Source: Ruminococcus sp. AF46-10NS (lineage in GTDB: Bacteria > Bacillota > Clostridia > Lachnospirales > Lachnospiraceae). Taken from it: a DNA stretch of 64,000 nucleotides. Under the pieces are notes generated by a model, which had not been told where the DNA came from, searched no databases, and worked only from the letters and a program-made list of their open reading frames with translations. Both the position numbers and the translations under genes were made by a program. Positions 1-64,000 of this stretch are shown in pieces; position 1 is the stretch's first letter, and each line of letters begins with the position of its first letter. The stretch spans positions 53,902 to 117,901 of the forward strand of contig NZ_QRNF01000007.1 of NCBI RefSeq assembly GCF_003474435.1, in the 5' to 3' direction.

Positions 1-431
1 TCACCGATGATCGCCTCAATAGTTCCGATCAGGCCAACCTTATATCCTGCATTCTCAAGAATAGATTTCACCATGTATGTTGTTGTTGTTTTTCCCTTGG
101 TTCCTGTGATTCCGATAGTTTTCAGCTTCCCGGCCGGATGTCCGAACCATGCTGCGGAAATAAATGCCATTGCATAACGTGTGTCCTCTACCTGGATCAC
201 AGTTACATCAGCAGGAGCTTCTATCGGTTCCTCCACGATAAGAGTTTTGGCTCCTTTGGCAATCACATCCGGTACGAATTTATGTCCATCTACAACAGCA
301 CCTCTGATACAGATAAAAAGGCTTCCTTCATCTACTTTACGGGAGTCATAAACAACAGAAGTTACCTCCTGCTCTGTGCTTCCCTGAAGACGTTTGTATT
401 CAAGATGTTCCAATAAGGATAAAAGTTTCAT
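1..431 (-). CDS. murE: UDP-N-acetylmuramoyl-tripeptide synthetase (MurE), 5' part
   Basis: This cytoplasmic Mur ligase adds the third amino acid to UDP-MurNAc-dipeptide in peptidoglycan synthesis. The visible N-terminal ~143 residues carry the uridine-binding domain (YDSRKV near residue 28, as in MurE) and the ATP-binding loop GTKGKTTTT near residue 120. The start is ATG at 431-429 behind GGAGGAGAA. The gene runs off the left edge, so the central and C-terminal domains and the residues that choose lysine or diaminopimelate are not visible; dapF later in the window makes meso-diaminopimelate the likely substrate, which is inference. Confidence 0.93.
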   Translation of the reverse strand, partial: MKLLSLLEHLEYKRLQGSTEQEVTSVVYDSRKVDEGSLFICIRGAVVDGHKFVPDVIAKGAKTLIVEEPIEAPADVTVIQVEDTRYAMAFISAAWFGHPAGKLKTIGITGTKGKTTTTYMVKSILENAGYKVGLIGTIEAIIG

Positions 432-626
432 TTCTTCTCCTCCATTTTCCCCTTTTTCTGCCTGTCTCTGTGACGGCGGAAAGCGGGAAGATATGCTGGT
501 TTTTGATTTATATACATACCATATAGAATAGCACACCTCCCCCCTGTTTTCAACGTTTCTTTCTGCCAGGAATGGCCTGTCCACAGCATTTCACGGAATC
601 TTCACTTCTTTCGGAATATTTCTGAT

Positions 627-2585
627 TTAATGATCTTTTTCGTGAATATCCCGATACTTTCTGTGAAGCCAGAAAGCACCAAGCATAGTCAGTCCTGCTG
701 CAAGCATCATCAGGATAAAAAACTCTGATTTTGTATTATCGCCTGTTTTGGGCTGAGAAGACGCACTTCGAGCCTGGGATCCGCTCTGAACGGCTGCATT
801 ATTCTGTTCTTCTGAAATTCTTTCCATCTGAGGCTGTTCCTGCTGCGGATCTGCCGGTGCTGCTGTCATAACTGCGTTTTTCACTGTAACCTGTGCAGCC
901 GCTTCCACGATCCGATCCCCTGTTTCCTGGCTCGTGACTGTTACCTGATTCAGCAGCTTCTGGTTCACAGTTTTTTCCGGGATCTTCACAACAGCCCGAA
1001 GAGATACAGCTTCTCCAGGTGTGATCTGTGAGATCAGAGCTTTTGTTTTTGTGCGGTTCAAGGTGATCCCCTCCTGCTCCACAAACTGAGCCTGAATCCC
1101 TTCTGCCTGGAAACGCTCGGTTCCTACAACTGAGTGAAGTGTTTTTTCTCCGGTGTTGACAATACAAATCTGGTAAGTTACGGTTTCACCTGGTTCTGCT
1201 TTTTCTCTGTCTGCTGTTTTCTTTACTGTAAAATCAGCTTTCAGTGCCTGAAGTTCATCTGTAACCGATGCAGTTCTTGTAATGGTTGCATCCGGTTTTT
1301 CTTTTATGGTGGCAATTGCTTCTATCTTATGCTCCAGTGGTTTCTCCTGTTCATTTACCAACGGTGCCAGAACATACAGAATTCTGCTCTCACCGGCCTT
1401 TAATGTGAAAACCTCTGCCTTGGCTCCTTCTGTCTGGAAATTTCCAGAACTTAAACCCTCCCCGTTCTCCCAACGCTGGATGATCTTCGGGCAGGAAAAC
1501 ATACTGGTAAGATGAATATCTGTGAGTTCCAGTTTCCCTGTATTAATCAGGTAGATCCTGTATCGGATAGTCTTTCCGGCTTTCATTTCTTTTGTTTCGG
1601 ATGTCACTGTCAGATTCATGTCCTCCTGTGCTGCTTCCACATCCAAAGATGGTGAAATTCCTTCTGCCAGGATTTGTGTCTCCTCATTCTCTTCCATAAG
1701 AAGAAAAGTTCCTGCACTGTTTCGGTCTTTCTTCAGAGGTTCATCCTGAACAAGACTGTAGCTGGACGCCTCTGCCGGGTAACGATATTCTTCCCGTAAA
1801 GTCAGCGGAATGCGCAGAGAAAGCGTTTCCTCCGGCATATTTTCCGTGTTTATCTTATATTCCAGTTTGATGATTTCTATACTTTTTCCTTTTTGATTCT
1901 TTATGGTGATTGGTGTAACAGATATGTCTCCCGGAATCTCTGAGATTTCCGGAGAAAAATATTCTGAAATGTATGTAATAAGTGTAAGGCCTTGCTGAAC
2001 TGCCGACGGAACTAGTGTTTCTTCTGGAATTGGAGTTTCTTCCGGAGCTATATTAGGAATTTTTCCTTCTGATGGTTCTGCGTATGCAAGTTGTTCACAT
2101 TCTGCTTCTTCTATATCTTCTCCACCGGCCGTCTCTCCCTCCTGTGGACCCGCACCCGTTTCCTCCTGCTCTTCATTCTCCTGCTGTACTGTTTTCCCGG
2201 ATGCCAGCTCCTCCACGTACTCATATTCACCCTTCCTTTCCTGATCTTTGTCTGCATATTCATAATTTACATTTTCATGTTCAAAATTACTCTGTTCTTC
2301 TGTAACGTCTGGTTTTCCCCTGGAATTTTCCTGATCCTGAACAGTATTTTCCACGGTTTCTTCTCTCTGCGCCATCCAGCTTCCGAGCCCTTCCACCTGG
2401 ATCTGCAGTTCTGCTTTTCCATTCTCTCTGTCTGTCCAGTTTCCGGTCTGAGCAATTGAAATATTTGTATCTGCCAGATCTGCACTTTTTACAGTCTCCG
2501 GCCGAAATCCTCCACTTAATACAGCCCCTGCAGCTGCAGCGGCGATCCCGGTTCTCCGTATCCGTCTCCATATTCTGTGTTTCAT
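627..2585 (-). CDS. Sortase-anchored surface protein with DUF11-like repeats
   Basis: A 652-residue exported wall protein. It begins with a basic, Ala/Gly-rich signal peptide (residues 1-35), followed by an acidic Glu/Gln-rich low-complexity stretch (about 60-190). At least two repeats resembling DUF11/CARDB beta-sandwich modules follow, marked by 'GKTIRYRIYLINTGKLELTDI' and the similar GETVTYQICIVNTGEKTL. The C-terminus is a Ser/Gln-rich linker, the sortase-type motif QPKTGD, a hydrophobic segment and a basic tail (HRKYR). QPKTG in place of LPXTG is common in Clostridia. It contains no Pro-Pro pair. The ligand or partner is unknown. It appears monocistronic, with a long leader. Confidence 0.85.
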   Translation of the reverse strand: MKHRIWRRIRRTGIAAAAAGAVLSGGFRPETVKSADLADTNISIAQTGNWTDRENGKAELQIQVEGLGSWMAQREETVENTVQDQENSRGKPDVTEEQSNFEHENVNYEYADKDQERKGEYEYVEELASGKTVQQENEEQEETGAGPQEGETAGGEDIEEAECEQLAYAEPSEGKIPNIAPEETPIPEETLVPSAVQQGLTLITYISEYFSPEISEIPGDISVTPITIKNQKGKSIEIIKLEYKINTENMPEETLSLRIPLTLREEYRYPAEASSYSLVQDEPLKKDRNSAGTFLLMEENEETQILAEGISPSLDVEAAQEDMNLTVTSETKEMKAGKTIRYRIYLINTGKLELTDIHLTSMFSCPKIIQRWENGEGLSSGNFQTEGAKAEVFTLKAGESRILYVLAPLVNEQEKPLEHKIEAIATIKEKPDATITRTASVTDELQALKADFTVKKTADREKAEPGETVTYQICIVNTGEKTLHSVVGTERFQAEGIQAQFVEQEGITLNRTKTKALISQITPGEAVSLRAVVKIPEKTVNQKLLNQVTVTSQETGDRIVEAAAQVTVKNAVMTAAPADPQQEQPQMERISEEQNNAAVQSGSQARSASSQPKTGDNTKSEFFILMMLAAGLTMLGAFWLHRKYRDIHEKDH

Positions 2586-2624
2586 AAAAATTCTCCCATC
2601 TCTGCTTCATAGCATGATATCTGC

Positions 2625-2657
2625 GGATTGCTCTGATTTATACAGATTTCGCAATCC
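2625..2657 (-). other. Hairpin in the surface-protein leader
   Basis: GGATTGC (2625-2631) pairs with GCAATCC (2651-2657), with an inner TCTG/CAGA, about 30 bases upstream of the surface-protein ribosome site. There is no U-run, so it is not a terminator. It matches no riboswitch class I know. Confidence 0.35.
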
Positions 2658-3025
2658 TCATAACATTTTTACACATGGTTTCCATATCACAGCTTACTTT
2701 TCCACATACAAAGGCATCCCTCCCTGAAAAAACGGTGTATAACCACCAGTGATCCTGTTAATTTGTAAATAAAGTGAATTTCTGCATCGAACTGATGCTT
2801 GAATATTTCCCGCAGAACGCGGAAATAAGACTCTTTTAATGTAGCATATTCTCCGATATCATGCAACTACATATAAAAAATACAAAGTTTGTTTAAACTT
2901 TCTTTATAAATTTTCGATTTCTTTTAGATTACCGACATATTTTAAACATATTTCATCTATATAATAGACCTTGGATAGATGAAAAACCACTCTCTATCTC
3001 CCCCCTCAAAAAAATAGTAGGAAAT
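2658..3025. other. Long AT-rich intergenic region
   Basis: About 370 bases without a convincing gene. It holds the leader and promoter region of the divergent surface-protein gene and a short hairpin around 2807-2826 (CCGC/GCGG with flanking ATTT/AAAT). A TATAAT at 2960-2965 on the plus strand lies upstream of a terminator-like hairpin. No known riboswitch core was found. Confidence 0.4.
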
Positions 3026-3056
3026 AAGCCGTCTGAGAAATCAGGCGGTTTTTCCT
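2960..3056 (+). ncRNA. Possible small transcript (TATAAT to terminator)
   Basis: A TATAAT at 2960-2965 is followed by about 60 bases with a GATAGA/TCTATC hairpin and then a terminator at 3029-3055. No reading frame of note lies between. The -35 box is poor. It may be a small RNA or an orphan terminator, and it is not recognised as a known family. Confidence 0.2.
3026..3056 (+). terminator. Intrinsic terminator upstream of arcC
   Basis: CCGTCTGA (3029-3036), a GAAA tetraloop, TCAGGCGG (3041-3048), then TTTTTCCTTT. One G-U pair is present. There is no gene immediately upstream on this strand. Confidence 0.6.
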
Positions 3057-3236
3057 TTGTCCCGCATTACTGTCTGACATACAGCATATTCAGCCAAAAT
3101 TGTATTGCATTTCCCACATTGGTCTTTTATAATAAAATATAATGACATCAGGGGCAAAGAACCTTTTTATCCCTGATCTGATAGCAGCGGCTTGCTCCGC
3201 AGCAGTTCAATTTTAAAGAGAAATGAGGTATTTCCT

Positions 3237-4169
3237 ATGAGCGAAAAAACCGTAGTAGTTGCATTAGGCCACCGAGCACTTGGTACCACACTTCCTGAGC
3301 AGAAAATCGCCACACGTCTTGCAGCGAAAGCAATCGCAGACTTGGTTGAAGAGGGAACACGCGTAGTAATTTCCCACAGCAACGGTCCGCAGGTAGGGAT
3401 GATCCACACCGCAATGAATGAATTCGGCAAGGCACATCCTGATTATACATTTGCACCAATGTCTGTCTGCTCTGCCATGAGCCAGGGTTACATCGGCTAT
3501 GACCTTCAGAACGCTATTCGTGCGGAACTGATTTCCAGAGGAATTTTCAAACCGGTAAGCACAGTCCTTACACAGGTTGTCATCGATCCATATGATGAAG
3601 CATTTGCTGAACCTGAGAAGATCATCGGCCGTGTTCTTAATGCAGAAGAAGCCGAAGCAGAAGAAGAGAAAGGTAACTTTGTCACAAAAGTTGACGAAGG
3701 ACAGTACAGGCGAATCCTTGCAGCTCCTAAGCCACAGAAGATCGTTGAGATCGAAACAGTGAAAGTTCTTTCCCAGGCTGAGCAGATCGTTATCGCAGCA
3801 GGTGGTGGCGGAATCCCGGTTCTTGAGCAGGGCACGCAGCTGAACGGTGCCAGTGCCATCATTGAGAAAGACCGCGCAGCAGGACTTCTTGCAGAGGAAC
3901 TGAATGCTGATACACTCATGATCCTCACAAGTGTTGAGAAAGTAAGCCTTGACCACGAGACCGACCACGAGACTTATCTGGACATCATCTCCACAGATGA
4001 CGCGAAGAAATATATTGCAGACGATCAGTTTGCACCAGGCTCCATGCTTCCAAAAATCGAAGCAGGTGTTTCTTTCGTTGAGAAAGGAACCGGACGCCGT
4101 ACCATCATCACAGATATGGCTCATGCAAAAGATGGCTACTGTGAGAAGACAGGAACTATCATTAAATAA
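3237..4169 (+). CDS. arcC: Carbamate kinase
   Basis: This enzyme interconverts carbamoyl phosphate plus ADP with carbamate plus ATP in the cytosol, usually yielding ATP from arginine, citrulline or purine breakdown. The 310-residue protein has the amino-acid-kinase fold, with ALGHRALG at the N-terminus (the more familiar form is ALGGNALG), SHSNGPQVG, AAGGGGIPV and IIEKDRAAGLLA. The start is ATG 3237, behind GAGG eleven bases upstream; an earlier TTG at 3192 lacks a ribosome site. No argF, arcA or antiporter is nearby, so it is an orphan, and its source of carbamoyl phosphate cannot be told here. Confidence 0.92.
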   Translation: MSEKTVVVALGHRALGTTLPEQKIATRLAAKAIADLVEEGTRVVISHSNGPQVGMIHTAMNEFGKAHPDYTFAPMSVCSAMSQGYIGYDLQNAIRAELISRGIFKPVSTVLTQVVIDPYDEAFAEPEKIIGRVLNAEEAEAEEEKGNFVTKVDEGQYRRILAAPKPQKIVEIETVKVLSQAEQIVIAAGGGGIPVLEQGTQLNGASAIIEKDRAAGLLAEELNADTLMILTSVEKVSLDHETDHETYLDIISTDDAKKYIADDQFAPGSMLPKIEAGVSFVEKGTGRRTIITDMAHAKDGYCEKTGTIIK

Positions 4170-4184
4170 TATCTGAATATATGT

Positions 4185-4230
4185 AAATCCCATGCTCTGA
4201 TTCATAATGAAACCGAACATGGGATTTTTT
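4185..4230. terminator. Bidirectional terminator between arcC and nrdD
   Basis: AAATCCCATG (4185-4194) pairs perfectly with CATGGGATTT (4218-4227), followed by TTT. It can serve both converging genes. Confidence 0.8.
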
Positions 4231-4242
4231 CATATCTGTATA

Positions 4243-6378
4243 TTACATAGATTTTCTCTCAGCGATCTCCGCCATCTTCGCCTCATTCAGACGTGTATCA
4301 CCATGCACACGGCTGTAGGAAAGATATCCATTCATACGGTCGATCTTAGTCAGGTTTCTGGAACCGCACACAGGGCATACGTCCATCTCAAGCTCCTCGT
4401 GACCGCAGTCATCACAGTATGCAAGAGAAAGGTTTACACCTTCATAATATCCCAGATCCATGGCTCTTCTGATCAGAGTACGGATTGCTTCTTTATTATA
4501 ACCGATCGGATAACGTACATACTGGATCTTTCCGCCGTTGCAAAGCTCCCAGAAACGTCCCTCCAGATCCTGTTTCTCAATGGGAGTCACATCCTCTGTT
4601 ACATGGCAGTGGAAACTGTTGCTCACATACGGTCTGTCAGAAACACCCTCGATAATTCCGTACATCTTACGGAACTGCTCTACCTGCAGACCGCAAAGGC
4701 TCTCAGCCGGTGTTCCGTAAATCGCATAAAGATAGCCATCCTCTTTCTTGTACTGGTTTACTTTATCATTGATATATCTAAGAACTTCCAATGCAAACTC
4801 ACCATCTTCTGCAATAGATTTACCATTATAGAGCTCCTGCAGCTCATTCAGTGCTGTGATACCGAAAGAAGCTGTCATCGGCTTCAGGATCTTGCCGATC
4901 TTTTCGTTTGGTTTCAGATGTCCCCCGTAGAAACCACCCTCACAGTAAGCAAGCGGGTTAGTAGACGCACGCATCTGTCCCAGATACTCATAGGTACGAA
5001 TATGCAGATTACGGATCATTTCAAGATAGAAGTCCAGAACCTCATAGAAGTCTCTGCTCTCCGCTCTTGCTTTCGCAAGGATCATCGGCAGATGAAGACT
5101 TACTGCACCAATGTTAAAACGTCCTACAAAAACAGGTGTATCGTTCTCATCAGCCGGCTCCATACCTCCGCGCTCATACCATGGACTTAAGAAAGCACGG
5201 CATCCCATAGGGCTGATAACTTTCTTATATTTCTTGTACATGCTGGAGATGTATCCAGCTCCTGACATGGAAAGCCAGTCCGGATACATGGTCTTGGAAG
5301 AACACTCCACACCAGCCTCAAAAATATCCTCGCAGCATTTTCCAGGGCCGTGGATCTCTTTATCATAGAGGAAAACAATCTTGGGGAAAAGCACTGGTTT
5401 CTTATGTCCCGCCTTGCCCTGGCCACCCTGATGGACTTTCAGAAGAGAAATGGTACACATCTTCTCAAACTGCTCAGTTCCAAGTCCCAGAGTCACTGTA
5501 ACGAACGGATAATCGCCTCTGGAAGAACCAACAGTATTCAGCTTGTACTCAATTCCCTGCCAGCCCTGATCATACTCTCTGCGTACCTTGTCCAGTGCAT
5601 ACTCGATTGCTTTTTCTTCGCGGCCTTTCCAGCTCTCATCGGAGTATTTCATAAATTCGGAAATATATTTGTCATAGCTCTTCTTGGCATACGGTGCCAG
5701 GATCTTATCCACCTCCGGCACTGTAAATCCGCCGTATTGCTGTGCAGCTGTGCTGAGAATGATATCACCCATAACATCAAAAGCAGTATCCAGAGTCTTC
5801 GGCTCGTTATACCAGACATTACCCATCTCAAAACCACCGCGCAGAACAGCTGCCACATCAAAAAGACAGCAGTTCATGGTATCCAGACGTGCAGACTGGT
5901 CATGAATATAAATATATCCGTCCTTACATGCCTGAAGCTCATTGCGGTTCATAAAGAATTTACGGTAAAGCTCCTTGTTCAGCTCATTGAAGATCAGGCT
6001 TCGCTTGGTAGCTACAAGTGCGCTGTCTGTATTAGCATTGCTCTTATCTCCAATGTAGCGGATCGCCTGGCTCTTGGTATAGACATCATCCATCATATGA
6101 ATAAAATCCAGCTTGTAATTACGGTAATCACGGTAGCTCTTGGCTACAGCCGGATTCACACGTTCCAGGGCACCCTCAACGATATTGTGCATCTCCTGGA
6201 TCTCGATCTCATTTTTTCCAAGGGAATCCGCATGCTCCTGGGCAAAACGGCAGATAAAATCCTTCTCCTCGTCTGAAAAAGTATAAAGAATACGCTCTGC
6301 TGATTTGTTCACGGCAGCCACGATCTTCAGAGGATTGAACTCCTCTCTTGTTCCGTCTTTCTTAATCACATATAACAT
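4243..6378 (-). CDS. nrdD: Anaerobic ribonucleoside-triphosphate reductase (class III)
   Basis: This glycyl-radical enzyme reduces NTPs to dNTPs under anoxia. The 711-residue protein has an N-terminal ATP-cone (KKDGTREEF from residue 6), the NrdD barrel, and a C-terminal zinc site (CDDCG near 655, CPVCG near 670). RMNGYL follows, the expected glycyl-radical loop. It needs the radical-SAM activase NrdG, which is not encoded beside it or anywhere in the window. The start is ATG 6378-6376. NrdR boxes lie directly upstream. A second, structurally different NrdD is at 24.8-27.2 kb. Confidence 0.95.
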   Translation of the reverse strand: MLYVIKKDGTREEFNPLKIVAAVNKSAERILYTFSDEEKDFICRFAQEHADSLGKNEIEIQEMHNIVEGALERVNPAVAKSYRDYRNYKLDFIHMMDDVYTKSQAIRYIGDKSNANTDSALVATKRSLIFNELNKELYRKFFMNRNELQACKDGYIYIHDQSARLDTMNCCLFDVAAVLRGGFEMGNVWYNEPKTLDTAFDVMGDIILSTAAQQYGGFTVPEVDKILAPYAKKSYDKYISEFMKYSDESWKGREEKAIEYALDKVRREYDQGWQGIEYKLNTVGSSRGDYPFVTVTLGLGTEQFEKMCTISLLKVHQGGQGKAGHKKPVLFPKIVFLYDKEIHGPGKCCEDIFEAGVECSSKTMYPDWLSMSGAGYISSMYKKYKKVISPMGCRAFLSPWYERGGMEPADENDTPVFVGRFNIGAVSLHLPMILAKARAESRDFYEVLDFYLEMIRNLHIRTYEYLGQMRASTNPLAYCEGGFYGGHLKPNEKIGKILKPMTASFGITALNELQELYNGKSIAEDGEFALEVLRYINDKVNQYKKEDGYLYAIYGTPAESLCGLQVEQFRKMYGIIEGVSDRPYVSNSFHCHVTEDVTPIEKQDLEGRFWELCNGGKIQYVRYPIGYNKEAIRTLIRRAMDLGYYEGVNLSLAYCDDCGHEELEMDVCPVCGSRNLTKIDRMNGYLSYSRVHGDTRLNEAKMAEIAERKSM

Positions 6379-6394
6379 AGCTCATCTCTCCCAA

Positions 6395-6451
6395 ATACTA
6401 TATATAGTACCATAGTTCTCTATATCTTGTTTTTTTTCTATATATTGTGCT
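6395..6451 (-). promoter_or_regulatory. Tandem NrdR boxes upstream of nrdD
   Basis: Box 1 is TACTATATATAGTA (6396-6409) and box 2 is TCTATATATTGTGC (6437-6450). Both fit the NrdR core CwATATATwG. Their centres are 40 bp apart, close to four helical turns. A weaker CTATATCTTG lies between them at 6420-6429. NrdR represses ribonucleotide reductase genes when dATP/ATP is plentiful. Confidence 0.85.
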
Positions 6452-6553
6452 AGGCATGAGTATACCACAGCTGGGAGCAAAAGAAAAGGGCTATTTCTGT
6501 ATACAAGAAAATACAGACTCTTAGTACTGTCTGATCTCGCTGCGGAAATATTC

Positions 6554-7066
6554 TTACAAATTCGTCCCAATCCAATCCATAATAGTATCCAACACCCCAG
6601 GTATTGCGCAAAGCAGGCCAATGATCAGCCATATAATCCAGCCTTTTCCGCCGGATTTTTCCTTCTGGGCAGACTGGGTTTTTCCCTGGTTTAAAATTCC
6701 CCTCTGATTTACTGTTCTTCCCTGATCTGCTGTTCTTCCCCGATTTACTGTTCTTCCCTGATTTGTGGTTCTTCCCTTATCCGAAGTTCCTGTCTGTTTC
6801 ACCACCGTATTTTTTCCTGCGGACTGCTGTCTCTGTTCCTGCATTCTGCCCCGGCTTGTTCCTGTTCCGGATCCATGCCCGGCATTTCTATCTGCTGTAC
6901 CATATCCACGCATCATCTCCCGCACTTTCGCAGAAGCATGTTTATAATGTACCTCTCGGGGCTCATTAAGATGATAAAGCACATCATCATTTCTGTATGG
7001 CATTCCGCAAAGGGAACACCGCCCATTCACAACCTTCCCTCCGCAAACCTGACATTTTTCGGCCAT
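6554..7066 (-). CDS. Zinc-ribbon membrane protein with GRT(V/A)NQ repeats
   Basis: A 171-residue protein of unknown role. The start is ATG 7066 behind GGAGGGAG; a longer frame to 7141 has no such site. An N-terminal rubredoxin-like zinc ribbon (CQVCGG, CSLCGM, residues 6-22) is followed by a hydrophilic, basic linker with hexapeptide repeats such as GRTVNQ and GRTADQ. One C-terminal membrane segment (GWIIWLIIGLLCAIPGVL) comes last. The layout suggests a cytoplasmic zinc ribbon tethered to the membrane. Zinc-ribbon plus single-helix proteins are widespread in Firmicutes and mostly uncharacterised. Confidence 0.75.
   Translation of the reverse strand: MAEKCQVCGGKVVNGRCSLCGMPYRNDDVLYHLNEPREVHYKHASAKVREMMRGYGTADRNAGHGSGTGTSRGRMQEQRQQSAGKNTVVKQTGTSDKGRTTNQGRTVNRGRTADQGRTVNQRGILNQGKTQSAQKEKSGGKGWIIWLIIGLLCAIPGVLDTIMDWIGTNL
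6704..6775 (-). repeat. Four 18-bp tandem repeats within the zinc-ribbon gene
   Basis: Four consecutive 18-bp units (6704-6721, 6722-6739, 6740-6757, 6758-6775), each ending GTTCTTCC, keep frame and encode six-residue units GRT-x-x-Q/R. Differences between units show that they are not a fresh expansion. The repeat may vary in copy number between strains. Confidence 0.85.
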
Positions 7067-7280
7067 AAACTCCCTCCATCCAATCCGAGCAGGCGGATAA
7101 AAACATTCACTGCCTGATCCGGTTAAAATAAATTCATTCATTTTTCTTTCAGTATATCACACCCTGACTTTGATACACAGTCTTTTCCTGGCTTAAGCAG
7201 CAATAATTTTCCCCGTTACTGTTTCGCCCACAGCCGCCGGTTTTCCTGTTCAAAACCCGCTTCTCCATGGCTTCCCCTTA

Positions 7281-7309
7281 TTGCCACCCCACCCATTTTC
7301 TGCTATAAT
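7281..7309 (+). promoter_or_regulatory. asnA promoter
   Basis: TTGCCA (7281-7286), a 17-base spacer and TATAAT (7304-7309), with an extended TG at 7301-7302. Transcription would start near 7316, giving a leader of about 105 bases. It is a strong housekeeping-type promoter. Confidence 0.85.
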
Positions 7310-7318
7310 ACCACACAG

Positions 7319-7392
7319 AGCAATTATAGCACTCCCAGAAATTACTGCATCAAGTTCAGCTGTGCAGAACATGAATCGCTGGAATTGCTATA
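7319..7392 (+). promoter_or_regulatory. asnA leader with alternative pairings
   Basis: AGCAATT (7319-7325) can pair with AATTGCT (7383-7389), and TATAGCA (7325-7331) with TGCTATA (7386-7392). The two pairings exclude each other and end about 16 bases before the ribosome site at 7408-7413. No T-box or other known riboswitch core is present. A regulatory role is inference. Confidence 0.3.
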
Positions 7393-7421
7393 AGTCCAAA
7401 AATCATCAGGAGGAGCCGATA

Positions 7422-8431
7422 ATGAATACAATCACAATCCCCGCAACCTATCATGCAGACTTGAACCTCCATGACACACAGATTGCGATCAAAACTGTAA
7501 AAGATTTCTTTCAGCAGACACTCTCCCAGAAGCTCAATCTTCTCCGAGTATCTGCCCCGACTTTCGTAGCACCGGAGTCCGGTCTTAACGATAACCTGAA
7601 CGGTGTGGAGCGTCCGGTAAGTTTTGATATCAAAGCCATAGAAGGCAGCAATGCCGAGATCGTACACTCCCTGGCTAAATGGAAACGCTACGCACTGAAG
7701 AAATACGGTTTTTCTCACGGAGAGGGACTTTATACAGATATGGTAGCTATCCGCCGCGACGAAGACCTCGACAATATCCACTCTGTTTACGTGGATCAGT
7801 GGGACTGGGAAAAGATCATCTCCCAGGAAGAACGTACCGTAGAAACTCTTAAAGAAACTGTACGTACCATCTACAAAGTACTTCGTAAAACTGAAAAATA
7901 TATGGCAGTACAATACGACTACATCGAAGAAATCCTTCCGAAAGACATCTTCTTTATCACAACCCAGGAACTTCTCGACATGTATCCGGACTGCACGCCA
8001 AAAGAACGCGAGTACAGGATCACCCGCGAAAAAGGTGCTGTATTCCTTATGAAAGTCGGCAAAACCCTCACAAACGGAGAGCGTCACGACGGACGTGCTC
8101 CGGACTACGATGACTGGGAACTGAACGGCGATATCCTGGTATATTATCCTGTACTTGATATTGCCTGGAGCTTTCCTCCATGGGAATCCGTGTTGATGAG
8201 GACTCACTTGACCGTCAGCTCACAGAAGCAGGTTGCAATGACAGAAGAGAGCTTCCTTTCCAGAAAGCAATCCTTAACAGGGAACTTCCATACACCATCG
8301 GCGGCGGAATCGGCCAGTCCAGGATCTGTATGTTCTTCCTCCGCAAGGCACACATCGGAGAAGTTCATGTATCTCTCTGGCCAAAAGAGATCACAGATGC
8401 TGCAGAGGCACATGATCTTCAGCTTCTGTAA
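7422..8431 (+). CDS. asnA: Aspartate--ammonia ligase (AsnA), frameshifted
   Basis: This enzyme makes asparagine from aspartate, ammonia and ATP in the cytosol and has a class II aminoacyl-tRNA-synthetase fold. The start is ATG 7422 after AGGAGG. The N-terminal part is intact to [12 protein letters not shown], then the frame shifts at 8163-8166: GCCTGG stands where GCCCTGG is expected. Adding one base restores 336 residues ending in the conserved [17 protein letters not shown] and [12 protein letters not shown]. coli AsnA has 330. The break is probably a sequence error, one of ten such deletions in this window. A CBS-domain gene follows 27 bases later. Confidence 0.9.
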
Positions 8432-8458
8432 AACAGCTCAGAGAAACGAGGTGATAAC

Positions 8459-8893
8459 GTGAACATTCTGTTTTTTCTGATTCCCAAAAGCGAAGTCGCC
8501 TACATCTTCGAAGATGAAACACTTCGCCAGACCCTGGAAAAAATGGAGCACCGTAAATACTCCTGCATCCCGATCCTTACCATGGACGGCAAATATCTGG
8601 GAACAATCTCAGAGGGCGATCTTCTGTGGGGAATGCGCCACGCTGATATCCATGATATCAAAGAGACCGAAGGAGTTCCTATTATGGCGATCCCGCGCCG
8701 TGCAACCTATAAACCGGTGCACGCAGACTCCAATATGGAAGATCTTCTGGACCGCGCCATTAATCAGAACTTTGTTCCGGTTGTAGATGACCAGGGTTCC
8801 TTTATCGGAATCATAACCAGAAAGTCGATCATCAAATACTGTTATAATGAAATGAAAGCTGCACAGGAGATCGCCGGACAGGACTCTGAGTAA
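8459..8893 (+). CDS. CBS-domain pair protein
   Basis: A 144-residue cytosolic protein made almost wholly of two CBS motifs (about residues 10-60 and 75-130), including PILTMDGKYLGTISEGDLLW and FVPVVDDQGSFIGIITRKSI. It begins with GTG 8459 behind GAGGTG. CBS pairs bind adenine nucleotides. Size and layout resemble the c-di-AMP receptor DarB/CbpB of Bacilli, but that match is by general appearance only. It lies 27 bases after asnA and is probably co-transcribed, which hints at a nucleotide or ammonia-status sensor; this is inference. Confidence 0.75.
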   Translation: MNILFFLIPKSEVAYIFEDETLRQTLEKMEHRKYSCIPILTMDGKYLGTISEGDLLWGMRHADIHDIKETEGVPIMAIPRRATYKPVHADSNMEDLLDRAINQNFVPVVDDQGSFIGIITRKSIIKYCYNEMKAAQEIAGQDSE

Positions 8894-8946
8894 GCTCCCT
8901 GACCTGCCGGTGGATCATACACCGTACAGCAATCAGCATATCAACC

Positions 8947-8997
8947 AAAAAAGGATGACGATCCGCTATTAATACCAGCGGATCGTCATCCTTTTCT
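8947..8997. terminator. Strong bidirectional terminator
   Basis: AAGGATGACGATCCGC (8951-8966), an 11-base loop, and the perfect complement at 8978-8993, flanked by A and T runs. It separates the CBS gene from convergent nagA. Confidence 0.92.
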
Positions 8998-9024
8998 TAT
9001 CGTCGGTGTCTGCTTCTGATCTCT

Positions 9025-10127
9025 TTATATCACTCTTACGATATTCAATTCTCTGTCTGCGATCACAATATCCGCTCTCTTTCCAGGCACAAGTGATCCC
9101 ACTTCATCATAAATCCCAATGCTCCTGGCCGGATTTCTGGTAGCTGCAAATATTGCCGCGTGTTCCGGCACCCCCATGCCGATCACACATTTCATACACT
9201 CATATAAATTCGTTGCAGAACCAGCAATCGTACCATCTTCCAACACAGCCTTACGGTCTTTCATAATAACTTTCTGGCCGCCCAGCTCATACTCGCCATT
9301 CTCCATTCCGGCTGCCATCATAGAATCGCTGATCAGTACAAGACGTTCTTCCCCGAACATGCGAAATGTATTTCGCACCACTGACGGATGGATATGTATT
9401 CCATCTCCGATCAGCTCTGCCATACACTCCGGATCATCTGCTGCCGCGCTGATAACTCCAGGAGCCCTGTGTCCCAACGGTTCATGGCATTATAAAGATG
9501 CGTTACATGATGTGCACCTTCCTGCATCGCCCTGGCTGCACAATCATAATCTGCTCCTGTATGTCCGACAGAGATCACCACTTCATCTTTAAACTCCCGG
9601 ATAAAAGCCTCTGCCCCTTTCATATTCGGGGCCACAGTAACAATCTTTATCTTACCGCCGGACACATTCTGGCACTCTCTGAAGAACTCAATATCCGGAT
9701 TTCGGATATACCGCTCATCATGAGCCCCTTTTTTCGCAGGGTCGAGAAAAGGCCCTTCCATATTTAATCCAACGATCCGGGCACAGCTTTCATCCTGTTC
9801 CACTTCAGCAGCAGATGCAAATATCCGAATCAGCTGATCCATAGGCAGAGTCATTGATGTAGGACAGTAGGATGTAACTCCCTGGGATTTCTCATATTGA
9901 AGAATTTTCTTAAGTCCGGAGGCATCCGCATCAGAAAAATCATGACCCACAGCCCCATGGCTGTGAATATCCACAAGTCCTGGCAGCACCTTCAGTCCGG
10001 AAGCATCCACTTCTTCCTTATCGGAAACTTCTGTCCCATCGGACACGATCCTGCCGTTTTCCACATAAAGATCCATTTTCCGATAGCTTCCATCCTCCTG
10101 AAAAACATTTCCATTCCTGATGATCAT
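9025..10127 (-). CDS. nagA: N-acetylglucosamine-6-phosphate deacetylase, frameshifted
   Basis: NagA removes acetate from GlcNAc-6-phosphate to give glucosamine-6-phosphate. The amidohydrolase signatures are present: DIHSHGAVGHDF near residue 53, GLNMEGPF with the metal-ligand Glu, SVGHTGA, HLYNAMN, and LISDSMMAAG with the catalytic Asp. The frame breaks at 9478-9480, where AACCGTTGG stands for AACCCGTTGG; restoring one base yields 367 residues. It is the last gene of the amino-sugar operon, 43 bases after nagB. The break is likely a sequence error. Confidence 0.92.
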
Positions 10128-10170
10128 AATTTTTTCTTTCCCCTCTCTGCCGTTCTCTTATATTCTGTAA

Positions 10171-10913
<743 letters not shown>

Positions 10914-10930
10914 AGTTTTCCCCCCAGCTC

Positions 10931-11770
10931 TTATTCTGCGATCAGTTTATCCAGAAGCTCCTTGGCCATACGGATATCTTTTTTCTGTTCCTCACCGGAG
11001 ATCTCACGCTCAATGGTAATATCTCCCTGATAACCGATCTCTTTCAGCTTTGCAATAAATGCAGGATAATTTACTTTACCCTGGCCAAGGGGAACCTCAT
11101 CACCCAGATGATGTCCATCTGTTGGATATTTTCCATCTTTTCCGTGAATTCCCATGACATACTCACCGAAAACCTCCAGAGCATCTACCGGATTTGCCTT
11201 TCCGTACATGATCAGGTTTGCAGGATCAAGATTAATTCCCACATTTCCTTTTCCGACAGCTTTCTCAATATCCTGGATCGCACGCTTTAATGTTACAGGA
11301 GTCTCCTGTCCTGTTTCAAACAGGAAGTTCTGACCATTTTCCTTACATTTTTCCACAATAGCCTTACATGCAACCAATACTTCCTCGTATTTCGGGTCGT
11401 ATGGATTTTCCGGCATATAGCCAACGTGTGTTGCCAGGTCTGTCACATGGATCTTTTTCGCAAAGTCAGAACCTTCCATAAGCATCTTCAGTCTCTCAAC
11501 TCTGTAATCAGACGGAATCAGGCCAAGTGTCAGCTGTCCTTCATAGAAATCCCAGACTCTGCGGCCTTCCCATCCGCACCAAAATGCGGTTACGTGGATC
11601 CCGTATTTCTCCAGACCTTTATTAATGGCCTCCGCCATAGCATCATCCTGAAGTGTTGGACGATCCCAACATACCAGCTGGCAGCTATCCACACCCATTT
11701 CCTTCAGCTCCGCAAATTTTGCATCAATATCTGTATCGCTTGTAAATTCGATCAAAACTCCAACTTTCAT
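10931..11770 (-). CDS. Sugar phosphate isomerase/epimerase-like TIM barrel
   Basis: A 279-residue member of the AP-endonuclease-2/xylose-isomerase-like superfamily, which usually binds a divalent metal. Likely metal ligands lie in FLFETGQE, INLDPANLIMYG, GIHGKDG and the final ITIEREI. The start is ATG 11770 behind AAGGAG. Its place between the sugar permeases and nagB suggests it remodels the imported sugar. Such proteins serve beside Gfo/Idh dehydrogenases as 3-keto-sugar epimerases (E. coli YcjR) or C-glycoside lyase subunits; which applies here is unknown. Confidence 0.78.
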   Translation of the reverse strand: MKVGVLIEFTSDTDIDAKFAELKEMGVDSCQLVCWDRPTLQDDAMAEAINKGLEKYGIHVTAFWCGWEGRRVWDFYEGQLTLGLIPSDYRVERLKMLMEGSDFAKKIHVTDLATHVGYMPENPYDPKYEEVLVACKAIVEKCKENGQNFLFETGQETPVTLKRAIQDIEKAVGKGNVGINLDPANLIMYGKANPVDALEVFGEYVMGIHGKDGKYPTDGHHLGDEVPLGQGKVNYPAFIAKLKEIGYQGDITIEREISGEEQKKDIRMAKELLDKLIAE

Positions 11771-11825
11771 AGGTTCTGTTCTCCTTCCAGTTATACTACT
11801 ATTATCTCATATTATACCACCAAAA

Positions 11826-12665
11826 TCAACCTTTTACCGCACCGGCAGTAATACCGCCTACAATATGCTTCTGCATCACAACAAAGAAGATAAGACTCGG
11901 TATCATAGACATTACAATTCCGGGAAGTGCATGCTCCCAGTCTGCTGTCTGTGCGGAAAACTGCATGTACAGTGCATTCTGGATATTCATTGCCACTGTA
12001 TTTCCGCCAACGATCAGCTGGTTGGTGATGATATCATTCCAGGTTGCCAGCGCATCCAAAACAACGACCGTAGTGAGGATCGGTTTCAGAAGCGGAAGTA
12101 CAATGCTGAAATAAGTGCGGATCTTACCTGCACCGTCAATACATGCACACTCTTCCAGATCGATAGGCACATTTTTTACAAATCCATGGATCATGTATAC
12201 AGCCAGCGGCATACACAAGCCTACACTTACCAGAATATATCCGATTCTTGTTCCAGTCAGCTTCACGTTGGAAACCAGTCTTGTCAAGGTAATCATGTAA
12301 GACTGGAACGGAACCATCATCGGCATGATGATCAGAACAAAGCATACTTTGCTGAGTCTGCTTTTTGTTCTTGCAAGCTTATAGGCTGCCATCGGCGCCA
12401 TGAGCACTACTAGGATAACCGTACAGAATGTATAGAGCAGTGTGTTAAAAATCAGAGACGGGAAACCGAATTTCGTCCAGGTCTCCATATACATCTTCAG
12501 GCTCCATGACTTGGGCAGAGCCAGAAAGTCCTGCAGCATATCATTATAGGGTTTAAATGAGTTTATAAAGATCAATACCAGCGGCATCAGCCAGAAGATC
12601 GCACATACAAAAATAATGATTGTCAGTGCATTCACCTGCCGCAGGTTCTTTGGTTTCTTCTTCAT
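11826..12665 (-). CDS. Sugar ABC transporter permease (MalG type)
   Basis: A 279-residue inner-membrane permease of the carbohydrate uptake-1 class with about six helices. The cytoplasmic EAA loop shows as LEECACIDGAGKIRTYFSIVLP, and the protein ends in the family's typical GITAGAVKG. It overlaps the upstream permease by one base (TAATG), so translation is coupled. The ATPase is missing from this operon, as is usual for such systems, which share an MsmX-type ATPase encoded elsewhere; none is visible in the window. Confidence 0.9.
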   Translation of the reverse strand: MKKKPKNLRQVNALTIIIFVCAIFWLMPLVLIFINSFKPYNDMLQDFLALPKSWSLKMYMETWTKFGFPSLIFNTLLYTFCTVILVVLMAPMAAYKLARTKSRLSKVCFVLIIMPMMVPFQSYMITLTRLVSNVKLTGTRIGYILVSVGLCMPLAVYMIHGFVKNVPIDLEECACIDGAGKIRTYFSIVLPLLKPILTTVVVLDALATWNDIITNQLIVGGNTVAMNIQNALYMQFSAQTADWEHALPGIVMSMIPSLIFFVVMQKHIVGGITAGAVKG

Positions 12666-13546
12666 TATGCCTCAACCTCCTTACTCTTGGTAATCTTCAT
12701 CTGAATTGCTGTAATGATCAGAACAAATACTACAAATACAAGAGATTTGGCAGTAGCAAGACCATATTTGCTGTTAACAAAAGCTTCCTTATAAATATTA
12801 TACGCAACGGAAACAGTTGAATTCGCAGGTCCGCCCTTTGTAAATACCATGATAATATCGAATAACTTAAACGCAAATGTCATTGATGTCAGCATACAGA
12901 TCGAGATCGCAGGCATGATCATCGGAATTGTGATCTTGCGGAATACCTGGAAAGAGGTTGCTCCGTCGATTCTTGCCGCTTCCAGAAGCTCTCCCGGAAC
13001 TGCAATGATTCCTGCGATATAATTGACCATGTAAAAACCAAGATTCTGCCATACTGCCATGACAACAACTACATAAAAAGCAAGCTTCGGTGTTCCAAGC
13101 CAGCTCCAGTTAAAGAATTCCCATCCTGTAACACTGTAAAGAGCCTCAAAGCCAGGTCCCAGGATAAATTTCCAGATCAGACTGATCGCTGTCAGACTGA
13201 TGATATAAGGAATATAATAAAAAGCACGACCAAGACTGTTCACTTTGTTCTCACGTGCCATTACGATAGCGACTGTGAGAGAAACAATGTTTACGATAAC
13301 AACATAAAATACTGCAAATTTAAGAGTAAATCTGACACCTTTCCAGAAAAGCGGGTCAGCAGTAAAGATCTTCACATAGTTGGCAAGTCCTACAAATTCC
13401 ATGTTCTTGCCGATTCCATTCCAATTAAATACCGAATAGTACAGATTCATTACAAATGGAATATCTGTGGCAAACAGTACAAAAGCGACTGCCGGAAAGA
13501 CAAACAATGCAAAAATTGCCAGATCCTTTGTTTTTTTGTTTTTCAA
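12665..13546 (-). CDS. Sugar ABC transporter permease (MalF/UgpA type)
   Basis: A 293-residue partner permease with six predicted helices and the EAA loop LLEAARIDGATSFQVFRKITIP. The start appears to be TTG at 13546 behind GGAGGGG, since no ATG fits. It forms the heterodimeric channel with the following permease and takes substrate from the binding protein encoded upstream. Confidence 0.9.
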   Translation of the reverse strand: MKNKKTKDLAIFALFVFPAVAFVLFATDIPFVMNLYYSVFNWNGIGKNMEFVGLANYVKIFTADPLFWKGVRFTLKFAVFYVVIVNIVSLTVAIVMARENKVNSLGRAFYYIPYIISLTAISLIWKFILGPGFEALYSVTGWEFFNWSWLGTPKLAFYVVVVMAVWQNLGFYMVNYIAGIIAVPGELLEAARIDGATSFQVFRKITIPMIMPAISICMLTSMTFAFKLFDIIMVFTKGGPANSTVSVAYNIYKEAFVNSKYGLATAKSLVFVVFVLIITAIQMKITKSKEVEA

Positions 13547-13691
13547 TCCTATCCCCTCCAGAAATTCATTTTTTCTTTGGTTTATATTTGGGAAACAGGC
13601 AAAGCTGCTGCCTGTCTCCCTCTTTTGTCAGTTACATTCCGTCAGCCCAAAATCAACAAATCTGTTTCTCTTCGGCTCCTGGAGTTCCTTG

Positions 13692-14934
13692 TTACTCTGC
13701 TGATGTCCAGAAATCCTGGAAGAGCTGTGTTACTTCATCTGCGCTCATGTCTCCAAGCATGTAAGACTGGATATACGGACCACACTCATCTGCGTAGCTG
13801 CCAGGAGCAATCGTGTGGATCCAGCCGTTTGTCTTTCCAGCGTCGATATAGGTCTTGGCATCATTTGCAAGAGCGCCGGTCACTTCCATATCAGACTTTG
13901 CACCAGGAACAGCTCCTACACCTTCTGCCATCCATTTCTGGCCTTCTTCGGATGTAAGGATAAACTCACAATACTCTTTTGCAAGATCCAGATTCTTGGA
14001 ATCTTTATTTACAATATAAGTCCAGTTACAGGAGGATAATACAGTTGCATCATCTTCACCGGCGCTACCGGGAATGGAAGAAATGCAAGATTTGCATCCG
14101 GATTAAAGGAATCCAGTGTAGACTGGCACCAGTCACCCATATGGATCATAGCTGCTTCGCCGTTTGCAAGCATATTCTCTGATGTCTCCCAGTCAACCTC
14201 AAGCGGCTTGTCCGGACCATACTCTACAGCAAGATCAAGGAATTTGTAAAGGTTCTCCCAGTTAGGCATATCTGCAAATGCTGTCTCACCGGATTTGATC
14301 GCATCTACTGTCTCAGCAGCTGTTTTGTCTTTGTCGATCATGAAATGTGTTGCAACCTGTCCTAATACCCATGTTTCCTTTGCAGCAAGTGCAAACGGAG
14401 TGATGCCTGCATCCTTCAGCTTCTTGCATGCCTCTTCCAGCTCATCCATGTTTGTCGGAAGCTTGTCGATACCAGCTTTCTCAAAGCAGTCCTTGTTGTA
14501 GATCAGACCCATGTTCTCATAGGTCCATGGAAGAGATTTTACATTTCCCTCGTCATCTTTTCCAAGGTTTACAGCGTCCTCATTGAACTTGTCCAGAACT
14601 TCTGTATCATTGCTCCAGTCGTAAGCGTAATCATAGTACATTTTCGCTTTTGTTCCGGCCTCAGCATCAAATACGTCTGGTGTATCACCGGAGTTTACTC
14701 TTGACTGAAGCAGTGTGTCGTAATCGTTGGCCGCATGCTGTACATCAACAGTCACACCAGGATGTGATTCCTCGAGGCTTTTACCATCTCGTCATATTCA
14801 TCCAGACCATAAGCATGTGCATCAAATACATTCAGTGTTACATTTTCCTCAGCATGTGCAGTTACCCCTCCTGCAACTACCATTGATGAGATCATTGCTG
14901 CTGATAACAGAATAGAAATCACTCTTTTTTTCAT
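13692..14934 (-). CDS. Extracellular sugar-binding lipoprotein-like SBP, two frameshifts
   Basis: A family-1 solute-binding protein for the two permeases downstream. It begins at ATG 14934 behind AAGGAGG with a signal peptide (KKRVISILLSAAMISSMVVAGG). No clear lipobox Cys is seen. Two single-base deletions split it: near 14775 (GCCTCGAGG for GCCTTCGAGG) and near 14068 (CCCGGTAGC for CCCGGGTAGC). Restoring both gives 414 residues, including IYNKDCFEKAGI, ADMPNWENLYKFLDLA and the Trp-rich C-terminus GWIHTIAPGS. The sugar is unknown; nagA/nagB downstream suggest an N-acetylglucosamine-containing one. Confidence 0.85.
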
Positions 14935-14997
14935 TTGCATATCCTCCTTTTGAATAGCTTTTTTTATTTTTCTCACTGTCTTTCAGTGAAAATTTCA

Positions 14998-16035
14998 TTA
15001 TTTGTTTTCGTGTGCGTTTACATACTCTTTTGCCGCATTCCACTCTTTAATCCCAAGCTGTACGGATCTTGCTCCTTCGATCAGAGGTGCAACCTCTACA
15101 GGTTTATCTTCTCTGACGCATTCCTGGAAATATTTGATCTCTGTATAATATGGTCCCAGATTGGAGACATTGATTCCTGCCACATCACTCTCGCCTTCAT
15201 ATTCAGCTTTGAGCTCTGGCGTCTCCACAGTTCCGTCTTTCTTATATACTGTCAGGCTCGGTGACTGAGCACCGTTAAATTCTATCGTAGCATCCTCAAA
15301 ATGTGCACGGAACGCTGCATGGAACTTCATTGCCGGCGACTCATCCCAAATACCCTCTGCTGTAGCAAAAACATCTCCGAATTCATACTCCGTGATGATA
15401 TGATTGATCATGCCACTTTCAAATCTGCTGGCTTTTACCTGGAAGCTGTCCGGCTCACCCAGCATATAACGCAGAAAATCAAGATCATGCACGTGAAGAT
15501 CCAGCACAACGGAACCACTCTTTTCTTCATTATGGAACCAGTCCTCAAATCCCCATTTCACATCTCCGCTGATACGTTCCATAGTAATGGATTTCAGCTT
15601 TCCGAATTTTTCTGTGTCGTAAGCTTCCTTCAGATATTTATATTCCTCAAAGGAACGTACTACCTGGCCTACCATAACCTTCTTCCCGGATCTTTTTTCT
15701 GCTTCAAGAAGCATCTGGCAATCCTCTTCGGTCAGACATACCGGTTTTTCCACCAGTACATTCATCCCTTTTTCCAGTGCTTTCACTGCATGTTCTGCAT
15801 GCAGATAGCTTGGAAGACAGATATGTACAATATCCAGCTGCTCCTTTTCGATCAGTTCCATTCCGTATTCATATGTGGCAGCTTCCGGAAAATATGATGC
15901 CGCTTTGTCCAGAAATTCTTTTCTGCAGTCAGACAGGGCAACTACCTCAACATCATCCTCTTTTTCTGATAAGACTTTCAGGGATAAGTAATGAGTCGTT
16001 CCCATTCCGCCGCATCCAATCACGCCTATTCTCAT
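14998..16035 (-). CDS. Gfo/Idh/MocA-family oxidoreductase (first gene of amino-sugar operon)
   Basis: A 345-residue NAD(P)-dependent sugar dehydrogenase. The Rossmann motif GVIGCGGMG is at the N-terminus, the family EKP motif (VEKPVCL) near residue 97, and a C-terminal substrate domain carries LDLHVHDLDFLRYML with a His/Asp catalytic pattern. It starts at ATG 16035 behind an AGAGAGGTAGAG site and opens the operon SBP-permeases-isomerase-nagB-nagA. The family often oxidises a ring hydroxyl (for example C3) to a ketone. The substrate is not known. Confidence 0.85.
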   Translation of the reverse strand: MRIGVIGCGGMGTTHYLSLKVLSEKEDDVEVVALSDCRKEFLDKAASYFPEAATYEYGMELIEKEQLDIVHICLPSYLHAEHAVKALEKGMNVLVEKPVCLTEEDCQMLLEAEKRSGKKVMVGQVVRSFEEYKYLKEAYDTEKFGKLKSITMERISGDVKWGFEDWFHNEEKSGSVVLDLHVHDLDFLRYMLGEPDSFQVKASRFESGMINHIITEYEFGDVFATAEGIWDESPAMKFHAAFRAHFEDATIEFNGAQSPSLTVYKKDGTVETPELKAEYEGESDVAGINVSNLGPYYTEIKYFQECVREDKPVEVAPLIEGARSVQLGIKEWNAAKEYVNAHENK

Positions 16036-16157
16036 CTCTCTACCTCTCTTTATTTGTCCAGTGGCCTAACTAATATTTCAAAAAATAAAAGCTTTTTGCA
16101 AAAATATCTGTGTTTCTTGCTACAAGCTCTCTTTTTTGCTGCTCTTAGCTTGAATTT

Positions 16158-16186
16158 AGGATAGCATTCTTTGCCGTATCTGTCAA
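16158..16186 (-). promoter_or_regulatory. Promoter of the amino-sugar catabolic operon
   Basis: On the minus strand: TTGACA (16186-16181), a 17-base spacer and TATCCT (16163-16158). The leader is about 115 bases to the Gfo/Idh start. Confidence 0.8.
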
Positions 16187-16255
16187 CATTCTTTCCCGTA
16201 TTTTCGTCTTTCAATGTGCATTTCTTGTATAATAAACAATATTTTAATTACTTTT

Positions 16256-16270
16256 TGTGCATTTTGCACA
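16256..16270. promoter_or_regulatory. Inverted repeat, candidate ROK operator
   Basis: TGTGCA-TTT-TGCACA in the middle of the 496-base divergent region between the two transcription units of the amino-sugar locus. A second TGTGCA occurs at 16215-16220. The ROK repressor encoded next door is the natural candidate to bind, by position only. Confidence 0.45.
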
Positions 16271-16428
16271 TTCGCAATTAATTTTTCCTACCACTGTACT
16301 ATTTATCTCCGTTTTTTTACCAGTCTTCCGAAAAAATGCCTGTGTTATATTGCTCTTCATTTTAGAATTGTCGTATTTTTACATTTTTTCTTCTATGACA
16401 GTCAATATTTTCTTTGTACAGCCACATG

Positions 16429-16457
16429 TTGATTATTTTCTGTATCTATGATAGGAT
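16429..16457 (+). promoter_or_regulatory. Candidate promoter of the ROK repressor gene
   Basis: TTGATT (16429-16434), 17 bases, TAGGAT (16452-16457). It would leave a leader of about 70 bases to the ATG at 16532. Confidence 0.5.
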
Positions 16458-16531
16458 ATATTTAGTACGGAGACTTTACCAATATTTTTCGGTACCGTTT
16501 ATTTTTAAAGGATTGGAGATGAAAAGAAACT

Positions 16532-17737
16532 ATGAAACTTGTTAATCAGCAGGTTATTAAGAACACGAATATGAAACGGCTCTATACTTCCATCTATTCC
16601 AGTCCCGGAATATCCAGAGCACACCTTGCCAAGCAGACGAAGCTCAGCAAAACAACCGTATCTACTCTTGTAGATGAACTGATCGAACGTGAATTCATTG
16701 TGGACAGCGGTATCGGAGAATCCGACAGCATCGGACGTAAGCCGAACTGCCTTCAGGTCCGGATGAACAGCTACTACGTTGTTGTCATGAACTGGAATGA
16801 AAATGCTGTCGAAGCTTATCTTGTGGACATTGCCGGTACTTCCGTCTTTCATGAATCACGGAAGCTTTCCGAAGATGAAAATCATGTCGCATGCTCCGGC
16901 TCCTGTTTCCGGGAATCCATTCTGGAACACTGTGCTCCTGACCGTATCCTTGGCATCTGCATAGTAATGTCCGCCATGATCGACGCCTCCAGCAATGAAG
17001 TATATTCCACGACCCTGAATCTGCCTTCCATGGAAAGCACTCAGATCATTAAATCTCTGAAGACTGCATTCCCGGGATACCCGGTAGATCTTCTCAATGA
17101 TACTGCCTGCTATTCCTATGCAGAAAAGGTCTATGGCAATATAAAAGAGAAAAATTTTGCTTTTCTCAATTTCGGCCGCGGCATCGGCGCCACCCTTTTC
17201 ACCGAAGGAAGTATGCTTGGAACTGCCAGTGGTTCCTCTACCCAATTCGGCCATTATTCCATCGATCCTCACGGTCCGGAATGTATCTGCGGAAATCACG
17301 GATGTCTGGAAGTTATGATCTCCGAACAGGCTCTGAAAAACAGGATCCCGGAATTCGGACAGATCCCATCCTTAAGTGCTCTTTCAGAGATCACCTTTTC
17401 AGACCTTGGAAAGGCTGCCACCTTCCGCGATCCAACCGCACTGGCTATGGTAAAGGAGATGGCATGGGAACTGTCCATTGCACTGAGCAATCTGATCAGT
17501 ACCGTAAATCCATCCCTGATCGTTCTCGGTGGAAAGATCCCTGCTCTTGGCGAATATTTTCTCAATGAAGTGCGGGAAGACCTGAAAAAAACAGGCTTTC
17601 GCAGGATGGCAGACAATGTGACCGTCCGTTACTCCCAGCTCCAGAGCGATTCATTCCTGAACGGAGCCATGAAATACTTTTTTGATATCCACTATTCTTT
17701 TACAGATCAGGATCCGACAAATTTTTTTATCGGATGA
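16532..17737 (+). CDS. ROK-family transcriptional repressor (NagC/XylR type)
   Basis: A 401-residue regulator. An N-terminal winged helix-turn-helix (SRAHLAKQTKLSKTTVSTLVDEL, about residues 28-52) precedes a sugar-kinase-like ROK domain with the zinc motif CICGNHGCLE (about residues 250-259) and GRGIGATLF. ROK repressors bind a sugar or sugar phosphate to release DNA. It is divergent from the operon that starts at 16035 and 15 bases ahead of a second Gfo/Idh gene, so it most likely controls both sides. Confidence 0.9.
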   Translation: MKLVNQQVIKNTNMKRLYTSIYSSPGISRAHLAKQTKLSKTTVSTLVDELIEREFIVDSGIGESDSIGRKPNCLQVRMNSYYVVVMNWNENAVEAYLVDIAGTSVFHESRKLSEDENHVACSGSCFRESILEHCAPDRILGICIVMSAMIDASSNEVYSTTLNLPSMESTQIIKSLKTAFPGYPVDLLNDTACYSYAEKVYGNIKEKNFAFLNFGRGIGATLFTEGSMLGTASGSSTQFGHYSIDPHGPECICGNHGCLEVMISEQALKNRIPEFGQIPSLSALSEITFSDLGKAATFRDPTALAMVKEMAWELSIALSNLISTVNPSLIVLGGKIPALGEYFLNEVREDLKKTGFRRMADNVTVRYSQLQSDSFLNGAMKYFFDIHYSFTDQDPTNFFIG

Positions 17738-17752
17738 TATAAGGAGGAAGCC

Positions 17753-18811
17753 ATGAAAAAACTGAAAGTTGCTATTGTAGGCTGCGGCCGTATTTCCGTC
17801 TCTTATGCGGATGCATTCCATCGTCTCAGCGACGAAGCAGAATTAGTATATGCTGTCGACAAGGACCCCGCTCTTGCCAGATCCTTTGCCGAGGAATTTA
17901 ACTGTTCCTGGACTACGGACTTTGATGAGATCCTGGATAAAAATATTGATGTGGTCCATCTCTGTCTGCCTCATTTCCTGCACCCGGTCATGGCCATCAA
18001 AGCCATGAAAGCCGGCATTAACGTCCTTACCGAAAAGCCCATCGCCACCTGTCTTCAGGATGCAGACAAAATGATCCGCACCGCCGAAGAAACTCATGTA
18101 AAGCTGGGTGTTATCTTTCAGACCCGTTACACAAAGAGTGTGGAAAAGCTCCGTGAAATGATCCAGCGGGGCGATTTCGGAAAAATCCTTACCGCCCGTT
18201 CCTATCTGACCTGGAACCGTCCGCTCGACTATTACAGTGGAAGTGACTGGAAGGGAACATGGGCCAAAGAGGGTGGCGGTGTTCTCATCGACCAGGCGAT
18301 CCACAGCATTGACCGCGTTCGATATATGCTGGATTCCGATGTGGAATGGATAGACGGAAGTGTTCATAATTATGTTCATCATTTTGTAAAAGTGGAGGAT
18401 GCCGCAGACGCTGCTATCATGTTTAAAAACGGCTGTCTTTACAATCTCTATGCCTGCAACATTTACGGAACCGATTCTCCGATCAACATTGAACTGATCG
18501 GTGAAAAAGGGCGCCTGGGTCTGAAGCAGGACATGGGCTATTACGAACTGGACGGCACCTATGCCGAGATCCGAAACACTTATGAAACCACAAATGTAGG
18601 TCCTGATTACTGGGGAAGCAGCCATCACCTGCAGATCCGTGACTTCTACCGTTCTGTCCGTGAGGATCTTCCTGTTGCCATCGACGGACTGGAAGGCAGA
18701 AAAACCCTTGAAATGGTAAAAGGCATCTACCTTTCCTCCGCCAAACGAGAACGTATCACTCTCCCCTTTGAGGATGTGATCTACAGTGATCTGAACCAGC
18801 CAATGAAATAA
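17753..18811 (+). CDS. Gfo/Idh/MocA-family oxidoreductase (second)
   Basis: A 352-residue dehydrogenase with AIVGCGRIS, the EKP motif (TEKPIAT) and the catalytic-domain segment GGGVLIDQAIHSIDRVRYML, preceded by SDWKGTW. That combination is typical of glycoside- or sugar-oxidising members such as DgpA-like proteins. It starts at ATG 17753 behind AAGGAGG and is co-transcribed with the ROK gene. It is not a duplicate of the first Gfo/Idh gene, since the substrate-domain motifs differ. A matched pair of Gfo/Idh enzymes recalls the E. coli YcjS/YcjQ pair. Confidence 0.85.
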   Translation: MKKLKVAIVGCGRISVSYADAFHRLSDEAELVYAVDKDPALARSFAEEFNCSWTTDFDEILDKNIDVVHLCLPHFLHPVMAIKAMKAGINVLTEKPIATCLQDADKMIRTAEETHVKLGVIFQTRYTKSVEKLREMIQRGDFGKILTARSYLTWNRPLDYYSGSDWKGTWAKEGGGVLIDQAIHSIDRVRYMLDSDVEWIDGSVHNYVHHFVKVEDAADAAIMFKNGCLYNLYACNIYGTDSPINIELIGEKGRLGLKQDMGYYELDGTYAEIRNTYETTNVGPDYWGSSHHLQIRDFYRSVREDLPVAIDGLEGRKTLEMVKGIYLSSAKRERITLPFEDVIYSDLNQPMK

Positions 18812-18833
18812 CGGTATCATTATTCTGTAAATA

Positions 18834-18896
18834 TAAAAAACGGATGTTTTATCTCCTGAAGCATTTCACAGGAGGATAAAGCATCCGTTTTTAATA
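18834..18896. terminator. Bidirectional terminator with nested hairpin
   Basis: AAAACGGATG pairs with CATCCGTTTT around an inner hairpin whose core is CTCCTG/CAGGAG. A and T tracts flank it. It separates the convergent Gfo/Idh gene and amino-acid ABC operon. Confidence 0.88.
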
Positions 18897-18905
18897 TTTT
18901 TATAT

Positions 18906-19649
18906 TTATAATGTTTTTGAAAGGAACTCGCGAAGTCGTTTGTTCTTCGGATTTGCGAAAAATTCCTTCGGAGAATTCTCTTCCTGTATCTTTCCTTCGT
19001 CGATAAAAAGAACTCTTGTTGCCACCTCACGGGCAAATCCCATCTCATGTGTTACCACAACCATTGTCATGCCGGATTTTGCAAGCTCCTGCATCAGTTC
19101 CAGAACCTCACCGACCATTTCCGGGTCAAGGGCAGATGTTGGCTCATCAAAAAGCATCACATCCGGATTCATAGCCAGGGATCTTGCAATGGCAATACGC
19201 TGCTTCTGACCGCCGGAAAGCATATCCGGATATGAATCTGCCTTATCCGGAAGACCGACACGCTTCAGGAGATCCAGAGCTGTTTTTTCTGCCTCTTCTT
19301 TGCTCATCAGCTTCAATGTTACCGGTGCAAGCATGATATTTTCTTTTACTGTCTTGTGAGGGAACAGGTTAAACTGCTGGAACACCATTCCGATCTTCTG
19401 ACGGTGGCGGTTGATATCCACCTTCGGATCTGTGATGTCTGTTCCTTCGAAGAGAATTTTTCCCCCTGTAGGCTCCTCAAGGAGATTCAGGGAACGGAGG
19501 AATGTGGATTTACCGCAGCCGGATGGGCCGATAATGGCTACTACTTCACCCCTGCGGATCTGTGTGGTAATTCCGTTGAGAACCTGATTGCCGCCATAGG
19601 CCTTTTCAAGTCCCTGCACATCAAGAAGTACTTCATTACTTACGCTCAT
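18906..19649 (-). CDS. Polar amino-acid ABC transporter ATPase (GlnQ type)
   Basis: A 247-residue ATPase with Walker [10 protein letters not shown], signature [15 protein letters not shown] and Walker [15 protein letters not shown], all characteristic of the polar amino-acid uptake family. It overlaps the permease gene by 14 bases and is the last of three genes: binding protein, permease, ATPase. The amino acid carried is not evident. Confidence 0.93.
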
Positions 19650-20343
19650 TGGTTCTCAGTCTCCTCTCAAGTTTTCCTACAAGGTAGGTAAGGAAGCAAA
19701 CGATCACAAGATAGATCGCTGCTACTGCCAGCAATGGAAAAAGTGCGCTGTATGTCTGGCTTCGGATAATATCACCGCCACGGGTCAGATCTGTAAGACC
19801 GATGTAACCACTGATAGATGTCTCTTTTAAGAGAACGATCAGCTCATTTCCAAGTGCAGGAAGAATATTTTTGACTGCCTGCGGAAGAATGATCTTCGTC
19901 ATAGTCTGTGTGTAATTAAGACCCAGGCTTCGGCCTGCCTCAAACTGTCCCTGGTCAATGGACATGATACCGGAACGGACGATCTCAGCTACGTATGCAG
20001 CGGAGTTCATACCGAATGCAATAATAGCAACTACGATCTTACCTGGATCTACAGTTGCAAAGATAACATAGTAAACGATCAGCAGCTGTACCATGGTTGG
20101 TGTACCGCGGATCACTGTCAGGTAAACTCTGCAGATTGCATTGAGGATCTTAAGCTTACCTGTTTTATCATGTGTGGAACGGACAATGGCGATCACAAAT
20201 CCAAGGAAAATACCAAGCAGAACCGCAAAGAATGTGATTATGATGGTGTTTTTCAGACCGGATACAATGAACTGCCAGCGATTGTCGTCCAGAAAGTTAA
20301 ACTGAAACTGTTCAATAAGACTCAAAATTTCCATCCTTTCCAA
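19636..20343 (-). CDS. Polar amino-acid ABC transporter permease
   Basis: About 232-235 residues with five predicted helices and the His/Glu/Gln-type EAA loop [20 protein letters not shown]. The start is uncertain: TTG 20343 or ATG 20334, both near a weak GGAAAGG. It lies between the binding protein and ATPase genes and would form a homodimeric channel. Confidence 0.9.
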
Positions 20344-20489
20344 AACTACAGGTTCCAGACTCCGGAAATGTCCCCGGATATCCGGAACCTGAATTCAGTT
20401 CTTATAATTTTCTGTCAAGCGGATAAGATCATCCGCATTCGCTACTTACTCATAACCAGATAATCTGTTTCACAGTTTATTTGGTTGAA

Positions 20490-21266
20490 TTATTTCTGTA
20501 CAATGATAACCTGTTCTGCTGTTGTGTATGGATCTGTGAAATCAACGCTCTTCTTACGGTCTTCTGTTACAGTCATTCCTGCTACACCAAAATCTGCTTT
20601 TCCGGATTTAACTGCATTTACAATGGCGTCAAACTCCATATCCTCGATCTTCAGCTCATATCCAAGTTTATCGCAGACAGCCTGAGCGATATCAGCGTCA
20701 ATACCTACGATATTATCTCCGTCATAGTATTCGTATGGCTGGAATGTTGCGTTAGTTGCCATTGTAAGAGTTCCCTTGGAATGATCTGCATCCTTCGGAG
20801 ACTCATATGGTGTCTTACCAGCATCATCACCGATATAGTTATCTCTGATGGAATCCAGTGTTCCCTCATCCTTCAGCTCCTTCAGTGCTTCATTGAACTC
20901 TTTCGTCAGATCTGCATTGTCTTTGGAAAGACAGATTGCATACTCCTCTTTTTCAAAAACATCCTCAATGATATCAAGGTCGTCGTTTTTCTCAACAAAT
21001 TTCTTAGCCGGCTCGCTGTCGATCACTACGCAGTCAACTTTACCCTGTTTCAGAGCGAGAACTGCATCGTTTCCTTTATTGTATCTCTCTACTGTTGCAT
21101 CCTTGATGTCTGTTGCAAGTGTATCACCTGTTGTTCCAAGCTGAACACCGATCTTCTTACCTTCCAGATCATCTGCACTTTTGATCTCATCTGCTGCAAA
21201 AACAACGGATGTCATAGATACTGTCATAGCTGCTGCAAGTGCAAGTGCCATAAATTTTCTCTTCAT
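20490..21266 (-). CDS. Amino-acid ABC binding protein, circularly permuted
   Basis: A 258-residue exported family-3 solute-binding protein (signal peptide residues 1-24, ending VFAAD). The two halves are in reverse order. The usual second half (IKSADDLEGKKIGVQLGTTGD to DNYIGDD) comes first. The usual first half (GTLTMATNATFQPYEYYDGD through VDFTDPYTTAEQVIIVQK) comes last, joined by a linker near residues 146-160 (DDAGKTPYESPKD). In ordinary members VIIVxK leads straight into xIKSADDLxGKK, so the new ends fall at the hinge. The start is ATG 21266 behind AGGAGG. Probably still a functional two-lobe receptor. Confidence 0.88.
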   Translation of the reverse strand: MKRKFMALALAAAMTVSMTSVVFAADEIKSADDLEGKKIGVQLGTTGDTLATDIKDATVERYNKGNDAVLALKQGKVDCVVIDSEPAKKFVEKNDDLDIIEDVFEKEEYAICLSKDNADLTKEFNEALKELKDEGTLDSIRDNYIGDDAGKTPYESPKDADHSKGTLTMATNATFQPYEYYDGDNIVGIDADIAQAVCDKLGYELKIEDMEFDAIVNAVKSGKADFGVAGMTVTEDRKKSVDFTDPYTTAEQVIIVQK

Positions 21267-21284
21267 TTTTTCTTCCTCCTGAAT

Positions 21285-21350
21285 TCTGTGTACATCGCGA
21301 AAGGGGCTGCTTTCTTACAGATCCAAAGCAGCACATTTCGCGATGCACAG
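21285..21350 (-). other. Very strong hairpin in the binding-protein leader
   Basis: CTGTG (21285-21289), CATCGCGAAA (21293-21302) and GCTGCTTT (21306-21313) pair in turn with AAAGCAGC (21325-21332), TTTCGCGATG (21336-21345) and CACAG (21346-21350). It lies just upstream of the ribosome site of the permuted binding protein and has no U-run. Its outer arm TTCGCGATGCACAG is identical to 14 bases inside the 145-bp miniature element at 49.0-49.2 kb. Confidence 0.7.
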
Positions 21351-21574
21351 CATAATTATGCAATGTTATGCATATTGCTTTGTTTTATGATACCATGTTT
21401 TCAATAAAATGCAAGCATAGAAAACCTATATCCGGGATTTTTTCTTTCCAATCCATGGTAAAATTCACTTTTCGATAACAATTATCCAGTATACTATAAT
21501 ACCAGAGGAAGAAATTGAAACACTGTTCACTCCGCAGCCGGCCAATATTGCCGGAATGTTTTTACAGTAAGGGC

Positions 21575-21604
21575 TTGTGCTCCTGCGGAAAAAACAAGTA
21601 TAAT
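21575..21604 (+). promoter_or_regulatory. dapF promoter
   Basis: TTGTGC (21575-21580), an 18-base spacer, TATAAT (21599-21604), with the ribosome site AAGGAGG close behind. Confidence 0.65.
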
Positions 21605-21629
21605 ATTCAGAAATAAGGAGGTTATTATT

Positions 21630-22484
21630 ATGAAATTCACGAAAATGCATGGTATTGGAAATGATTATGTATATGTAAACTGTTTTGAGGAGACGGTCAA
21701 GGATCCGTCATCTGTAGCAAAATTCGTCAGCGACCGTCACTTCGGTATTGGCTCCGATGGTCTGATCCTGATCCGTCCGTCTGAGATCGCAGACTGTGAG
21801 ATGGATATGTACAACCTGGATGGTTCCCAGGGTGCCATGTGCGGAAACGGTATCCGCTGCGTTGCAAAATATGTCTATGACCACGGCATTGTAAACAAGA
21901 CATCTTTAAGTATTGCCACAAAGAGCGGAATTAAATATGTAGATCTTACCATCCGCGACGGCAAAGCCTCCATGGTAAAAGTCAACATGGGCTCCCCGAT
22001 CCTCACTGCAAAAGAGATCCCTGTCGTTGCTGAGACTGAACAAGTCATCAATGCGCCTATCACTGTCGATGGAAAAGAATACCGCATGACTGCTGTTTCC
22101 ATGGGTAATCCTCATGCGATCATTTATGTAGATGATGTAGACAGCCTTGATCTGGAAAAAATCGGCCCTTCTTTTGAGAATCACGTATGCTTCCCTGACA
22201 GGGTCAACACGGAGTTTGTCCAGCTGATCGACCGCAATACTGTGAAGATGCGTGTCTGGGAGCGTGGCTCCGGTGAGACACTGGCCTGCGGTACAGGTGC
22301 CTGCGCAGTTACGGTAGCTTCCATCCTCAACGACAAAGTTGACGGCAGCAAACCGGTAACCGTACAGCTCCTTGGCGGAGACTTAAACATCTCCTGGGAA
22401 AGAGACGAGAATCTTGTATACATGGCCGGACCTGCAACTACAGTGTTCGATGGAGAAATTGATCTTGGTTTTCTTGGTGAATAA
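21630..22484 (+). CDS. dapF: Diaminopimelate epimerase
   Basis: DapF converts LL- to meso-diaminopimelate for lysine and peptidoglycan synthesis. The 284-residue protein has both catalytic cysteines in their motifs: MCGNGIRC near residue 72 and ACGTGACA near residue 219. It also has the opening KMHGIGNDYV. The start is ATG 21630 behind AAGGAGG. It is a lone gene with its own promoter and a stem-loop downstream. Confidence 0.97.
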   Translation: MKFTKMHGIGNDYVYVNCFEETVKDPSSVAKFVSDRHFGIGSDGLILIRPSEIADCEMDMYNLDGSQGAMCGNGIRCVAKYVYDHGIVNKTSLSIATKSGIKYVDLTIRDGKASMVKVNMGSPILTAKEIPVVAETEQVINAPITVDGKEYRMTAVSMGNPHAIIYVDDVDSLDLEKIGPSFENHVCFPDRVNTEFVQLIDRNTVKMRVWERGSGETLACGTGACAVTVASILNDKVDGSKPVTVQLLGGDLNISWERDENLVYMAGPATTVFDGEIDLGFLGE

Positions 22485-22490
22485 ATGACA

Positions 22491-22526
22491 AAGGGAGAAA
22501 GCCTTCAAATGCTTTCTCCCATACTT
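22491..22526. terminator. Stem-loop after dapF
   Basis: GGGAGAAAGC (22493-22502) pairs perfectly with GCTTTCTCCC (22511-22520). The T-run is weak on both strands. It lies between convergent dapF and azlD. Confidence 0.65.
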
Positions 22527-22590
22527 TAGAGACAATTACTTATTGCCGATCCAGATATTTTTAAATATTCTTTGTTAAAATTTCGTTCTC

Positions 22591-22904
22591 TCAGATAAAT
22601 ACCAGCACCCGTTCTACAATAAACACTGCCGCGCACGCCAGCAGTGCCACTGTGATAAGACTTTTTTCCTTATATGCTGCGATCAGGCTACGAAGAAGCC
22701 TGCTGCGCCGGAGATGATGCTGTCTGTGGCTTTGAGGATGGCCGGAAAGGTCATTGCTGCCAGACAGGCGTATGGCACATAATATAAAAAAGAATTGATA
22801 AAAGGGCTTTTAATCTCGTTTTTTGCAAGAGCAAGAGGCAGCATACGTATGAGATATGTCACCGCTGCCATTACAAGGATATAAAGATATACATTATGAC
22901 TCAT
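22591..22904 (-). CDS. azlD: Branched-chain amino-acid export subunit AzlD, frameshifted
   Basis: A small multi-helix membrane protein that works with AzlC to export branched-chain amino acids or analogues. It starts at ATG 22904 behind AAGGAGG and overlaps azlC by 11 bases. The motif TYLIRMLPLAL near the N-terminus is typical. The frame stops early after GFFVA because GTAGCCTGATC stands for GTAGCCCTGATC near 22687. Restoring one base gives 104 residues with the last helices (VALLACAAVFIVERVLVFI). The break is likely a sequence error. Confidence 0.88.
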
Positions 22905-23613
22905 GAGCTGTGTCCTCCTTCTCTTCCACCGGACAAAAATAAGCTGCCAGACCTGCAACCAGCAGCGTTGTGATAATGATCATAAATCCGGAAGATACCT
23001 GCTTCAGCACAGGAGTCACCGCAAAAATGGTGCTGACTGCCATGGAAGCCACAACAACCCCAAGAACAGGCTTGCTCTTCCTGGACGGTGGGATGATGAT
23101 TGCCAGGAACATTCCGTAAATAGCCACGCTCAGTGCACTGAGCATAAAATCCGGAAGAAGGTTTCCTGAGATACCACCAACCAGCGTTCCTAAAGTCCAG
23201 CCCGGGATCGCTACACACATAGCTCCGTAATTATAAAATACGCTGACTTTTCCCTCCTGGGCTGCGCTGATCCCAAAGATCTCATCTGTGATTCCGAATG
23301 CAGCGATGTACTTCAGGATACCTGACTCCTCACGCCTGAATTTCTGTGATAGGGAAAAAGACATCAGACAATACCTGAGATTGATCACCAGCTGGGTCAT
23401 CGCCATCTCCCACATGGACCCCCCTGCTAAAATAATATCCAGTCCTGCGAACTGACCAGCTGATGTCAGATTAGTCAGTGAGATCAGAACTGCCTGCCAG
23501 ATACTTAAGCCTCCTGCAACAGCCATCATGCCAAAGGTGAACGATACTGCAAAATATCCCAATGCAATGGGAATGCCATCCTTCATACCTTTTCTGAAAC
23601 TTTCTCTTTTCAT
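22894..23613 (-). CDS. azlC: Branched-chain amino-acid export subunit AzlC
   Basis: The large AzlC/YgaZ-type membrane subunit, 239 residues from ATG 23613 (site GGAGG; the longer frame to 23658 lacks one). Visible family signs are GIPIALGYFAVSFTFG, TSAGQFAGL and INLRYCLMSFSLSQKF. It is translationally coupled to azlD. No Lrp- or AzlB-type regulator is adjacent. Confidence 0.92.
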   Translation of the reverse strand: MKRESFRKGMKDGIPIALGYFAVSFTFGMMAVAGGLSIWQAVLISLTNLTSAGQFAGLDIILAGGSMWEMAMTQLVINLRYCLMSFSLSQKFRREESGILKYIAAFGITDEIFGISAAQEGKVSVFYNYGAMCVAIPGWTLGTLVGGISGNLLPDFMLSALSVAIYGMFLAIIIPPSRKSKPVLGVVVASMAVSTIFAVTPVLKQVSSGFMIIITTLLVAGLAAYFCPVEEKEDTAHES

Positions 23614-23716
23614 CGATTTCCTCCATTGTATGTACGTCCGCCAGGCAGATGAGATCATCTGCGTTTACGGCCCGACCCAGAATTCTATGTAGTCATAAAC
23701 CTGGTTGTACACGTAA

Positions 23717-23768
23717 ATAAGAGCGTGCCTGGAAACTTTTTTCTGCTTCCTGACACGCTCTTTTATTG
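23717..23768 (-). terminator. Terminator between the ACT gene and azlC
   Basis: AAGAGCGTG (23719-23727) pairs with CACGCTCTT (23754-23762), with an inner GGAA/TTCC. It probably ended the ACT-gene transcript before the miniature element inserted between them. Confidence 0.65.
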
Positions 23769-23822
23769 TAGCATTGCCATATCAAAACTTCAATACTTCA
23801 CAGCAAAATGCGATACTTCATT

Positions 23823-23983
23823 CCTGAATAGTTACTGTTCACTCCGTTCTCAGTAACACGCTTCGCGGTGCACAGAATTTATGCTAATTGCATAAATTCG
23901 CGCGGTATGTCTCGGGTTTTCTGTGACCTTCGCTCACAAAAAACACCTCGCGGAACATTGCCAGTGAACAGTAACCCTGAATA
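23823..23983. mobile_element. 145-bp MITE, copy 1, with 8-bp target duplication
   Basis: The element spans 23831-23975. Its ends are perfect 12-bp inverted repeats, GTTACTGTTCAC and GTGAACAGTAAC. It is flanked by CCTGAATA on both sides (23823-23830 and 23976-23983), a clean 8-bp target duplication. It has no coding capacity and an internal palindrome ATTTATGC/GCATAAAT. It lies 18 bp past the stop of the ACT-domain gene. A second, inverted copy at 49.0 kb differs at about nine of 145 positions. Confidence 0.9.
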
Positions 23984-23993
23984 TCCTTCTTTT

Positions 23994-24437
23994 TTATTTC
24001 TCTTCTTCTGCTCCGTCCGGATTCACAAGGCGATTGAGAACTTTGAAGCCGTTGTTGCGGAGTACGCTCTCTGCAACCAGAAGATCTTCACAATGCATGA
24101 TCGCTACCGGGACTTTCAGGCCTCTGTGGAAAAAAGTGTAAATGTAATGAAGGTTTACATTGCTGTCGCCCATAACGCTTAAGAGCTTGTCCAGACCGCC
24201 GATCTCGTCCTGAAGGTCTACAAGAATCGCCTGTGTGATACGTGTCATGTAGCCATTCTCAGCCATGATCTTGTCTGCTTTTTCCGGTGCATCACATACC
24301 ATACGGAAGTTTGCGAATTCCGGAGCGTCAAAGCATCCAAAGCCGTAGATGTCGATCTGATTCTCTGCAAGGATCTTAGTTACTTTCTGAAGACTTCCAG
24401 GGGTGTTTTCTACAAAAACGATGTTCTGTTTTACCAT
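23994..24437 (-). CDS. Tandem ACT-domain protein
   Basis: A 147-residue cytosolic protein built of two ACT-like domains (about residues 3-65 and 72-135), beginning with VFVENTPGSLQKVTKIL. ACT domains bind amino acids and regulate enzymes or transport. No catalytic domain is attached. It is the lone gene between nrdD2 and azlC. The ligand is unknown; a branched-chain amino acid would suit the nearby azlCD pair, but that is a guess. Confidence 0.8.
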   Translation of the reverse strand: MVKQNIVFVENTPGSLQKVTKILAENQIDIYGFGCFDAPEFANFRMVCDAPEKADKIMAENGYMTRITQAILVDLQDEIGGLDKLLSVMGDSNVNLHYIYTFFHRGLKVPVAIMHCEDLLVAESVLRNNGFKVLNRLVNPDGAEEEK

Positions 24438-24696
24438 AATTTATTCCTCATTTCTATATAGTTTTTCTTTCCCAAAGGAGGGGTTTTGTTACATTTTACA
24501 GGCCTTTTCAATGTTTAACAGCAGCGTGCCCGGAAAAAGGGAACGCAAAAGGAAAATGATCTCCGGGTATCCCCCTGCCGCACACAGCAACCATATTCCA
24601 TATTTACGCGTTAAAGCGTAACGCTTTCAATCATTAAATCCAAATATCAGTATATCATGCACCCACAAAATGTCAATTACAAATTAAAAAAACATA
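24438..24696. other. Intergenic region upstream of the ACT gene
   Basis: About 260 bases with no gene. A palindromic GCGTT/AACGC hairpin lies at 24608-24624. It presumably contains the promoter and leader of the ACT gene. No known riboswitch core was recognised. Confidence 0.4.
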
Positions 24697-24735
24697 CAAA
24701 AAACCAGACACACATCTCCCGACATGTGTCCAGTC
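24697..24735 (-). terminator. Terminator of the second nrdD gene
   Basis: On the minus strand, a CTGGACACAT arm pairs imperfectly with ATGTGTGTCTGG and is followed by TTTTTTG. It lies about 50 bases past the stop codon. Confidence 0.75.
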
Positions 24736-24780
24736 CTTAATTCCATTTGAACCCAAACAAGTCTCCGCTAATCCAAGAAC

Positions 24781-27153
24781 TCAGTCAAGTTCTTCATCCA
24801 CGTACTTCTGAATATTAGAAGCATTCACATACTTTTTAATCTGTGCCCCGTCAGTGATCACCAGAGTCGGGGCCTGGCGGATCCCATACTGTTTGACAAG
24901 CTCCGGGTTCTGTTCTGCATCAATGATCTCCAGCTCTTCACCTTCCAGCATCTTTTTTGCCATGCGGCAGTTCGGGCAGGTGCTTGTTGTAAACAGATAC
25001 TTATGAGATGCAACCGGCTGGATCTCAACCTCGTCACCTTTCATGGTCATCACACTGGTATGAACCTTTTTCAGCTGTGAATGTGTGATATCATAGAGCG
25101 TACGGTTCTTATACTCCTGAGTCTTACCGTCATTCCAGTTCTGTACAGGACGGTAATATCCCGTGATACGGCTGTAGACCTCAGCCTTCTTGCCGCATTT
25201 CGGACAGGTAAAGTGCTCTCCGCTGATGTAACCATGCTCCTGACATACAGAATATGTCGGAGAAATGGTGTAATACGGCAGACGATAGTTCTCTGCGATC
25301 TTACGTACAAGAGAAGCTGCTGCTTTCCAGTCCGGAAGCTTCTCGCCAAGGAATGCGTGGAAAACAGTTCCTGATGTATACAATGTCTGCAGATCATCCT
25401 GGATATCCAGTGCGTCAAAAATATCCGCAGTATAATCAACCGGCAGGTGAGAGCTGTTTGTATAGTATGGTGTGTCGCCTTCTTTTCCGGCTGTCAGGAT
25501 ATCCGGATAACGCTTTCTGTCATGTTTTGCAAGACGGTAAGCTGTGGACTCAGCAGGTGTTGCCTCCAGGTTGAAAAGTTCTCCCGGATACTGCTCCTGG
25601 TAGTCAGAAAGACGATTTCTCATATGTTCCAGAACTTCTTTTGTAAACTTCTGGGTTGCAGGATCTGTCATATCCTTCTTAAGCCAGCATGCGTTCAGAC
25701 CGGCTTCATTCATTCCCACAAGACCAATGGTAGAAAAATGATTATCAAAACTTCCAAGATATCTCCTGGTATACGGATACAATCCCTCATCAAGAAGCTT
25801 GCTGATCACATCTCTCTTAATGTGAAGAGATCTTGCGGAAATATCCATCATTCGGTCCAAACGGCGGTAAAACTCCTGAGGACTTTTTGACAGATATGCG
25901 ATACGCGGCATGTTGATGGTAACAACGCCTACAGAACCTGTACTCTCACCGGAACCGAAGAAACCACCGCTCTTTTTGCGAAGCTCACGGAGATCCAGGC
26001 GGAGACGGCAGCACATACTGCGGATGTCGCTTGGTTTCATATCGCTGTTGATATAGTTGGAAAAATACGGTGTACCGTACTTGGATGTCATTTCAAAAAG
26101 AAGTCTGTTGTTCTCAGTGTCAGACCAGTCAAACTCTTTGGTGATGGAATAAGTCGGGATCGGATACTGGAATCCGCGACCGTTGGCATCGCCCTCGATC
26201 ATGGTCTCGATAAATGCCTTGTTGACCATATCCATCTCTTTCTTACAGTCTTTATACTTGAAATCCATATCCTTGCCGCCTACGATAGCAGGAAGCTCTG
26301 CAAGATCATCCGGAACTGTCCAGTCCAGTGTAATATTGGAGAACGGTGCCTGTGTTCCCCATCGGCTCGGTGTATTTACTCCGTAAACAAAAGCCTCGAT
26401 ACATTTCTTAACCTCCGGATAGGAAAGATTATCTGCCTTTACAAAAGGAGCCAGATACGTATCAAAGGATGAAAATGCCTGTGCACCAGCCCACTCATTC
26501 TGCATGATCCCCAGGAAATTCACCATCTGGTTGCAGAGCACGCTTAAATGCTTCGCAGGTGCGGAAGTGATCTTGCCTTCGATCCCGCCAAGTCCCTCAC
26601 GGATCAGCTGTTTCAGTGACCAGCCTGCACAGTAGCCTGTAAGCATGGAAAGGTCATGGATGTGGATATCTGCATTCCTGTGCGCTTCTGCAATCTCATT
26701 GTCATAAATCTCAGACAGCCAGTAATTGGCAGTTACTGCACCAGAGTTGCTTAAAATCAGTCCTCCTACGGAATAGGTGACAGTTGAATTCTCTTTTACA
26801 CGCCAGTCTTCAACCTTCACATAGCTGTTTACGATCTCTTTATAATCAAGGATGGTAGATTTCATATTGCGGATCTTCTCACGCTGTTTACGATACAGGA
26901 TATAAGCCTTGGCAACATCGGAATATCCTGCCTGGATCAGTACATTCTCCACACTGTCCTGGATATCCTCTACTGAAATTCGATTGTTCTCGATCTTATT
27001 CTGAAAATCAGCAGTAACACGAAGCCCCAGAAGATCGATCATATCCGGGCTGTAATTCTTGCCCTTCGCATCGAATGCCTTGTCAATGGCTGCGGTGATC
27101 TTTCCCATTTTAAATCCGTCCAGTTCGCCGTCTCTTTTTACTACCTGAAACAT
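24781..27153 (-). CDS. nrdD: Class III ribonucleotide reductase with fused glutaredoxin-like domain
   Basis: A 790-residue anaerobic NTP reductase. It has an ATP-cone at the N-terminus (VVKRDGELDGF), the NrdD barrel, a C-terminal zinc site (including CPKCG) and the radical loop SRITGYYRPV. Unlike the 711-residue copy it ends in about 75 extra residues of thioredoxin/glutaredoxin fold: FTTSTCPNCRMAKKML with the redox pair CPNC, then QAPTLVI with the family cis-Pro. The tail suggests electrons arrive by dithiol exchange rather than from formate. The start is ATG 27153 behind GGGAGG. No nrdG is adjacent. Confidence 0.94.
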   Translation of the reverse strand: MFQVVKRDGELDGFKMGKITAAIDKAFDAKGKNYSPDMIDLLGLRVTADFQNKIENNRISVEDIQDSVENVLIQAGYSDVAKAYILYRKQREKIRNMKSTILDYKEIVNSYVKVEDWRVKENSTVTYSVGGLILSNSGAVTANYWLSEIYDNEIAEAHRNADIHIHDLSMLTGYCAGWSLKQLIREGLGGIEGKITSAPAKHLSVLCNQMVNFLGIMQNEWAGAQAFSSFDTYLAPFVKADNLSYPEVKKCIEAFVYGVNTPSRWGTQAPFSNITLDWTVPDDLAELPAIVGGKDMDFKYKDCKKEMDMVNKAFIETMIEGDANGRGFQYPIPTYSITKEFDWSDTENNRLLFEMTSKYGTPYFSNYINSDMKPSDIRSMCCRLRLDLRELRKKSGGFFGSGESTGSVGVVTINMPRIAYLSKSPQEFYRRLDRMMDISARSLHIKRDVISKLLDEGLYPYTRRYLGSFDNHFSTIGLVGMNEAGLNACWLKKDMTDPATQKFTKEVLEHMRNRLSDYQEQYPGELFNLEATPAESTAYRLAKHDRKRYPDILTAGKEGDTPYYTNSSHLPVDYTADIFDALDIQDDLQTLYTSGTVFHAFLGEKLPDWKAAASLVRKIAENYRLPYYTISPTYSVCQEHGYISGEHFTCPKCGKKAEVYSRITGYYRPVQNWNDGKTQEYKNRTLYDITHSQLKKVHTSVMTMKGDEVEIQPVASHKYLFTTSTCPNCRMAKKMLEGEELEIIDAEQNPELVKQYGIRQAPTLVITDGAQIKKYVNASNIQKYVDEELD

Positions 27154-27283
27154 AAAAATGCCTCCCTCACACATGTATATATAAAGTGTTTTTGATCACT
27201 GATCAGACCTCATCCAGTGACGTTTTTCAAAAAACGCTGTAGGCTCATTGTATCAGAACGACACCTTTGCGTCAACACAAAAA

Positions 27284-27330
27284 GCACCATATATAGTGTC
27301 CATTTTGTTCACGGTACTATATATGGTACT
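27284..27330 (-). promoter_or_regulatory. Tandem NrdR boxes upstream of the fused nrdD
   Basis: Two boxes with cores CCATATATAG (27287-27296) and CTATATATGG (27317-27326), centres 30 bp apart (about three helical turns), 130-170 bases before the start codon. They match the boxes before the first nrdD, so one NrdR probably controls both genes. Confidence 0.85.
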
Positions 27331-27347
27331 GAGTTAATCATTCAACG

Positions 27348-28583
27348 TTATGTTACTTTCGGATAGATTTCACGGGGAACCCTTGCTTTTACAGCAATTC
27401 CACCCTCTGTATACTCCTCGGAAAGAAGCTGCCCATACTCACGGATCAGCTGGATCTGACCAGCATCTGAATACGGAAAAAGCCGCTCCATATAGATCTG
27501 TCCCTCTGCCAGGATCCTGGAAAGGAGTTCCTTAAATTCGCCGAGTCCCTCTCCTGTTCTTGCAGAAATCTTCAAGGTATGATCTGCACGAAGATCCCGG
27601 AGACTCTCCCCGGCAGCTTTGTCCTGCTTGTTAAAAAGCGTGATCGTTTTTTTGCCAAGGGCACCTAATTCTTTCAGGGTCTCATACACAATGTGCATCT
27701 GCATTTCTGCCTGGGGATTGGACGCGTCCACCACATGGATGATATAATCCGCGTACTTTGCCTCCTCCAGGGTACTCTTAAAAGCCTCAACCAGATTGTG
27801 AGGAAGTTTTCGGATAAATCCTACAGTATCTGTAAGAAGCAGCTGCTGTCCGTCATCCAGCGTCAGAAGACGGGTCGTAGGATCAAGTGTTGCAAATAGC
27901 TTGTCCTCAGAAAGCACAGACGCTCCTGTCAGCGTATTCAGAAGTGTGGATTTACCTGCATTTGTATATCCCACAATGGCTGCTGTCTTAAGATTGCCCA
28001 CCGCTCTTCTGGAACGGATCAGCTCTCTGTGCTTCTCTACCTGGGAAAGCTCCTGCTTCAATGCTGAGATCCTGTTTCGGATCAGACGTCGGTCTGTCTC
28101 CAGCTTCTTTTCACCAGGACCTCTTGTTCCGATTCCGCCGCCAAGACGGGAAAGGGAAGACCGAAGTCCTACCAGCCTTGCAGAACGGTAACGAAGCTGC
28201 GCCAGTTCGACCTGGATCTTGCCTTCACTTGTCACTGCCCGCTTTGCAAAAATATCAAGGATCAGCAAGGTTCTGTCCATAACCTTGCATTCCAGCTCAC
28301 GTTCCAGATTGTTCATCTGGGCAGGAGAAAGCTCATCATCACAGATCACACCATTGGCATTTAACGCATAGAGAAGACCTTTTACCTCCTCGATCTTACC
28401 TTTGCCGATATAAGTTCCCGGATGGACGGCCTCACGGTTCTGGATGATCCTGCCTGCCACTGCTGCTCCGGCTGTAGCTGCAAGCTCTCCAAGCTCATCC
28501 AGGGATTCCTCCATATCATCGCCAAAACTGGCCTGCACGCCGATCAGGATCACCCGGTCCTGTATCTCGTCAAAATATTCCAT
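27348..28583 (-). CDS. hflX: GTPase HflX
   Basis: A ribosome-associated GTPase that splits or rescues stalled 70S ribosomes. The 411-residue protein has the HflX N-terminal domain (GTYIGKGKIEE, DDELSPAQMNNLE), the Gly-rich GGGIGTRGPGEKKLE, and GTPase motifs GYTNAGKST, DTVGFIRKLP and NKQD. It starts at ATG 28583, one base after the stop of the TPR lipoprotein gene, so it is the last gene of that operon. Confidence 0.95.
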   Translation of the reverse strand: MEYFDEIQDRVILIGVQASFGDDMEESLDELGELAATAGAAVAGRIIQNREAVHPGTYIGKGKIEEVKGLLYALNANGVICDDELSPAQMNNLERELECKVMDRTLLILDIFAKRAVTSEGKIQVELAQLRYRSARLVGLRSSLSRLGGGIGTRGPGEKKLETDRRLIRNRISALKQELSQVEKHRELIRSRRAVGNLKTAAIVGYTNAGKSTLLNTLTGASVLSEDKLFATLDPTTRLLTLDDGQQLLLTDTVGFIRKLPHNLVEAFKSTLEEAKYADYIIHVVDASNPQAEMQMHIVYETLKELGALGKKTITLFNKQDKAAGESLRDLRADHTLKISARTGEGLGEFKELLSRILAEGQIYMERLFPYSDAGQIQLIREYGQLLSEEYTEGGIAVKARVPREIYPKVT

Positions 28584-28584
28584 A

Positions 28585-29643
28585 TCAGCCCTCCGAAGAT
28601 GTTCTGGTTTTCAGGAAAGCCAGCTCTTTTTTTGCAGCGGAGTCTTCCGGAAACATCTCAACATATTCCTGTGCCTTGGTCAGTGCCGTAGCAAAATCCA
28701 GTTTCTTTTCATAGGCTACGACCTCATTAAAGAGAAGGCTCTGCATCTCATCGGTTGTAGCTGTCGGCAGACCTTTGGTAATATTATCAAGAGCAGAATC
28801 ATAATCTCCGTTCCTGATATCACACAGTGCAAGTCCGTTATAACCTTTTGCAGAATCACCTGCCGCTGAAATATACTGTGTATACATGGCTTTTGCATTA
28901 TCCACATCGTCCTGTGCCAGATACACCATCCCCAGAAGAAGTAATGCCTCTGTATTATCCTTTTTGGAGGCTTCCAGAAGTTCTTTTTTCGCATTACTGT
29001 AATCTTCCATATAGTAGTAGACACGGCCTCTGTCGCAGTGATCCTTGGCATCCTTCGCTTCGGAAGAAAGTGCAGCTTCCAGATATCTGGTTCCGTCTGC
29101 CTCCATATCCTTGTCAAGATACGCCTCATAGATCTGAATAGCCATATCGTAAGTGGAATCCTCGCCGTAAGCCTGTTTGAAATCAGATGCGGCTTCCTCG
29201 TAGGAATCCATGGCAAGAGCAACTTTTCCGGTGAGGAAATATATGCCTGCATCCATATCAAAATCTTCTCCCAGCGTCTGGCAGTCTGCCATTGCATCTT
29301 CATACTTACCGGACTTCAGCTCTGCTGTTGCACGGTAAGACAAAATATCCTTCCGGAGGCTTTTGCTTACTTTGTCACAGTTCAGTGCCTCTGTAAAGCT
29401 TGAGATCGCATCATCATACTTGCCAAGACGGAGACTTGCAATACCTGCACCACGATAAGACTGCGCCGGTTTCACTCCGTTCCGGATGGAAGTCTGGTAC
29501 TCTTCCAGTGCATACTTGTAACTTCCCTGAGAAAGATCCTTGCCTGCCTGCTCGTATATCTTTGTTTTTTCACTGCCGCAGCCGCCCAGGAGTAACGTTC
29601 CTGTCACAGCTGCAAGAATCAATACTGTCTTTGTATTTTTCAT
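28585..29643 (-). CDS. TPR-repeat lipoprotein
   Basis: A 352-residue exported lipoprotein with a signal peptide and lipobox LLGGC (Cys about residue 22). At least seven tetratricopeptide-like repeats follow, for example YKYALEEYQTSIRNG, YDDAISSFTEALN and YEEAASDFKQAYG. Such proteins serve as scaffolds at the outer face of the membrane. It lies between glmM and hflX in one transcription unit. The partner is unknown; a link to envelope growth is plausible from glmM next door. Confidence 0.88.
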   Translation of the reverse strand: MKNTKTVLILAAVTGTLLLGGCGSEKTKIYEQAGKDLSQGSYKYALEEYQTSIRNGVKPAQSYRGAGIASLRLGKYDDAISSFTEALNCDKVSKSLRKDILSYRATAELKSGKYEDAMADCQTLGEDFDMDAGIYFLTGKVALAMDSYEEAASDFKQAYGEDSTYDMAIQIYEAYLDKDMEADGTRYLEAALSSEAKDAKDHCDRGRVYYYMEDYSNAKKELLEASKKDNTEALLLLGMVYLAQDDVDNAKAMYTQYISAAGDSAKGYNGLALCDIRNGDYDSALDNITKGLPTATTDEMQSLLFNEVVAYEKKLDFATALTKAQEYVEMFPEDSAAKKELAFLKTRTSSEG

Positions 29644-29651
29644 GAAGTTCC

Positions 29652-30998
29652 TTATTCCACAACAAGCCCTTCGGCTTCCATTACATCAACAACACTGTCT
29701 ACATATTTATGGCAGAGTTCATCTGTTCCTGCTTCTACCATTACACGGATCAGCGGCTCTGTACCGCTCTCACGTACCAGGATACGTCCGTCATCTCCAA
29801 GTGCTTCTGCTGCTGCCTCGATGGCAGCTTTCACCTTCTCATTGTCCAGTGCTGTCTTTTTGTCAGACACACGCACATTGCGGAGAAGCTGCGGATAAAC
29901 CTTCATTTCCTTCGCAAGGTCACAGAGTGTAGCTTTCTTATCTACACATGCTTCCATGAGCATAAGAGAAGTGAGGATTCCGTCACCTGTAGCAGAATAA
30001 CGGCTGAAAATAATATGTCCTGACTGCTCGCCACCGATACTGTAATTATTTTCCATCATGTTCTCAGCAACATATTTGTCACCAACTGCAGTCTGCTCGT
30101 AATCAATCCCCTCACGCTCCAGGGATTTATAGAGTCCAAGATTCGACATAACGGTTGTGACAACTGTGTTGCCGTTAAGCTGGCCTTTTTCTCTGAGATA
30201 TTTGCCGCATACATACATGATCTTGTCGCCGTCGATGATATTTCCACGGTGGTCTACTGCGATACATCTGTCTGCATCACCATCGTATGCAAAACCGATA
30301 TCCAGTCCTTTATCGATCACATACTGTCTCAGAACTTCAATATGTGTGGAGCCGCAGCCACGGTTAATGTTGGTTCCGTCCGGCTCATTGTTGATCACAT
30401 AAGTTTTTGCACGAAGTGCATCAAAAACACTCTTGGCAATAGCTGAAGAGCTTCCGTTGGAGCAGTCCAGACCAACCTTGATGTTCTTGAAATCATGGCA
30501 TGGGATAGAAATCAGATGTCCGATATAACGGTTTCTTCCGGATGCAAAATCAACGGTACGGCCAATATCCTCGCCTGTTGCCATCGGAAGCTCCTCAATC
30601 TCTCCGTCAAGATATGCCTCAATGCGTTCCTCGATCTCTGCTGAGATCTTCTGACCGTTCTCATTGAGAACCTTGATTCCGTTATCATTAAACGGATTAT
30701 GGCTCGCGGAGATCATGATACCGCAGTCAAAATCCTCTGTACGTACTACATAAGATACACTTGGTGTAGTAGTTACATGAAGCAGATACGCATCTGCACC
30801 AGAGGCAGTCAGTCCTGCTGCCAGTGCATACTCAAACATATAACTGCTTCTTCTTGTATCTTTGCCGATCACGATCTTAGCCTTATGATCTCTGCCATAG
30901 TACCATCCAAGGTAACGGCCTACGCGAAATGCGTGATCTGCTGTAAGTTTTACATTTGCTTCACCACGAAAACCATCTGTTCCAAAATATTTGCCCAT
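29652..30998 (-). CDS. glmM: Phosphoglucosamine mutase
   Basis: GlmM converts glucosamine-6-phosphate to glucosamine-1-phosphate, the route to UDP-GlcNAc and peptidoglycan. The 448-residue protein opens with GKYFGTDGFRGEAN, has the phosphoserine loop ISASHNPFNDNGIK near residue 100, the metal loop DGDADRC near 240, and RESGTEPLIRVM at the C-terminal phosphate site. It is the second gene of a four-gene unit (nucleotidyltransferase, glmM, TPR lipoprotein, hflX). Confidence 0.97.
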   Translation of the reverse strand: MGKYFGTDGFRGEANVKLTADHAFRVGRYLGWYYGRDHKAKIVIGKDTRRSSYMFEYALAAGLTASGADAYLLHVTTTPSVSYVVRTEDFDCGIMISASHNPFNDNGIKVLNENGQKISAEIEERIEAYLDGEIEELPMATGEDIGRTVDFASGRNRYIGHLISIPCHDFKNIKVGLDCSNGSSSAIAKSVFDALRAKTYVINNEPDGTNINRGCGSTHIEVLRQYVIDKGLDIGFAYDGDADRCIAVDHRGNIIDGDKIMYVCGKYLREKGQLNGNTVVTTVMSNLGLYKSLEREGIDYEQTAVGDKYVAENMMENNYSIGGEQSGHIIFSRYSATGDGILTSLMLMEACVDKKATLCDLAKEMKVYPQLLRNVRVSDKKTALDNEKVKAAIEAAAEALGDDGRILVRESGTEPLIRVMVEAGTDELCHKYVDSVVDVMEAEGLVVE

Positions 30999-31012
30999 AA
31001 TGTTCTCCTTTA

Positions 31013-31930
31013 TTAATGATACAGTCCTTCCGGATAAACGCCCTCATCTGTCAGCTTCTTAAATGCTGCCTGTACAGATGCTTTATCTTCCTGATATGTC
31101 ACGCCGAACCACTCATCTTTTGTCTCAAGTACATCTACTGCTGCCTCACCGGAGTGAATCAGCTGGTCGATCAGTTCCGGAAGAAGATACTCTTTCTTAA
31201 TGTCGCCCTCTTTGATTCCGCCAAGGAATTCTACGAAGCCTTTCTCAAGGATCTCCATGAATTCCGGTGTCAGTCCCCACATGTTCATGGAAACAAGGCT
31301 CCTGATATCCAGTGTCTCTGCTGTACCGTCATCATTTCTTGTCTCGGCACCATCAGCTGTCTTAAAGATGTTGTGTGTCTCAGTTACGCCAACAAGCTTG
31401 CCGTCCTCGATATGGCACACACCTCTTGTAACGCTTCCGTTGTCGCTTAATGTATTTCCAAGTCGGAAACCTGCCATGCAGATATGCATCGGGCCATCCT
31501 GCGGATGATCCTGTACAAGATAATCATGTACTTTAACATATGCATCTTTTCCATAGTAGTCATCTGCATTGATTACAGCAAATGGCTCGGAAAGAACTTT
31601 CTTCGCTGCCAGTACAGCGTGTCCTGTTCCCCATGGTTTGGTACGATCTGCCGGTTTCCTGAAATCTCCCGGAAGATCATTGATCTCCTGGAATGCGTAA
31701 GCAACTTCTGTGATCTTCTCGATACGGTCGCCGATGACTCTGCGGAACTCATCCTCAATATCTTTACGGATGATAAATACCACTTTATTGAATCCTGCTT
31801 CCAGTGCATCATGGATGGAATAATCCATAATGATCTCACCCTTCGGTCCTACCGGTGCAAGCTGCTTGATACCTTTTCCAAAACGGCTTCCGATTCCCGC
31901 CGCCATGATTACCAATGCTGTCTTCTTCAT
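31013..31930 (-). CDS. Sugar-phosphate nucleotidyltransferase-like protein
   Basis: A 305-residue NTP-transferase fold protein with MAAGIGSRFGKGIKQL at the N-terminus (nucleotide loop), INADDYYGKDAY (metal Asp pair) and WGTGHAVLAAKK. It resembles UTP-glucose-1-phosphate uridylyltransferases but lacks clear marks of GalU or GlmU, and the sugar is not evident. It starts at ATG 31930 and stops 14 bases before glmM, so it may act in the same nucleotide-sugar supply. Confidence 0.8.
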   Translation of the reverse strand: MKKTALVIMAAGIGSRFGKGIKQLAPVGPKGEIIMDYSIHDALEAGFNKVVFIIRKDIEDEFRRVIGDRIEKITEVAYAFQEINDLPGDFRKPADRTKPWGTGHAVLAAKKVLSEPFAVINADDYYGKDAYVKVHDYLVQDHPQDGPMHICMAGFRLGNTLSDNGSVTRGVCHIEDGKLVGVTETHNIFKTADGAETRNDDGTAETLDIRSLVSMNMWGLTPEFMEILEKGFVEFLGGIKEGDIKKEYLLPELIDQLIHSGEAAVDVLETKDEWFGVTYQEDKASVQAAFKKLTDEGVYPEGLYH

Positions 31931-31981
31931 ATTACGTTTCCTCCTGATTATTATAGTTTATGCAATTCTTTATCTGTAACC

Positions 31982-31998
31982 GTTACTGTTCACCCCGT
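31982..31998. repeat. Solo MITE end (17 bp)
   Basis: GTTACTGTTCAC at 31982-31993 is identical to the 12-bp end of the two 145-bp elements. The next five bases match at four of five positions, then similarity stops. No partner end is nearby. It lies 10 bases past the prfA stop codon. It is either a truncated copy or chance, and the exact 12-mer favours a remnant. Confidence 0.5.
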
Positions 31999-32008
31999 GA
32001 CCACTAAA

Positions 32009-33085
32009 TTACTCCTGTTCATTAAGCTTAGTCAGCTTCACTGCCTGGTCCGCTGCGATCAGGCTGTCAATAATCTCATCCAGATCACCGTTTAAGATAT
32101 TTTCCAGACGATGAAGGGTTAACTTGATCCTGTGATCTGTCACACGCCCCTGCGGGAAGTTGTAAGTACGGATTTTCTCAGAACGGTCACCTGTACCGAT
32201 CTGGCTTCTTCTGGCCTCTGCCTCTGCATCGTGCTGTTTTGCAAGTTCCATCTCATACAGACGGGAACGAAGTACTCGAAGCGCCTTATCCTTGTTCTTA
32301 AGCTGGGACTTCTCATCCTGGCAGGAAATTACGATTCCTGTAGGAATATGAGTAAGACGTACAGCAGAGTCTGTTGTGTTGACACACTGACCGCCGTTTC
32401 CGGATGCACGGAACACATCGAACTTACACTCATTGAGATCCAGATGGAAATCAATTTCCTCTGCCTCAGGCATAATTGCTACTGTACAGGTTGAAGTATG
32501 GATTCTTCCACCGGACTCTGTCTCAGGCACACGCTGTACACGATGTACACCACTCTCATACTTCAGTCTGGAATATGCTCCCTCACCTTTGATCATGAAA
32601 GTAACTTCCTTGAAGCCGCCGATCCCGTTTTCATTGAGACTGAGCATCTCTGTTTTCCAGCGGCGGGACTCTGCATATTTCACATACATACGATAGATCT
32701 CAGCTGCAAAAAGTGCTGCCTCATCACCGCCTGCACCTCCGCGGATCTCAACGATAACGTTCTTACTGTCATTAGGATCTTTCGGAAGAAGAAGTATCTT
32801 CAGCTCATGCTCCAGCTCCTCCACTCTCTTCTTCGCGTCAGAAAGCTCTTCTTTCAGCATTTCACGCATCTCTTCATCCTTCTCGCTCTCCAGCATGGAA
32901 AGACTGTCTTCGATGGTCTCTTTATTCTTCTTGTACTCTTTATATGCGTCTACGATTGGCTGCAGGTCGCTCTGCTCTTTCATCAGCTTCTGAAAATGCG
33001 CCGGATCATCGGTTACTCCCGGCTCTCCAAGCTCATTGAGAAGCTCCTCAAAACGCACCAGCAGATCATCCAGTTTATCAAACAT
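32009..33085 (-). CDS. prfA: Peptide chain release factor 1
   Basis: RF1 ends translation at UAA and UAG. The 358-residue protein has the coiled N-terminal domain, the catalytic GGQ loop ([17 protein letters not shown]), the [15 protein letters not shown] region with the stop-codon decoding PET tripeptide (RVPETESGG), and the C-terminal GRVTDHRI. The start is ATG 33085 behind AGGAGG; a longer frame to 33148 has no site. It lies 73 bases after prmC, the methyltransferase that modifies its GGQ glutamine. Confidence 0.97.
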
Positions 33086-33158
33086 GTATTTCCTCCTGTT
33101 TCTGATACTTGTAAATCTCACACTGCTGTCCACTCTGTGTCCAGCCACGATCTCATTC

Positions 33159-34034
33159 TTACAGCGGCTTCTGCCCGATCACTACACGGTCAAGGCCCGG
33201 AAGGTCTTTTATTACCTGAACCTGTTCAAAACCGGCTGTCTTCATCATCCCACTGACTGCCGCACCCTGGGTGCAGCCGATCTCATACAGAAGCCATCCA
33301 CCCGGACGCAGATATTTTCCCGCTTCCGCAGTAATATTTCTGTAAAAATAAAGCCCGTCTTCCCTGCCGTCAAGTGCCCCTCTCGGGTCATGAAGGCGAA
33401 CCTCTTCCATCAGTGTCTCAATTTCTTCTGTTGCTATATAAGGCGGATTTGAAATAAGAATATCATATTTTCCGCCCTCTTTTCCACCTTTTTTCCAAAA
33501 ATACGGTGCTGAAAATGTATCACTTTCCACAAATTCTGCCCGTTTCTCCACACCCAGATCTTTTGCATTCTTTTTTGCCACAGCAAGAGCTTCCGGTGAG
33601 ATATCTGCGCCGGCACCTTTTGCATTTTCCCTTTCCAGCAGAAGGCTTATAAGAATGCAGCCGGAACCTGTGCACATATCCAGGATCTCCGGTTCTTTCA
33701 TGCCGTTCATACATTTCAGTGCTTCTTCTACAAGTGTCTCCGTATCCTGTCTGGGAATCAGCACATCCTGATTTACATAAAATTCATATCCCATAAAAAA
33801 AGCCTGATGAGTCAGCTGCTGTACAGGAATATGACCTGCACGCCTGCCGATCAGCTTAAGATACTCTGCTGCGGTCTCATCAGACACCGGTTCATCTCCA
33901 TGTGCAAAATAATATGCCCGATTTATTCCGGTCTTAAATTCCAGAAGGAGCCAGGCATCCAGCCCGGCTTCTTCCAGTCCATTTTCTTTTAGTATGTTCG
34001 TTCCTTTTTTCAGAAGGGACTCAAGATTCTGCAT
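33159..34034 (-). CDS. prmC: Release factor glutamine methyltransferase
   Basis: PrmC N5-methylates the Gln of the GGQ motif in RF1 and RF2 using SAM. The protein has about 291 residues from ATG 34034 (site GGAG); the frame extends to 34055 without a better site. It shows the helical N-terminal domain, the SAM motif [13 protein letters not shown] and the substrate-Gln loop SNPPYI. It overlaps the DUF1385 gene by 14 bases. Confidence 0.95.
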
Positions 34035-35019
34035 TTTCTGTCTCCTCTGTCTCATAGGGGATATCCAGGTCGAATTCCTCTTTCAGATAAGCTCTCCAGT
34101 CAAAAACCGCCTCTACAGCTTTAATGGCTACTTCTGCCATATCTGCTGTCGGCTCTTTGGTTGTAAATTTCTGCATGGCAAGGCCCGGCTTGCTCATGAT
34201 ATCTGCAAACCTGCTGTCTGTTCTTCCTGCCCACTGGATGATCTCAAAAGAGATTCCCGCAACTACCGGTACCATAAGAAGTCTTCCGAACAGTCTTACC
34301 CAGTAAACCGGCACCAGTACAAACACGAAATGCAGTACAATGCTTACCAGCATAACCAGGAACAAAAAGCTTGTCCCACAGCGTTTATGAAGTCTGGAAC
34401 TCTTCAACACATTCTCCACAGTCAGAGGAAGTCCGTGTTCCACACAGTTAATACACTTGTGCTCCGCACCATGGTACATAAATGTCCTCTGGATATCCTT
34501 CATTCTGGAGATCAGAAACATATATCCCATAAACAGTACCAGCTTCACAAAAGCCTCCACAACTGTGACCAGAAACTCCGACGCGCCTACCTTGCGGATC
34601 AGACTGGCAAGTATGTAAGGCAGAAACATAAAAGCTGCCACAGACACAACCATGGAAACAGCTACAGTCACATAAAGCAGCCATTTAAACTGCCTGTCTT
34701 CTTTCGCTTTCTTCGCGGAACGCTCCTCTTCAGTAAGCTGCTCATTCTTTCTGGCAGCTTCTTCATCTTCCTCATCTCCTGCGATCTCTGCAGAATACAT
34801 CAAGCATTTCGTTCCAACCACAAGAGAATCCACAAAACTTACCACACCACGGATGATGGGTTTCTTCAGAACCCCATGATTTCCGAAGATACATTTATAG
34901 TCCTCTACTTTCAGCTCGATCTCCTGATCCGGACGGCGCACTGCAATAGAATATTTATCCTTGTGGCGCATCATGATGCCTTCCATGACTGCCTGGCCAC
35001 CAATATTCGATGATTTCAT
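34021..35019 (-). CDS. DUF1385 membrane protein
   Basis: A 332-residue integral membrane protein of the DUF1385 family, which is nearly always encoded between rpmE and prmC/prfA in Clostridia. It has the family start IGGQAVMEGIMMR, a Glu/Lys-rich cytoplasmic stretch (about 80-110), several helices, and the conserved FMYHGAEHKCINCVEHG with Cys/His residues that could bind metal. No reaction is established for the family. Confidence 0.93.
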   Translation of the reverse strand: MKSSNIGGQAVMEGIMMRHKDKYSIAVRRPDQEIELKVEDYKCIFGNHGVLKKPIIRGVVSFVDSLVVGTKCLMYSAEIAGDEEDEEAARKNEQLTEEERSAKKAKEDRQFKWLLYVTVAVSMVVSVAAFMFLPYILASLIRKVGASEFLVTVVEAFVKLVLFMGYMFLISRMKDIQRTFMYHGAEHKCINCVEHGLPLTVENVLKSSRLHKRCGTSFLFLVMLVSIVLHFVFVLVPVYWVRLFGRLLMVPVVAGISFEIIQWAGRTDSRFADIMSKPGLAMQKFTTKEPTADMAEVAIKAVEAVFDWRAYLKEEFDLDIPYETEETENAES

Positions 35020-35119
35020 TCATTCTCTCCTGTGCAGCCTGAAAATGAAAAATATTTTCAGTTAAAGAAAGGCTGAGATTTCCCAACCTCAACCTTCTCA
35101 TTTCCTGTATTCGTAATAA

Positions 35120-35323
35120 TTACTTATTCAGGCCGTATTTCTTATTGAACTTATCAATACGTCCACGAGCCTGTGAAGCCTTCTGCTGTCCTGTGTAGAA
35201 CGGATGACATTTGGAACAGATCTCTACGTGGATGTCCTCTTTAGTGGAACCTGTTACGAAAGTATTTCCGCAGTTGCAGGTTACAGTTGCCTGATAGTAG
35301 TTCGGATGGATTCCTTCTCTCAT
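35120..35323 (-). CDS. rpmE: 50S ribosomal protein L31
   Basis: L31 bridges the ribosomal subunits. The 67-residue protein is the zinc-containing (C+) type, with CNCG near residue 16 and [13 protein letters not shown] near residue 36. The start is ATG 35323 behind a GAGGTG site. Its zinc form suggests a paralogue lacking cysteines may exist elsewhere. It follows rho in the usual order. Confidence 0.97.
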
Positions 35324-35429
35324 GATTTTCACCTCTCTATATAATTTAATATTATTCGTATACATTTGACGAATTCCATTTTAAACAGCTTGCTAAGTAT
35401 AACACAGCTTTTAGCAAAATGCAAGGACT

Positions 35430-37075
35430 TTATAAAAATTTCTGTTTTCTTACTGTCTGCACCAATTCTGCATTTGTCCTTGTTCTGGCAAAGGTGTTCA
35501 GGATCTGCTCTACTGCCTCATCGGACTTCATTCCGTTGAGGGCTTTCCTCATAATATAGACAGCTTCCTGTTCTTCTTTGCTGAGAAGGAGATCCTCTCT
35601 TCTTGTACCGGATTTCTGGATGTCGATAGCCGGGAATACCCGTTTTTCCTGGAGTTTACGGTCAAGGACAAGCTCCATGTTGCCGGTTCCTTTGAACTCC
35701 TCGTAGATCACATCATCCATCTTGCTTCCTGTGTCTACAAGAGCAGTTGCCAGAATGGTCAGGCTTCCGCCCTCACGCATATTACGGCTGCGCCAAAAAA
35801 TCTCTTTGGCATATGAAGTGCTGCCGGATCAAGACCGCCTGATAAAGTTCTTCCGCTTGGAGGAATGATCAGGTTATACGCTCTGGCTAATCTGGTGATG
35901 GAATCCAGAAGGATGATAACATCCTGCTTATGTTCTACCAGACGGCGAGCACGCTCCACGACCATCTCGGAAACTCTTTTATGATGCTCCGGAAGTTCAT
36001 CAAAAGTAGAATAGATCACTTCCACATTCGGTCCCTGGATCGCTTCTTTGATGTCTGTAACCTCCTCTGGGCGCTCATCGATCAGAAGGATGATCAGATG
36101 AGTGTCTCGGTTGTTCTTGAGAATGGATTTGGCCACATCTTTAAGAAGGGTTGTCTTACCTGCCTTAGGTGGAGATACGATCATGCCTCGCTGGCCTTTA
36201 CCAATGGGACTGATAAGGTCTACGATGCGCATAGCTGTTGTCCCGCCTGCACGTTCCATTACAAGACGCTCATTCGGGAAGATCGGCGTCATATCCTCAA
36301 AATTGTATCTTCTCTGACCCTCGCTTGGATGAAAGCCGTTTATGGAAGATACATAGAGAAGTGCACTGAACTTCTCACCCTGAGTCTTAATTCGGATATT
36401 TCCCTGGATGATATCGCCTGTCTTCAGGTTAAAACGGCGGATCTGGGACGGTGAAACATAGATATCATTCTCTCCCGGAAGGTAATTCTCGCAGCGGATA
36501 AATCCGTATCCATCCGGAAGTACCTCAAGGATTCCATTGGCTTTCTCGCCGCTGTCAAGCTGCGCTGATTCAGCCGGAGTGTTCCCATTCTCCGTACGGG
36601 CTTCCGTTTCAGACATACCTTCCCTCATGACTGTACGTTCTTCTCTCACCGGTTTCCTGTAATTATCACGGTTATAGCCTTCATGACTGCCTTCTCTGTT
36701 ACTCTCCCGGGTGTACTCTCTGCGAATGGTTCTGTGTTCCTGTTCGTACTTATCTGCCCGGTATTCTCTATGTTCCTGAACGCCTTCCGACTTCTGACGT
36801 GTACGGTATTCCGCATTTCCGCTCTCATGTTTCTTTTCTTTCAGTGTATTCTCTTTCTGTACATCTTCTCCTGCAGAACTTCCCCTGAAAACATTCTCCT
36901 CTGATATACTCTTCTGTTCCTCAGCCGGATTCCCCTTCGCTGCTTCTTTCGCATCTTCTTCCAGCATTCTCTCGATCAGTGCCGGTTTTCTCAACGTGGA
37001 AATGCCCTTCATACCCCTTGCCTTCGCCAGATCTTTCAGCACGGCCAGAGATAGTGATTCATATTTTTCTCTCAT
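35430..37075 (-). CDS. rho: Transcription termination factor Rho, frameshifted
   Basis: Rho is a hexameric RNA helicase that ends transcription. The N-terminal SAP-like helices ([16 protein letters not shown]) are followed by a charged Glu/Arg-rich insert of about 130 residues, then the RNA-binding cold-shock domain ([14 protein letters not shown]). The ATPase core has [28 protein letters not shown] and [18 protein letters not shown]. The frame breaks at 35785-35787 (GCAGCCGT for GCAGCCCGT). One base restores 548 residues, continuing [16 protein letters not shown]. An insert in the N-terminal region is common in Clostridia. The break is likely a sequence error. Confidence 0.95.
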
Positions 37076-37254
37076 AAATACCTCTATCCTTACTATTTAT
37101 AATTGTAATTTCAAAAAATCAATGGAATTTTATACAGCCCGACATGGCTGTACTGGTGTCTGAACCGTTATTGAACGTAAAATGATTATGATAATAATAT
37201 ACACCATTTCTGAAGCAATGCAAGAAATTTTTATCGACAATTTTATCCCCTGAC

Positions 37255-37294
37255 AAAAAAGGCCACCCGGAAGTAGAAAACTCCCGGGTGGCCG
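37255..37294 (-). terminator. Terminator of the zinc protease gene
   Basis: GGCCACCCGG (37261-37270) pairs with CCCGGGTGGCC (37283-37293). On the minus strand it is followed by TTTTTTG. Confidence 0.88.
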
Positions 37295-37307
37295 ACTATG
37301 TAATTAT

Positions 37308-38291
37308 TTATTTCCAAATTACTTTATAAACATTGATGATCTTATTCACCTGTGCATCTGTAACTTTTGCAAGTGCGTTCTTTACTGCTTCGTATGTCTG
37401 CGGACGCTGTGCCTTCAGCGCTGCCGGATTCTCCACATAATTCTGAACGGATTCTGCAAAATACTCAGACGCATTCTGTGTTGCATACGCTTTTCTGACA
37501 CCTGTAAATTTAGATTTCTCACTGTTGTAAACAGCTGCGAAAGAACTGGATTTATCAACATTTCCTGCAATAAATGCAAGATAATGTCCAAGTTCATGAT
37601 AGATGGTATCATCTGCATTCTGAAGTGTAATACTTCTTGTTCTTGCATCAAAGTAACCTGCATAGGAAACGCCTGGGTCAACAGTTACTGTAAATCCCAT
37701 TTTCTTATAGGCATTTAATACTTTGCTGTCCATCTTCGGTGCAACAGATGCTACATCTGCGATAGTATATTTCTCTTTTTTTACAGTTGTGCCTGCTGTT
37801 GTGTCCTTTGTGCCGGTTGTCTTGGCCGCTTCAACTGTTGTGGTTGTCTTTATTGTTGTGGTAACTTTCTGTGTCTGTACTACATTTTTGGATTTCCTGG
37901 TGTATTTCTGATTCACATCTGTCTGTACAGTTGTCTGCGTCTTTACTGTTGTTGTCTGATTCTGTTTGGTTGTCTTGGTCGATACTTTCTTTTTTGTTGG
38001 AAATTTCCTGGTATAAGTTTTCGTGGATGCTTTTTTTAACTTGATATTTTTCTTCGTTGTCTTACTTCTTCTGGTTGTCTTGGTTGTTACCTTCGGCCGT
38101 GAAGCAAGCGGTGTGTCATCATCTTCGATAGTCTGCTCAATTACCGGATCTGTATAATTCGGAAGTTCCGGAACCTGTGAGTCCTGCCATACCATTGACA
38201 GACTTCCTGCCGTAAGCAGTACCGCTGCCGTAATACATCCTGCTGCCATCTTCTTATTTTTAAAGAATTTTTTTAAGTTTATTTTCTTCAT
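37308..38291 (-). CDS. Secreted M34/PPEP-like zinc metalloprotease
   Basis: A 327-residue exported protein. A signal or anchor helix (about residues 14-33) is followed by a long Lys/Thr-rich stalk (about 60-175, full of KTT, TKK and QTTV). The last ~130 residues form a small gluzincin domain with YHELGHYL as the HExxH motif and EYFAES as the third zinc ligand. The tail LKAQRPQTYEAVKNALAK closely recalls the end of C. difficile PPEP-1 (Zmp1), a Pro-Pro endopeptidase. A c-di-GMP-I riboswitch precedes it, as it does PPEP-1. A Lys-rich stalk could bind the wall. Substrate specificity is inference. Confidence 0.8.
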   Translation of the reverse strand: MKKINLKKFFKNKKMAAGCITAAVLLTAGSLSMVWQDSQVPELPNYTDPVIEQTIEDDDTPLASRPKVTTKTTRRSKTTKKNIKLKKASTKTYTRKFPTKKKVSTKTTKQNQTTTVKTQTTVQTDVNQKYTRKSKNVVQTQKVTTTIKTTTTVEAAKTTGTKDTTAGTTVKKEKYTIADVASVAPKMDSKVLNAYKKMGFTVTVDPGVSYAGYFDARTRSITLQNADDTIYHELGHYLAFIAGNVDKSSSFAAVYNSEKSKFTGVRKAYATQNASEYFAESVQNYVENPAALKAQRPQTYEAVKNALAKVTDAQVNKIINVYKVIWK

Positions 38292-38364
38292 ACATTTTCA
38301 CACCTTTCTGAAAACGAGGCGTCTCAGCTGTCATCTTTACTGGTGGCCGCAGGTTTATTGCATC

Positions 38365-38393
38365 AAAAAAACCGCTTATTCTAAAATAAACGG
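38365..38393 (-). terminator. Terminator in the riboswitch expression platform
   Basis: On the minus strand CCGTTTATT pairs with AATAAGCGG (one G-U pair), followed by seven T residues (38371-38365). It lies between the aptamer and the protease start codon, about 70 bases from the aptamer and 75 from the ATG, so it suits transcriptional control. Confidence 0.8.
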
Positions 38394-38460
38394 CCGCGTC
38401 AACACATAAATCCTTTTTCACCTGAATGATGCTTAAGTACGTCACTAAATCGGATTTAGT

Positions 38461-38550
38461 GCGGCAACCGGCTGTCATAGTCATTTAACTGTAATTTTCT
38501 GTGACCTTAGACCCTTGGCTTTGCGTCCCTGTCTTTCAACAGGTTTGCCT
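38461..38550 (-). promoter_or_regulatory. Cyclic di-GMP-I (GEMM-I) riboswitch
   Basis: Read on the minus strand: GGCAAACC (38549-38542), hairpin CCTGT-TGAAAG-ACAGG with the GAAA tetraloop, the hallmark GGGACGCAAAGCC, then GGGTCTAAGG, a second hairpin arm, and GACAGCCGGTTGCCG, which closes P1. These are the conserved core elements of the class. A CACTAAATC/GATTTAGTG hairpin and a terminator follow. It should switch the zinc protease gene in response to cyclic di-GMP; by analogy with C. difficile PPEP-1 an OFF switch is likely. Confidence 0.94.
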
Positions 38551-38560
38551 TTATATATAC

Positions 38561-38589
38561 AGTATATGGTGTTTTCCCTGAAATGTCAA
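38561..38589 (-). promoter_or_regulatory. Riboswitch promoter
   Basis: TTGACA (38589-38584), exactly 17 bases, TATACT (38566-38561). Transcription would start about four bases before the aptamer. Confidence 0.9.
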
Positions 38590-38639
38590 CATTTTCCCCC
38601 TGATTTTAAGCCCTGCTTCTGTCCTTTTTTTTCATAATC

Positions 38640-38648
38640 TGCTATACT
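38640..38648 (+). promoter_or_regulatory. Extended -10 promoter of the transglutaminase/pilus unit
   Basis: TGC-TATACT at 38640-38648 with no good -35 box. The leader is about 45 bases. It is back to back with the riboswitch promoter. Confidence 0.5.
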
Positions 38649-38699
38649 GTTTTCTATAAAAAAGATGAAAAACACTTTATAAACAGGAGAACGGCAAAT

Positions 38700-39623
38700 A
38701 TGTCTAAATTCTTATCTGTCCGTCTCTTTTTTGTACTGCTGCTTTCCGGGATCCTGGTGTTCCTCTCAGGCTGCGGTAAATCTGCCGGATCCGGCAAAGA
38801 ACCGCCGACTTATTCACCTGCACAGGTTCTCACCCCGGAAGCCCCCGGCAAACAGACCCTCGGAAATCCTCCTCTGATCCTGGATATTTCCAATCAGGAT
38901 CAGGGTTATTTCACTGCCTTGTCTGATTCCGGTGATTCCCGTATGAACATTCAGCTTACCACGCCCTCAGGAGTACTCTATTCCTATTTTCTGGAACCGA
39001 AAAAACAGGCTGTTCTGCCTTTTTCCGAAGGCTCCGGCGATTATCTAGTCACCTGCTACCAGCAGATTGACGGAAGCCAGTATGCAGCCCTCTATACAGA
39101 AACCTTAACTGTGAAGCTTGAAAATGAATTTCTTCCGTTTCTGTATCCGAACCAGTACGTGGATTTTTCCAAAGACAGCCAGGTCTGCAGTGAAGCAAAA
39201 TCTCTTGTCACAAAGGATATGAATGATGTGGACATCCTGAAAGCTGTCTATAAATATGTGATCAATAATGTCACTTACGATTACGACAAGGCCGATTCTG
39301 TAGAAGCCGGTTATCTTCCGGATGTTGACGACACACTTTCCTCTGGTACAGGCATCTGTTTCGACTACGCAGCACTGACCGCTGCCATGCTCCGAAGCCA
39401 GGACATTCCCTGCAAACTGGAGATCGGCTATTCCGGCGATATCAAACACGCCTGGATCGATGTCTATATCAGAAACAAAGGCTGGGTCACAAAGGCCATT
39501 TCTTTTGAAGGAGATACCTGGAAGCTGATGGACCCCACCTTTGATTCCAACAGTGACGACAATGAAGCCATTCAGGATTATATCGGAGACGAAAGCAATT
39601 ATACGGTACAGTTCACCTACTGA
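38700..39623 (+). CDS. Transglutaminase-like lipoprotein
   Basis: A 307-residue exported lipoprotein with a signal peptide and lipobox FLSGC (Cys about residue 25). The C-terminal half is a transglutaminase-core domain. Its catalytic Cys is in GTGICFDYAALTAAML, the His in KHAWIDVYI, and the Asp likely in LMDPTFDS. Members act as proteases, peptide-bond or crosslinking enzymes at the cell surface. It starts at ATG 38700 behind AGGAG, 31 bases ahead of pilC, and probably belongs to the pilus operon. Confidence 0.85.
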   Translation: MSKFLSVRLFFVLLLSGILVFLSGCGKSAGSGKEPPTYSPAQVLTPEAPGKQTLGNPPLILDISNQDQGYFTALSDSGDSRMNIQLTTPSGVLYSYFLEPKKQAVLPFSEGSGDYLVTCYQQIDGSQYAALYTETLTVKLENEFLPFLYPNQYVDFSKDSQVCSEAKSLVTKDMNDVDILKAVYKYVINNVTYDYDKADSVEAGYLPDVDDTLSSGTGICFDYAALTAAMLRSQDIPCKLEIGYSGDIKHAWIDVYIRNKGWVTKAISFEGDTWKLMDPTFDSNSDDNEAIQDYIGDESNYTVQFTY

Positions 39624-39654
39624 CCGCTTACCTTACAAAAAAGGAGACGATTCT

Positions 39655-40697
39655 ATGAAATATAAACTGACGGCCTGGAACTCAAAAATTTCTGCGGGCA
39701 GATGGGAATGCTTCTGCATTCCGGCATATCCACAACAGAAGGGCTGCACATCCTCTGTGACGAAAGCAGAACAGATACAGACAGGGAAATTCTGGAACCT
39801 CTGATCCGTTCCGTCGAAGAAACCGGCTCCCTTTCCCAGGCTCTTGAGGAAGCCGGCTGTTTTCCAAAATCCATGACTGCCTATGTAAGAGCCGGCGAGG
39901 AAACCGGCTGCCTGGACGAAATTATGGAAAGCCTTTACCTTCACTATGAGCAGGAACAGGAAATTTCACAGCAGATCCGGAGTGCAGTCACTTATCCCCT
40001 TATCATGCTGGGAATGATGGCCGTTGTAATCCTTGTCCTCCTGGTAAAAGTCCTTCCTGTTTTTCAGCAGGTATTCACACAGATGGGAATGGAGATGAAC
40101 GGAGTATCCCGGGGACTTTTAAATGCCGGAAATGTGATCAGACACTACTCTGTGGTTTTTATGATCCTGGCCGCTGTACTGATCGGCTGCATCCTGTTTT
40201 TCAGCCTTACGGAAAAAGGCCGCCAGAATCTTAGCCAGCTGATAACCCATCTTCCGGTATTCCGTGAGATCCCGGTTGCCATGGATTACAGCCGCCTGGC
40301 CCAGGGACTGTCTCTTGGCCTTAAAAGTGGTCTTTCCCCGGAAACCACCCTGGAACTTACCAGGTCCCTGCTGACTCAGCCCGAGATTCTTGACCGCCTG
40401 AAAAAAACCTCTGTACTTCTTGATGAAGGTGAAGCCTTTTCCAGAGCTCTCACCGAATCAGAGCTCTTTGGCGGCATGGAAGGACGTCTTGTCAACATTT
40501 CCTTTTATTCCGGCACCAGTGACGAAACTTTTCGCCAGCTTTCCCGGCAGTACACGGAAAAATCCCTGGATCTGATCTCACAGGCTGTTTCTGTTATAGA
40601 GCCTACCATTGTGATCCTTCTTTCTCTTCTTGTAGGTCTTGTACTGCTTTCTGTGATGATGCCACTTCTGGGCATCCTCTCGGATTTTGCAATGTAA
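39655..40697 (+). CDS. Type II secretion/type IV pilus inner-membrane platform (PilC/GspF), frameshifted
   Basis: PilC is the membrane platform that couples the cytoplasmic ATPase to pilin assembly. With one base restored near 39674 (GGCCTGGAA for GGCCCTGGAA) the protein has 347 residues from ATG 39655 (site AAGGAG). It then shows the family start LKNFCGQMGMLLHSGIST, two GspF domains (GSLSQALEEAG and GEAFSRALTES) and three helices, the last being IVILLSLLVGLVLLSVMMPLL. It is shorter than the usual ~400. A start at 39702 within the gene would lack conserved residues. Confidence 0.88.
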
Positions 40698-40709
40698 GGT
40701 GGTGACAGA

Positions 40710-41066
40710 ATGGAACTTTTTGAAAACCGCAGAAAAAAATTCCTGAGAAGTCTTCTGCTTCTTTTTCCGGTGCTGTTTCTGGTCATAGCCTGTATCCTGT
40801 TTACTGCAGGTGTCGGCCGCACTTCCGGAAAAACCCTTTTGCAGGAACAAAACGCCCTGGAACAGACATTAAAAAGCTGTGCTGTCCGCACCTATGCCAT
40901 GACCGGGGAATACCCTGAGGATCTTTCCCAGCTTCTTGATGACTACCACATCACCTATGACAAAACCCGGTTCGTGGTAGAGTACGTTCCCAATGGTTCC
41001 AACCTTCTGCCATCTGTCAGCGTGATCGCCCTGAACGGAAGCCGGAAAGGAGGAACCGCCTCATGA
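40710..41066 (+). CDS. Small membrane protein of pilus operon
   Basis: A 118-residue protein with one N-terminal helix (SLLLLFPVLFLVIACILFTAGV) and an outer domain with pilin-like spacing: LEQTLKSCAVRTYAMTGEYPEDLSQLLDDY resembles the start of minor pseudopilins. No prepilin-peptidase motif (G/FxxxE) is clear. The start is ATG 40710 after AAGGTGG. It overlaps the next gene by four bases (ATGA). Confidence 0.65.
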   Translation: MELFENRRKKFLRSLLLLFPVLFLVIACILFTAGVGRTSGKTLLQEQNALEQTLKSCAVRTYAMTGEYPEDLSQLLDDYHITYDKTRFVVEYVPNGSNLLPSVSVIALNGSRKGGTAS

Positions 41067-41584
41067 AACAGCAGAAAACCAACGGACATTCCATCTCCTC
41101 ACTGTTTTCCCTTCTTCTGTTCGGGATCTTCGCCCTGTTCCTTATGCTGATGCTTTTGTTTTCTGCAAGAGTTTATCAGAATACTATGGAACAGACAGAT
41201 TCTGACACTGACTTTGGGACAGCAGTCACATATCTCACTACCAAATTCCGTCAGCATGACCAGACAGACGGGATCTTTACCGGCACCCTGGACGGCACGC
41301 CTGCGCTGTGTTTCCGGGATCACATAAAAGATAAGGATTATATCACTTATATTTACCTGAAAGATGAGAATCTGATGGAACTTTTTACTGCTTCGGATTC
41401 TCAGGCAAACTCTTCTGCCGGCACTGCCATCGCAGCACTTTCAGACTTCCAGACAGAAAAAATGGAACACGGATTTTACCGCATCACGCTCAAAAGCACA
41501 GCAGGAATTTCTTCCAGATTTCTTCTTCACATTACAGCCGCTGATGCAGCACAGCCCACAGTAAAAAAGGAGGCCTCCTCATGA
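41063..41584 (+). CDS. DUF4860-like membrane protein of pilus operon
   Basis: A 173-residue protein with one N-terminal helix (SLFSLLLFGIFALFLMLMLLFSARVY) and an extracytoplasmic domain. It resembles the DUF4860 family found in Clostridial pilus-type loci. Start and stop overlap its neighbours by ATGA, so translation is coupled. Likely a pseudopilin-like accessory part; the role is unproven. Confidence 0.68.
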   Translation: MKQQKTNGHSISSLFSLLLFGIFALFLMLMLLFSARVYQNTMEQTDSDTDFGTAVTYLTTKFRQHDQTDGIFTGTLDGTPALCFRDHIKDKDYITYIYLKDENLMELFTASDSQANSSAGTAIAALSDFQTEKMEHGFYRITLKSTAGISSRFLLHITAADAAQPTVKKEASS

Positions 41585-42033
41585 AAAAATTACAGCAAAA
41601 CTTTGGAAGCAGCCTTTTTCTCATGGAGATGATCCTGGCACTTCTGTTCCTGTCCCTCTCCTGTGCAACCTGCATTCAGATCTTTGCGGCAGCAAGGTCA
41701 AACAGGATCAGGGCAGAACAGCTGAACCAGCTCCAGACACTGACTACTTCTGTCGGCGAAGCACTGGAAGGCACAGACGGTTCCGCTGATGAAATTTTAG
41801 AGCTTATTCCGGATGGTGTTCAGGAAGATCCAGAAATTAACTGGTATTATGACAACGCCTGGAAGATATGTCCTCGGGACAGCGCAGTCTACGTGATGAC
41901 TTTCACACCGGATACTTCTTCTCCGGAAAAATCAGGCACACTTACTTTCTGCCGGACTTCTGATAACACAGAGCTTTACCAGATTTCCCTCCGCTTTCCT
42001 GCCTGTGATTTCGGAAAGGAGGATTCGAAATGA
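41581..42033 (+). CDS. Prepilin-like protein of pilus operon
   Basis: A 150-residue protein whose N-terminus (QQNFGSSLFLMEMILALLFLSLSCATC) has a short basic leader and a hydrophobic helix with an internal Glu, reminiscent of type IV pilins, although the cleavage motif is not canonical. The rest is a small soluble domain with cysteines near positions 100 and 130. It overlaps both neighbours by four bases. Confidence 0.62.
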   Translation: MKKLQQNFGSSLFLMEMILALLFLSLSCATCIQIFAAARSNRIRAEQLNQLQTLTTSVGEALEGTDGSADEILELIPDGVQEDPEINWYYDNAWKICPRDSAVYVMTFTPDTSSPEKSGTLTFCRTSDNTELYQISLRFPACDFGKEDSK

Positions 42034-42518
42034 AACAAAAACATTATTTTTTTGTAACTGTTGGAATCCCTTCCCTGTTTCTGATTTTTTCTGTTCTGGT
42101 ACTTTCTGTTCTGGCTCTGCTTACCCTCGGAAGCTCCAGAAACAGCCTGAACACAGCAAAACATTCTCTGGAGCAGACGGAGAAATATTACAAAGCCTGC
42201 TCCAGTGCCACAGAAACCGTATCACAGATCCGAAGTTGGGCCGGCAAGTTTGCAGAAGAATCTGCAAGTGAAGAAGAATATTTTTCCCAACTCAGTCAGT
42301 TCGCGGATACTGAAGGCGCTCTTACCTGGGACTCCGCCAAGCATACTCTTTCTTTCTCGAAAAAGATCTCAGATACCCAGCAGCTTTCCGTTATTCTGGA
42401 GCTTCTTTATCCGGCAGAAAAAAACACCCAGGCTCTTAATGTCCTTCAGTGGAATACAGAGCTCACAGATTCATGGACACCTGACAACAGCCAGAATATA
42501 TTTAAAGGAGGCAAATGA
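42030..42518 (+). CDS. Single-helix protein of pilus operon
   Basis: A 162-residue protein with one N-terminal helix (GIPSLFLIFSVLVLSVLALLTL), a helical stretch (residues 35-85) and a small C-terminal domain. I do not recognise a family. The gene overlaps those on both sides (ATGA), which ties it to the pilus machinery. It could be a minor pilin or an alignment-complex part. Confidence 0.6.
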   Translation: MKQKHYFFVTVGIPSLFLIFSVLVLSVLALLTLGSSRNSLNTAKHSLEQTEKYYKACSSATETVSQIRSWAGKFAEESASEEEYFSQLSQFADTEGALTWDSAKHTLSFSKKISDTQQLSVILELLYPAEKNTQALNVLQWNTELTDSWTPDNSQNIFKGGK

Positions 42519-43582
42519 GCATGGACACCCAAATCCCTGAATTCTTAACAGAAGCCGCCAACAAACGTGTTTCTGATATCTTTATCATTGCAGGCCGCAC
42601 ACTGGCCGAAAAGATCGACGGCCATCTTTTCAGCATCGGAGAAAGGCTGATGCCGGAACAGACAGAATCATTGCTGCGCACCATCTACAAACTTGCAGGA
42701 AACCGTGATATGTCAAAACTTCTGGAAACCGGCGACGATGACTTTTCGTTTTCCATTTCCGGTGTTTCCCGCTTCCGCGTCAATGCTTACAAACAGCGTG
42801 GTTCCCTTGCAGCTGTGATCCGTGTGATCGCTTTCCGGCTGCCTGATCCGGCAGAGCTTATGATCCCGGATGACGTTATGAACATTACCGGCTATACCCG
42901 TGGAATGGTTCTTGTGACAGGTTCTGCCGGAAGTGGTAAATCCACCACTATGGCCTGCCTGATCGACCGAATCAACCATACACGTGAGGGACATATCATT
43001 ACCCTGGAAGACCCTCTTGAGTACCTGCACCGCCACGACCGATGCATTGTAAGCCAGCGTGAGATCTGTACAGATACTGAAAGCTATCTTACTTCTCTGC
43101 GTGCCACACTCCGGCAGAGCCCTGATGTGATCCTTCTTGGCGAAATGCGTGATTATGAGACGATCCAGACTGCAATGACTGCTGCTGAGACCGGTCATCT
43201 GGTTCTTTCCAGTCTTCATACTCTTGGAGCTGCCAATACGATCGAACGTATTATGGATGTGTTTGAACCGTCACAACAGCGCCAGATTGCCATTCAGCTT
43301 TCCATGGTGCTCCAGGCCGTGATCTCCCAGCAGCTGATCCCGGATGTGGACGGCCGCAATATCCCTGTTTTTGAGGTCATGCGACTGACACCTGCCATCC
43401 GTAATATGATCCGCGACAACAAAATCCACCAGATTGAAGGCGTGATCTCCACCTCCAGCCAGGATCAGATGCGTTCCATGGACCAGAGTCTTCTTGAACT
43501 GTATCGAAAAAAACGTATCACCAGGGATACCGCTTTGAAATATGCTATGAATCCGGAGATGCTGAAGCGAAAACTGATGTAA
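42515..43582 (+). CDS. PilT-type secretion ATPase
   Basis: About 353-355 residues. This hexameric cytoplasmic ATPase retracts (PilT) or powers type IV pili. It has the N-terminal PAS-like domain, Walker A GSAGSGKST (about residue 135), the Asp box (ITLEDPLEYLH), Walker B (VILLGEMRDYETI) and the His box (TGHLVLSSLHT). The spacing and the short N-terminal domain favour PilT over PilB. Two starts are possible: ATG 42515 or ATG 42521, which has the better-spaced AGGAGG. No second ATPase, prepilin peptidase or major pilin is visible. Confidence 0.88.
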   Translation: MSMDTQIPEFLTEAANKRVSDIFIIAGRTLAEKIDGHLFSIGERLMPEQTESLLRTIYKLAGNRDMSKLLETGDDDFSFSISGVSRFRVNAYKQRGSLAAVIRVIAFRLPDPAELMIPDDVMNITGYTRGMVLVTGSAGSGKSTTMACLIDRINHTREGHIITLEDPLEYLHRHDRCIVSQREICTDTESYLTSLRATLRQSPDVILLGEMRDYETIQTAMTAAETGHLVLSSLHTLGAANTIERIMDVFEPSQQRQIAIQLSMVLQAVISQQLIPDVDGRNIPVFEVMRLTPAIRNMIRDNKIHQIEGVISTSSQDQMRSMDQSLLELYRKKRITRDTALKYAMNPEMLKRKLM

Positions 43583-43605
43583 ACTTTAGGAATTTTACTT
43601 ATATG

Positions 43606-43658
43606 TCAAAAAATCCCCTGCTGTCGGCTCATACAGCCAACATGCAGGGGATCTTTCA
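43606..43658. terminator. Bidirectional terminator after the pilus operon
   Basis: ATCCCCTGC pairs with GCAGGGGAT around an inner TGTCGGCT/AGCCAACA arm. On the minus strand it is followed by TTTTTTG. Confidence 0.85.
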
Positions 43659-43725
43659 TAAGCGGAATTTTACATTCCGCTCTGCCACATACTTATGAAT
43701 GTAATCTGTCACATTTCTGTTTTCA

Positions 43726-44226
43726 TTAATGTACCACATTTCCCACAATTCCATAGGAAACAACATACATGATAACAGTTGCCATCACCAGTCCGCAAAA
43801 GATAGCGATAGATGATTTCTTGATATCCACCTCGAGAAGAGATGCGATCAGAGATCCTGTCCAGGCGCCTGTACCCGGCAGCGGGATTCCTACGAACAAC
43901 AGAAGCCCGAGGAATTCATATCTCTTGATCTGATCACTTTTTCCCATAGCTCTGTTCTCCAGCTTAACGATCAGACCTCTGAAAAGCTTCGTCTTTTTTA
44001 ACCATTTAAAGATCTGCCTGATAAAAAGCAGGATAAACGGGATCGGAATAATATTTCCCGCAATACAGATCGGAATTGCCTTTACAGCCGGAATCTTCAG
44101 AAGTGATGCAGCCAGAAGACCGCCTCGAAGCTCCAGGATTGGGATCATGGAAATGATGAACACCGCACCCTCCGGAGAAATAAACTGTGAAAGGTGGGTT
44201 GAAAACCACTGTACAAGTACTTCCAT
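43726..44226 (-). CDS. Putative small multidrug export-like membrane protein (COG2426)
   Basis: A 166-residue membrane protein with about four helices and the family motifs ILELRGGLLAA and GIPLPGTGAWTGSLIA. It belongs to the family named 'putative small multi-drug export' (PF06695). The name rests on little evidence and the substrate is unknown. It starts 12 bases after the hisC stop and is probably co-transcribed with it. Confidence 0.82.
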   Translation of the reverse strand: MEVLVQWFSTHLSQFISPEGAVFIISMIPILELRGGLLAASLLKIPAVKAIPICIAGNIIPIPFILLFIRQIFKWLKKTKLFRGLIVKLENRAMGKSDQIKRYEFLGLLLFVGIPLPGTGAWTGSLIASLLEVDIKKSSIAIFCGLVMATVIMYVVSYGIVGNVVH

Positions 44227-44238
44227 AGTACCTCCTTC

Positions 44239-45294
44239 TTATTTCAGATATTCTGTCAAAAACTCAATCAGTTTCTTCATCTCCTCATCTGTACCAATGG
44301 TGATACGGAGATGGTTGTCGATTCTGTCCTTCGGAAAATATCTCACATAGATATGTTTCTCTCTAAGAGCTTCGAAGAGCTCTTTTGCAGGACAGCTCTT
44401 ATGTGTGGCAAAAATAAAGTTTGCTTTGGAATCCTGAAAAGAAAATCCAAGTTTTCCAAGTTCTGTCTTTGTCCACTCTCTTGTCGCAATGATCTTATTA
44501 CAACACTCCTCAAAATATGCCTTATCTTCCATAGATGCCACACCTGCTGCAATGGTAGTTCTATCCATTGTGTAGGAGTTAAAAGAATACTTCACATCAT
44601 TCAGATACTTGATCAGCTCCGGATTTCCGAATGCATATCCAATACGCATTCCTGCAAGAGATCTGGACTTGGAGAATGTCTGCACAACAAGAAGATTATC
44701 ATATTTTTCAATCAGAGGAAGTGCGGATACAGATCCAAAATCCACATAAGCCTCATCTACGATCACGATACTTTCCGGATTTTTTGCCACGATCTCCTCA
44801 ATCTCAGAAAGCGGCATCTCTACACCTGTCGGTGCATTGGGATTCGGGAATACGATTCCGCCATTCTCACGCAAGTAGTCTTCCTTGCGGATATGGAACT
44901 CCTCATCCAGTGCCGGACGCTCATAAGGAATGCGGAAAAGATCTGCCCATACATCATAAAATGAGTATGTAATATCCGGGAACAGGATCGGCTTTTCCGA
45001 ATTAAAAAATGTCAGGAAACACATGGCCAGAACATCGTCTGAACCAACACCTGTAAATACCTGCTCATCTTTCAGCCCGTAAAATCCGGCAATGCTGTGT
45101 ACGAGGTCTCCTGCTGTCGGGTCCGGATAAAGTCTCAGTGTATCTGTATCAAGGTTCTCAAGAGCCTTCTCTACTCCCGGTGCCGGTGAATATGGATTCT
45201 CATTTGTATTCAGTTTGATCATACCGCTCTCATTTGGCTGTTCACCCGGAGTATACGGCACGACTTTTCGTATATTTGCTTCCCATGGTTTCAT
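44239..45294 (-). CDS. hisC: Histidinol-phosphate aminotransferase
   Basis: HisC transfers the amino group from glutamate in histidine synthesis and uses PLP. The 351-residue class II aminotransferase has NTNENPYSPAPGV near the N-terminus, VDEAYVDFG, the PLP lysine in TFSKSRSLAGMRIGYAFG, and RITIGTDEEMKKL at the end. The start is ATG 45294 behind AGGAGG. No other his gene lies nearby, so a role with other imidazole or aromatic acids cannot be excluded. Confidence 0.92.
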   Translation of the reverse strand: MKPWEANIRKVVPYTPGEQPNESGMIKLNTNENPYSPAPGVEKALENLDTDTLRLYPDPTAGDLVHSIAGFYGLKDEQVFTGVGSDDVLAMCFLTFFNSEKPILFPDITYSFYDVWADLFRIPYERPALDEEFHIRKEDYLRENGGIVFPNPNAPTGVEMPLSEIEEIVAKNPESIVIVDEAYVDFGSVSALPLIEKYDNLLVVQTFSKSRSLAGMRIGYAFGNPELIKYLNDVKYSFNSYTMDRTTIAAGVASMEDKAYFEECCNKIIATREWTKTELGKLGFSFQDSKANFIFATHKSCPAKELFEALREKHIYVRYFPKDRIDNHLRITIGTDEEMKKLIEFLTEYLK

Positions 45295-45397
45295 GCTGTG
45301 CTTAGGCCTCCTATCAGTTATTGTTCGTCTCGCTCTTTGCTATTGTACTCACTGAAGAGATATTTGTCAAAGGGTAATACCACCTTCCCGGCAACAA

Positions 45398-45440
45398 AAA
45401 GACACCCGTACCGAGTTACAGAGTACGGGTGTCTGATATA
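45398..45440 (-). terminator. Terminator of the malic enzyme unit
   Basis: AGACACCCGTAC (45400-45411) pairs perfectly with GTACGGGTGTCT (45423-45434). On the minus strand it is followed by TTTTTG; there are also T residues on the plus side. Confidence 0.88.
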
Positions 45441-45486
45441 TTTTTCTTAATGAAGGGCTGTTTTGGTCCGTGTCAGGCGTTTAAGA

Positions 45487-46661
45487 TCAGATACGTGCTA
45501 CGCCTGTTGCTTTTGCAGCTTCAGCTACAGCTTTTGCTACAGCCGGTCCGACTCTCTTATCAAATGCCTTCGGGATGATATACTCAGGAGAAAGCTCCTC
45601 GTCTGTGATCAGATCTGCAAGTGCTTTGGAAGCTGCGATCTTCATCTCATCGTTGATATCACTTGCTCTTACATCGAATGCACCACGGAAGATTCCAGGG
45701 AATGCAAGAACGTTGTTGATCTGGTTCGGGAAGTCACTTCTTCCTGTGGAGATAACCTTGGCTCCGCCTGCTTTTGCGTCATCCGGGAAGATCTCCGGTG
45801 TCGGGTTTGCGCATGCAAAGATGATGGCATCTTTGTTCATTGTCTTAACCATCTCTGTTGTAACTGCTCCAGGAGCGGAAACACCGATAAATACATCAGC
45901 ACCAACCAGCATCTCTGCAAGAGTGCCCTGTTTCTTCTGAGGTTTGTGAGCTTGCTCATCTCTTCCTTAACCGGGTTCATTCCTTCTGTACGTCCCTCAT
46001 AGATGGCACCCTTTCTGTCGCAGAGTGTAACATCCTTGAAGCCTGCTTTCAGAAGAAGTCTGCAGATAGAAATAGCAGCTGCACCTGCACCGTTCATAAC
46101 GATACGAACATCCTCTTTCTTCTTTCCGACAACCTTCAGCGCATTTGTCAGACCTGCAAGTGTGATAACTGCAGTTCCGTGCTGGTCATCATGGAAGATC
46201 GGAATATCGCATTTCTCTTTCAGTTTTTTCTCGATCTCGAAGCATCTTGGAGCAGAGATATCCTCAAGGTTTACACCGCCGAAGGATCCGGAGATCATGT
46301 AAATAGTATTTACAATCTCATCTACATCATGGCTCTTAATGCAAAGCGGGAATGCGTCTACATCGCCGAATGCTTTGAAAAGTACACATTTACCTTCCAT
46401 TACAGGCATACCAGCTTCCGGTCCGATGTCACCAAGACCAAGAACTGCAGAACCGTCTGTTACAACAAGACACATATTCCATCTTCTTGTAAGCTCGTAG
46501 GATTTATTGATATCTTTCTGGATCTCAAGGCAAGGCTGAGCTACACCTGGTGTATATGCAAGAGAAAGGTCGTCTTTATTCTCAACCGGCACTCTTGTAA
46601 CAACCTCAATCTTACCTTTCCAATCTCCGTGCAGTCTTAATGACTCTTTTGCATAATCCAT
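45487..46661 (-). CDS. NAD(P)-dependent malic enzyme, frameshifted
   Basis: Malic enzyme converts malate to pyruvate and CO2. The protein has [27 protein letters not shown], the metal site [16 protein letters not shown] and the cofactor fold [17 protein letters not shown]. The frame breaks near 45941 (AACCTCAG for AACCCTCAG). One restored base gives 391 residues, continuing [24 protein letters not shown]. This is the short, bacterial form of the enzyme. It follows the Ldh_2 dehydrogenase gene by 56 bases in a unit controlled by the GntR regulator. Confidence 0.93.
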
Positions 46662-46717
46662 TTTCTTTTCCTCCTTGGATAATTATGATATATTTCATTT
46701 CAAAAGGATTACCTGAA

Positions 46718-47848
46718 TTAATAATTACCATTGAAGAATTTACTGTCCTTCGGAAGCTCATAGCCTTCAAAATAAGAGCCAAAATCAAGCTTCAGATAAC
46801 TGCAGAGATCAGCAAGCTCTACCATGGTATTGTCGTTGACCGGAATGCCATTCTCTTTTCTGTCTTTTTCAGCAGCTACCTCTTTCTCGCCGTGTGTATA
46901 GATCCTGTCCTGACCGTCTGCCTTCGGACTCTCCCGAAGTGCCTCAAGATATTCTGAAAAATGCTTGCGAATCGCATCCGGATCTCCGAATGCCGCCGGG
47001 TTGATCGCCATAAATCCATGGCAGATACCGGTCTTATCCGGGAATGTACAGCACTTGTCGGAGGTAACGCCCATGGAAAGAATAGAGCTGAACAGCTCAC
47101 AGAGCATTCCATAGCCATATCCCTTATGGCTTCCGCTGACTTCCTCGTTTCCGCCAAGAGGCATGATTCCGCCGCCCTTCTTGGCTACGATGTTTGCAAG
47201 TACATCCGGTGCGTTATTGCTGGCATGACCGTTTTTGTCAAGTGCCCAGCCATCCGGAAGAGGCTTGCCCATCTTATTATACATTTCCAGTTTACCTCTG
47301 GTTACAACTGTTGTGGAACAGTCAAAGAAAAACGGATACGGATCTGCAGGCATGGAAACTGCGATCGGGTTGGAGCCCAGCATAGCCTTTCTTCCGAAGG
47401 TCGGTACCATGATCGCCTCGGAGTTGGTACATGCCATTCCAAGAAGTCCTTCATGGCAGGCCATGTTCGCATAATATCCTGCAATACCGAAATGATTGGA
47501 ATTTCGTACACTTACGATTCCCACACCAGTTGTCTTCGCCTTCTCAATTGCCTTTTCCATGGCAAAATGGCTGATCAGCTGGCCCATTCCGTTATGTCCG
47601 TCTATCACAGCAGAAATCGGTGTTTCAAAAACAACTTCCGGTTTCGCCTGGGGATGAATAGTCCCCTTCTCGATTCCTTTATGGTAACGAACCATCCTCT
47701 GCATTCCGTGGCTCTCGATCCCATACAGATCAGCAGTCAGAAGAACATCTTTAATGATATTTCCTTCTTCCTCAGAAAAGCCAAACGCTTTGAAAACGTC
47801 TCCGCAGAAATGGTTCAGTGTGTCATAACTCCATTTTACATATCCCAT
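46718..47848 (-). CDS. Ldh_2-family malate/lactate-type dehydrogenase
   Basis: A 376-residue NAD(P)-dependent 2-hydroxyacid dehydrogenase of the Ldh_2 (malate/L-lactate/sulfolactate) superfamily, distinct from the classical LDH/MDH fold. It has ADLYGIESHGMQRM near the N-terminus (catalytic His), VRNSNHFGIAGYYA and GSHKGYGYGMLCEL. The start is ATG 47848 with AGGAG-type sites upstream. Malic enzyme follows, so malate is a reasonable substrate, though ureidoglycolate or sulfolactate remain possible. Confidence 0.88.
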   Translation of the reverse strand: MGYVKWSYDTLNHFCGDVFKAFGFSEEEGNIIKDVLLTADLYGIESHGMQRMVRYHKGIEKGTIHPQAKPEVVFETPISAVIDGHNGMGQLISHFAMEKAIEKAKTTGVGIVSVRNSNHFGIAGYYANMACHEGLLGMACTNSEAIMVPTFGRKAMLGSNPIAVSMPADPYPFFFDCSTTVVTRGKLEMYNKMGKPLPDGWALDKNGHASNNAPDVLANIVAKKGGGIMPLGGNEEVSGSHKGYGYGMLCELFSSILSMGVTSDKCCTFPDKTGICHGFMAINPAAFGDPDAIRKHFSEYLEALRESPKADGQDRIYTHGEKEVAAEKDRKENGIPVNDNTMVELADLCSYLKLDFGSYFEGYELPKDSKFFNGNY

Positions 47849-47908
47849 GATCGTAAGTCCTTTCTCCTGATATTTCCGGCAGGTTACTGCCATAATATCA
47901 AACTTTTT

Positions 47909-47974
47909 TTGGTATTACCAATACAGTCCCTATTATAGCACGCGGTCTTACCAAAATCAATAGTGGTCTTACCA
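47909..47974 (-). promoter_or_regulatory. Promoter and triple GntR operators of the Ldh_2/malic enzyme unit
   Basis: The promoter on the minus strand is TTGATT (47960-47955), 17 bases, TATAAT (47937-47932). Three FadR-type sites of form (T/C)GGTnnTACCA overlap it: TTGGTATTACCAA (47909-47921, just past the start point), CGGTCTTACCA (47943-47953, in the spacer) and TGGTCTTACCA (47964-47974, upstream of -35). Centres are 33 and 21 bp apart, near whole helical turns. The GntR repressor is encoded just upstream. Confidence 0.85.
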
Positions 47975-48021
47975 GATTAACGGGATTTTTACTGAAATTT
48001 TATTTAATTTTTTCAGGTGGA

Positions 48022-48756
48022 TCAGCGATGAAATGCAAGGCTGTTCTCACCCTGCTGCTGCGCAATCTCCAGTATATATTTCTCAATGGTTTCCATATGT
48101 TCGCGCATCAGCTTCTCCGCCTGGTTCCGGTCTCCGGAAATAATAGCTTCCACCAGCCTTCTGTGCTGCTCATCCACCTCCAGAGCGGAATTATGTTTCT
48201 GCATAATATAGGCTCGGGTGCCGGAAATGATCTCCTCAGTCAGCTGCGCTGCCGCATCCAGGACATTGTAGATCATAGGATTCCCTGCGATCCTGCCGAT
48301 CTTCGTATGAAGCTCCTTATCAAGACCTGCACGGGCTTTCTCATCCTCTGAACTCTCCAGCTGTGCCAGAATGGAACGCAGATCTAATGCGTCCTTCTCT
48401 GTACATTTCCCGGCTGCAAGAAGAGCTGCTTCCTGCTCCAGTGCTGAACGAAGCTCCTGTACCTGCTGTACATGGCTGTTATTCAGCTGAAAAAGAAGGG
48501 CCAGTGGTGCAGAAAGCCACTGATCCATATTCTCAGTGATATAGTTGGCTCCACCGCGGACCGTTGTGACAATTCCCATCAGTTCCAGTGCCCGCAGGAC
48601 TTCACGAACAGCAGGTCTGGAAACCCCCAGTGATTCTGCCATAACACGTTCCGCAGGTAAAGTATCCCCCGGCTTCAGTTCTCCCCGCCGGATATTTTCT
48701 ATGATCTGCGCTAATATTCCGTCAAATGCTCGTTCTTCTGTAATTTTTGTAAACAT
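48022..48756 (-). CDS. GntR/FadR-family transcriptional regulator
   Basis: A 244-residue regulator with an N-terminal winged helix (LKPGDTLPAERVMAESLGVSR then PAVREVLRALELMGIV) and an all-helical FCD ligand domain (about residues 90-230) that would bind a metal and small carboxylate. It is transcribed in the same direction as, and 170 bases ahead of, the Ldh_2 gene, whose promoter carries three sites of its class. The effector is probably malate, lactate or a related acid. Confidence 0.9.
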   Translation of the reverse strand: MFTKITEERAFDGILAQIIENIRRGELKPGDTLPAERVMAESLGVSRPAVREVLRALELMGIVTTVRGGANYITENMDQWLSAPLALLFQLNNSHVQQVQELRSALEQEAALLAAGKCTEKDALDLRSILAQLESSEDEKARAGLDKELHTKIGRIAGNPMIYNVLDAAAQLTEEIISGTRAYIMQKHNSALEVDEQHRRLVEAIISGDRNQAEKLMREHMETIEKYILEIAQQQGENSLAFHR

Positions 48757-48952
48757 GTCGTCCGTTTCGGCCGCCTTCCTTTATTATTGTGTTGCCTTTC
48801 ATTACATAAAAATCCCGGAATATAGACAGGTGGATATTTACCATCCGCAGTCGCCATACAGCTCTGCATCAAATAGTCACTCTGCAGCCATTCAGTCAGT
48901 CTGTGCAATTTGACTATTTGTTTACTCTATTTTCCGGACTTTTATAGTAAAT

Positions 48953-48981
48953 ATAATACGATAATTCACCAATTTAATCAA
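48953..48981 (-). promoter_or_regulatory. Candidate gntR promoter
   Basis: TTGATT (48981-48976), 17 bases, TATTAT (48958-48953) on the minus strand. It leaves a leader of nearly 200 bases. Confidence 0.5.
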
Positions 48982-49007
48982 TAGTAAATAATAAATTGGT
49001 CAGACAT

Positions 49008-49168
49008 ATTATTTTGTTACTGTCCACTGGTAATATTCCGCAAGGTGTTTTTTGTGAACGAAGGTCACAGAAAACCCGAGACATACCACGCGAATTTATG
49101 CGATTAGCATAAATTCTGTGCATCGCGAAGCGTGTTACTGAGAACGGAGTGAACAGTAATATTATTTT
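49008..49168. mobile_element. 145-bp MITE, copy 2, with 8-bp target duplication
   Basis: The element spans 49016-49160, in opposite orientation to copy 1. Its ends are GTTACTGTCCAC and GTGAACAGTAAT (two changes from perfect). ATTATTTT flanks both sides (49008-49015 and 49161-49168). The right-hand duplication contains the TAA stop codon of the MoxR gene, so insertion hit the end of that gene without altering its protein. It is about 94% identical to copy 1 and non-coding. Confidence 0.9.
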
Positions 49169-50763
49169 ATTCCATTATTGAGAATATTTTCCACTTCCTC
49201 CATCTGGCCCAGAAGCATTTTCTGACGGTCATCAAAAAGAAGGCCTTTATTATGCCTGTAATACTGGTCAGAACCGTTCTCCCGAATGAACCAGAGACTA
49301 TAATAGTTGGCGTTCAGTTCTGTGATAAATGCCACCATTTCCTGGCTGTCTCCAAAGGCCGCTTCCATAAAGTCGAAGACGTTCTGAAGAGTAAAAGATA
49401 TCTCGTCGGTTCGGTTTTCGTAGGCTTCGGTTTCGGATTCAAAGAGGGCTTTGACAAACTCATAGTTCCTGTTTGACGATGGATCCTCCGATTCTGCTGC
49501 AGCACTTCTGCCTCCTGCCGGATATGAGCCTGATCTGGTTTTATCTGATCCGGTTGATTCCGATCCAATTGATCCCGAGGTTGATTTCGATCCGGACGCA
49601 TTTTCAAAGAATGACACAACACGTTTCTGTATACGCTCCTGCTGTTTTGTAAGAAGCTCACTCTTTTTATCCTTTTCAAGATCCGCCTCTGCTTTTTCCA
49701 TGAGATTTTTTGCTGTAAGGCTGTCCTGATCTTCTCTGAAGTACACCATATAATCATACAGTTTCGTGAGGTAGGCATCGGTAAGATAGCATTCTGTAAA
49801 AAGCTCGCTGAGCTTTCCGTTGAGAAGGCTTACAATGCTCAAATGCTCGTCCAGAGAGGCTGTACGGATCTTACCCAGAGTAATGGGATCCCACTTTCCT
49901 TTCAGGATGTCCTCCACTTTATAGTCCGTTCTGTACTTATAATAAAGAACCAGATAGCCTGCAAAATCCTTCGCGATCATCCTGTGCTGAATGTACTGAC
50001 TGACCACCTCACGGTCTACGGTTTTTCCAAGGATCTCATAAACCTGGATCAGACGGGAAAGATCCTCCCAGCCTCTGGCTGTGGCAAAGATCTTTCCGTC
50101 TACGGTATTCTCCACCCTGTAGAAATTTTTTCTGCGAAGCTCCAGATAGGAGATCACCGCCGGATGAATTCCCTGCTGATAGGCGTATTCCTTCCACACA
50201 TCAAAGTCTGCCTCCACATCGATCTTCTTGATACGGTCCAGAGTGACCACATCGAATTCCCGGACGGATTTGTTATATTCTGGCGGGTTGCCTGCTGTGA
50301 CGATCACCCAGCCTTCCGGCACCTTCTGGTTTCCGAAGGTTTTTCCCTGAAGGAACTGCAGCATCATCGGCGCCAGTGTTTCAGATACACAGTTGATCTC
50401 ATCAATGAACAGGATGCCTTCTTTCAGACCTGTTTTTTCCATTTTGTCGTAAACGGACGAAATGATCTCACTCATGGTATATTCCGTGACAGAAAATTCT
50501 TCCTCACCATAATTCTTTTTTACAATAAAAGGAAGTCCCACAGCACTCTGCCTGGTGTGGTGGGTAATGGTATAGGAAACAAGAGCAATCCCGCATTCCC
50601 TTGCTATCTGTTCCATAATCTGTGTCTTTCCGATTCCCGGAGGGCCCATAAGAAGGATCGGTCTCTGTCGGATCGCCGGGATCCGGTACTCACCGAATTC
50701 GTCCTTTGAAAGATATGCTTCTATGGAATCTCTGATCTCCTGCTTTGCTCGTTTTATGTTCAT
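49162..50763 (-). CDS. MoxR-type AAA+ ATPase
   Basis: A 533-residue cytosolic ATPase. The start is ATG 50763 behind AAGGAG; a longer frame to 50901 has no site. Walker A is GPPGIGKTQ, Walker B ILFIDEIN, and the sensor region VIVTAGNPPEYN. A Ser/Gly-rich linker (about residues 395-440) separates the core from a C-terminal helical domain. MoxR ATPases work with VWA proteins to remodel or mature other proteins. The likely partner VWA and LRR genes are 3.3 kb upstream on the same strand, with sugar genes between. Confidence 0.85.
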   Translation of the reverse strand: MNIKRAKQEIRDSIEAYLSKDEFGEYRIPAIRQRPILLMGPPGIGKTQIMEQIARECGIALVSYTITHHTRQSAVGLPFIVKKNYGEEEFSVTEYTMSEIISSVYDKMEKTGLKEGILFIDEINCVSETLAPMMLQFLQGKTFGNQKVPEGWVIVTAGNPPEYNKSVREFDVVTLDRIKKIDVEADFDVWKEYAYQQGIHPAVISYLELRRKNFYRVENTVDGKIFATARGWEDLSRLIQVYEILGKTVDREVVSQYIQHRMIAKDFAGYLVLYYKYRTDYKVEDILKGKWDPITLGKIRTASLDEHLSIVSLLNGKLSELFTECYLTDAYLTKLYDYMVYFREDQDSLTAKNLMEKAEADLEKDKKSELLTKQQERIQKRVVSFFENASGSKSTSGSIGSESTGSDKTRSGSYPAGGRSAAAESEDPSSNRNYEFVKALFESETEAYENRTDEISFTLQNVFDFMEAAFGDSQEMVAFITELNANYYSLWFIRENGSDQYYRHNKGLLFDDRQKMLLGQMEEVENILNNGIK

Positions 50764-50840
50764 GGTATTCTCCTTTTCACGGCATATAAAAAACTGCCTG
50801 CAGGATCCTCCGCCTAAAACGGGTTGCCTTGCGCGACATC

Positions 50841-50896
50841 TGCAAAAAATATGCCTGAATCCAATAATAAATCGAAAATTGAATTCAGGCAAGTTT
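50841..50896 (-). terminator. Terminator after the GH3 gene
   Basis: GCCTGAAT (50853-50860) pairs with ATTCAGGC (50883-50890). On the minus strand it ends ATATTTTTTG. It lies between the GH3 and MoxR genes, so MoxR probably has its own start point. Confidence 0.75.
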
Positions 50897-50917
50897 TTCA
50901 CTACTATATAATTTTTT

Positions 50918-53377
50918 TTATTCTGCTGTCAGTGTGTGTATCAGGTTCAGAATACGTCCCGCACACATTCTGACAACTTCTTCCGAAAGCTTTCCGTCTT
51001 CAAAAGCTTTTCGGATATTTTCTGCGTCGGCTGCATTACCAGGCATGATAATATCATTTCCTGCTGTCACGCATTTCCACGGAATACTTCCATCTTCCGG
51101 AACCGTTGTATTCCAGTCTGACATGATCACACCGTCAAATCCCCATTCTTTTCGGGCAATGGCTGTACAGAGATCAACACTGTTTGCAGCATGGACACCA
51201 TTCAGTAAATTATAGGAAGACATGATTGCCACTGGTCTGCTTTCTTTAACTGCAATCTCAAAACCACGCAGATAAATTTCCCTCAGGGCACGTTCTGATA
51301 CCTGTGCATCCACACCCATACGATTATCTTCCTGATTGTTGCAGGCAAAATGCTTAACGGTAACACCGCAGCCAGGTCTGCTCTGCACTCCTTTTGTCAT
51401 GGCTGCTGCCATGGTTCCGGAAAGCAGCGGATCTTCGGAATAATACTCAAAATTTCTGCCGCACAGAGGGTTTCTCTGAATATTAAGACCAGGTGCTAGC
51501 CAGAGATCTATGTGGAATTCTTCCATTTCTTCTGCCACTGCTATTCCAACTTTTTCCACAAGGGCAGTATCCCAGGTCTGAGCCAGTGCAGTTCCAACCG
51601 GAAATGCCGTACAGAACTGATAATATCTGTCTGCGTTTTCGTGAGTCTCATCTGTTCTCAGGTATCCGTTTTCCAGAGATCCGAGGACACCGATTCCATA
51701 TACTGTGTCTGTTTCTCTGTCTACTTCATAATTCTGCTGAAGTCTCAGTCCTGCCGGCCCATCGGCCATGATCAGTGGGGAAACGCCATATTGCTCATAA
51801 AGAGCAGCCGTGGTCTCACCGGCAGAGCCAGGAACACGGATTCCTGCCGCCCCCAGATTACTGGAGATTCCAGCAATATTCCCATAAAACAGCGGGAGCA
51901 GATCCTTTGCAGGAATCTTATTTTCCGGTTGGCAGGTGCATTCTGTTCTCTTCTCTGGTTCAGGATAATAGATATATCTTCCAATCTTCTCATTCTCTGC
52001 CTTCTCTTTCCATTTCAGAGTTCTGGCAGAAAGATTCTGGCGGTCATAAACTTCTTCAGTAATATCAGTCTGGTTCTCAAGGATATTCGTTTTATCCAGG
52101 ATCACACTCTCCGGCACTCCAAGCATTGCAGCCAGCGTAAGCGATGCAATGCTGTTTCCGACCCAGACAGCATAATAACCTTTTTCAGCAATCCAGGCAT
52201 GCTGCTCTTCGGAAAAATATGCCAGTGTCTTTCTGTCGATCCTGATTTTCAGCAGTTCTTTTTCCCCCGGCTTCAGAAGTTTTGTTTTTGCAAAGCCAGC
52301 CAGTCGACGGTATTCCTTTCCTGATTCATCCTGTGGAAGAGACACATAGACCTGCACGACCTCTTTTCCCGAAAAAGTTTCTCCTGTATTCGTTACCTCT
52401 GCTTCAACTTCAATGCCATCCCCTGATGTTTTCATCCCATGGAAGCGTATCTGCATTTCTGTGTAAGAAAGTCCATATCCAAACGGAAACAGCGGTTTTA
52501 CACCAAAAGTATCAAAATAACGATATCCTGTATAAATTCCTTCCTTGTACTCTTCTCTTTCAAGCTTGCCATTAAGATAGCTGTATTCCTCTGCACACGG
52601 ATAATCCTCATACCTTCTGGCCCATGTTGCAGTCAGCTTGCCGCCTGGAGTTACCTTTCCCAGAAGGACATTGGCGAGGGCAAGTCCGCCTCTTTGTCCA
52701 AGCTGGGAAATATTCAGGACAGCACAGATATTTTCTGTTTCTTCCAGAATATCTGTCAGTTCTACCGGACCGCCGGAATTCAGGATAAGTACTGTAGGAA
52801 TCTTCTGTGCATCAAGGAACCGGATATCCTCCCGCTCCCGTCTGCTCAGATAATAATCTCCCTCGACCCTGCGCCTATCCTTTCCCTCACCGGAAATCCT
52901 GCTTACCACATAGATTGCTGTCTGGGCATCGACAGTATCTTCTGCTGTGACTGCACGGCCTTCCGGCATTGCAAAGGGATTTTCCGCATAGGCATCAAAA
53001 GGATTTTCCACAAACTTTGCTTCTTCCAGTATTTTTTCTTTCCATGCCCGGCGTGCTTCTGCGTATATTGACTCATAATTGGCCAGCCATTTCTCGCTTA
53101 CGATCTGAATACCGTTTTCTTTCAGTCCCTGATAAATAGAAATGTTACTTCTGTTATTCACATCACCGGAACCTGTTCCGCCTTTCACTGTCTTTCCAGC
53201 ACCGGCGCCGTATAAACCTATTTTCGTGGAAATATTCAGAGGGAGTATTTTTTTATCATTTTTCAGCAGTACAATACCCTCCTCTGCTGCTTTTTCCGAA
53301 AGAAGACCGTTTCGTATTTCACGGTCTGACATGCTGTGTTTCTTTGTTCCGCTGTGTTTCCATTTCTTAACTGTCAT
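50918..53377 (-). CDS. GH3 beta-glucosidase with swapped domain order
   Basis: An 819-residue family 3 glycoside hydrolase without signal peptide. The usual C-terminal half comes first: the alpha/beta sandwich (SEKAAEEGIVLLKNDKKILPL, GAGAGKTVKGGTGSGDVN) and an FnIII-like domain (about 330-400). The TIM-barrel domain lies at the C-terminus (LMADGPAGLRLQQ, FACNNQEDNR, and the nucleophile Asp in GVIMSDWN). This reversed order is known in rumen and gut beta-glucosidases of Ruminococcus and Butyrivibrio. It acts on beta-linked oligosaccharides in the cytosol. It lies downstream of broken permease and phosphorylase genes. Confidence 0.93.
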   Translation of the reverse strand: MTVKKWKHSGTKKHSMSDREIRNGLLSEKAAEEGIVLLKNDKKILPLNISTKIGLYGAGAGKTVKGGTGSGDVNNRSNISIYQGLKENGIQIVSEKWLANYESIYAEARRAWKEKILEEAKFVENPFDAYAENPFAMPEGRAVTAEDTVDAQTAIYVVSRISGEGKDRRRVEGDYYLSRREREDIRFLDAQKIPTVLILNSGGPVELTDILEETENICAVLNISQLGQRGGLALANVLLGKVTPGGKLTATWARRYEDYPCAEEYSYLNGKLEREEYKEGIYTGYRYFDTFGVKPLFPFGYGLSYTEMQIRFHGMKTSGDGIEVEAEVTNTGETFSGKEVVQVYVSLPQDESGKEYRRLAGFAKTKLLKPGEKELLKIRIDRKTLAYFSEEQHAWIAEKGYYAVWVGNSIASLTLAAMLGVPESVILDKTNILENQTDITEEVYDRQNLSARTLKWKEKAENEKIGRYIYYPEPEKRTECTCQPENKIPAKDLLPLFYGNIAGISSNLGAAGIRVPGSAGETTAALYEQYGVSPLIMADGPAGLRLQQNYEVDRETDTVYGIGVLGSLENGYLRTDETHENADRYYQFCTAFPVGTALAQTWDTALVEKVGIAVAEEMEEFHIDLWLAPGLNIQRNPLCGRNFEYYSEDPLLSGTMAAAMTKGVQSRPGCGVTVKHFACNNQEDNRMGVDAQVSERALREIYLRGFEIAVKESRPVAIMSSYNLLNGVHAANSVDLCTAIARKEWGFDGVIMSDWNTTVPEDGSIPWKCVTAGNDIIMPGNAADAENIRKAFEDGKLSEEVVRMCAGRILNLIHTLTAE

Positions 53378-53397
53378 ATCTTACTTGCTACCTTTTG

Positions 53398-53683
53398 TTA
53401 TTCTTTTACGCCTCCAAGTGTCACTCCTGCGATGATAAACTTGGAAAGAAGGAGATATACGATAATGATCGGCACAATGGCAACTGTGATCATCATGTAA
53501 ATCTTACCCATATCAAAATTCATATAATCTGCTCCACGAAGTGTTGCAATCAGGATTGGAACAGTCATCTTGCTTTTAGACTGGATAACCAGAGCAGGAA
53601 CGAAATAATTGTTCCAGGAGCCTACAAATGTAAAAATCGCCTGTACAGCGATTGCCGGCTTCATGATTGGCAGGACAGCCCAA
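53398..53683 (-). pseudogene. Sugar ABC permease, C-terminal fragment
   Basis: About 95 residues of a MalG-type permease: AVLPIMKPAIAVQAIFTFVG, SWNNYFVPALVIQ and the family ending ITLGGVKE-like GVTLGGVKE. The first two thirds, including the EAA loop, are missing. Its 5' edge runs directly into the GH94 fragment near 53683 in another frame. A deletion joined the two, and the remaining piece can hardly transport anything. Confidence 0.85.
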
Positions 53684-54056
53684 GCGGTACATAGTATCTC
53701 ACCTCTGAATGTATCTCGCTGTAATCTGCCATCATTTTAGTATAGGCTGTGCCATGATGACATTCACTTTTATACTCACTGAGATCTTTGCCAACCGGCT
53801 GCCAGGATGCTGACCAATAATCTTTTGTGTCATTATCCCTGAGATAAATATATCTTCCCGGCTGATCAAACTGATTAAAAATATATCTCAGGATTCTGCC
53901 GTTCGCCCCGGATTTTGCAAAGCTGTATCCCCCTGCATTATTGGAAACGATTGCTCCGTATTCCGGCGATCCCAAATAATTCACCCACGGAGCAGGTGTG
54001 TCCGGCCTGGTAATCACATATTCCTTTTTTTCTTCATCAAAATACCCATATCTCAT
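53676..54056 (-). pseudogene. GH94 phosphorylase, N-terminal fragment
   Basis: The first ~127 residues of a cellobiose/laminaribiose-type phosphorylase (GH94, ~800 residues in full): MRYGYFDEEKKEYVITRPD, WVNYLG, AGGYSFAKSG and VRYYVPLG. It starts at ATG 54056 with AGGAG 10 bases upstream. After VRYYVPLG the sequence passes into permease DNA and reads LSCQS before a stop at 53661-53663. The catalytic domain is absent. It is a remnant of a beta-glucan uptake and phosphorolysis operon. Confidence 0.85.
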
Positions 54057-54201
54057 GCCATACAATCTCCTGTTCTGTATATTTTCCGTAACATTGTCTG
54101 TTGTTACCTATTTTCTACACTATAACTGATATGCAGATAGCAATATACAAAATAAAAGATTAAAATATCAGATTCATGACATAAGATATAGACATAATTG
54201 T

Positions 54202-55554
54202 TTACAATTCTTCCTCCGTGATCACCAGCTTCATGGCCCAGGCCGGGATATCCACATCCTCAGGCTCCTGCTCCATAAATACAAATGCTGTCCGGTATGG
54301 CGGCATCTTTGCCGGAAAAAGCCCGTATCCGTCTGTAAAATACACCAGGCCCTTAAGATTTTCAAACTCACGTTTTTCCATCAGCTCTTCCACATAAGCA
54401 AAAGCCGGACGGAAATCTGTACCTCCATCACCGTAAAGTTCCAGGCTGTTCATATACTCCTGCAATTCCTCTGCACCGGTGATCTTTACATCCGAATGCA
54501 CCTTCTCATCACACTGGATAATATGTATATTTACCTTCTGGAAAAAATTCCCGCTGTCGCTTAAGATCCCATAGGTTTCCTCCAGAAATCTCTGTACCAG
54601 TTCTCCTGAACAGGACATGGAGGTATCGATCACAATGACAAATTCCGAAACTTTTTTCACTTCTCTGGTTTCCAGGGGTTCGATCAGCGGCATATTCCCG
54701 TAAAGGGAAAGCCCGTAGGTATAAAAATTATAATCAAAGCTGTCCGGGTCTACAGTCAGTTCTTCCCGAAATACTGCAAACTTCCTCAGAAATTCCCGAT
54801 AATCATATCGTTCCCGGTTCTCTATTTTCAACTGGTCCAGAAAATCTCCGTCCTGCTCTCCTGCCTCTCTGGAAAAAGTCCCAAGATCTGTTTCGATCCC
54901 ATCGCTGATATCTCCCCATTTTTTACTCATCAGAGGATTGGGTTTCCGGTCGGGCTGCTGGTTTGCCCAGTATTTATGGTCGTCCACGTAGAACTCTTTT
55001 TCAAGCTGTGCCAGTTCTTTTTCCTTCAGAAATTCTTCTTTCAGAATCTTGTAGATTCTCTCTGCATTCAGCGTCTTCTTTTCCTTTTCCAGAAGACGGT
55101 AGGTTTCCCTCCGGAGAAGACTTCTGGAATATCGGACTGAGCGGTGGTAGATCCCGTCGATCATATGCTCCACTGCAATATCGCAGCTTAAATTCCACAA
55201 ACGCTTCTCTATTCCCGGCTTCCCAAAGTGCCGGAAAATGCAGTGAAATACCATATGGAGATATCCTCGATTCACAAGAATCCTGTTTTCTTTATAAAGC
55301 CCGCCAAGCTGTGCCGGATGGAAGTACATCACAACCCCGTCTGTTCCAAACGGACTGACCGAACCATCCATCTGATAAATAAAGCTGCTCAGCGCCACAT
55401 CCAGAAAACGCATGCCAAGATACAGCTCGTCTCTTGCCGCCCGGAGGATGCTGCTACCGATGTCCTGGAGACGCTGGGCTGCCTCCTTGGAATTGGATTC
55501 CTGACCGGGCAGGAAGTTATTTTTATTGTTTTCGATTGTTTCTATTTCATTCAT
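54202..55554 (-). CDS. VWA-like protein (DUF2201)
   Basis: A 450-residue cytosolic protein of the DUF2201 type. The N-terminal domain is metallopeptidase-like (HMVFHCIFRHFGKPG and LWNLSCDIAVEHMIDGI). The C-terminal von Willebrand A domain has an incomplete metal site (VIVIDTSMSCSGEL, then GDGGTDFRPAF and YFTDGYG). Proteins of this class pair with MoxR ATPases. It overlaps the LRR gene by four bases (ATGA); the MoxR gene is 3.3 kb downstream. Confidence 0.87.
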   Translation of the reverse strand: MNEIETIENNKNNFLPGQESNSKEAAQRLQDIGSSILRAARDELYLGMRFLDVALSSFIYQMDGSVSPFGTDGVVMYFHPAQLGGLYKENRILVNRGYLHMVFHCIFRHFGKPGIEKRLWNLSCDIAVEHMIDGIYHRSVRYSRSLLRRETYRLLEKEKKTLNAERIYKILKEEFLKEKELAQLEKEFYVDDHKYWANQQPDRKPNPLMSKKWGDISDGIETDLGTFSREAGEQDGDFLDQLKIENRERYDYREFLRKFAVFREELTVDPDSFDYNFYTYGLSLYGNMPLIEPLETREVKKVSEFVIVIDTSMSCSGELVQRFLEETYGILSDSGNFFQKVNIHIIQCDEKVHSDVKITGAEELQEYMNSLELYGDGGTDFRPAFAYVEELMEKREFENLKGLVYFTDGYGLFPAKMPPYRTAFVFMEQEPEDVDIPAWAMKLVITEEEL

Positions 55555-56561
55555 AACTGAAACTTCTTTCTCCGCCTAGCCGGCCGCTCTGCATTTCCGT
55601 TTTCCCCGGACACCTTCTGCTCTTCCTCCATCATCCGGCTCCGCTCATTCATCAGAAACGCGGAAATCTCCATATCTTTCTTACTGGAAGCCACATCAAT
55701 ACTGTGTTCCAGGCCCTCTCTGTTCCAGAGCTTTTCCCGAGAAAGCAACTCCAGACCATTTAAGTTTCCGCTTCCCACCAGATATTCCCCAATATCCTTA
55801 AGATTTCCCCGGATATAATCCTCATACTGCTTCTTCGCTTTTTCACTGAGCTGCCATGGATAACGAAGCCGCCCGAAACTCATATCCACCAGAACCTCCA
55901 GCTTATCCATCACCACTGCCATATCAAACAGACTGTCATACTCCGCGAAATCCAGTTCCTTATTATAGAAGCATTGCCTGTAATTGGTCCCTGAGCCATG
56001 ATACTCCGTAAACAAAATTCTCGCAGGCGTGTTCTCCACCGCCTCATCGTAATGCTCCGGAAAAACCATATGCGCACGTTTTCCACTTGCCTCGCCGTTT
56101 TCATACAGAAAATCCACATCGATCTTCTGCCACAGCTCACCGAGGATCTCCTTTGTACAGGATTTGATTCCCTTTTTCTGATGGATCACAAGCTCCTTCA
56201 GCCCGCTGCATCCCGTAAACGCCCCGGTTCCCACCTGCATCAGCGTATCCGAAAATTCCAGCCGTTCCAGTTTTTTGCACCCATAAAAAATATATCTTCC
56301 AATTTCCTTCAGTGTATCGGGAAAAACGATCTCCTGCACTTCCTCTCCGTCAAGAAGTCGTTCCTCTCCGAACGAAACAGCGTCTTCGCTCTCCCAGACT
56401 TCCGCCTCTTCCTCGTCGTCCTTATGTGCGGAAAACGCATAAGGTGCCGCACTGACTACCGAAATGCCGTTGATCTCTTCCGGCAGCACCACCCGGCTGT
56501 CCGTTCCGTAACAACGGATAATTTCTATTGTATTATTTTTGACTCTGTAATGTATTTTCAT
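55551..56561 (-). CDS. Leucine-rich-repeat protein, partner of the VWA gene
   Basis: A 336-residue protein without a signal peptide. The N-terminal third has BspA-type LRR_5 repeats (VVLPEEINGISVVSAAPYAF, IVFPDTLKEIGRYIFYGCKK, LEFSDTLMQVGTGAFTGC). The rest is helical, of unknown fold, ending in a basic RRRKKFQL tail. It is translationally coupled to the VWA gene. It may present a substrate or recruit the MoxR-VWA machine; this is inference from position. Confidence 0.8.
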   Translation of the reverse strand: MKIHYRVKNNTIEIIRCYGTDSRVVLPEEINGISVVSAAPYAFSAHKDDEEEAEVWESEDAVSFGEERLLDGEEVQEIVFPDTLKEIGRYIFYGCKKLERLEFSDTLMQVGTGAFTGCSGLKELVIHQKKGIKSCTKEILGELWQKIDVDFLYENGEASGKRAHMVFPEHYDEAVENTPARILFTEYHGSGTNYRQCFYNKELDFAEYDSLFDMAVVMDKLEVLVDMSFGRLRYPWQLSEKAKKQYEDYIRGNLKDIGEYLVGSGNLNGLELLSREKLWNREGLEHSIDVASSKKDMEISAFLMNERSRMMEEEQKVSGENGNAERPARRRKKFQL

Positions 56562-56737
56562 AATTCTCCATCATACCGAGAAACAGATATCCGAAGTCCA
56601 TTTCCCGTTTTTATTCTTCAGGAATCATCTCATCTACTGCTAATCCTGATCTTCTATAGCACATCTGCATCTCATTGTAGTCTCATTATCCATTTCATGC
56701 AAGAAATTTTCCCACGGCCCCAAATTCTGTCTGATAC

Positions 56738-56796
56738 ATAAAACAGCCCGCCGGATACACGATGCTCTTTAATCATCTTATATCTGACAGGCTGTA
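56738..56796 (-). terminator. Possible terminator of the VOC/kinase unit
   Basis: On the minus strand ACAGCCTG pairs imperfectly with CGGGCTGT around an inner GATG/CATC arm, followed by TTTTATG. The surrounding 56562-56863 holds nothing else clear; it includes the upstream region of the LRR gene. Confidence 0.45.
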
Positions 56797-56863
56797 TGCA
56801 ACACAAAACGAACCTCGGTATTGTACTCTGTTTCACACTCATGAACACAATTTCATTTACTTC

Positions 56864-57256
56864 TTATAAATACTGGCTAAACTCCACCTTCTCCTTATTC
56901 GGTCCCTCAATAGTAAAGAACTTCACACCATTCTCCCAGAACGGCAGGAAATGGACTTCATCATTGGTGGTATTCAGTCCGGCTGCTGTCACCAGCTCGT
57001 GGACTTTCTCCACATCCTTCACATCAATGGCAACATGGTCAATGGCGCCGGATTCCATTTTTGCAGCTTTGTTCTCATAAGTCTCGATCACAAGATTTCC
57101 AAGCTTCAGAAAAGCAACCTTCTCATTGGCAGCTTCGTTTACGGTCTGAAAAGCAATCTCAAATCCCAGTGCTTCATAAAATTTAATGGTTGTCTCAATG
57201 TCATTGGTCGGCACACCTACGTGCTGAACTCCGTTCATCTGATCCTTTAAATTCAT
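56864..57256 (-). CDS. VOC (glyoxalase-like) protein
   Basis: A 130-residue protein with two beta-alpha-beta-beta-beta halves of the vicinal-oxygen-chelate fold: VQHVGVPTNDIETTIKFYEAL and AIDHVAIDVKDVEKVHELV. His and Glu metal ligands (QHVGV, LVIETYE, DHVAI, KVEFSQ) are in place. The start is ATG 57256 behind AAGGATGGGG. It is the last gene of the kinase/GntP unit and may act on a sugar-acid or aldehyde by-product. The reaction is unknown. Confidence 0.82.
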   Translation of the reverse strand: MNLKDQMNGVQHVGVPTNDIETTIKFYEALGFEIAFQTVNEAANEKVAFLKLGNLVIETYENKAAKMESGAIDHVAIDVKDVEKVHELVTAAGLNTTNDEVHFLPFWENGVKFFTIEGPNKEKVEFSQYL

Positions 57257-57349
57257 TTCAAAACCCCATCCTTTCATAAATCTGACATGCTCATAAACAC
57301 AATCGCTTCGCAATTTAGATTCAACTCTGCTACAGGTTTATGAATACCT

Positions 57350-58570
57350 TCACTCTGCAATTCTGCGTTCCACCTGTGCAAGCTCCGGCATTGCCGGGAT
57401 CGCGCCTTTTTTCTCTACGCAGAGACTGGCCACTGCATTGCCGAAACGCGCAAATTCCTTCAAATCCTCCTGGGTCAGCTCGTCCAGATTTTTCTCCGAT
57501 GTGCTGACCTTATACAAGAAACCACCCCAGAAAGAATCTCCAGCTCCATTCGTGTCTGCGATCTGTTTCACTGCAAATCCCGGCACCATACAGCCGCCAT
57601 CCTTGCTGTAAAGATATGCTCCTTCGCCGCCAAGTGTAACTGCCACAACTTTCACGCCCTGGCTGTACAGTGCTTCTGCTGCTTCCCGGACATCCTTATG
57701 ATTTGTCAAAAGCTCAGTTTCCTCATCTGAAATCTTCATAAGATCCACATAGGGAACCAGACTTCTCATATGCTTCTTCGCAGTTTTTTCATCCGGCCAC
57801 AGCGACGCACGGTAATTGGGATCATAGGAGATCACACTGCCTTTGTTTTTCGCTCTTCTTACCGCATAAAATGTAGTATCCCTTGCAGGCTGGTCTGTCA
57901 GTGACAAAGAGCCCACATGAAAAATATTCGTGCGGTCCAGCACATCCACATCTACCTCTTCCTTCTGGAGCTTCGTATCTGCGCCCGGCTTTCTTGCAAA
58001 GGAGAATGTACGCTCTCCACTTTCATTTACCTCCACAAAAGCCAGAGTTGTGAAATAATCCTCATCCAGAAGCATCCCTTTTGTATCTACTTTTTCTCTC
58101 TGAAGAACAGAACGGAGGAATTCTCCATGCATGTCTTTTCCGGCTTTTCCGATAAAGGCAGTATGTGCACCGAGTCTGCTGGTTGCAACTGCAACATTGG
58201 CAGGTGCTCCGCCCGGATTTCTGGCATAAAGCATCTGTCCGTCCTCGTTGATATCCTGAGATGTAAAATCGATCAGGACCTCACCAAAGGTTGTGATATC
58301 GTAGATAGATCTTTGCGCTGCATCGTTGGTATCCGCAAGAAGATTCTGTTCGAGCAGCTGAAACAGGATCTTTTCACATTCTTTTTCATTATCTGTATGG
58401 ACATGCAGCTCTCCCTCATCAAATTCGGGCACGCTCAGAACCCCAAGCATAGACTTCGCATTTACAACATAACGGCCATAACATAATTCTACATCACAGG
58501 GGATGGATTCTGCAATACTTACCAGCTTTCTTGCATTCTGCATTGTGCCTAAAATTACTTTTACTATCAT
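57350..58570 (-). CDS. HPr-like domain fused to PfkB sugar kinase
   Basis: A 406-residue protein. Residues 1-78 resemble the PTS phosphocarrier HPr: NARKLVSIAE lies where HPr has HARPAA, so the phosphorylated His15 is replaced by Asn. VVNAKSMLGVLSV keeps the Ser46 region. From about residue 88 it is a PfkB kinase close to fructokinases: NPGGAPANVAVATSRLG, ARKPGADT and the catalytic DTNGAGDSFWGGF. It would phosphorylate fructose or a sugar acid, 14 bases after gntP. The HPr-like part may be regulatory. Confidence 0.87.
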   Translation of the reverse strand: MIVKVILGTMQNARKLVSIAESIPCDVELCYGRYVVNAKSMLGVLSVPEFDEGELHVHTDNEKECEKILFQLLEQNLLADTNDAAQRSIYDITTFGEVLIDFTSQDINEDGQMLYARNPGGAPANVAVATSRLGAHTAFIGKAGKDMHGEFLRSVLQREKVDTKGMLLDEDYFTTLAFVEVNESGERTFSFARKPGADTKLQKEEVDVDVLDRTNIFHVGSLSLTDQPARDTTFYAVRRAKNKGSVISYDPNYRASLWPDEKTAKKHMRSLVPYVDLMKISDEETELLTNHKDVREAAEALYSQGVKVVAVTLGGEGAYLYSKDGGCMVPGFAVKQIADTNGAGDSFWGGFLYKVSTSEKNLDELTQEDLKEFARFGNAVASLCVEKKGAIPAMPELAQVERRIAE

Positions 58571-58584
58571 TTTTATCTACTCTC

Positions 58585-59943
58585 CTATGCAAACAGGCTA
58601 ATCACAACAGCACAAACCAGACCTGTTACTCCTACGATGGTTTCCATCATTGTCCAGGATTTCAGGGTTGTTTTCTCATCAATCTCAAGAAGAGAGCTTA
58701 CCAGCCAGAATCCGGAATCATTTACATGGCTGAATGCCGTTGCACCGCCGTTGATGGCACAGACCATTGCTGCCAGATAAACCGGTGACAGGTCTGCAAC
58801 TCCAGGCATAGCGGCCATAATTCCTGCTGCCATTGTCATAGCCACAACTGCCGCACCAACAGATGCACGGATCAGAGCTGCAATAAGGAATGCAACCAGT
58901 ACCAGCGGAAGTCCGCTTTTTTCCAGAGCTGGTCCTATAATGTTTCCCATACCGCAGTCCTGCAGCACCCAGCGGATGATACCTCCACCAGTGATAACCA
59001 GAAGAATCTGTCCTGTAGGCTTCAGAGAACGATCCAGGATCTTCTTTAACTGATCTCCATTGTAGCCTTGTTTCTTTCCGAGGAAATACATGGCAAGCAA
59101 TACTGCTATGATCAGTGCCACAAAAGGTGTTCCCAGGAATTCCAGAACAGGACGTGCCGCGTCGATCCCCGGAATGTATTCAGAAACTGTATTGCACAGG
59201 ATCAGCACCAGCGGAACAAGAATGATACATAATACTGTAGAAAACTTAGGAAGATTGGCTTCTTCCTCCTCACGTACCTCCTGGATATTGGAGGGCAGCC
59301 CTGTGTTGATCTTTTTGCCGATAAATTTGGACCATAAGATTCCCGCAAAGATCAGGGATAAAATACCCACCGGCACACCTACCGCGATCATCACTCCGAG
59401 GTCTACATTCAGCATATTTGCCACCAGAACAGATCCTGCTGATGGCGGAATGAATGCAAAACCGGTGGCAAGGCCCGCAAGAAGCGGGATTACATAATAT
59501 AAAGTAGATTTCTTTGTTTTTTTCGCAAGTCCGAATGCCAGAGGGATCAGGATCACAACGCCAGCCTCAAAAAATACGGTAGTTCCTACCACAAGTCCTG
59601 TGATTCCAAGAGCGATCCCTGCCTTTTTTTCACCAAATTTGCTTACCAGTGTCTGGGCAACGCACTGTGCGCCGCCGGACACTTCCAATATCCCGCCGAA
59701 CAGAGAACCCAGACCGATCAGGAGTATGATCCCCTGTAAAGTTTCTCCTGCGCCGTTTTCCACAGTGCTTACCAGTGTTGGAACCGGCATTCCGGCACCA
59801 AGCCCGATAACCAGTGCAGCGATCAGCAGAGATAAAACCGGGTGAATCTTAAATTTTATGATAAGTAACAATAATAATAAAATTCCTGCTGCTGCCGCGA
59901 TCAACAGTCTTGCCGGATCTGCCGCAAATACCGGTTCTGTCAT
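58585..59943 (-). CDS. GntP-family gluconate:H+ symporter
   Basis: A 452-residue membrane protein of about 12-14 helices. GntP family signs include FIPPSAGSVLVANMLNVDLG, RASVGAAVVAMTMAAGIM and GATAFSHVNDSGFWLVSSLL. It imports gluconate or another sugar acid with protons. It lies between the mannitol dehydrogenase-type gene (63 bases upstream) and the HPr-PfkB kinase (14 bases downstream). Confidence 0.92.
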   Translation of the reverse strand: MTEPVFAADPARLLIAAAAGILLLLLLIIKFKIHPVLSLLIAALVIGLGAGMPVPTLVSTVENGAGETLQGIILLIGLGSLFGGILEVSGGAQCVAQTLVSKFGEKKAGIALGITGLVVGTTVFFEAGVVILIPLAFGLAKKTKKSTLYYVIPLLAGLATGFAFIPPSAGSVLVANMLNVDLGVMIAVGVPVGILSLIFAGILWSKFIGKKINTGLPSNIQEVREEEEANLPKFSTVLCIILVPLVLILCNTVSEYIPGIDAARPVLEFLGTPFVALIIAVLLAMYFLGKKQGYNGDQLKKILDRSLKPTGQILLVITGGGIIRWVLQDCGMGNIIGPALEKSGLPLVLVAFLIAALIRASVGAAVVAMTMAAGIMAAMPGVADLSPVYLAAMVCAINGGATAFSHVNDSGFWLVSSLLEIDEKTTLKSWTMMETIVGVTGLVCAVVISLFA

Positions 59944-60006
59944 CTTTCCATTTACCTCATTTCTCTTTATTCAATACTTACATAAACTGTTTTCGTAACC
60001 CGGGTT

Positions 60007-61622
60007 TTATTTTACATATTTATGAATAGTTGCCTTTACAGCTCCGGGTCCTGCGATCATCTCACGGAACATATCCTCGATCTTCTCTCCGACACCATCT
60101 TTATAAAGGTCTGTGAAGAACAGTCTCTCATTGGAAAGGATCGGCTTCAGCTGATCCTTGAAGGTTTCCGGTTTTCCAATCACGATATCGCCAAGCTGCT
60201 CTGTGATCTCCTCGTTCATCGGGTCCGGTGCAAGCTCAAATTTATTTCCTTCATCATCTACAGCCAGCATGTATCTCAGCCATCCTGCGATTCCAAGAGG
60301 GATTGCTGTCAGTCTGGAAGCATCTCCAAATTTCTTCACATATGCTTTTACAGTCTCACCGAAACGGATACCTACCATCTGGGACACATCTACAGCCAGA
60401 CGAGGTTGGTATCTCCAAGATACTCATTCGGGAAACGGTCATTGAAAAGCTCATCCACAAATGCCTGTGGGGAAAGAATTCCAGGATCTGCAACTACCGG
60501 AAGTCCCTCGTCATAAGCAACCATACGAGCCATTTTCATCATATCTTCGTTGGTGTTCAGCATGTGTGCAAAGAGATCATAGCCAAGTACCACACCAAGA
60601 GGGCCGGTTGCGGAATGTACTGGATTCAGGCATACGGTTACTTTCATTCTCTCGGAAAGATTGACGGTATTTCTGTCCGCCATGTATACACCGAAGCCTT
60701 TTTCCAGAGCAGGGCGTCCGTTAGGGAAGCTGTCCTCGATAACAAGATACTGTGGCTTCTCAGCATTAACAAATGGTGCTATGTATGTCTTCTTTCCTGT
60801 GATCACCGGCTGCATGTCTTCAACGCCAAGCTTCTCAAGGTCTGCTGCGATCTGCTCGCTTGGTCGAGGTGTGATCTTGTCGATCATGGTCCACGGGAAT
60901 GCAACCACCTTCTCATCCGTTACATAATCTACAAAGCCATCATCTACAAAGCCTGCTTTATGCCATTCCTCTGTCATAGTCAGCACGGACTCACGAAGCT
61001 TGGCGCCGTTCTGTGAGCAGTTATCCATAGATACCAGAGCGATCGGATATTTACCAGCTTTATATCTCTCATTCAGCATTGCTACCAGTACTGCCATAGC
61101 TCCGGTTGCCTTATCCGGACCGTTTTTAATATCTGCTTCCACAAACGGGAACCATGTTCCGTCTGCTTTCTGGAGTGCATAGCCCTTCTCTGTAATAGTG
61201 AAGGAAACCAGCTGCAGGGACTTAGCTGTGAAGATCTCCTTCAGGCGATTCCACTGTACTGCATCAGAGGACTGTGCTTTCACTGCTTCTGCAAGTGCCC
61301 CGAGAACTTTGTACTCACGGGTTCCATCACCGTGAAGGATGACATTTAAGCCAAGGTTGTCATATGGTGCGTAAATCTTATCTGCTACATCATAATCAAA
61401 GGTTTCTACACATGTGATCCCTCTGTCAAGAACTCCCTCTTCCAGAAGACCATCTGCGATGCCGCCGATAAATACACGGAAAATATTTCCGATTCCGAAA
61501 TGTACCCAGCCAGGCTCCTTCTTCGCTTTCTCAGTAACTGCCTCTACATCGTATCCTGGAAGATTGATGCCTGCTTTCTCCCATGCTTCACGCTCTTTGA
61601 TTCCATTTCTTGTTAATTTCAT
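60007..61622 (-). CDS. Mannitol dehydrogenase/fructuronate reductase family enzyme, frameshifted
   Basis: A long-chain polyol dehydrogenase that interconverts mannitol and fructose, or mannonate and fructuronate, with NAD(P). Motifs include HFGIGNIFRVFIGG, SMDNCSQNG and the catalytic Lys/Asn/His set in MKVTVCLNPVHS. The frame breaks at 60401 (AACCTCGTC for AACCTCCGTC). One base restores 538 residues and the C-terminal domain (VSQMVGIRFGETVKAY). It is the first gene of the unit with gntP and the kinase. The sugar-acid porter favours a hexuronate or aldonate over free mannitol, but the kinase looks like a fructokinase. Confidence 0.88.
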
Positions 61623-61671
61623 AATCTTGAACCTCCCTGTTTTCTTCTATTTCGTTATCGTTTGAGTTTTC

Positions 61672-61790
61672 ACTTATGCTTATGTCTTAACTGTAAGTAG
61701 AGTATAGAACTATTTTTTCAAAAAATCCATTGACAAAACACCTAATTTTGCTCTTATATTTTTGTTTACTTTTACTTATGCACAAGACAT
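61672..61790 (+). promoter_or_regulatory. Divergent control region with ROK promoter and repeats
   Basis: In the 325-base gap between the two divergent genes, TTGACA (61730-61735), 18 bases and TTATAT (61754-61759) form a promoter for the ROK gene. The octamer ACTTATGC occurs twice (61672-61679 and 61774-61781), with ATGTCTT following the first and its complement AAGACAT following the second, so the ROK protein may bind both. Confidence 0.5.
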
Positions 61791-61947
61791 ATATTCTTTG
61801 CCAATCCATATACCGTTACTTATTATTCCTCGAAAAAAATTTTGTTCTGCTCTGCTTCATGCGCTGACATTGCATTTCCTGCAAATTTATACTAAAATAC
61901 ATTTGAGACTTAAACATATCTATAATTACTTTTATCAGGAGAATCTC

Positions 61948-63081
61948 ATGAATGAAAAAGGATTAACCACCATCAATTTAAAGAAAATAAACCGTTCCAA
62001 GGTTTACCAATATATATACAAAACACGCCAGACTTCCAAAATGCAGATCGTCCAGGACCTTCAGATGGGGCTTTCCACAGTAAGTCAGAACCTGAACCTG
62101 CTGGAAAAAGAAGGGCTTATTGACAGAAACGGATATTTTGATTCCACAGGTGGTCGAAAAGCCCAGGCAATCCAGATCGTCTCGGATTTTCGAATTTCCA
62201 TTGGCATCGGGATCCTGAAAAACATGTTCCATATCACAGCCATCGACTTATATGGAAATGCTTTTTATACAGAAACCATTGCTCTTCCCTATTCCAACAC
62301 AGAAGAGTATTACAGACAGCTGACCAATAAAATACGGGAATTCATCGCAGAGAATCACTATCCGGAAGAAAAGATTCTGGGCGTTTCCATCGCCACACAG
62401 GGGATCACTTCTCCGGATAATTCCACTGTGATCTATGGAAACATCATGAACAATACCGGCATGAAGCTGGAGGATTTTTCCCGGCATCTTCCTTACCCCT
62501 GCCATCTGGAACACGATTCCAAATCCGCCGCTTTTCTGGAGCTGTGGAATCACCCGGAGCTTGACAGTGCTGTCGTGTTCCTTCTGAACCGAAACCTGGG
62601 CGGTGCCATTATCACCAACCATCAGATCCATCAGGGAAGCTCCATGCACAGCGGAACACTTGAGCATATGTGCGTGAACCCGGACGGTCCTTTATGTTAC
62701 TGTGGAAACCGTGGCTGTCTGGAGACCTACTGCTCTGCCAATGCTCTGGAACAGTCTGCGGGGATGCCTGTGAAGGAATTTTTCCCGCTGCTCCGCGAAA
62801 AAAAATCTCCCCGGCTTGCTGAGCACTGGGAAGATTACCTGAACCATCTGGCATTTGCCATGAAAAACCTGAACCTGATCATCGATGCGCCGATCATCAT
62901 CAGCGGATATCTGGCACCTTATTTTACGGAAGAAGACATCACTTATCTGCTGGAACACATCAACACAGGCGCACCCTTTACCCTGGATAAAGATCAGATT
63001 CTGGTCGGTACCCACGGACAGTATACACCTGCCATTGGTGCAGCTTTATATTATGTAGAAAAATTTATACAGAGCGTGTGA
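61948..63081 (+). CDS. ROK-family transcriptional regulator
   Basis: A 377-residue regulator from ATG 61948 (AGGAG six bases upstream); the frame is open from 61762 but that part lacks a site. The N-terminal winged helix (TSKMQIVQDLQMGLSTVSQNL) precedes a ROK domain with the zinc motif CYCGNRGCLE and NRNLGGAIITNHQ. It is divergent from the polyol dehydrogenase/GntP/kinase/VOC unit and is the natural regulator of that unit. The second ROK gene, at 16.5 kb, is a different subtype. Confidence 0.9.
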   Translation: MNEKGLTTINLKKINRSKVYQYIYKTRQTSKMQIVQDLQMGLSTVSQNLNLLEKEGLIDRNGYFDSTGGRKAQAIQIVSDFRISIGIGILKNMFHITAIDLYGNAFYTETIALPYSNTEEYYRQLTNKIREFIAENHYPEEKILGVSIATQGITSPDNSTVIYGNIMNNTGMKLEDFSRHLPYPCHLEHDSKSAAFLELWNHPELDSAVVFLLNRNLGGAIITNHQIHQGSSMHSGTLEHMCVNPDGPLCYCGNRGCLETYCSANALEQSAGMPVKEFFPLLREKKSPRLAEHWEDYLNHLAFAMKNLNLIIDAPIIISGYLAPYFTEEDITYLLEHINTGAPFTLDKDQILVGTHGQYTPAIGAALYYVEKFIQSV

Positions 63082-63106
63082 ATACAGGCAGCTTCACCTG
63101 AACCGC

Positions 63107-63184
63107 TCAAAAAAGCATGTCATACACAGCCAGACGGATATAACTTGATCCGCTCTGTCCTAAGGTATGACATGCTTTTTTTTA
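63107..63184. terminator. Strong bidirectional terminator
   Basis: AAAAAAGCATGTCATAC (63109-63125) pairs with GTATGACATGCTTTTTTT (63165-63182) around an inner GCGGATC-type hairpin. It separates convergent ROK and udk genes. Confidence 0.9.
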
Positions 63185-63193
63185 TTTTACTTA

Positions 63194-63814
63194 TTATTTT
63201 TTCAGTTCTTTCAGCAGCTGCCCGATCTTTGACACAAACAGATCAAAGGCCACATTATTCTTACCGCTGTTGATCACAATATCTGCTTTCGCCCGTGTAG
63301 GCTCCACATACAGATAATGCATCGGTTTTACTGTGGTAAGATACTGATCGATGATTCCGTTTAAATCCCGTCCACGTTCCTCCACATCTCTGGAGATCCG
63401 TCTTAAGATCCTCTCATCTGCATCTGCTTCCACATAAACCTTGATATCCAGAAGATCTCGGATACGGGGATCTGCAAGAAGCAGGATTCCCTCTACCAGA
63501 ATGACCGGTCTTGGTTCGATCTTCAGCACTTTGTCGGAGCGGTTGTGCTGACTGTAATCGTATACCGGACATTGGATGGTTTTGCCCTCCTTGAGTTCTT
63601 TGAGATGCTCGACCAGAAGATCGGTTTCCAGTGAATCCGGGTGATCGTAATTCACCTTCACACGTTCTTCAAAAGGAATTCCGTCCTGTCTGCGGTAGTA
63701 ATTATCATGATAGATCACCACCACATCGTCTCCGAAATGCTTCTTCAGTCTGTTTGTAAATGTAGATTTGCCGGAACCAGATCCTCCGGCGATCCCGATA
63801 ATAATACTTTCCAT
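63194..63814 (-). CDS. udk: Uridine kinase
   Basis: Udk phosphorylates uridine and cytidine with GTP or ATP in pyrimidine salvage. The 206-residue P-loop protein has GIAGGSGSGKSTF, YHDNYYR, the substrate segment YDYSQHNRSD and VILVEGILLL, and RRISRDVEERGRD in the lid. The start is ATG 63814 behind an AGAGGTAAAGAG site. Confidence 0.94.
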   Translation of the reverse strand: MESIIIGIAGGSGSGKSTFTNRLKKHFGDDVVVIYHDNYYRRQDGIPFEERVKVNYDHPDSLETDLLVEHLKELKEGKTIQCPVYDYSQHNRSDKVLKIEPRPVILVEGILLLADPRIRDLLDIKVYVEADADERILRRISRDVEERGRDLNGIIDQYLTTVKPMHYLYVEPTRAKADIVINSGKNNVAFDLFVSKIGQLLKELKK

Positions 63815-63848
63815 CGTCTCTTTACCTCTTAATCTAGTAGACAGTAAA

Positions 63849-64000
63849 TTAATTAGCTAGACCAATGTCTTCCTTTCCAAAGTTATCCATTTTATATTTC
63901 CAATGGTAGACTACTGGTACTTCATTCACCTCATCAAAGTATTTGTAGATACGGTCAATAAGTTCCTGTTTTGACGATACTCTGATTCCTTTCAACATCT
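63849..64000 (-). mobile_element. IS630-type transposase, C-terminal end
   Basis: The frame ending at the TAA 63851-63849 gives about 50 residues, with SSKQELIDRIYKYFDEVN and PVVYHWKYKM, which match the usual end of IS630-family transposases. The gene runs off the right edge. The CTAGTAGACAGTAAATTAAT stretch at about 63833-63852 may be the element's outer end, just upstream of udk. Confidence 0.7.

What the first reader, a model, noticed from the sequence alone, without database searches (positions are those of the whole stretch)
37308..38589. c-di-GMP riboswitch controls a PPEP/Zmp1-like secreted zinc protease in a Lachnospiraceae-type genome
The sequence shows a full GEMM-I aptamer, a perfect promoter before it (TTGACA-17-TATACT), a terminator behind it, and then a secreted protein with HELGH plus a C-terminal FAES...RPQTYEAVKNALAK pattern. 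In C. difficile, PPEP-1 (Zmp1) sits behind a class I c-di-GMP riboswitch and releases adhesins at low c-di-GMP. Here the catalytic domain is attached to a ~110-residue Lys/Thr-rich stalk that PPEP-1 lacks. This suggests a parallel attach-and-release switch in a gut commensal, with the enzyme perhaps held on the wall.
Basis: partly seen in the sequence, partly recalled or inferred. Interest (0 to 1): 0.76.

Follow-up and report, generated by a model that had tools for sequence, protein, structure and literature searches.

The report
c-di-GMP-switched protease beside pilus-operon lipoprotein
In a Blautia-like gut bacterium, an RNA switch that senses the signal molecule c-di-GMP sits in front of a zinc protease of the Pro-Pro endopeptidase/lethal-factor fold, and the lipoprotein encoded next door carries a conserved Pro-Pro site just behind its membrane anchor, so the enzyme may shed that neighbour when c-di-GMP is low.

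The parts
38561..38589 (-). promoter: TTGACA (38589-38584), 17 nt, TATACT (38566-38561)
   Evidence: sequence; 11 of 12 consensus bases
38460..38559 (-). c-di-GMP-I (GEMM-I) riboswitch aptamer
   Evidence: RF01051, 81.2 bits, E 2.1e-14
38460..38470 (-). aptamer 3' strand CGGUUGCCGCA, proposed first arm of the antiterminator
   Evidence: complementary to the terminator's 5' flank: 9 of 11 pairs here, duplex -10.7 kcal/mol; without the 3 pairs given by the way the stem was found, 6 of 8, not beyond chance in this locus alone
38391..38401 (-). terminator 5' flank UGACGCGGCCG, proposed second arm of the antiterminator; overlaps the terminator stem
38370..38395 (-). intrinsic terminator of the expression platform (stem-loop; T tail follows)
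   Evidence: fold -10.3 kcal/mol
37308..38291 (-). protease gene, 327 aa, with N-terminal hydrophobic segment
   Evidence: AlphaFold2 of full length (block means 76-93 over residues 71-150) and of the region alone (block means 86-98 over its strands); residues 65-155: 26 K+R, 2 D+E, 29 T of 91
37323..37772 (-). M34-type zinc-protease domain (about residues 174-323)
   Evidence: PF07737; profile match to PPEP-1; structure match to lethal factor and PPEPs
37584..37598 (-). HELGH zinc-binding/catalytic motif (residues 232-236)
   Evidence: H232, E233, G235 invariant, L234 and H236 at 90% or more in 42 aligned rows
37464..37487 (-). Y269 ... E276: positions of PPEP-3 Tyr190 (oxyanion hole) and Glu197 (third zinc ligand), same spacing from HExxH
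   Evidence: PPEP-3 residues read in PMC12828418 section 9
37261..37293 (-). terminator behind the protease gene
   Evidence: 14-pair stem with T tail
38700..39623 (+). divergent neighbour: transglutaminase-fold lipoprotein (TG-LP), proposed substrate
   Evidence: PF01841 69.1 bits; lipobox and linker
38799..38813 (+). E-P-P-T-Y (TG-LP residues 34-38), proposed cleavage site between P35 and P36, 10 residues behind the lipidated Cys25
   Evidence: Pro columns 26/28 and 27/28 in the clade; 0 of 31 rows outside carry the motif
39702..40697 (+). PilC/GspF-like (T2SSF) gene of the pilus-like operon
   Evidence: PF00482 125.8 bits; directly follows TG-LP in 58 of 59 loci
40710..42518 (+). four small genes of the pilus-like operon, one with DUF4860 (41063-41584); the last three show strong N-terminal hydrophobic segments
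   Evidence: pilin identity not tested
42515..43582 (+). PilT-family ATPase of the operon
   Evidence: TIGR01420 397.4 bits, cut-off 319.1

Best explanation
This is a c-di-GMP OFF switch on a cell-envelope M34 zinc protease whose job is to shed the neighbouring transglutaminase-fold lipoprotein. Shown by computation: an aptamer, a terminator with a complementary antiterminator arm in most relatives, an M34/PPEP-type catalytic domain with a full set of zinc and oxyanion residues, a conserved beta domain between N-terminal hydrophobic segment and catalytic domain, and a conserved Pro-Pro site behind the lipid anchor of TG-LP. Inferred: at low c-di-GMP the aptamer's 3' strand pairs with the terminator's flank, transcription reads through and the protease is made and exported. 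It then cuts TG-LP between the two prolines a few residues behind the lipidated Cys and frees the transglutaminase domain from the membrane. At high c-di-GMP the terminator forms, the protease is not made and TG-LP stays at the membrane with the pilus-like machine encoded downstream of it. My estimates for each step: riboswitch real 0.98; OFF 0.8; active metalloprotease 0.85; Pro-Pro specificity 0.6; TG-LP as substrate 0.5.
Against: The motif lacks Pro at P3' (window E-P-P-T-Y), unlike the PPxP consensus of PPEP-1/2. PPEP-3's neighbour has XXPPXX sites that PPEP-3 does not cut (PMC10413326). Motif and riboswitch lie in one clade, so the association may be one origin, and the motif was defined after looking at the sequences. 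L082, L084 and L092 have the riboswitch but no such motif. G230 has the riboswitch beside rho (L058, 81.1 bits) while the only full-length TG-LP found in it lies on another contig, before a PilC-like gene, and has neither motif nor riboswitch (L152). The gene behind the riboswitch could be read in only three lineages (window, L005, L006). The segment before HExxH is shorter than in PPEPs, so the S-loop that contacts the prolines is not assured. In the window and its nearest relatives (L061-L063) and in L085 the antiterminator pairing is not beyond chance taken alone (window: 6 of 8; shuffles as good in 9%). CD1597, a PPEP-like protein, showed no activity (PMC11460543 abstract).
Confidence: 0.5

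Rival explanations
1. The gene is a c-di-GMP-repressed M34 protease, but its target is something else (another surface protein, a pilin-like protein or an outside protein), and its specificity need not be Pro-Pro. The EPPVY motif of TG-LP is then a structural or docking element.
For: Lethal-factor structures rank slightly above PPEPs in VIA Z (15.0 against 13.7); the S-loop segment is short; no PPxP in TG-LP; three riboswitch loci without the motif, and G230 with the riboswitch but a TG-LP of another type elsewhere.
Against: The sequence profile prefers PPEP-1 (2.4e-7 against 0.0016). The motif sits in an otherwise variable linker next to the lipid anchor, before the part shared with other genera.
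Confidence: 0.33
2. The protein binds rather than cuts: a catalytically silent relative, as reported for C. difficile CD1597, with the beta domain doing the work at the cell wall.
For: CD1597 has an HExxH-containing PPEP-like domain yet showed no activity (PMC11460543 abstract and introduction). Some Blautia paralogues lack an intact zinc motif (L007, L008, L010).
Against: HExxH, Tyr and Glu positions are kept in nearly all 42 aligned rows (H232, E233, E276 invariant; H236 and Y269 at 90% or more).
Confidence: 0.08
3. The riboswitch is an ON switch or has no role in this gene.
For: A passage on a class I riboswitch of Bacillus thuringiensis sets it against the C. difficile OFF switches (PMC6366702, passage cut short); the antiterminator is weak in the window lineage.
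Against: Aptamer 3' strand and terminator flank are complementary, and overlap the terminator stem, in all 20 loci, clearly so in 15.
Confidence: 0.09

Closest known systems
PPEP-1 / Zmp1 (CD2830) of Clostridioides difficile with its class I c-di-GMP riboswitch
   Same: Class I riboswitch of OFF-type layout in front of an M34-fold zinc protease; candidate substrate encoded next door with Pro-Pro near its surface anchor.
   Different: An extra conserved beta domain; shorter region before HExxH; 21-23% identity over the aligned part; candidate substrate is a lipoprotein with one E-P-P-V-Y type site, not a sortase-anchored adhesin with PPxP sites; no class II riboswitch found in the genus (control silent too).
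PPEP-2 of Paenibacillus alvei and PPEP-3 of Geobacillus thermodenitrificans
   Different: Identity 15-22%; Phe240 and Ala270 stand where the cited S2 and S2' pocket residues of PPEP-1/2/3 stand by spacing from HExxH and Tyr.
Anthrax lethal factor family (Pfam ATLF, M34)
   Different: Weaker sequence match than to PPEP-1; the rest of this 327-aa protein is a hydrophobic segment and the beta domain. The Pfam name should not be read as toxin.
LapD/LapG c-di-GMP-controlled adhesin release (Pseudomonas fluorescens)
   Same: Depleted c-di-GMP leads to loss of an adhesin from the surface (PMC3032545, title and start of abstract in a search listing only).
   Different: Inside-out signalling through a protein receptor instead of a riboswitch; LapG's family is recalled as unrelated to M34.

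Membership tests
c-di-GMP-I riboswitch (RF01051) | full aptamer over the curated score | tested here: met
   81.2 bits against 35, model positions 1-87
c-di-GMP-I riboswitch (RF01051) | expression platform coupled to the aptamer | tested here: met
   complementary antiterminator arm clear in 15 of 20 readable loci of 25 tried; in the window itself suggestive only; computational only
c-di-GMP-I riboswitch (RF01051) | c-di-GMP binding and change in read-through | not testable with these tools
   needs in-line probing and transcription assays
Pro-Pro endopeptidase (PPEP, M34) | M34 fold of the catalytic domain | tested here: met
Pro-Pro endopeptidase (PPEP, M34) | HExxH, oxyanion Tyr and third-ligand Glu at PPEP spacing | tested here: met
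   33 and 40 residues behind the second His, as in PPEP-3
Pro-Pro endopeptidase (PPEP, M34) | S-loop aromatic (Trp103/Tyr113) and diverting loop | tested here: inconclusive
   Y210 is nearly invariant but lies 22 residues before HExxH, against 40 for PPEP-3 Tyr113; no residue-level superposition was available
Pro-Pro endopeptidase (PPEP, M34) | adjacent gene with the PPxP consensus site of PPEP-1/2 substrates | tested here: not met
   adjacent TG-LP has EPPTY (relatives mostly EPPVY/EPPVF): Pro-Pro present, Pro at P3' absent
Pro-Pro endopeptidase (PPEP, M34) | hydrolysis between two prolines | not testable with these tools
   needs purified enzyme
Pfam ATLF (PF07737) | score over the curated cut-off | tested here: met
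   34.2 against 27.4 bits
type IV pilus-like operon | PilT-family ATPase and PilC/GspF-like protein | tested here: met
   TIGR01420 over cut-off; PF00482; no NCBIfam PilC/GspF model reached its own cut-off
type IV pilus-like operon | prepilin signal sequences and a made pilus | not tested
   -

The most novel reading that the evidence does not exclude
In many Blautia, intracellular c-di-GMP sets, through a riboswitch-controlled M34 protease bearing its own new beta domain, whether a transglutaminase-fold lipoprotein of the pilus-like operon stays on the membrane or is shed. This would be a new kind of target (pilus-operon transglutaminase lipoprotein, cut directly behind its lipid anchor) and a new cleavage motif (E-P-P-V-Y/F) for the PPEP way of working.
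Probability: 0.45. Interest if true: 0.75.

Novelty: new variant of a known kind. Interest (0 to 1): 0.6.

Why it matters
PPEP-1 is the model for c-di-GMP-controlled shedding in a pathogen. A likely counterpart in a common gut commensal genus, with an exact candidate cleavage site and a candidate substrate tied to a pilus-like machine, turns 'homologues exist' into one peptide assay and one deletion. It would also give a first hint of what the TG-LP at the head of this Lachnospiraceae operon does, and warns against reading 'lethal factor' annotations in commensals as toxins.

Tried and rejected

Rows dropped: L119 (in-frame stop) from the tree; L064, L065, L067, L076 and L092 from the antiterminator count (terminator not readable); L152 (G230) was read only after the tree and is not in it. 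Genus TG-LP loci L061-L090 are the 30 best, L152 the next. Other-genus TG-LP loci: 29 new ones read, of 102 genomes with a match. The antiterminator control ignored that the stem was found by its CCG; one search is the fairer one.

Full report
What is there. On the minus strand, a promoter with 11 of 12 consensus bases (TTGACA-17-TATACT) is followed by a full class I c-di-GMP aptamer at 38460-38559 (RF01051, 81.2 bits), an intrinsic terminator at 38395-38370 and a 327-codon gene at 37308-38291 with a second terminator behind it. The number of promoter- and terminator-like sites in the stretch as such is near chance. The protein has an N-terminal hydrophobic segment, a Lys/Thr-rich middle and a C-terminal domain that reaches Pfam ATLF (34.2 bits, cut-off 27.4). 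The window's own assembly is not held.

How the switch probably works. I took 25 loci with the aptamer (the window, 23 of the genus, one of another genus). In the 20 whose terminator could be read, the aptamer's 3' strand (CGGUUGCCGCA in most) is complementary to the 11 nt that end in the first bases of the terminator stem, with 8 to 11 of 11 pairs. Three of these pairs are given by the way I found the stem (a CCG). On the other 8 positions (mean 7.25 pairs) no other 8-mer of the same leader pairs as well in 15 of 20 loci, and shuffles of the same letters reach the count in 5% or less in 15 of 20. The five exceptions are the window (6 of 8; 9% of shuffles), its nearest relatives L061-L063, and L085. 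The pairing overlaps the terminator stem, so ligand binding should favour the terminator: OFF. The aptamer strand hardly varies (5 forms against 14 of the flank), so this is kept complementarity more than two-sided covariation. In C. [quoted passage not shown] GGDEF domains are present in 9 of 9 genomes searched, so the signal is likely to be made.

The 'stalk'. Residues 67-153 are predicted as a sheet of long strands, with block means of 76-93 in the full-length model and 86-98 when folded alone (five models alike). In the 39-row alignment made for the domain alone, 8 positions of the stretch are invariant. It is strongly basic (26 Lys/Arg, 2 Asp/Glu, 29 Thr in 91 residues). No solved or viral structure matches it clearly, and in 64 genus genomes only the two readable proteases ring. 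It may be a wall-binding spacer; that is inference.

The neighbour. The divergent gene 38700-39623(+) encodes a lipoprotein with a transglutaminase-like core (69.1 bits). It stands directly before a PilC/GspF-like gene in 58 of 59 loci from Blautia and other genera; the exception, L090, is a shorter locus that ends soon after TG-LP. In the window a PilT-family ATPase closes the operon. In G001, the nearest held genome, HisC and the protein at 43726-44226 are 98% and 100% identical to the window's, yet nothing matches the PilC- and PilT-like proteins and only a fragment of TG-LP remains between them and rho; the protease is not found there either, and the riboswitch matches in that genome lie on other contigs. 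So the unit can be lost together with the operon. It is not always one block: in G230 the riboswitch stands near rho (L058) and the TG-LP operon elsewhere (L152), and in G237 and G215 riboswitch and TG-LP are 10-12 kb apart.

The candidate site. Behind the lipidated Cys of TG-LP lies a short, variable Ser/Gly/Asn-rich linker and then EPPVYSP or a close variant, directly before the segment VLVPEAPG, which in part is shared by other genera. On a tree of TG-LP cores without this linker (59 rows) the motif [EVLA]PP[VSLAT][YFI], written down after looking, is found in 26 of 28 rows of one fully supported clade and in 0 of 31 rows outside; by eye 4 of the 31 have another Pro-Pro in the linker (L095, L100, L108, L112). 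In the clade the two Pro columns are kept in 26 and 27 of 28 rows, while the linker columns between Cys and motif, apart from a Gly next to Cys (20 of 27), are shared by half of the rows or fewer. The 26 sites use nine codon pairs. Among the 120 best of 6059 homologues of the window's TG-LP, 118 have Pro-Pro there, though 90 have one identical linker; 21 of 23 distinct linkers have it. The riboswitch lies next to TG-LP in 23 of the 27 genus loci of the clade; the other four genomes have a match elsewhere, two on the same contig about 10-12 kb away and two at contig ends. Outside the clade 1 of 32 loci has it beside TG-LP (L092). One of two PPEP-1 substrates and the PPEP-2 substrate are encoded next to the protease (PMC12828418 section 6; PMC10413326 passages), and PPEP-2 accepts sites without Pro at P2' and P3' if P2' is Val, as in most of these motifs but not the window's (Thr).

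Against it. Motif and riboswitch may have arisen once, so the association is not made of independent events. L082 (ELPVF), L084 and L092 have the riboswitch but not the motif, and G230 has the riboswitch with a TG-LP of another type and place, without the motif. In most genomes the gene behind the riboswitch is withheld from reading, so the protease itself was read in three lineages only (window, L005, L006; all three have Pro-Pro). The site does not meet the PPxP consensus, and PPEP-3 did not cut XXPPXX sites of its neighbour. I therefore call the protein PPEP-like: it probably works like a PPEP, but membership rests on an untested activity.

Verdict. A real, well-conserved variant of the riboswitch-protease pair known from C. 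difficile, in a commensal genus, with a new domain and a sharp, cheap-to-test substrate hypothesis. None of the titles listed by the paper searches (some lists capped) is on it; a 2021 survey of the PPEP domain could not be read.

Noticed in passing
window 39655-39702 (+): The PilC/GspF-like gene seems out of frame with the start codon behind the Shine-Dalgarno-like sequence: the first listed in-frame ATG lies inside the part conserved in relatives. A strain-level change or an assembly error.
   Followed up: partly
L007 (1477-2340), L008 (1465-2655), L010 (745-2052): Blautia relatives of the protease domain, with no riboswitch on the locus, in which the zinc motif is not intact; one has a different N-terminal half. 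They look like pseudo-enzymes.
   Followed up: no
L069, L074, L088-L090: A gene that looks like a BTAD/SARP-type regulator lies beside TG-LP where the riboswitch-protease unit is absent or displaced, perhaps another way of controlling the same operon (type recalled from the sequence, no family search made).
   Followed up: no
other-genus loci L091-L119: TG-LP heads a PilC-like gene in all 29 other-genus loci read; TG-LP was found in 102 of 299 genomes of the family at E <= 1e-20. Role unknown.
   Followed up: partly
whole genomes G223, G224, G263: 9, 11 and 8 class I c-di-GMP riboswitches per genome in some Blautia; their genes were not looked at.
   Followed up: no
L058 and L152 (G230): Riboswitch beside rho without TG-LP, and a TG-LP/PilC-like operon of the other-genus type on another contig: a natural test case for the substrate idea.
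   Followed up: partly
window 38443-38461 (-): A perfect hairpin CACTAAATC/GATTTAGTG directly behind the aptamer, similar in several relatives; may be part of the expression platform.
   Followed up: no
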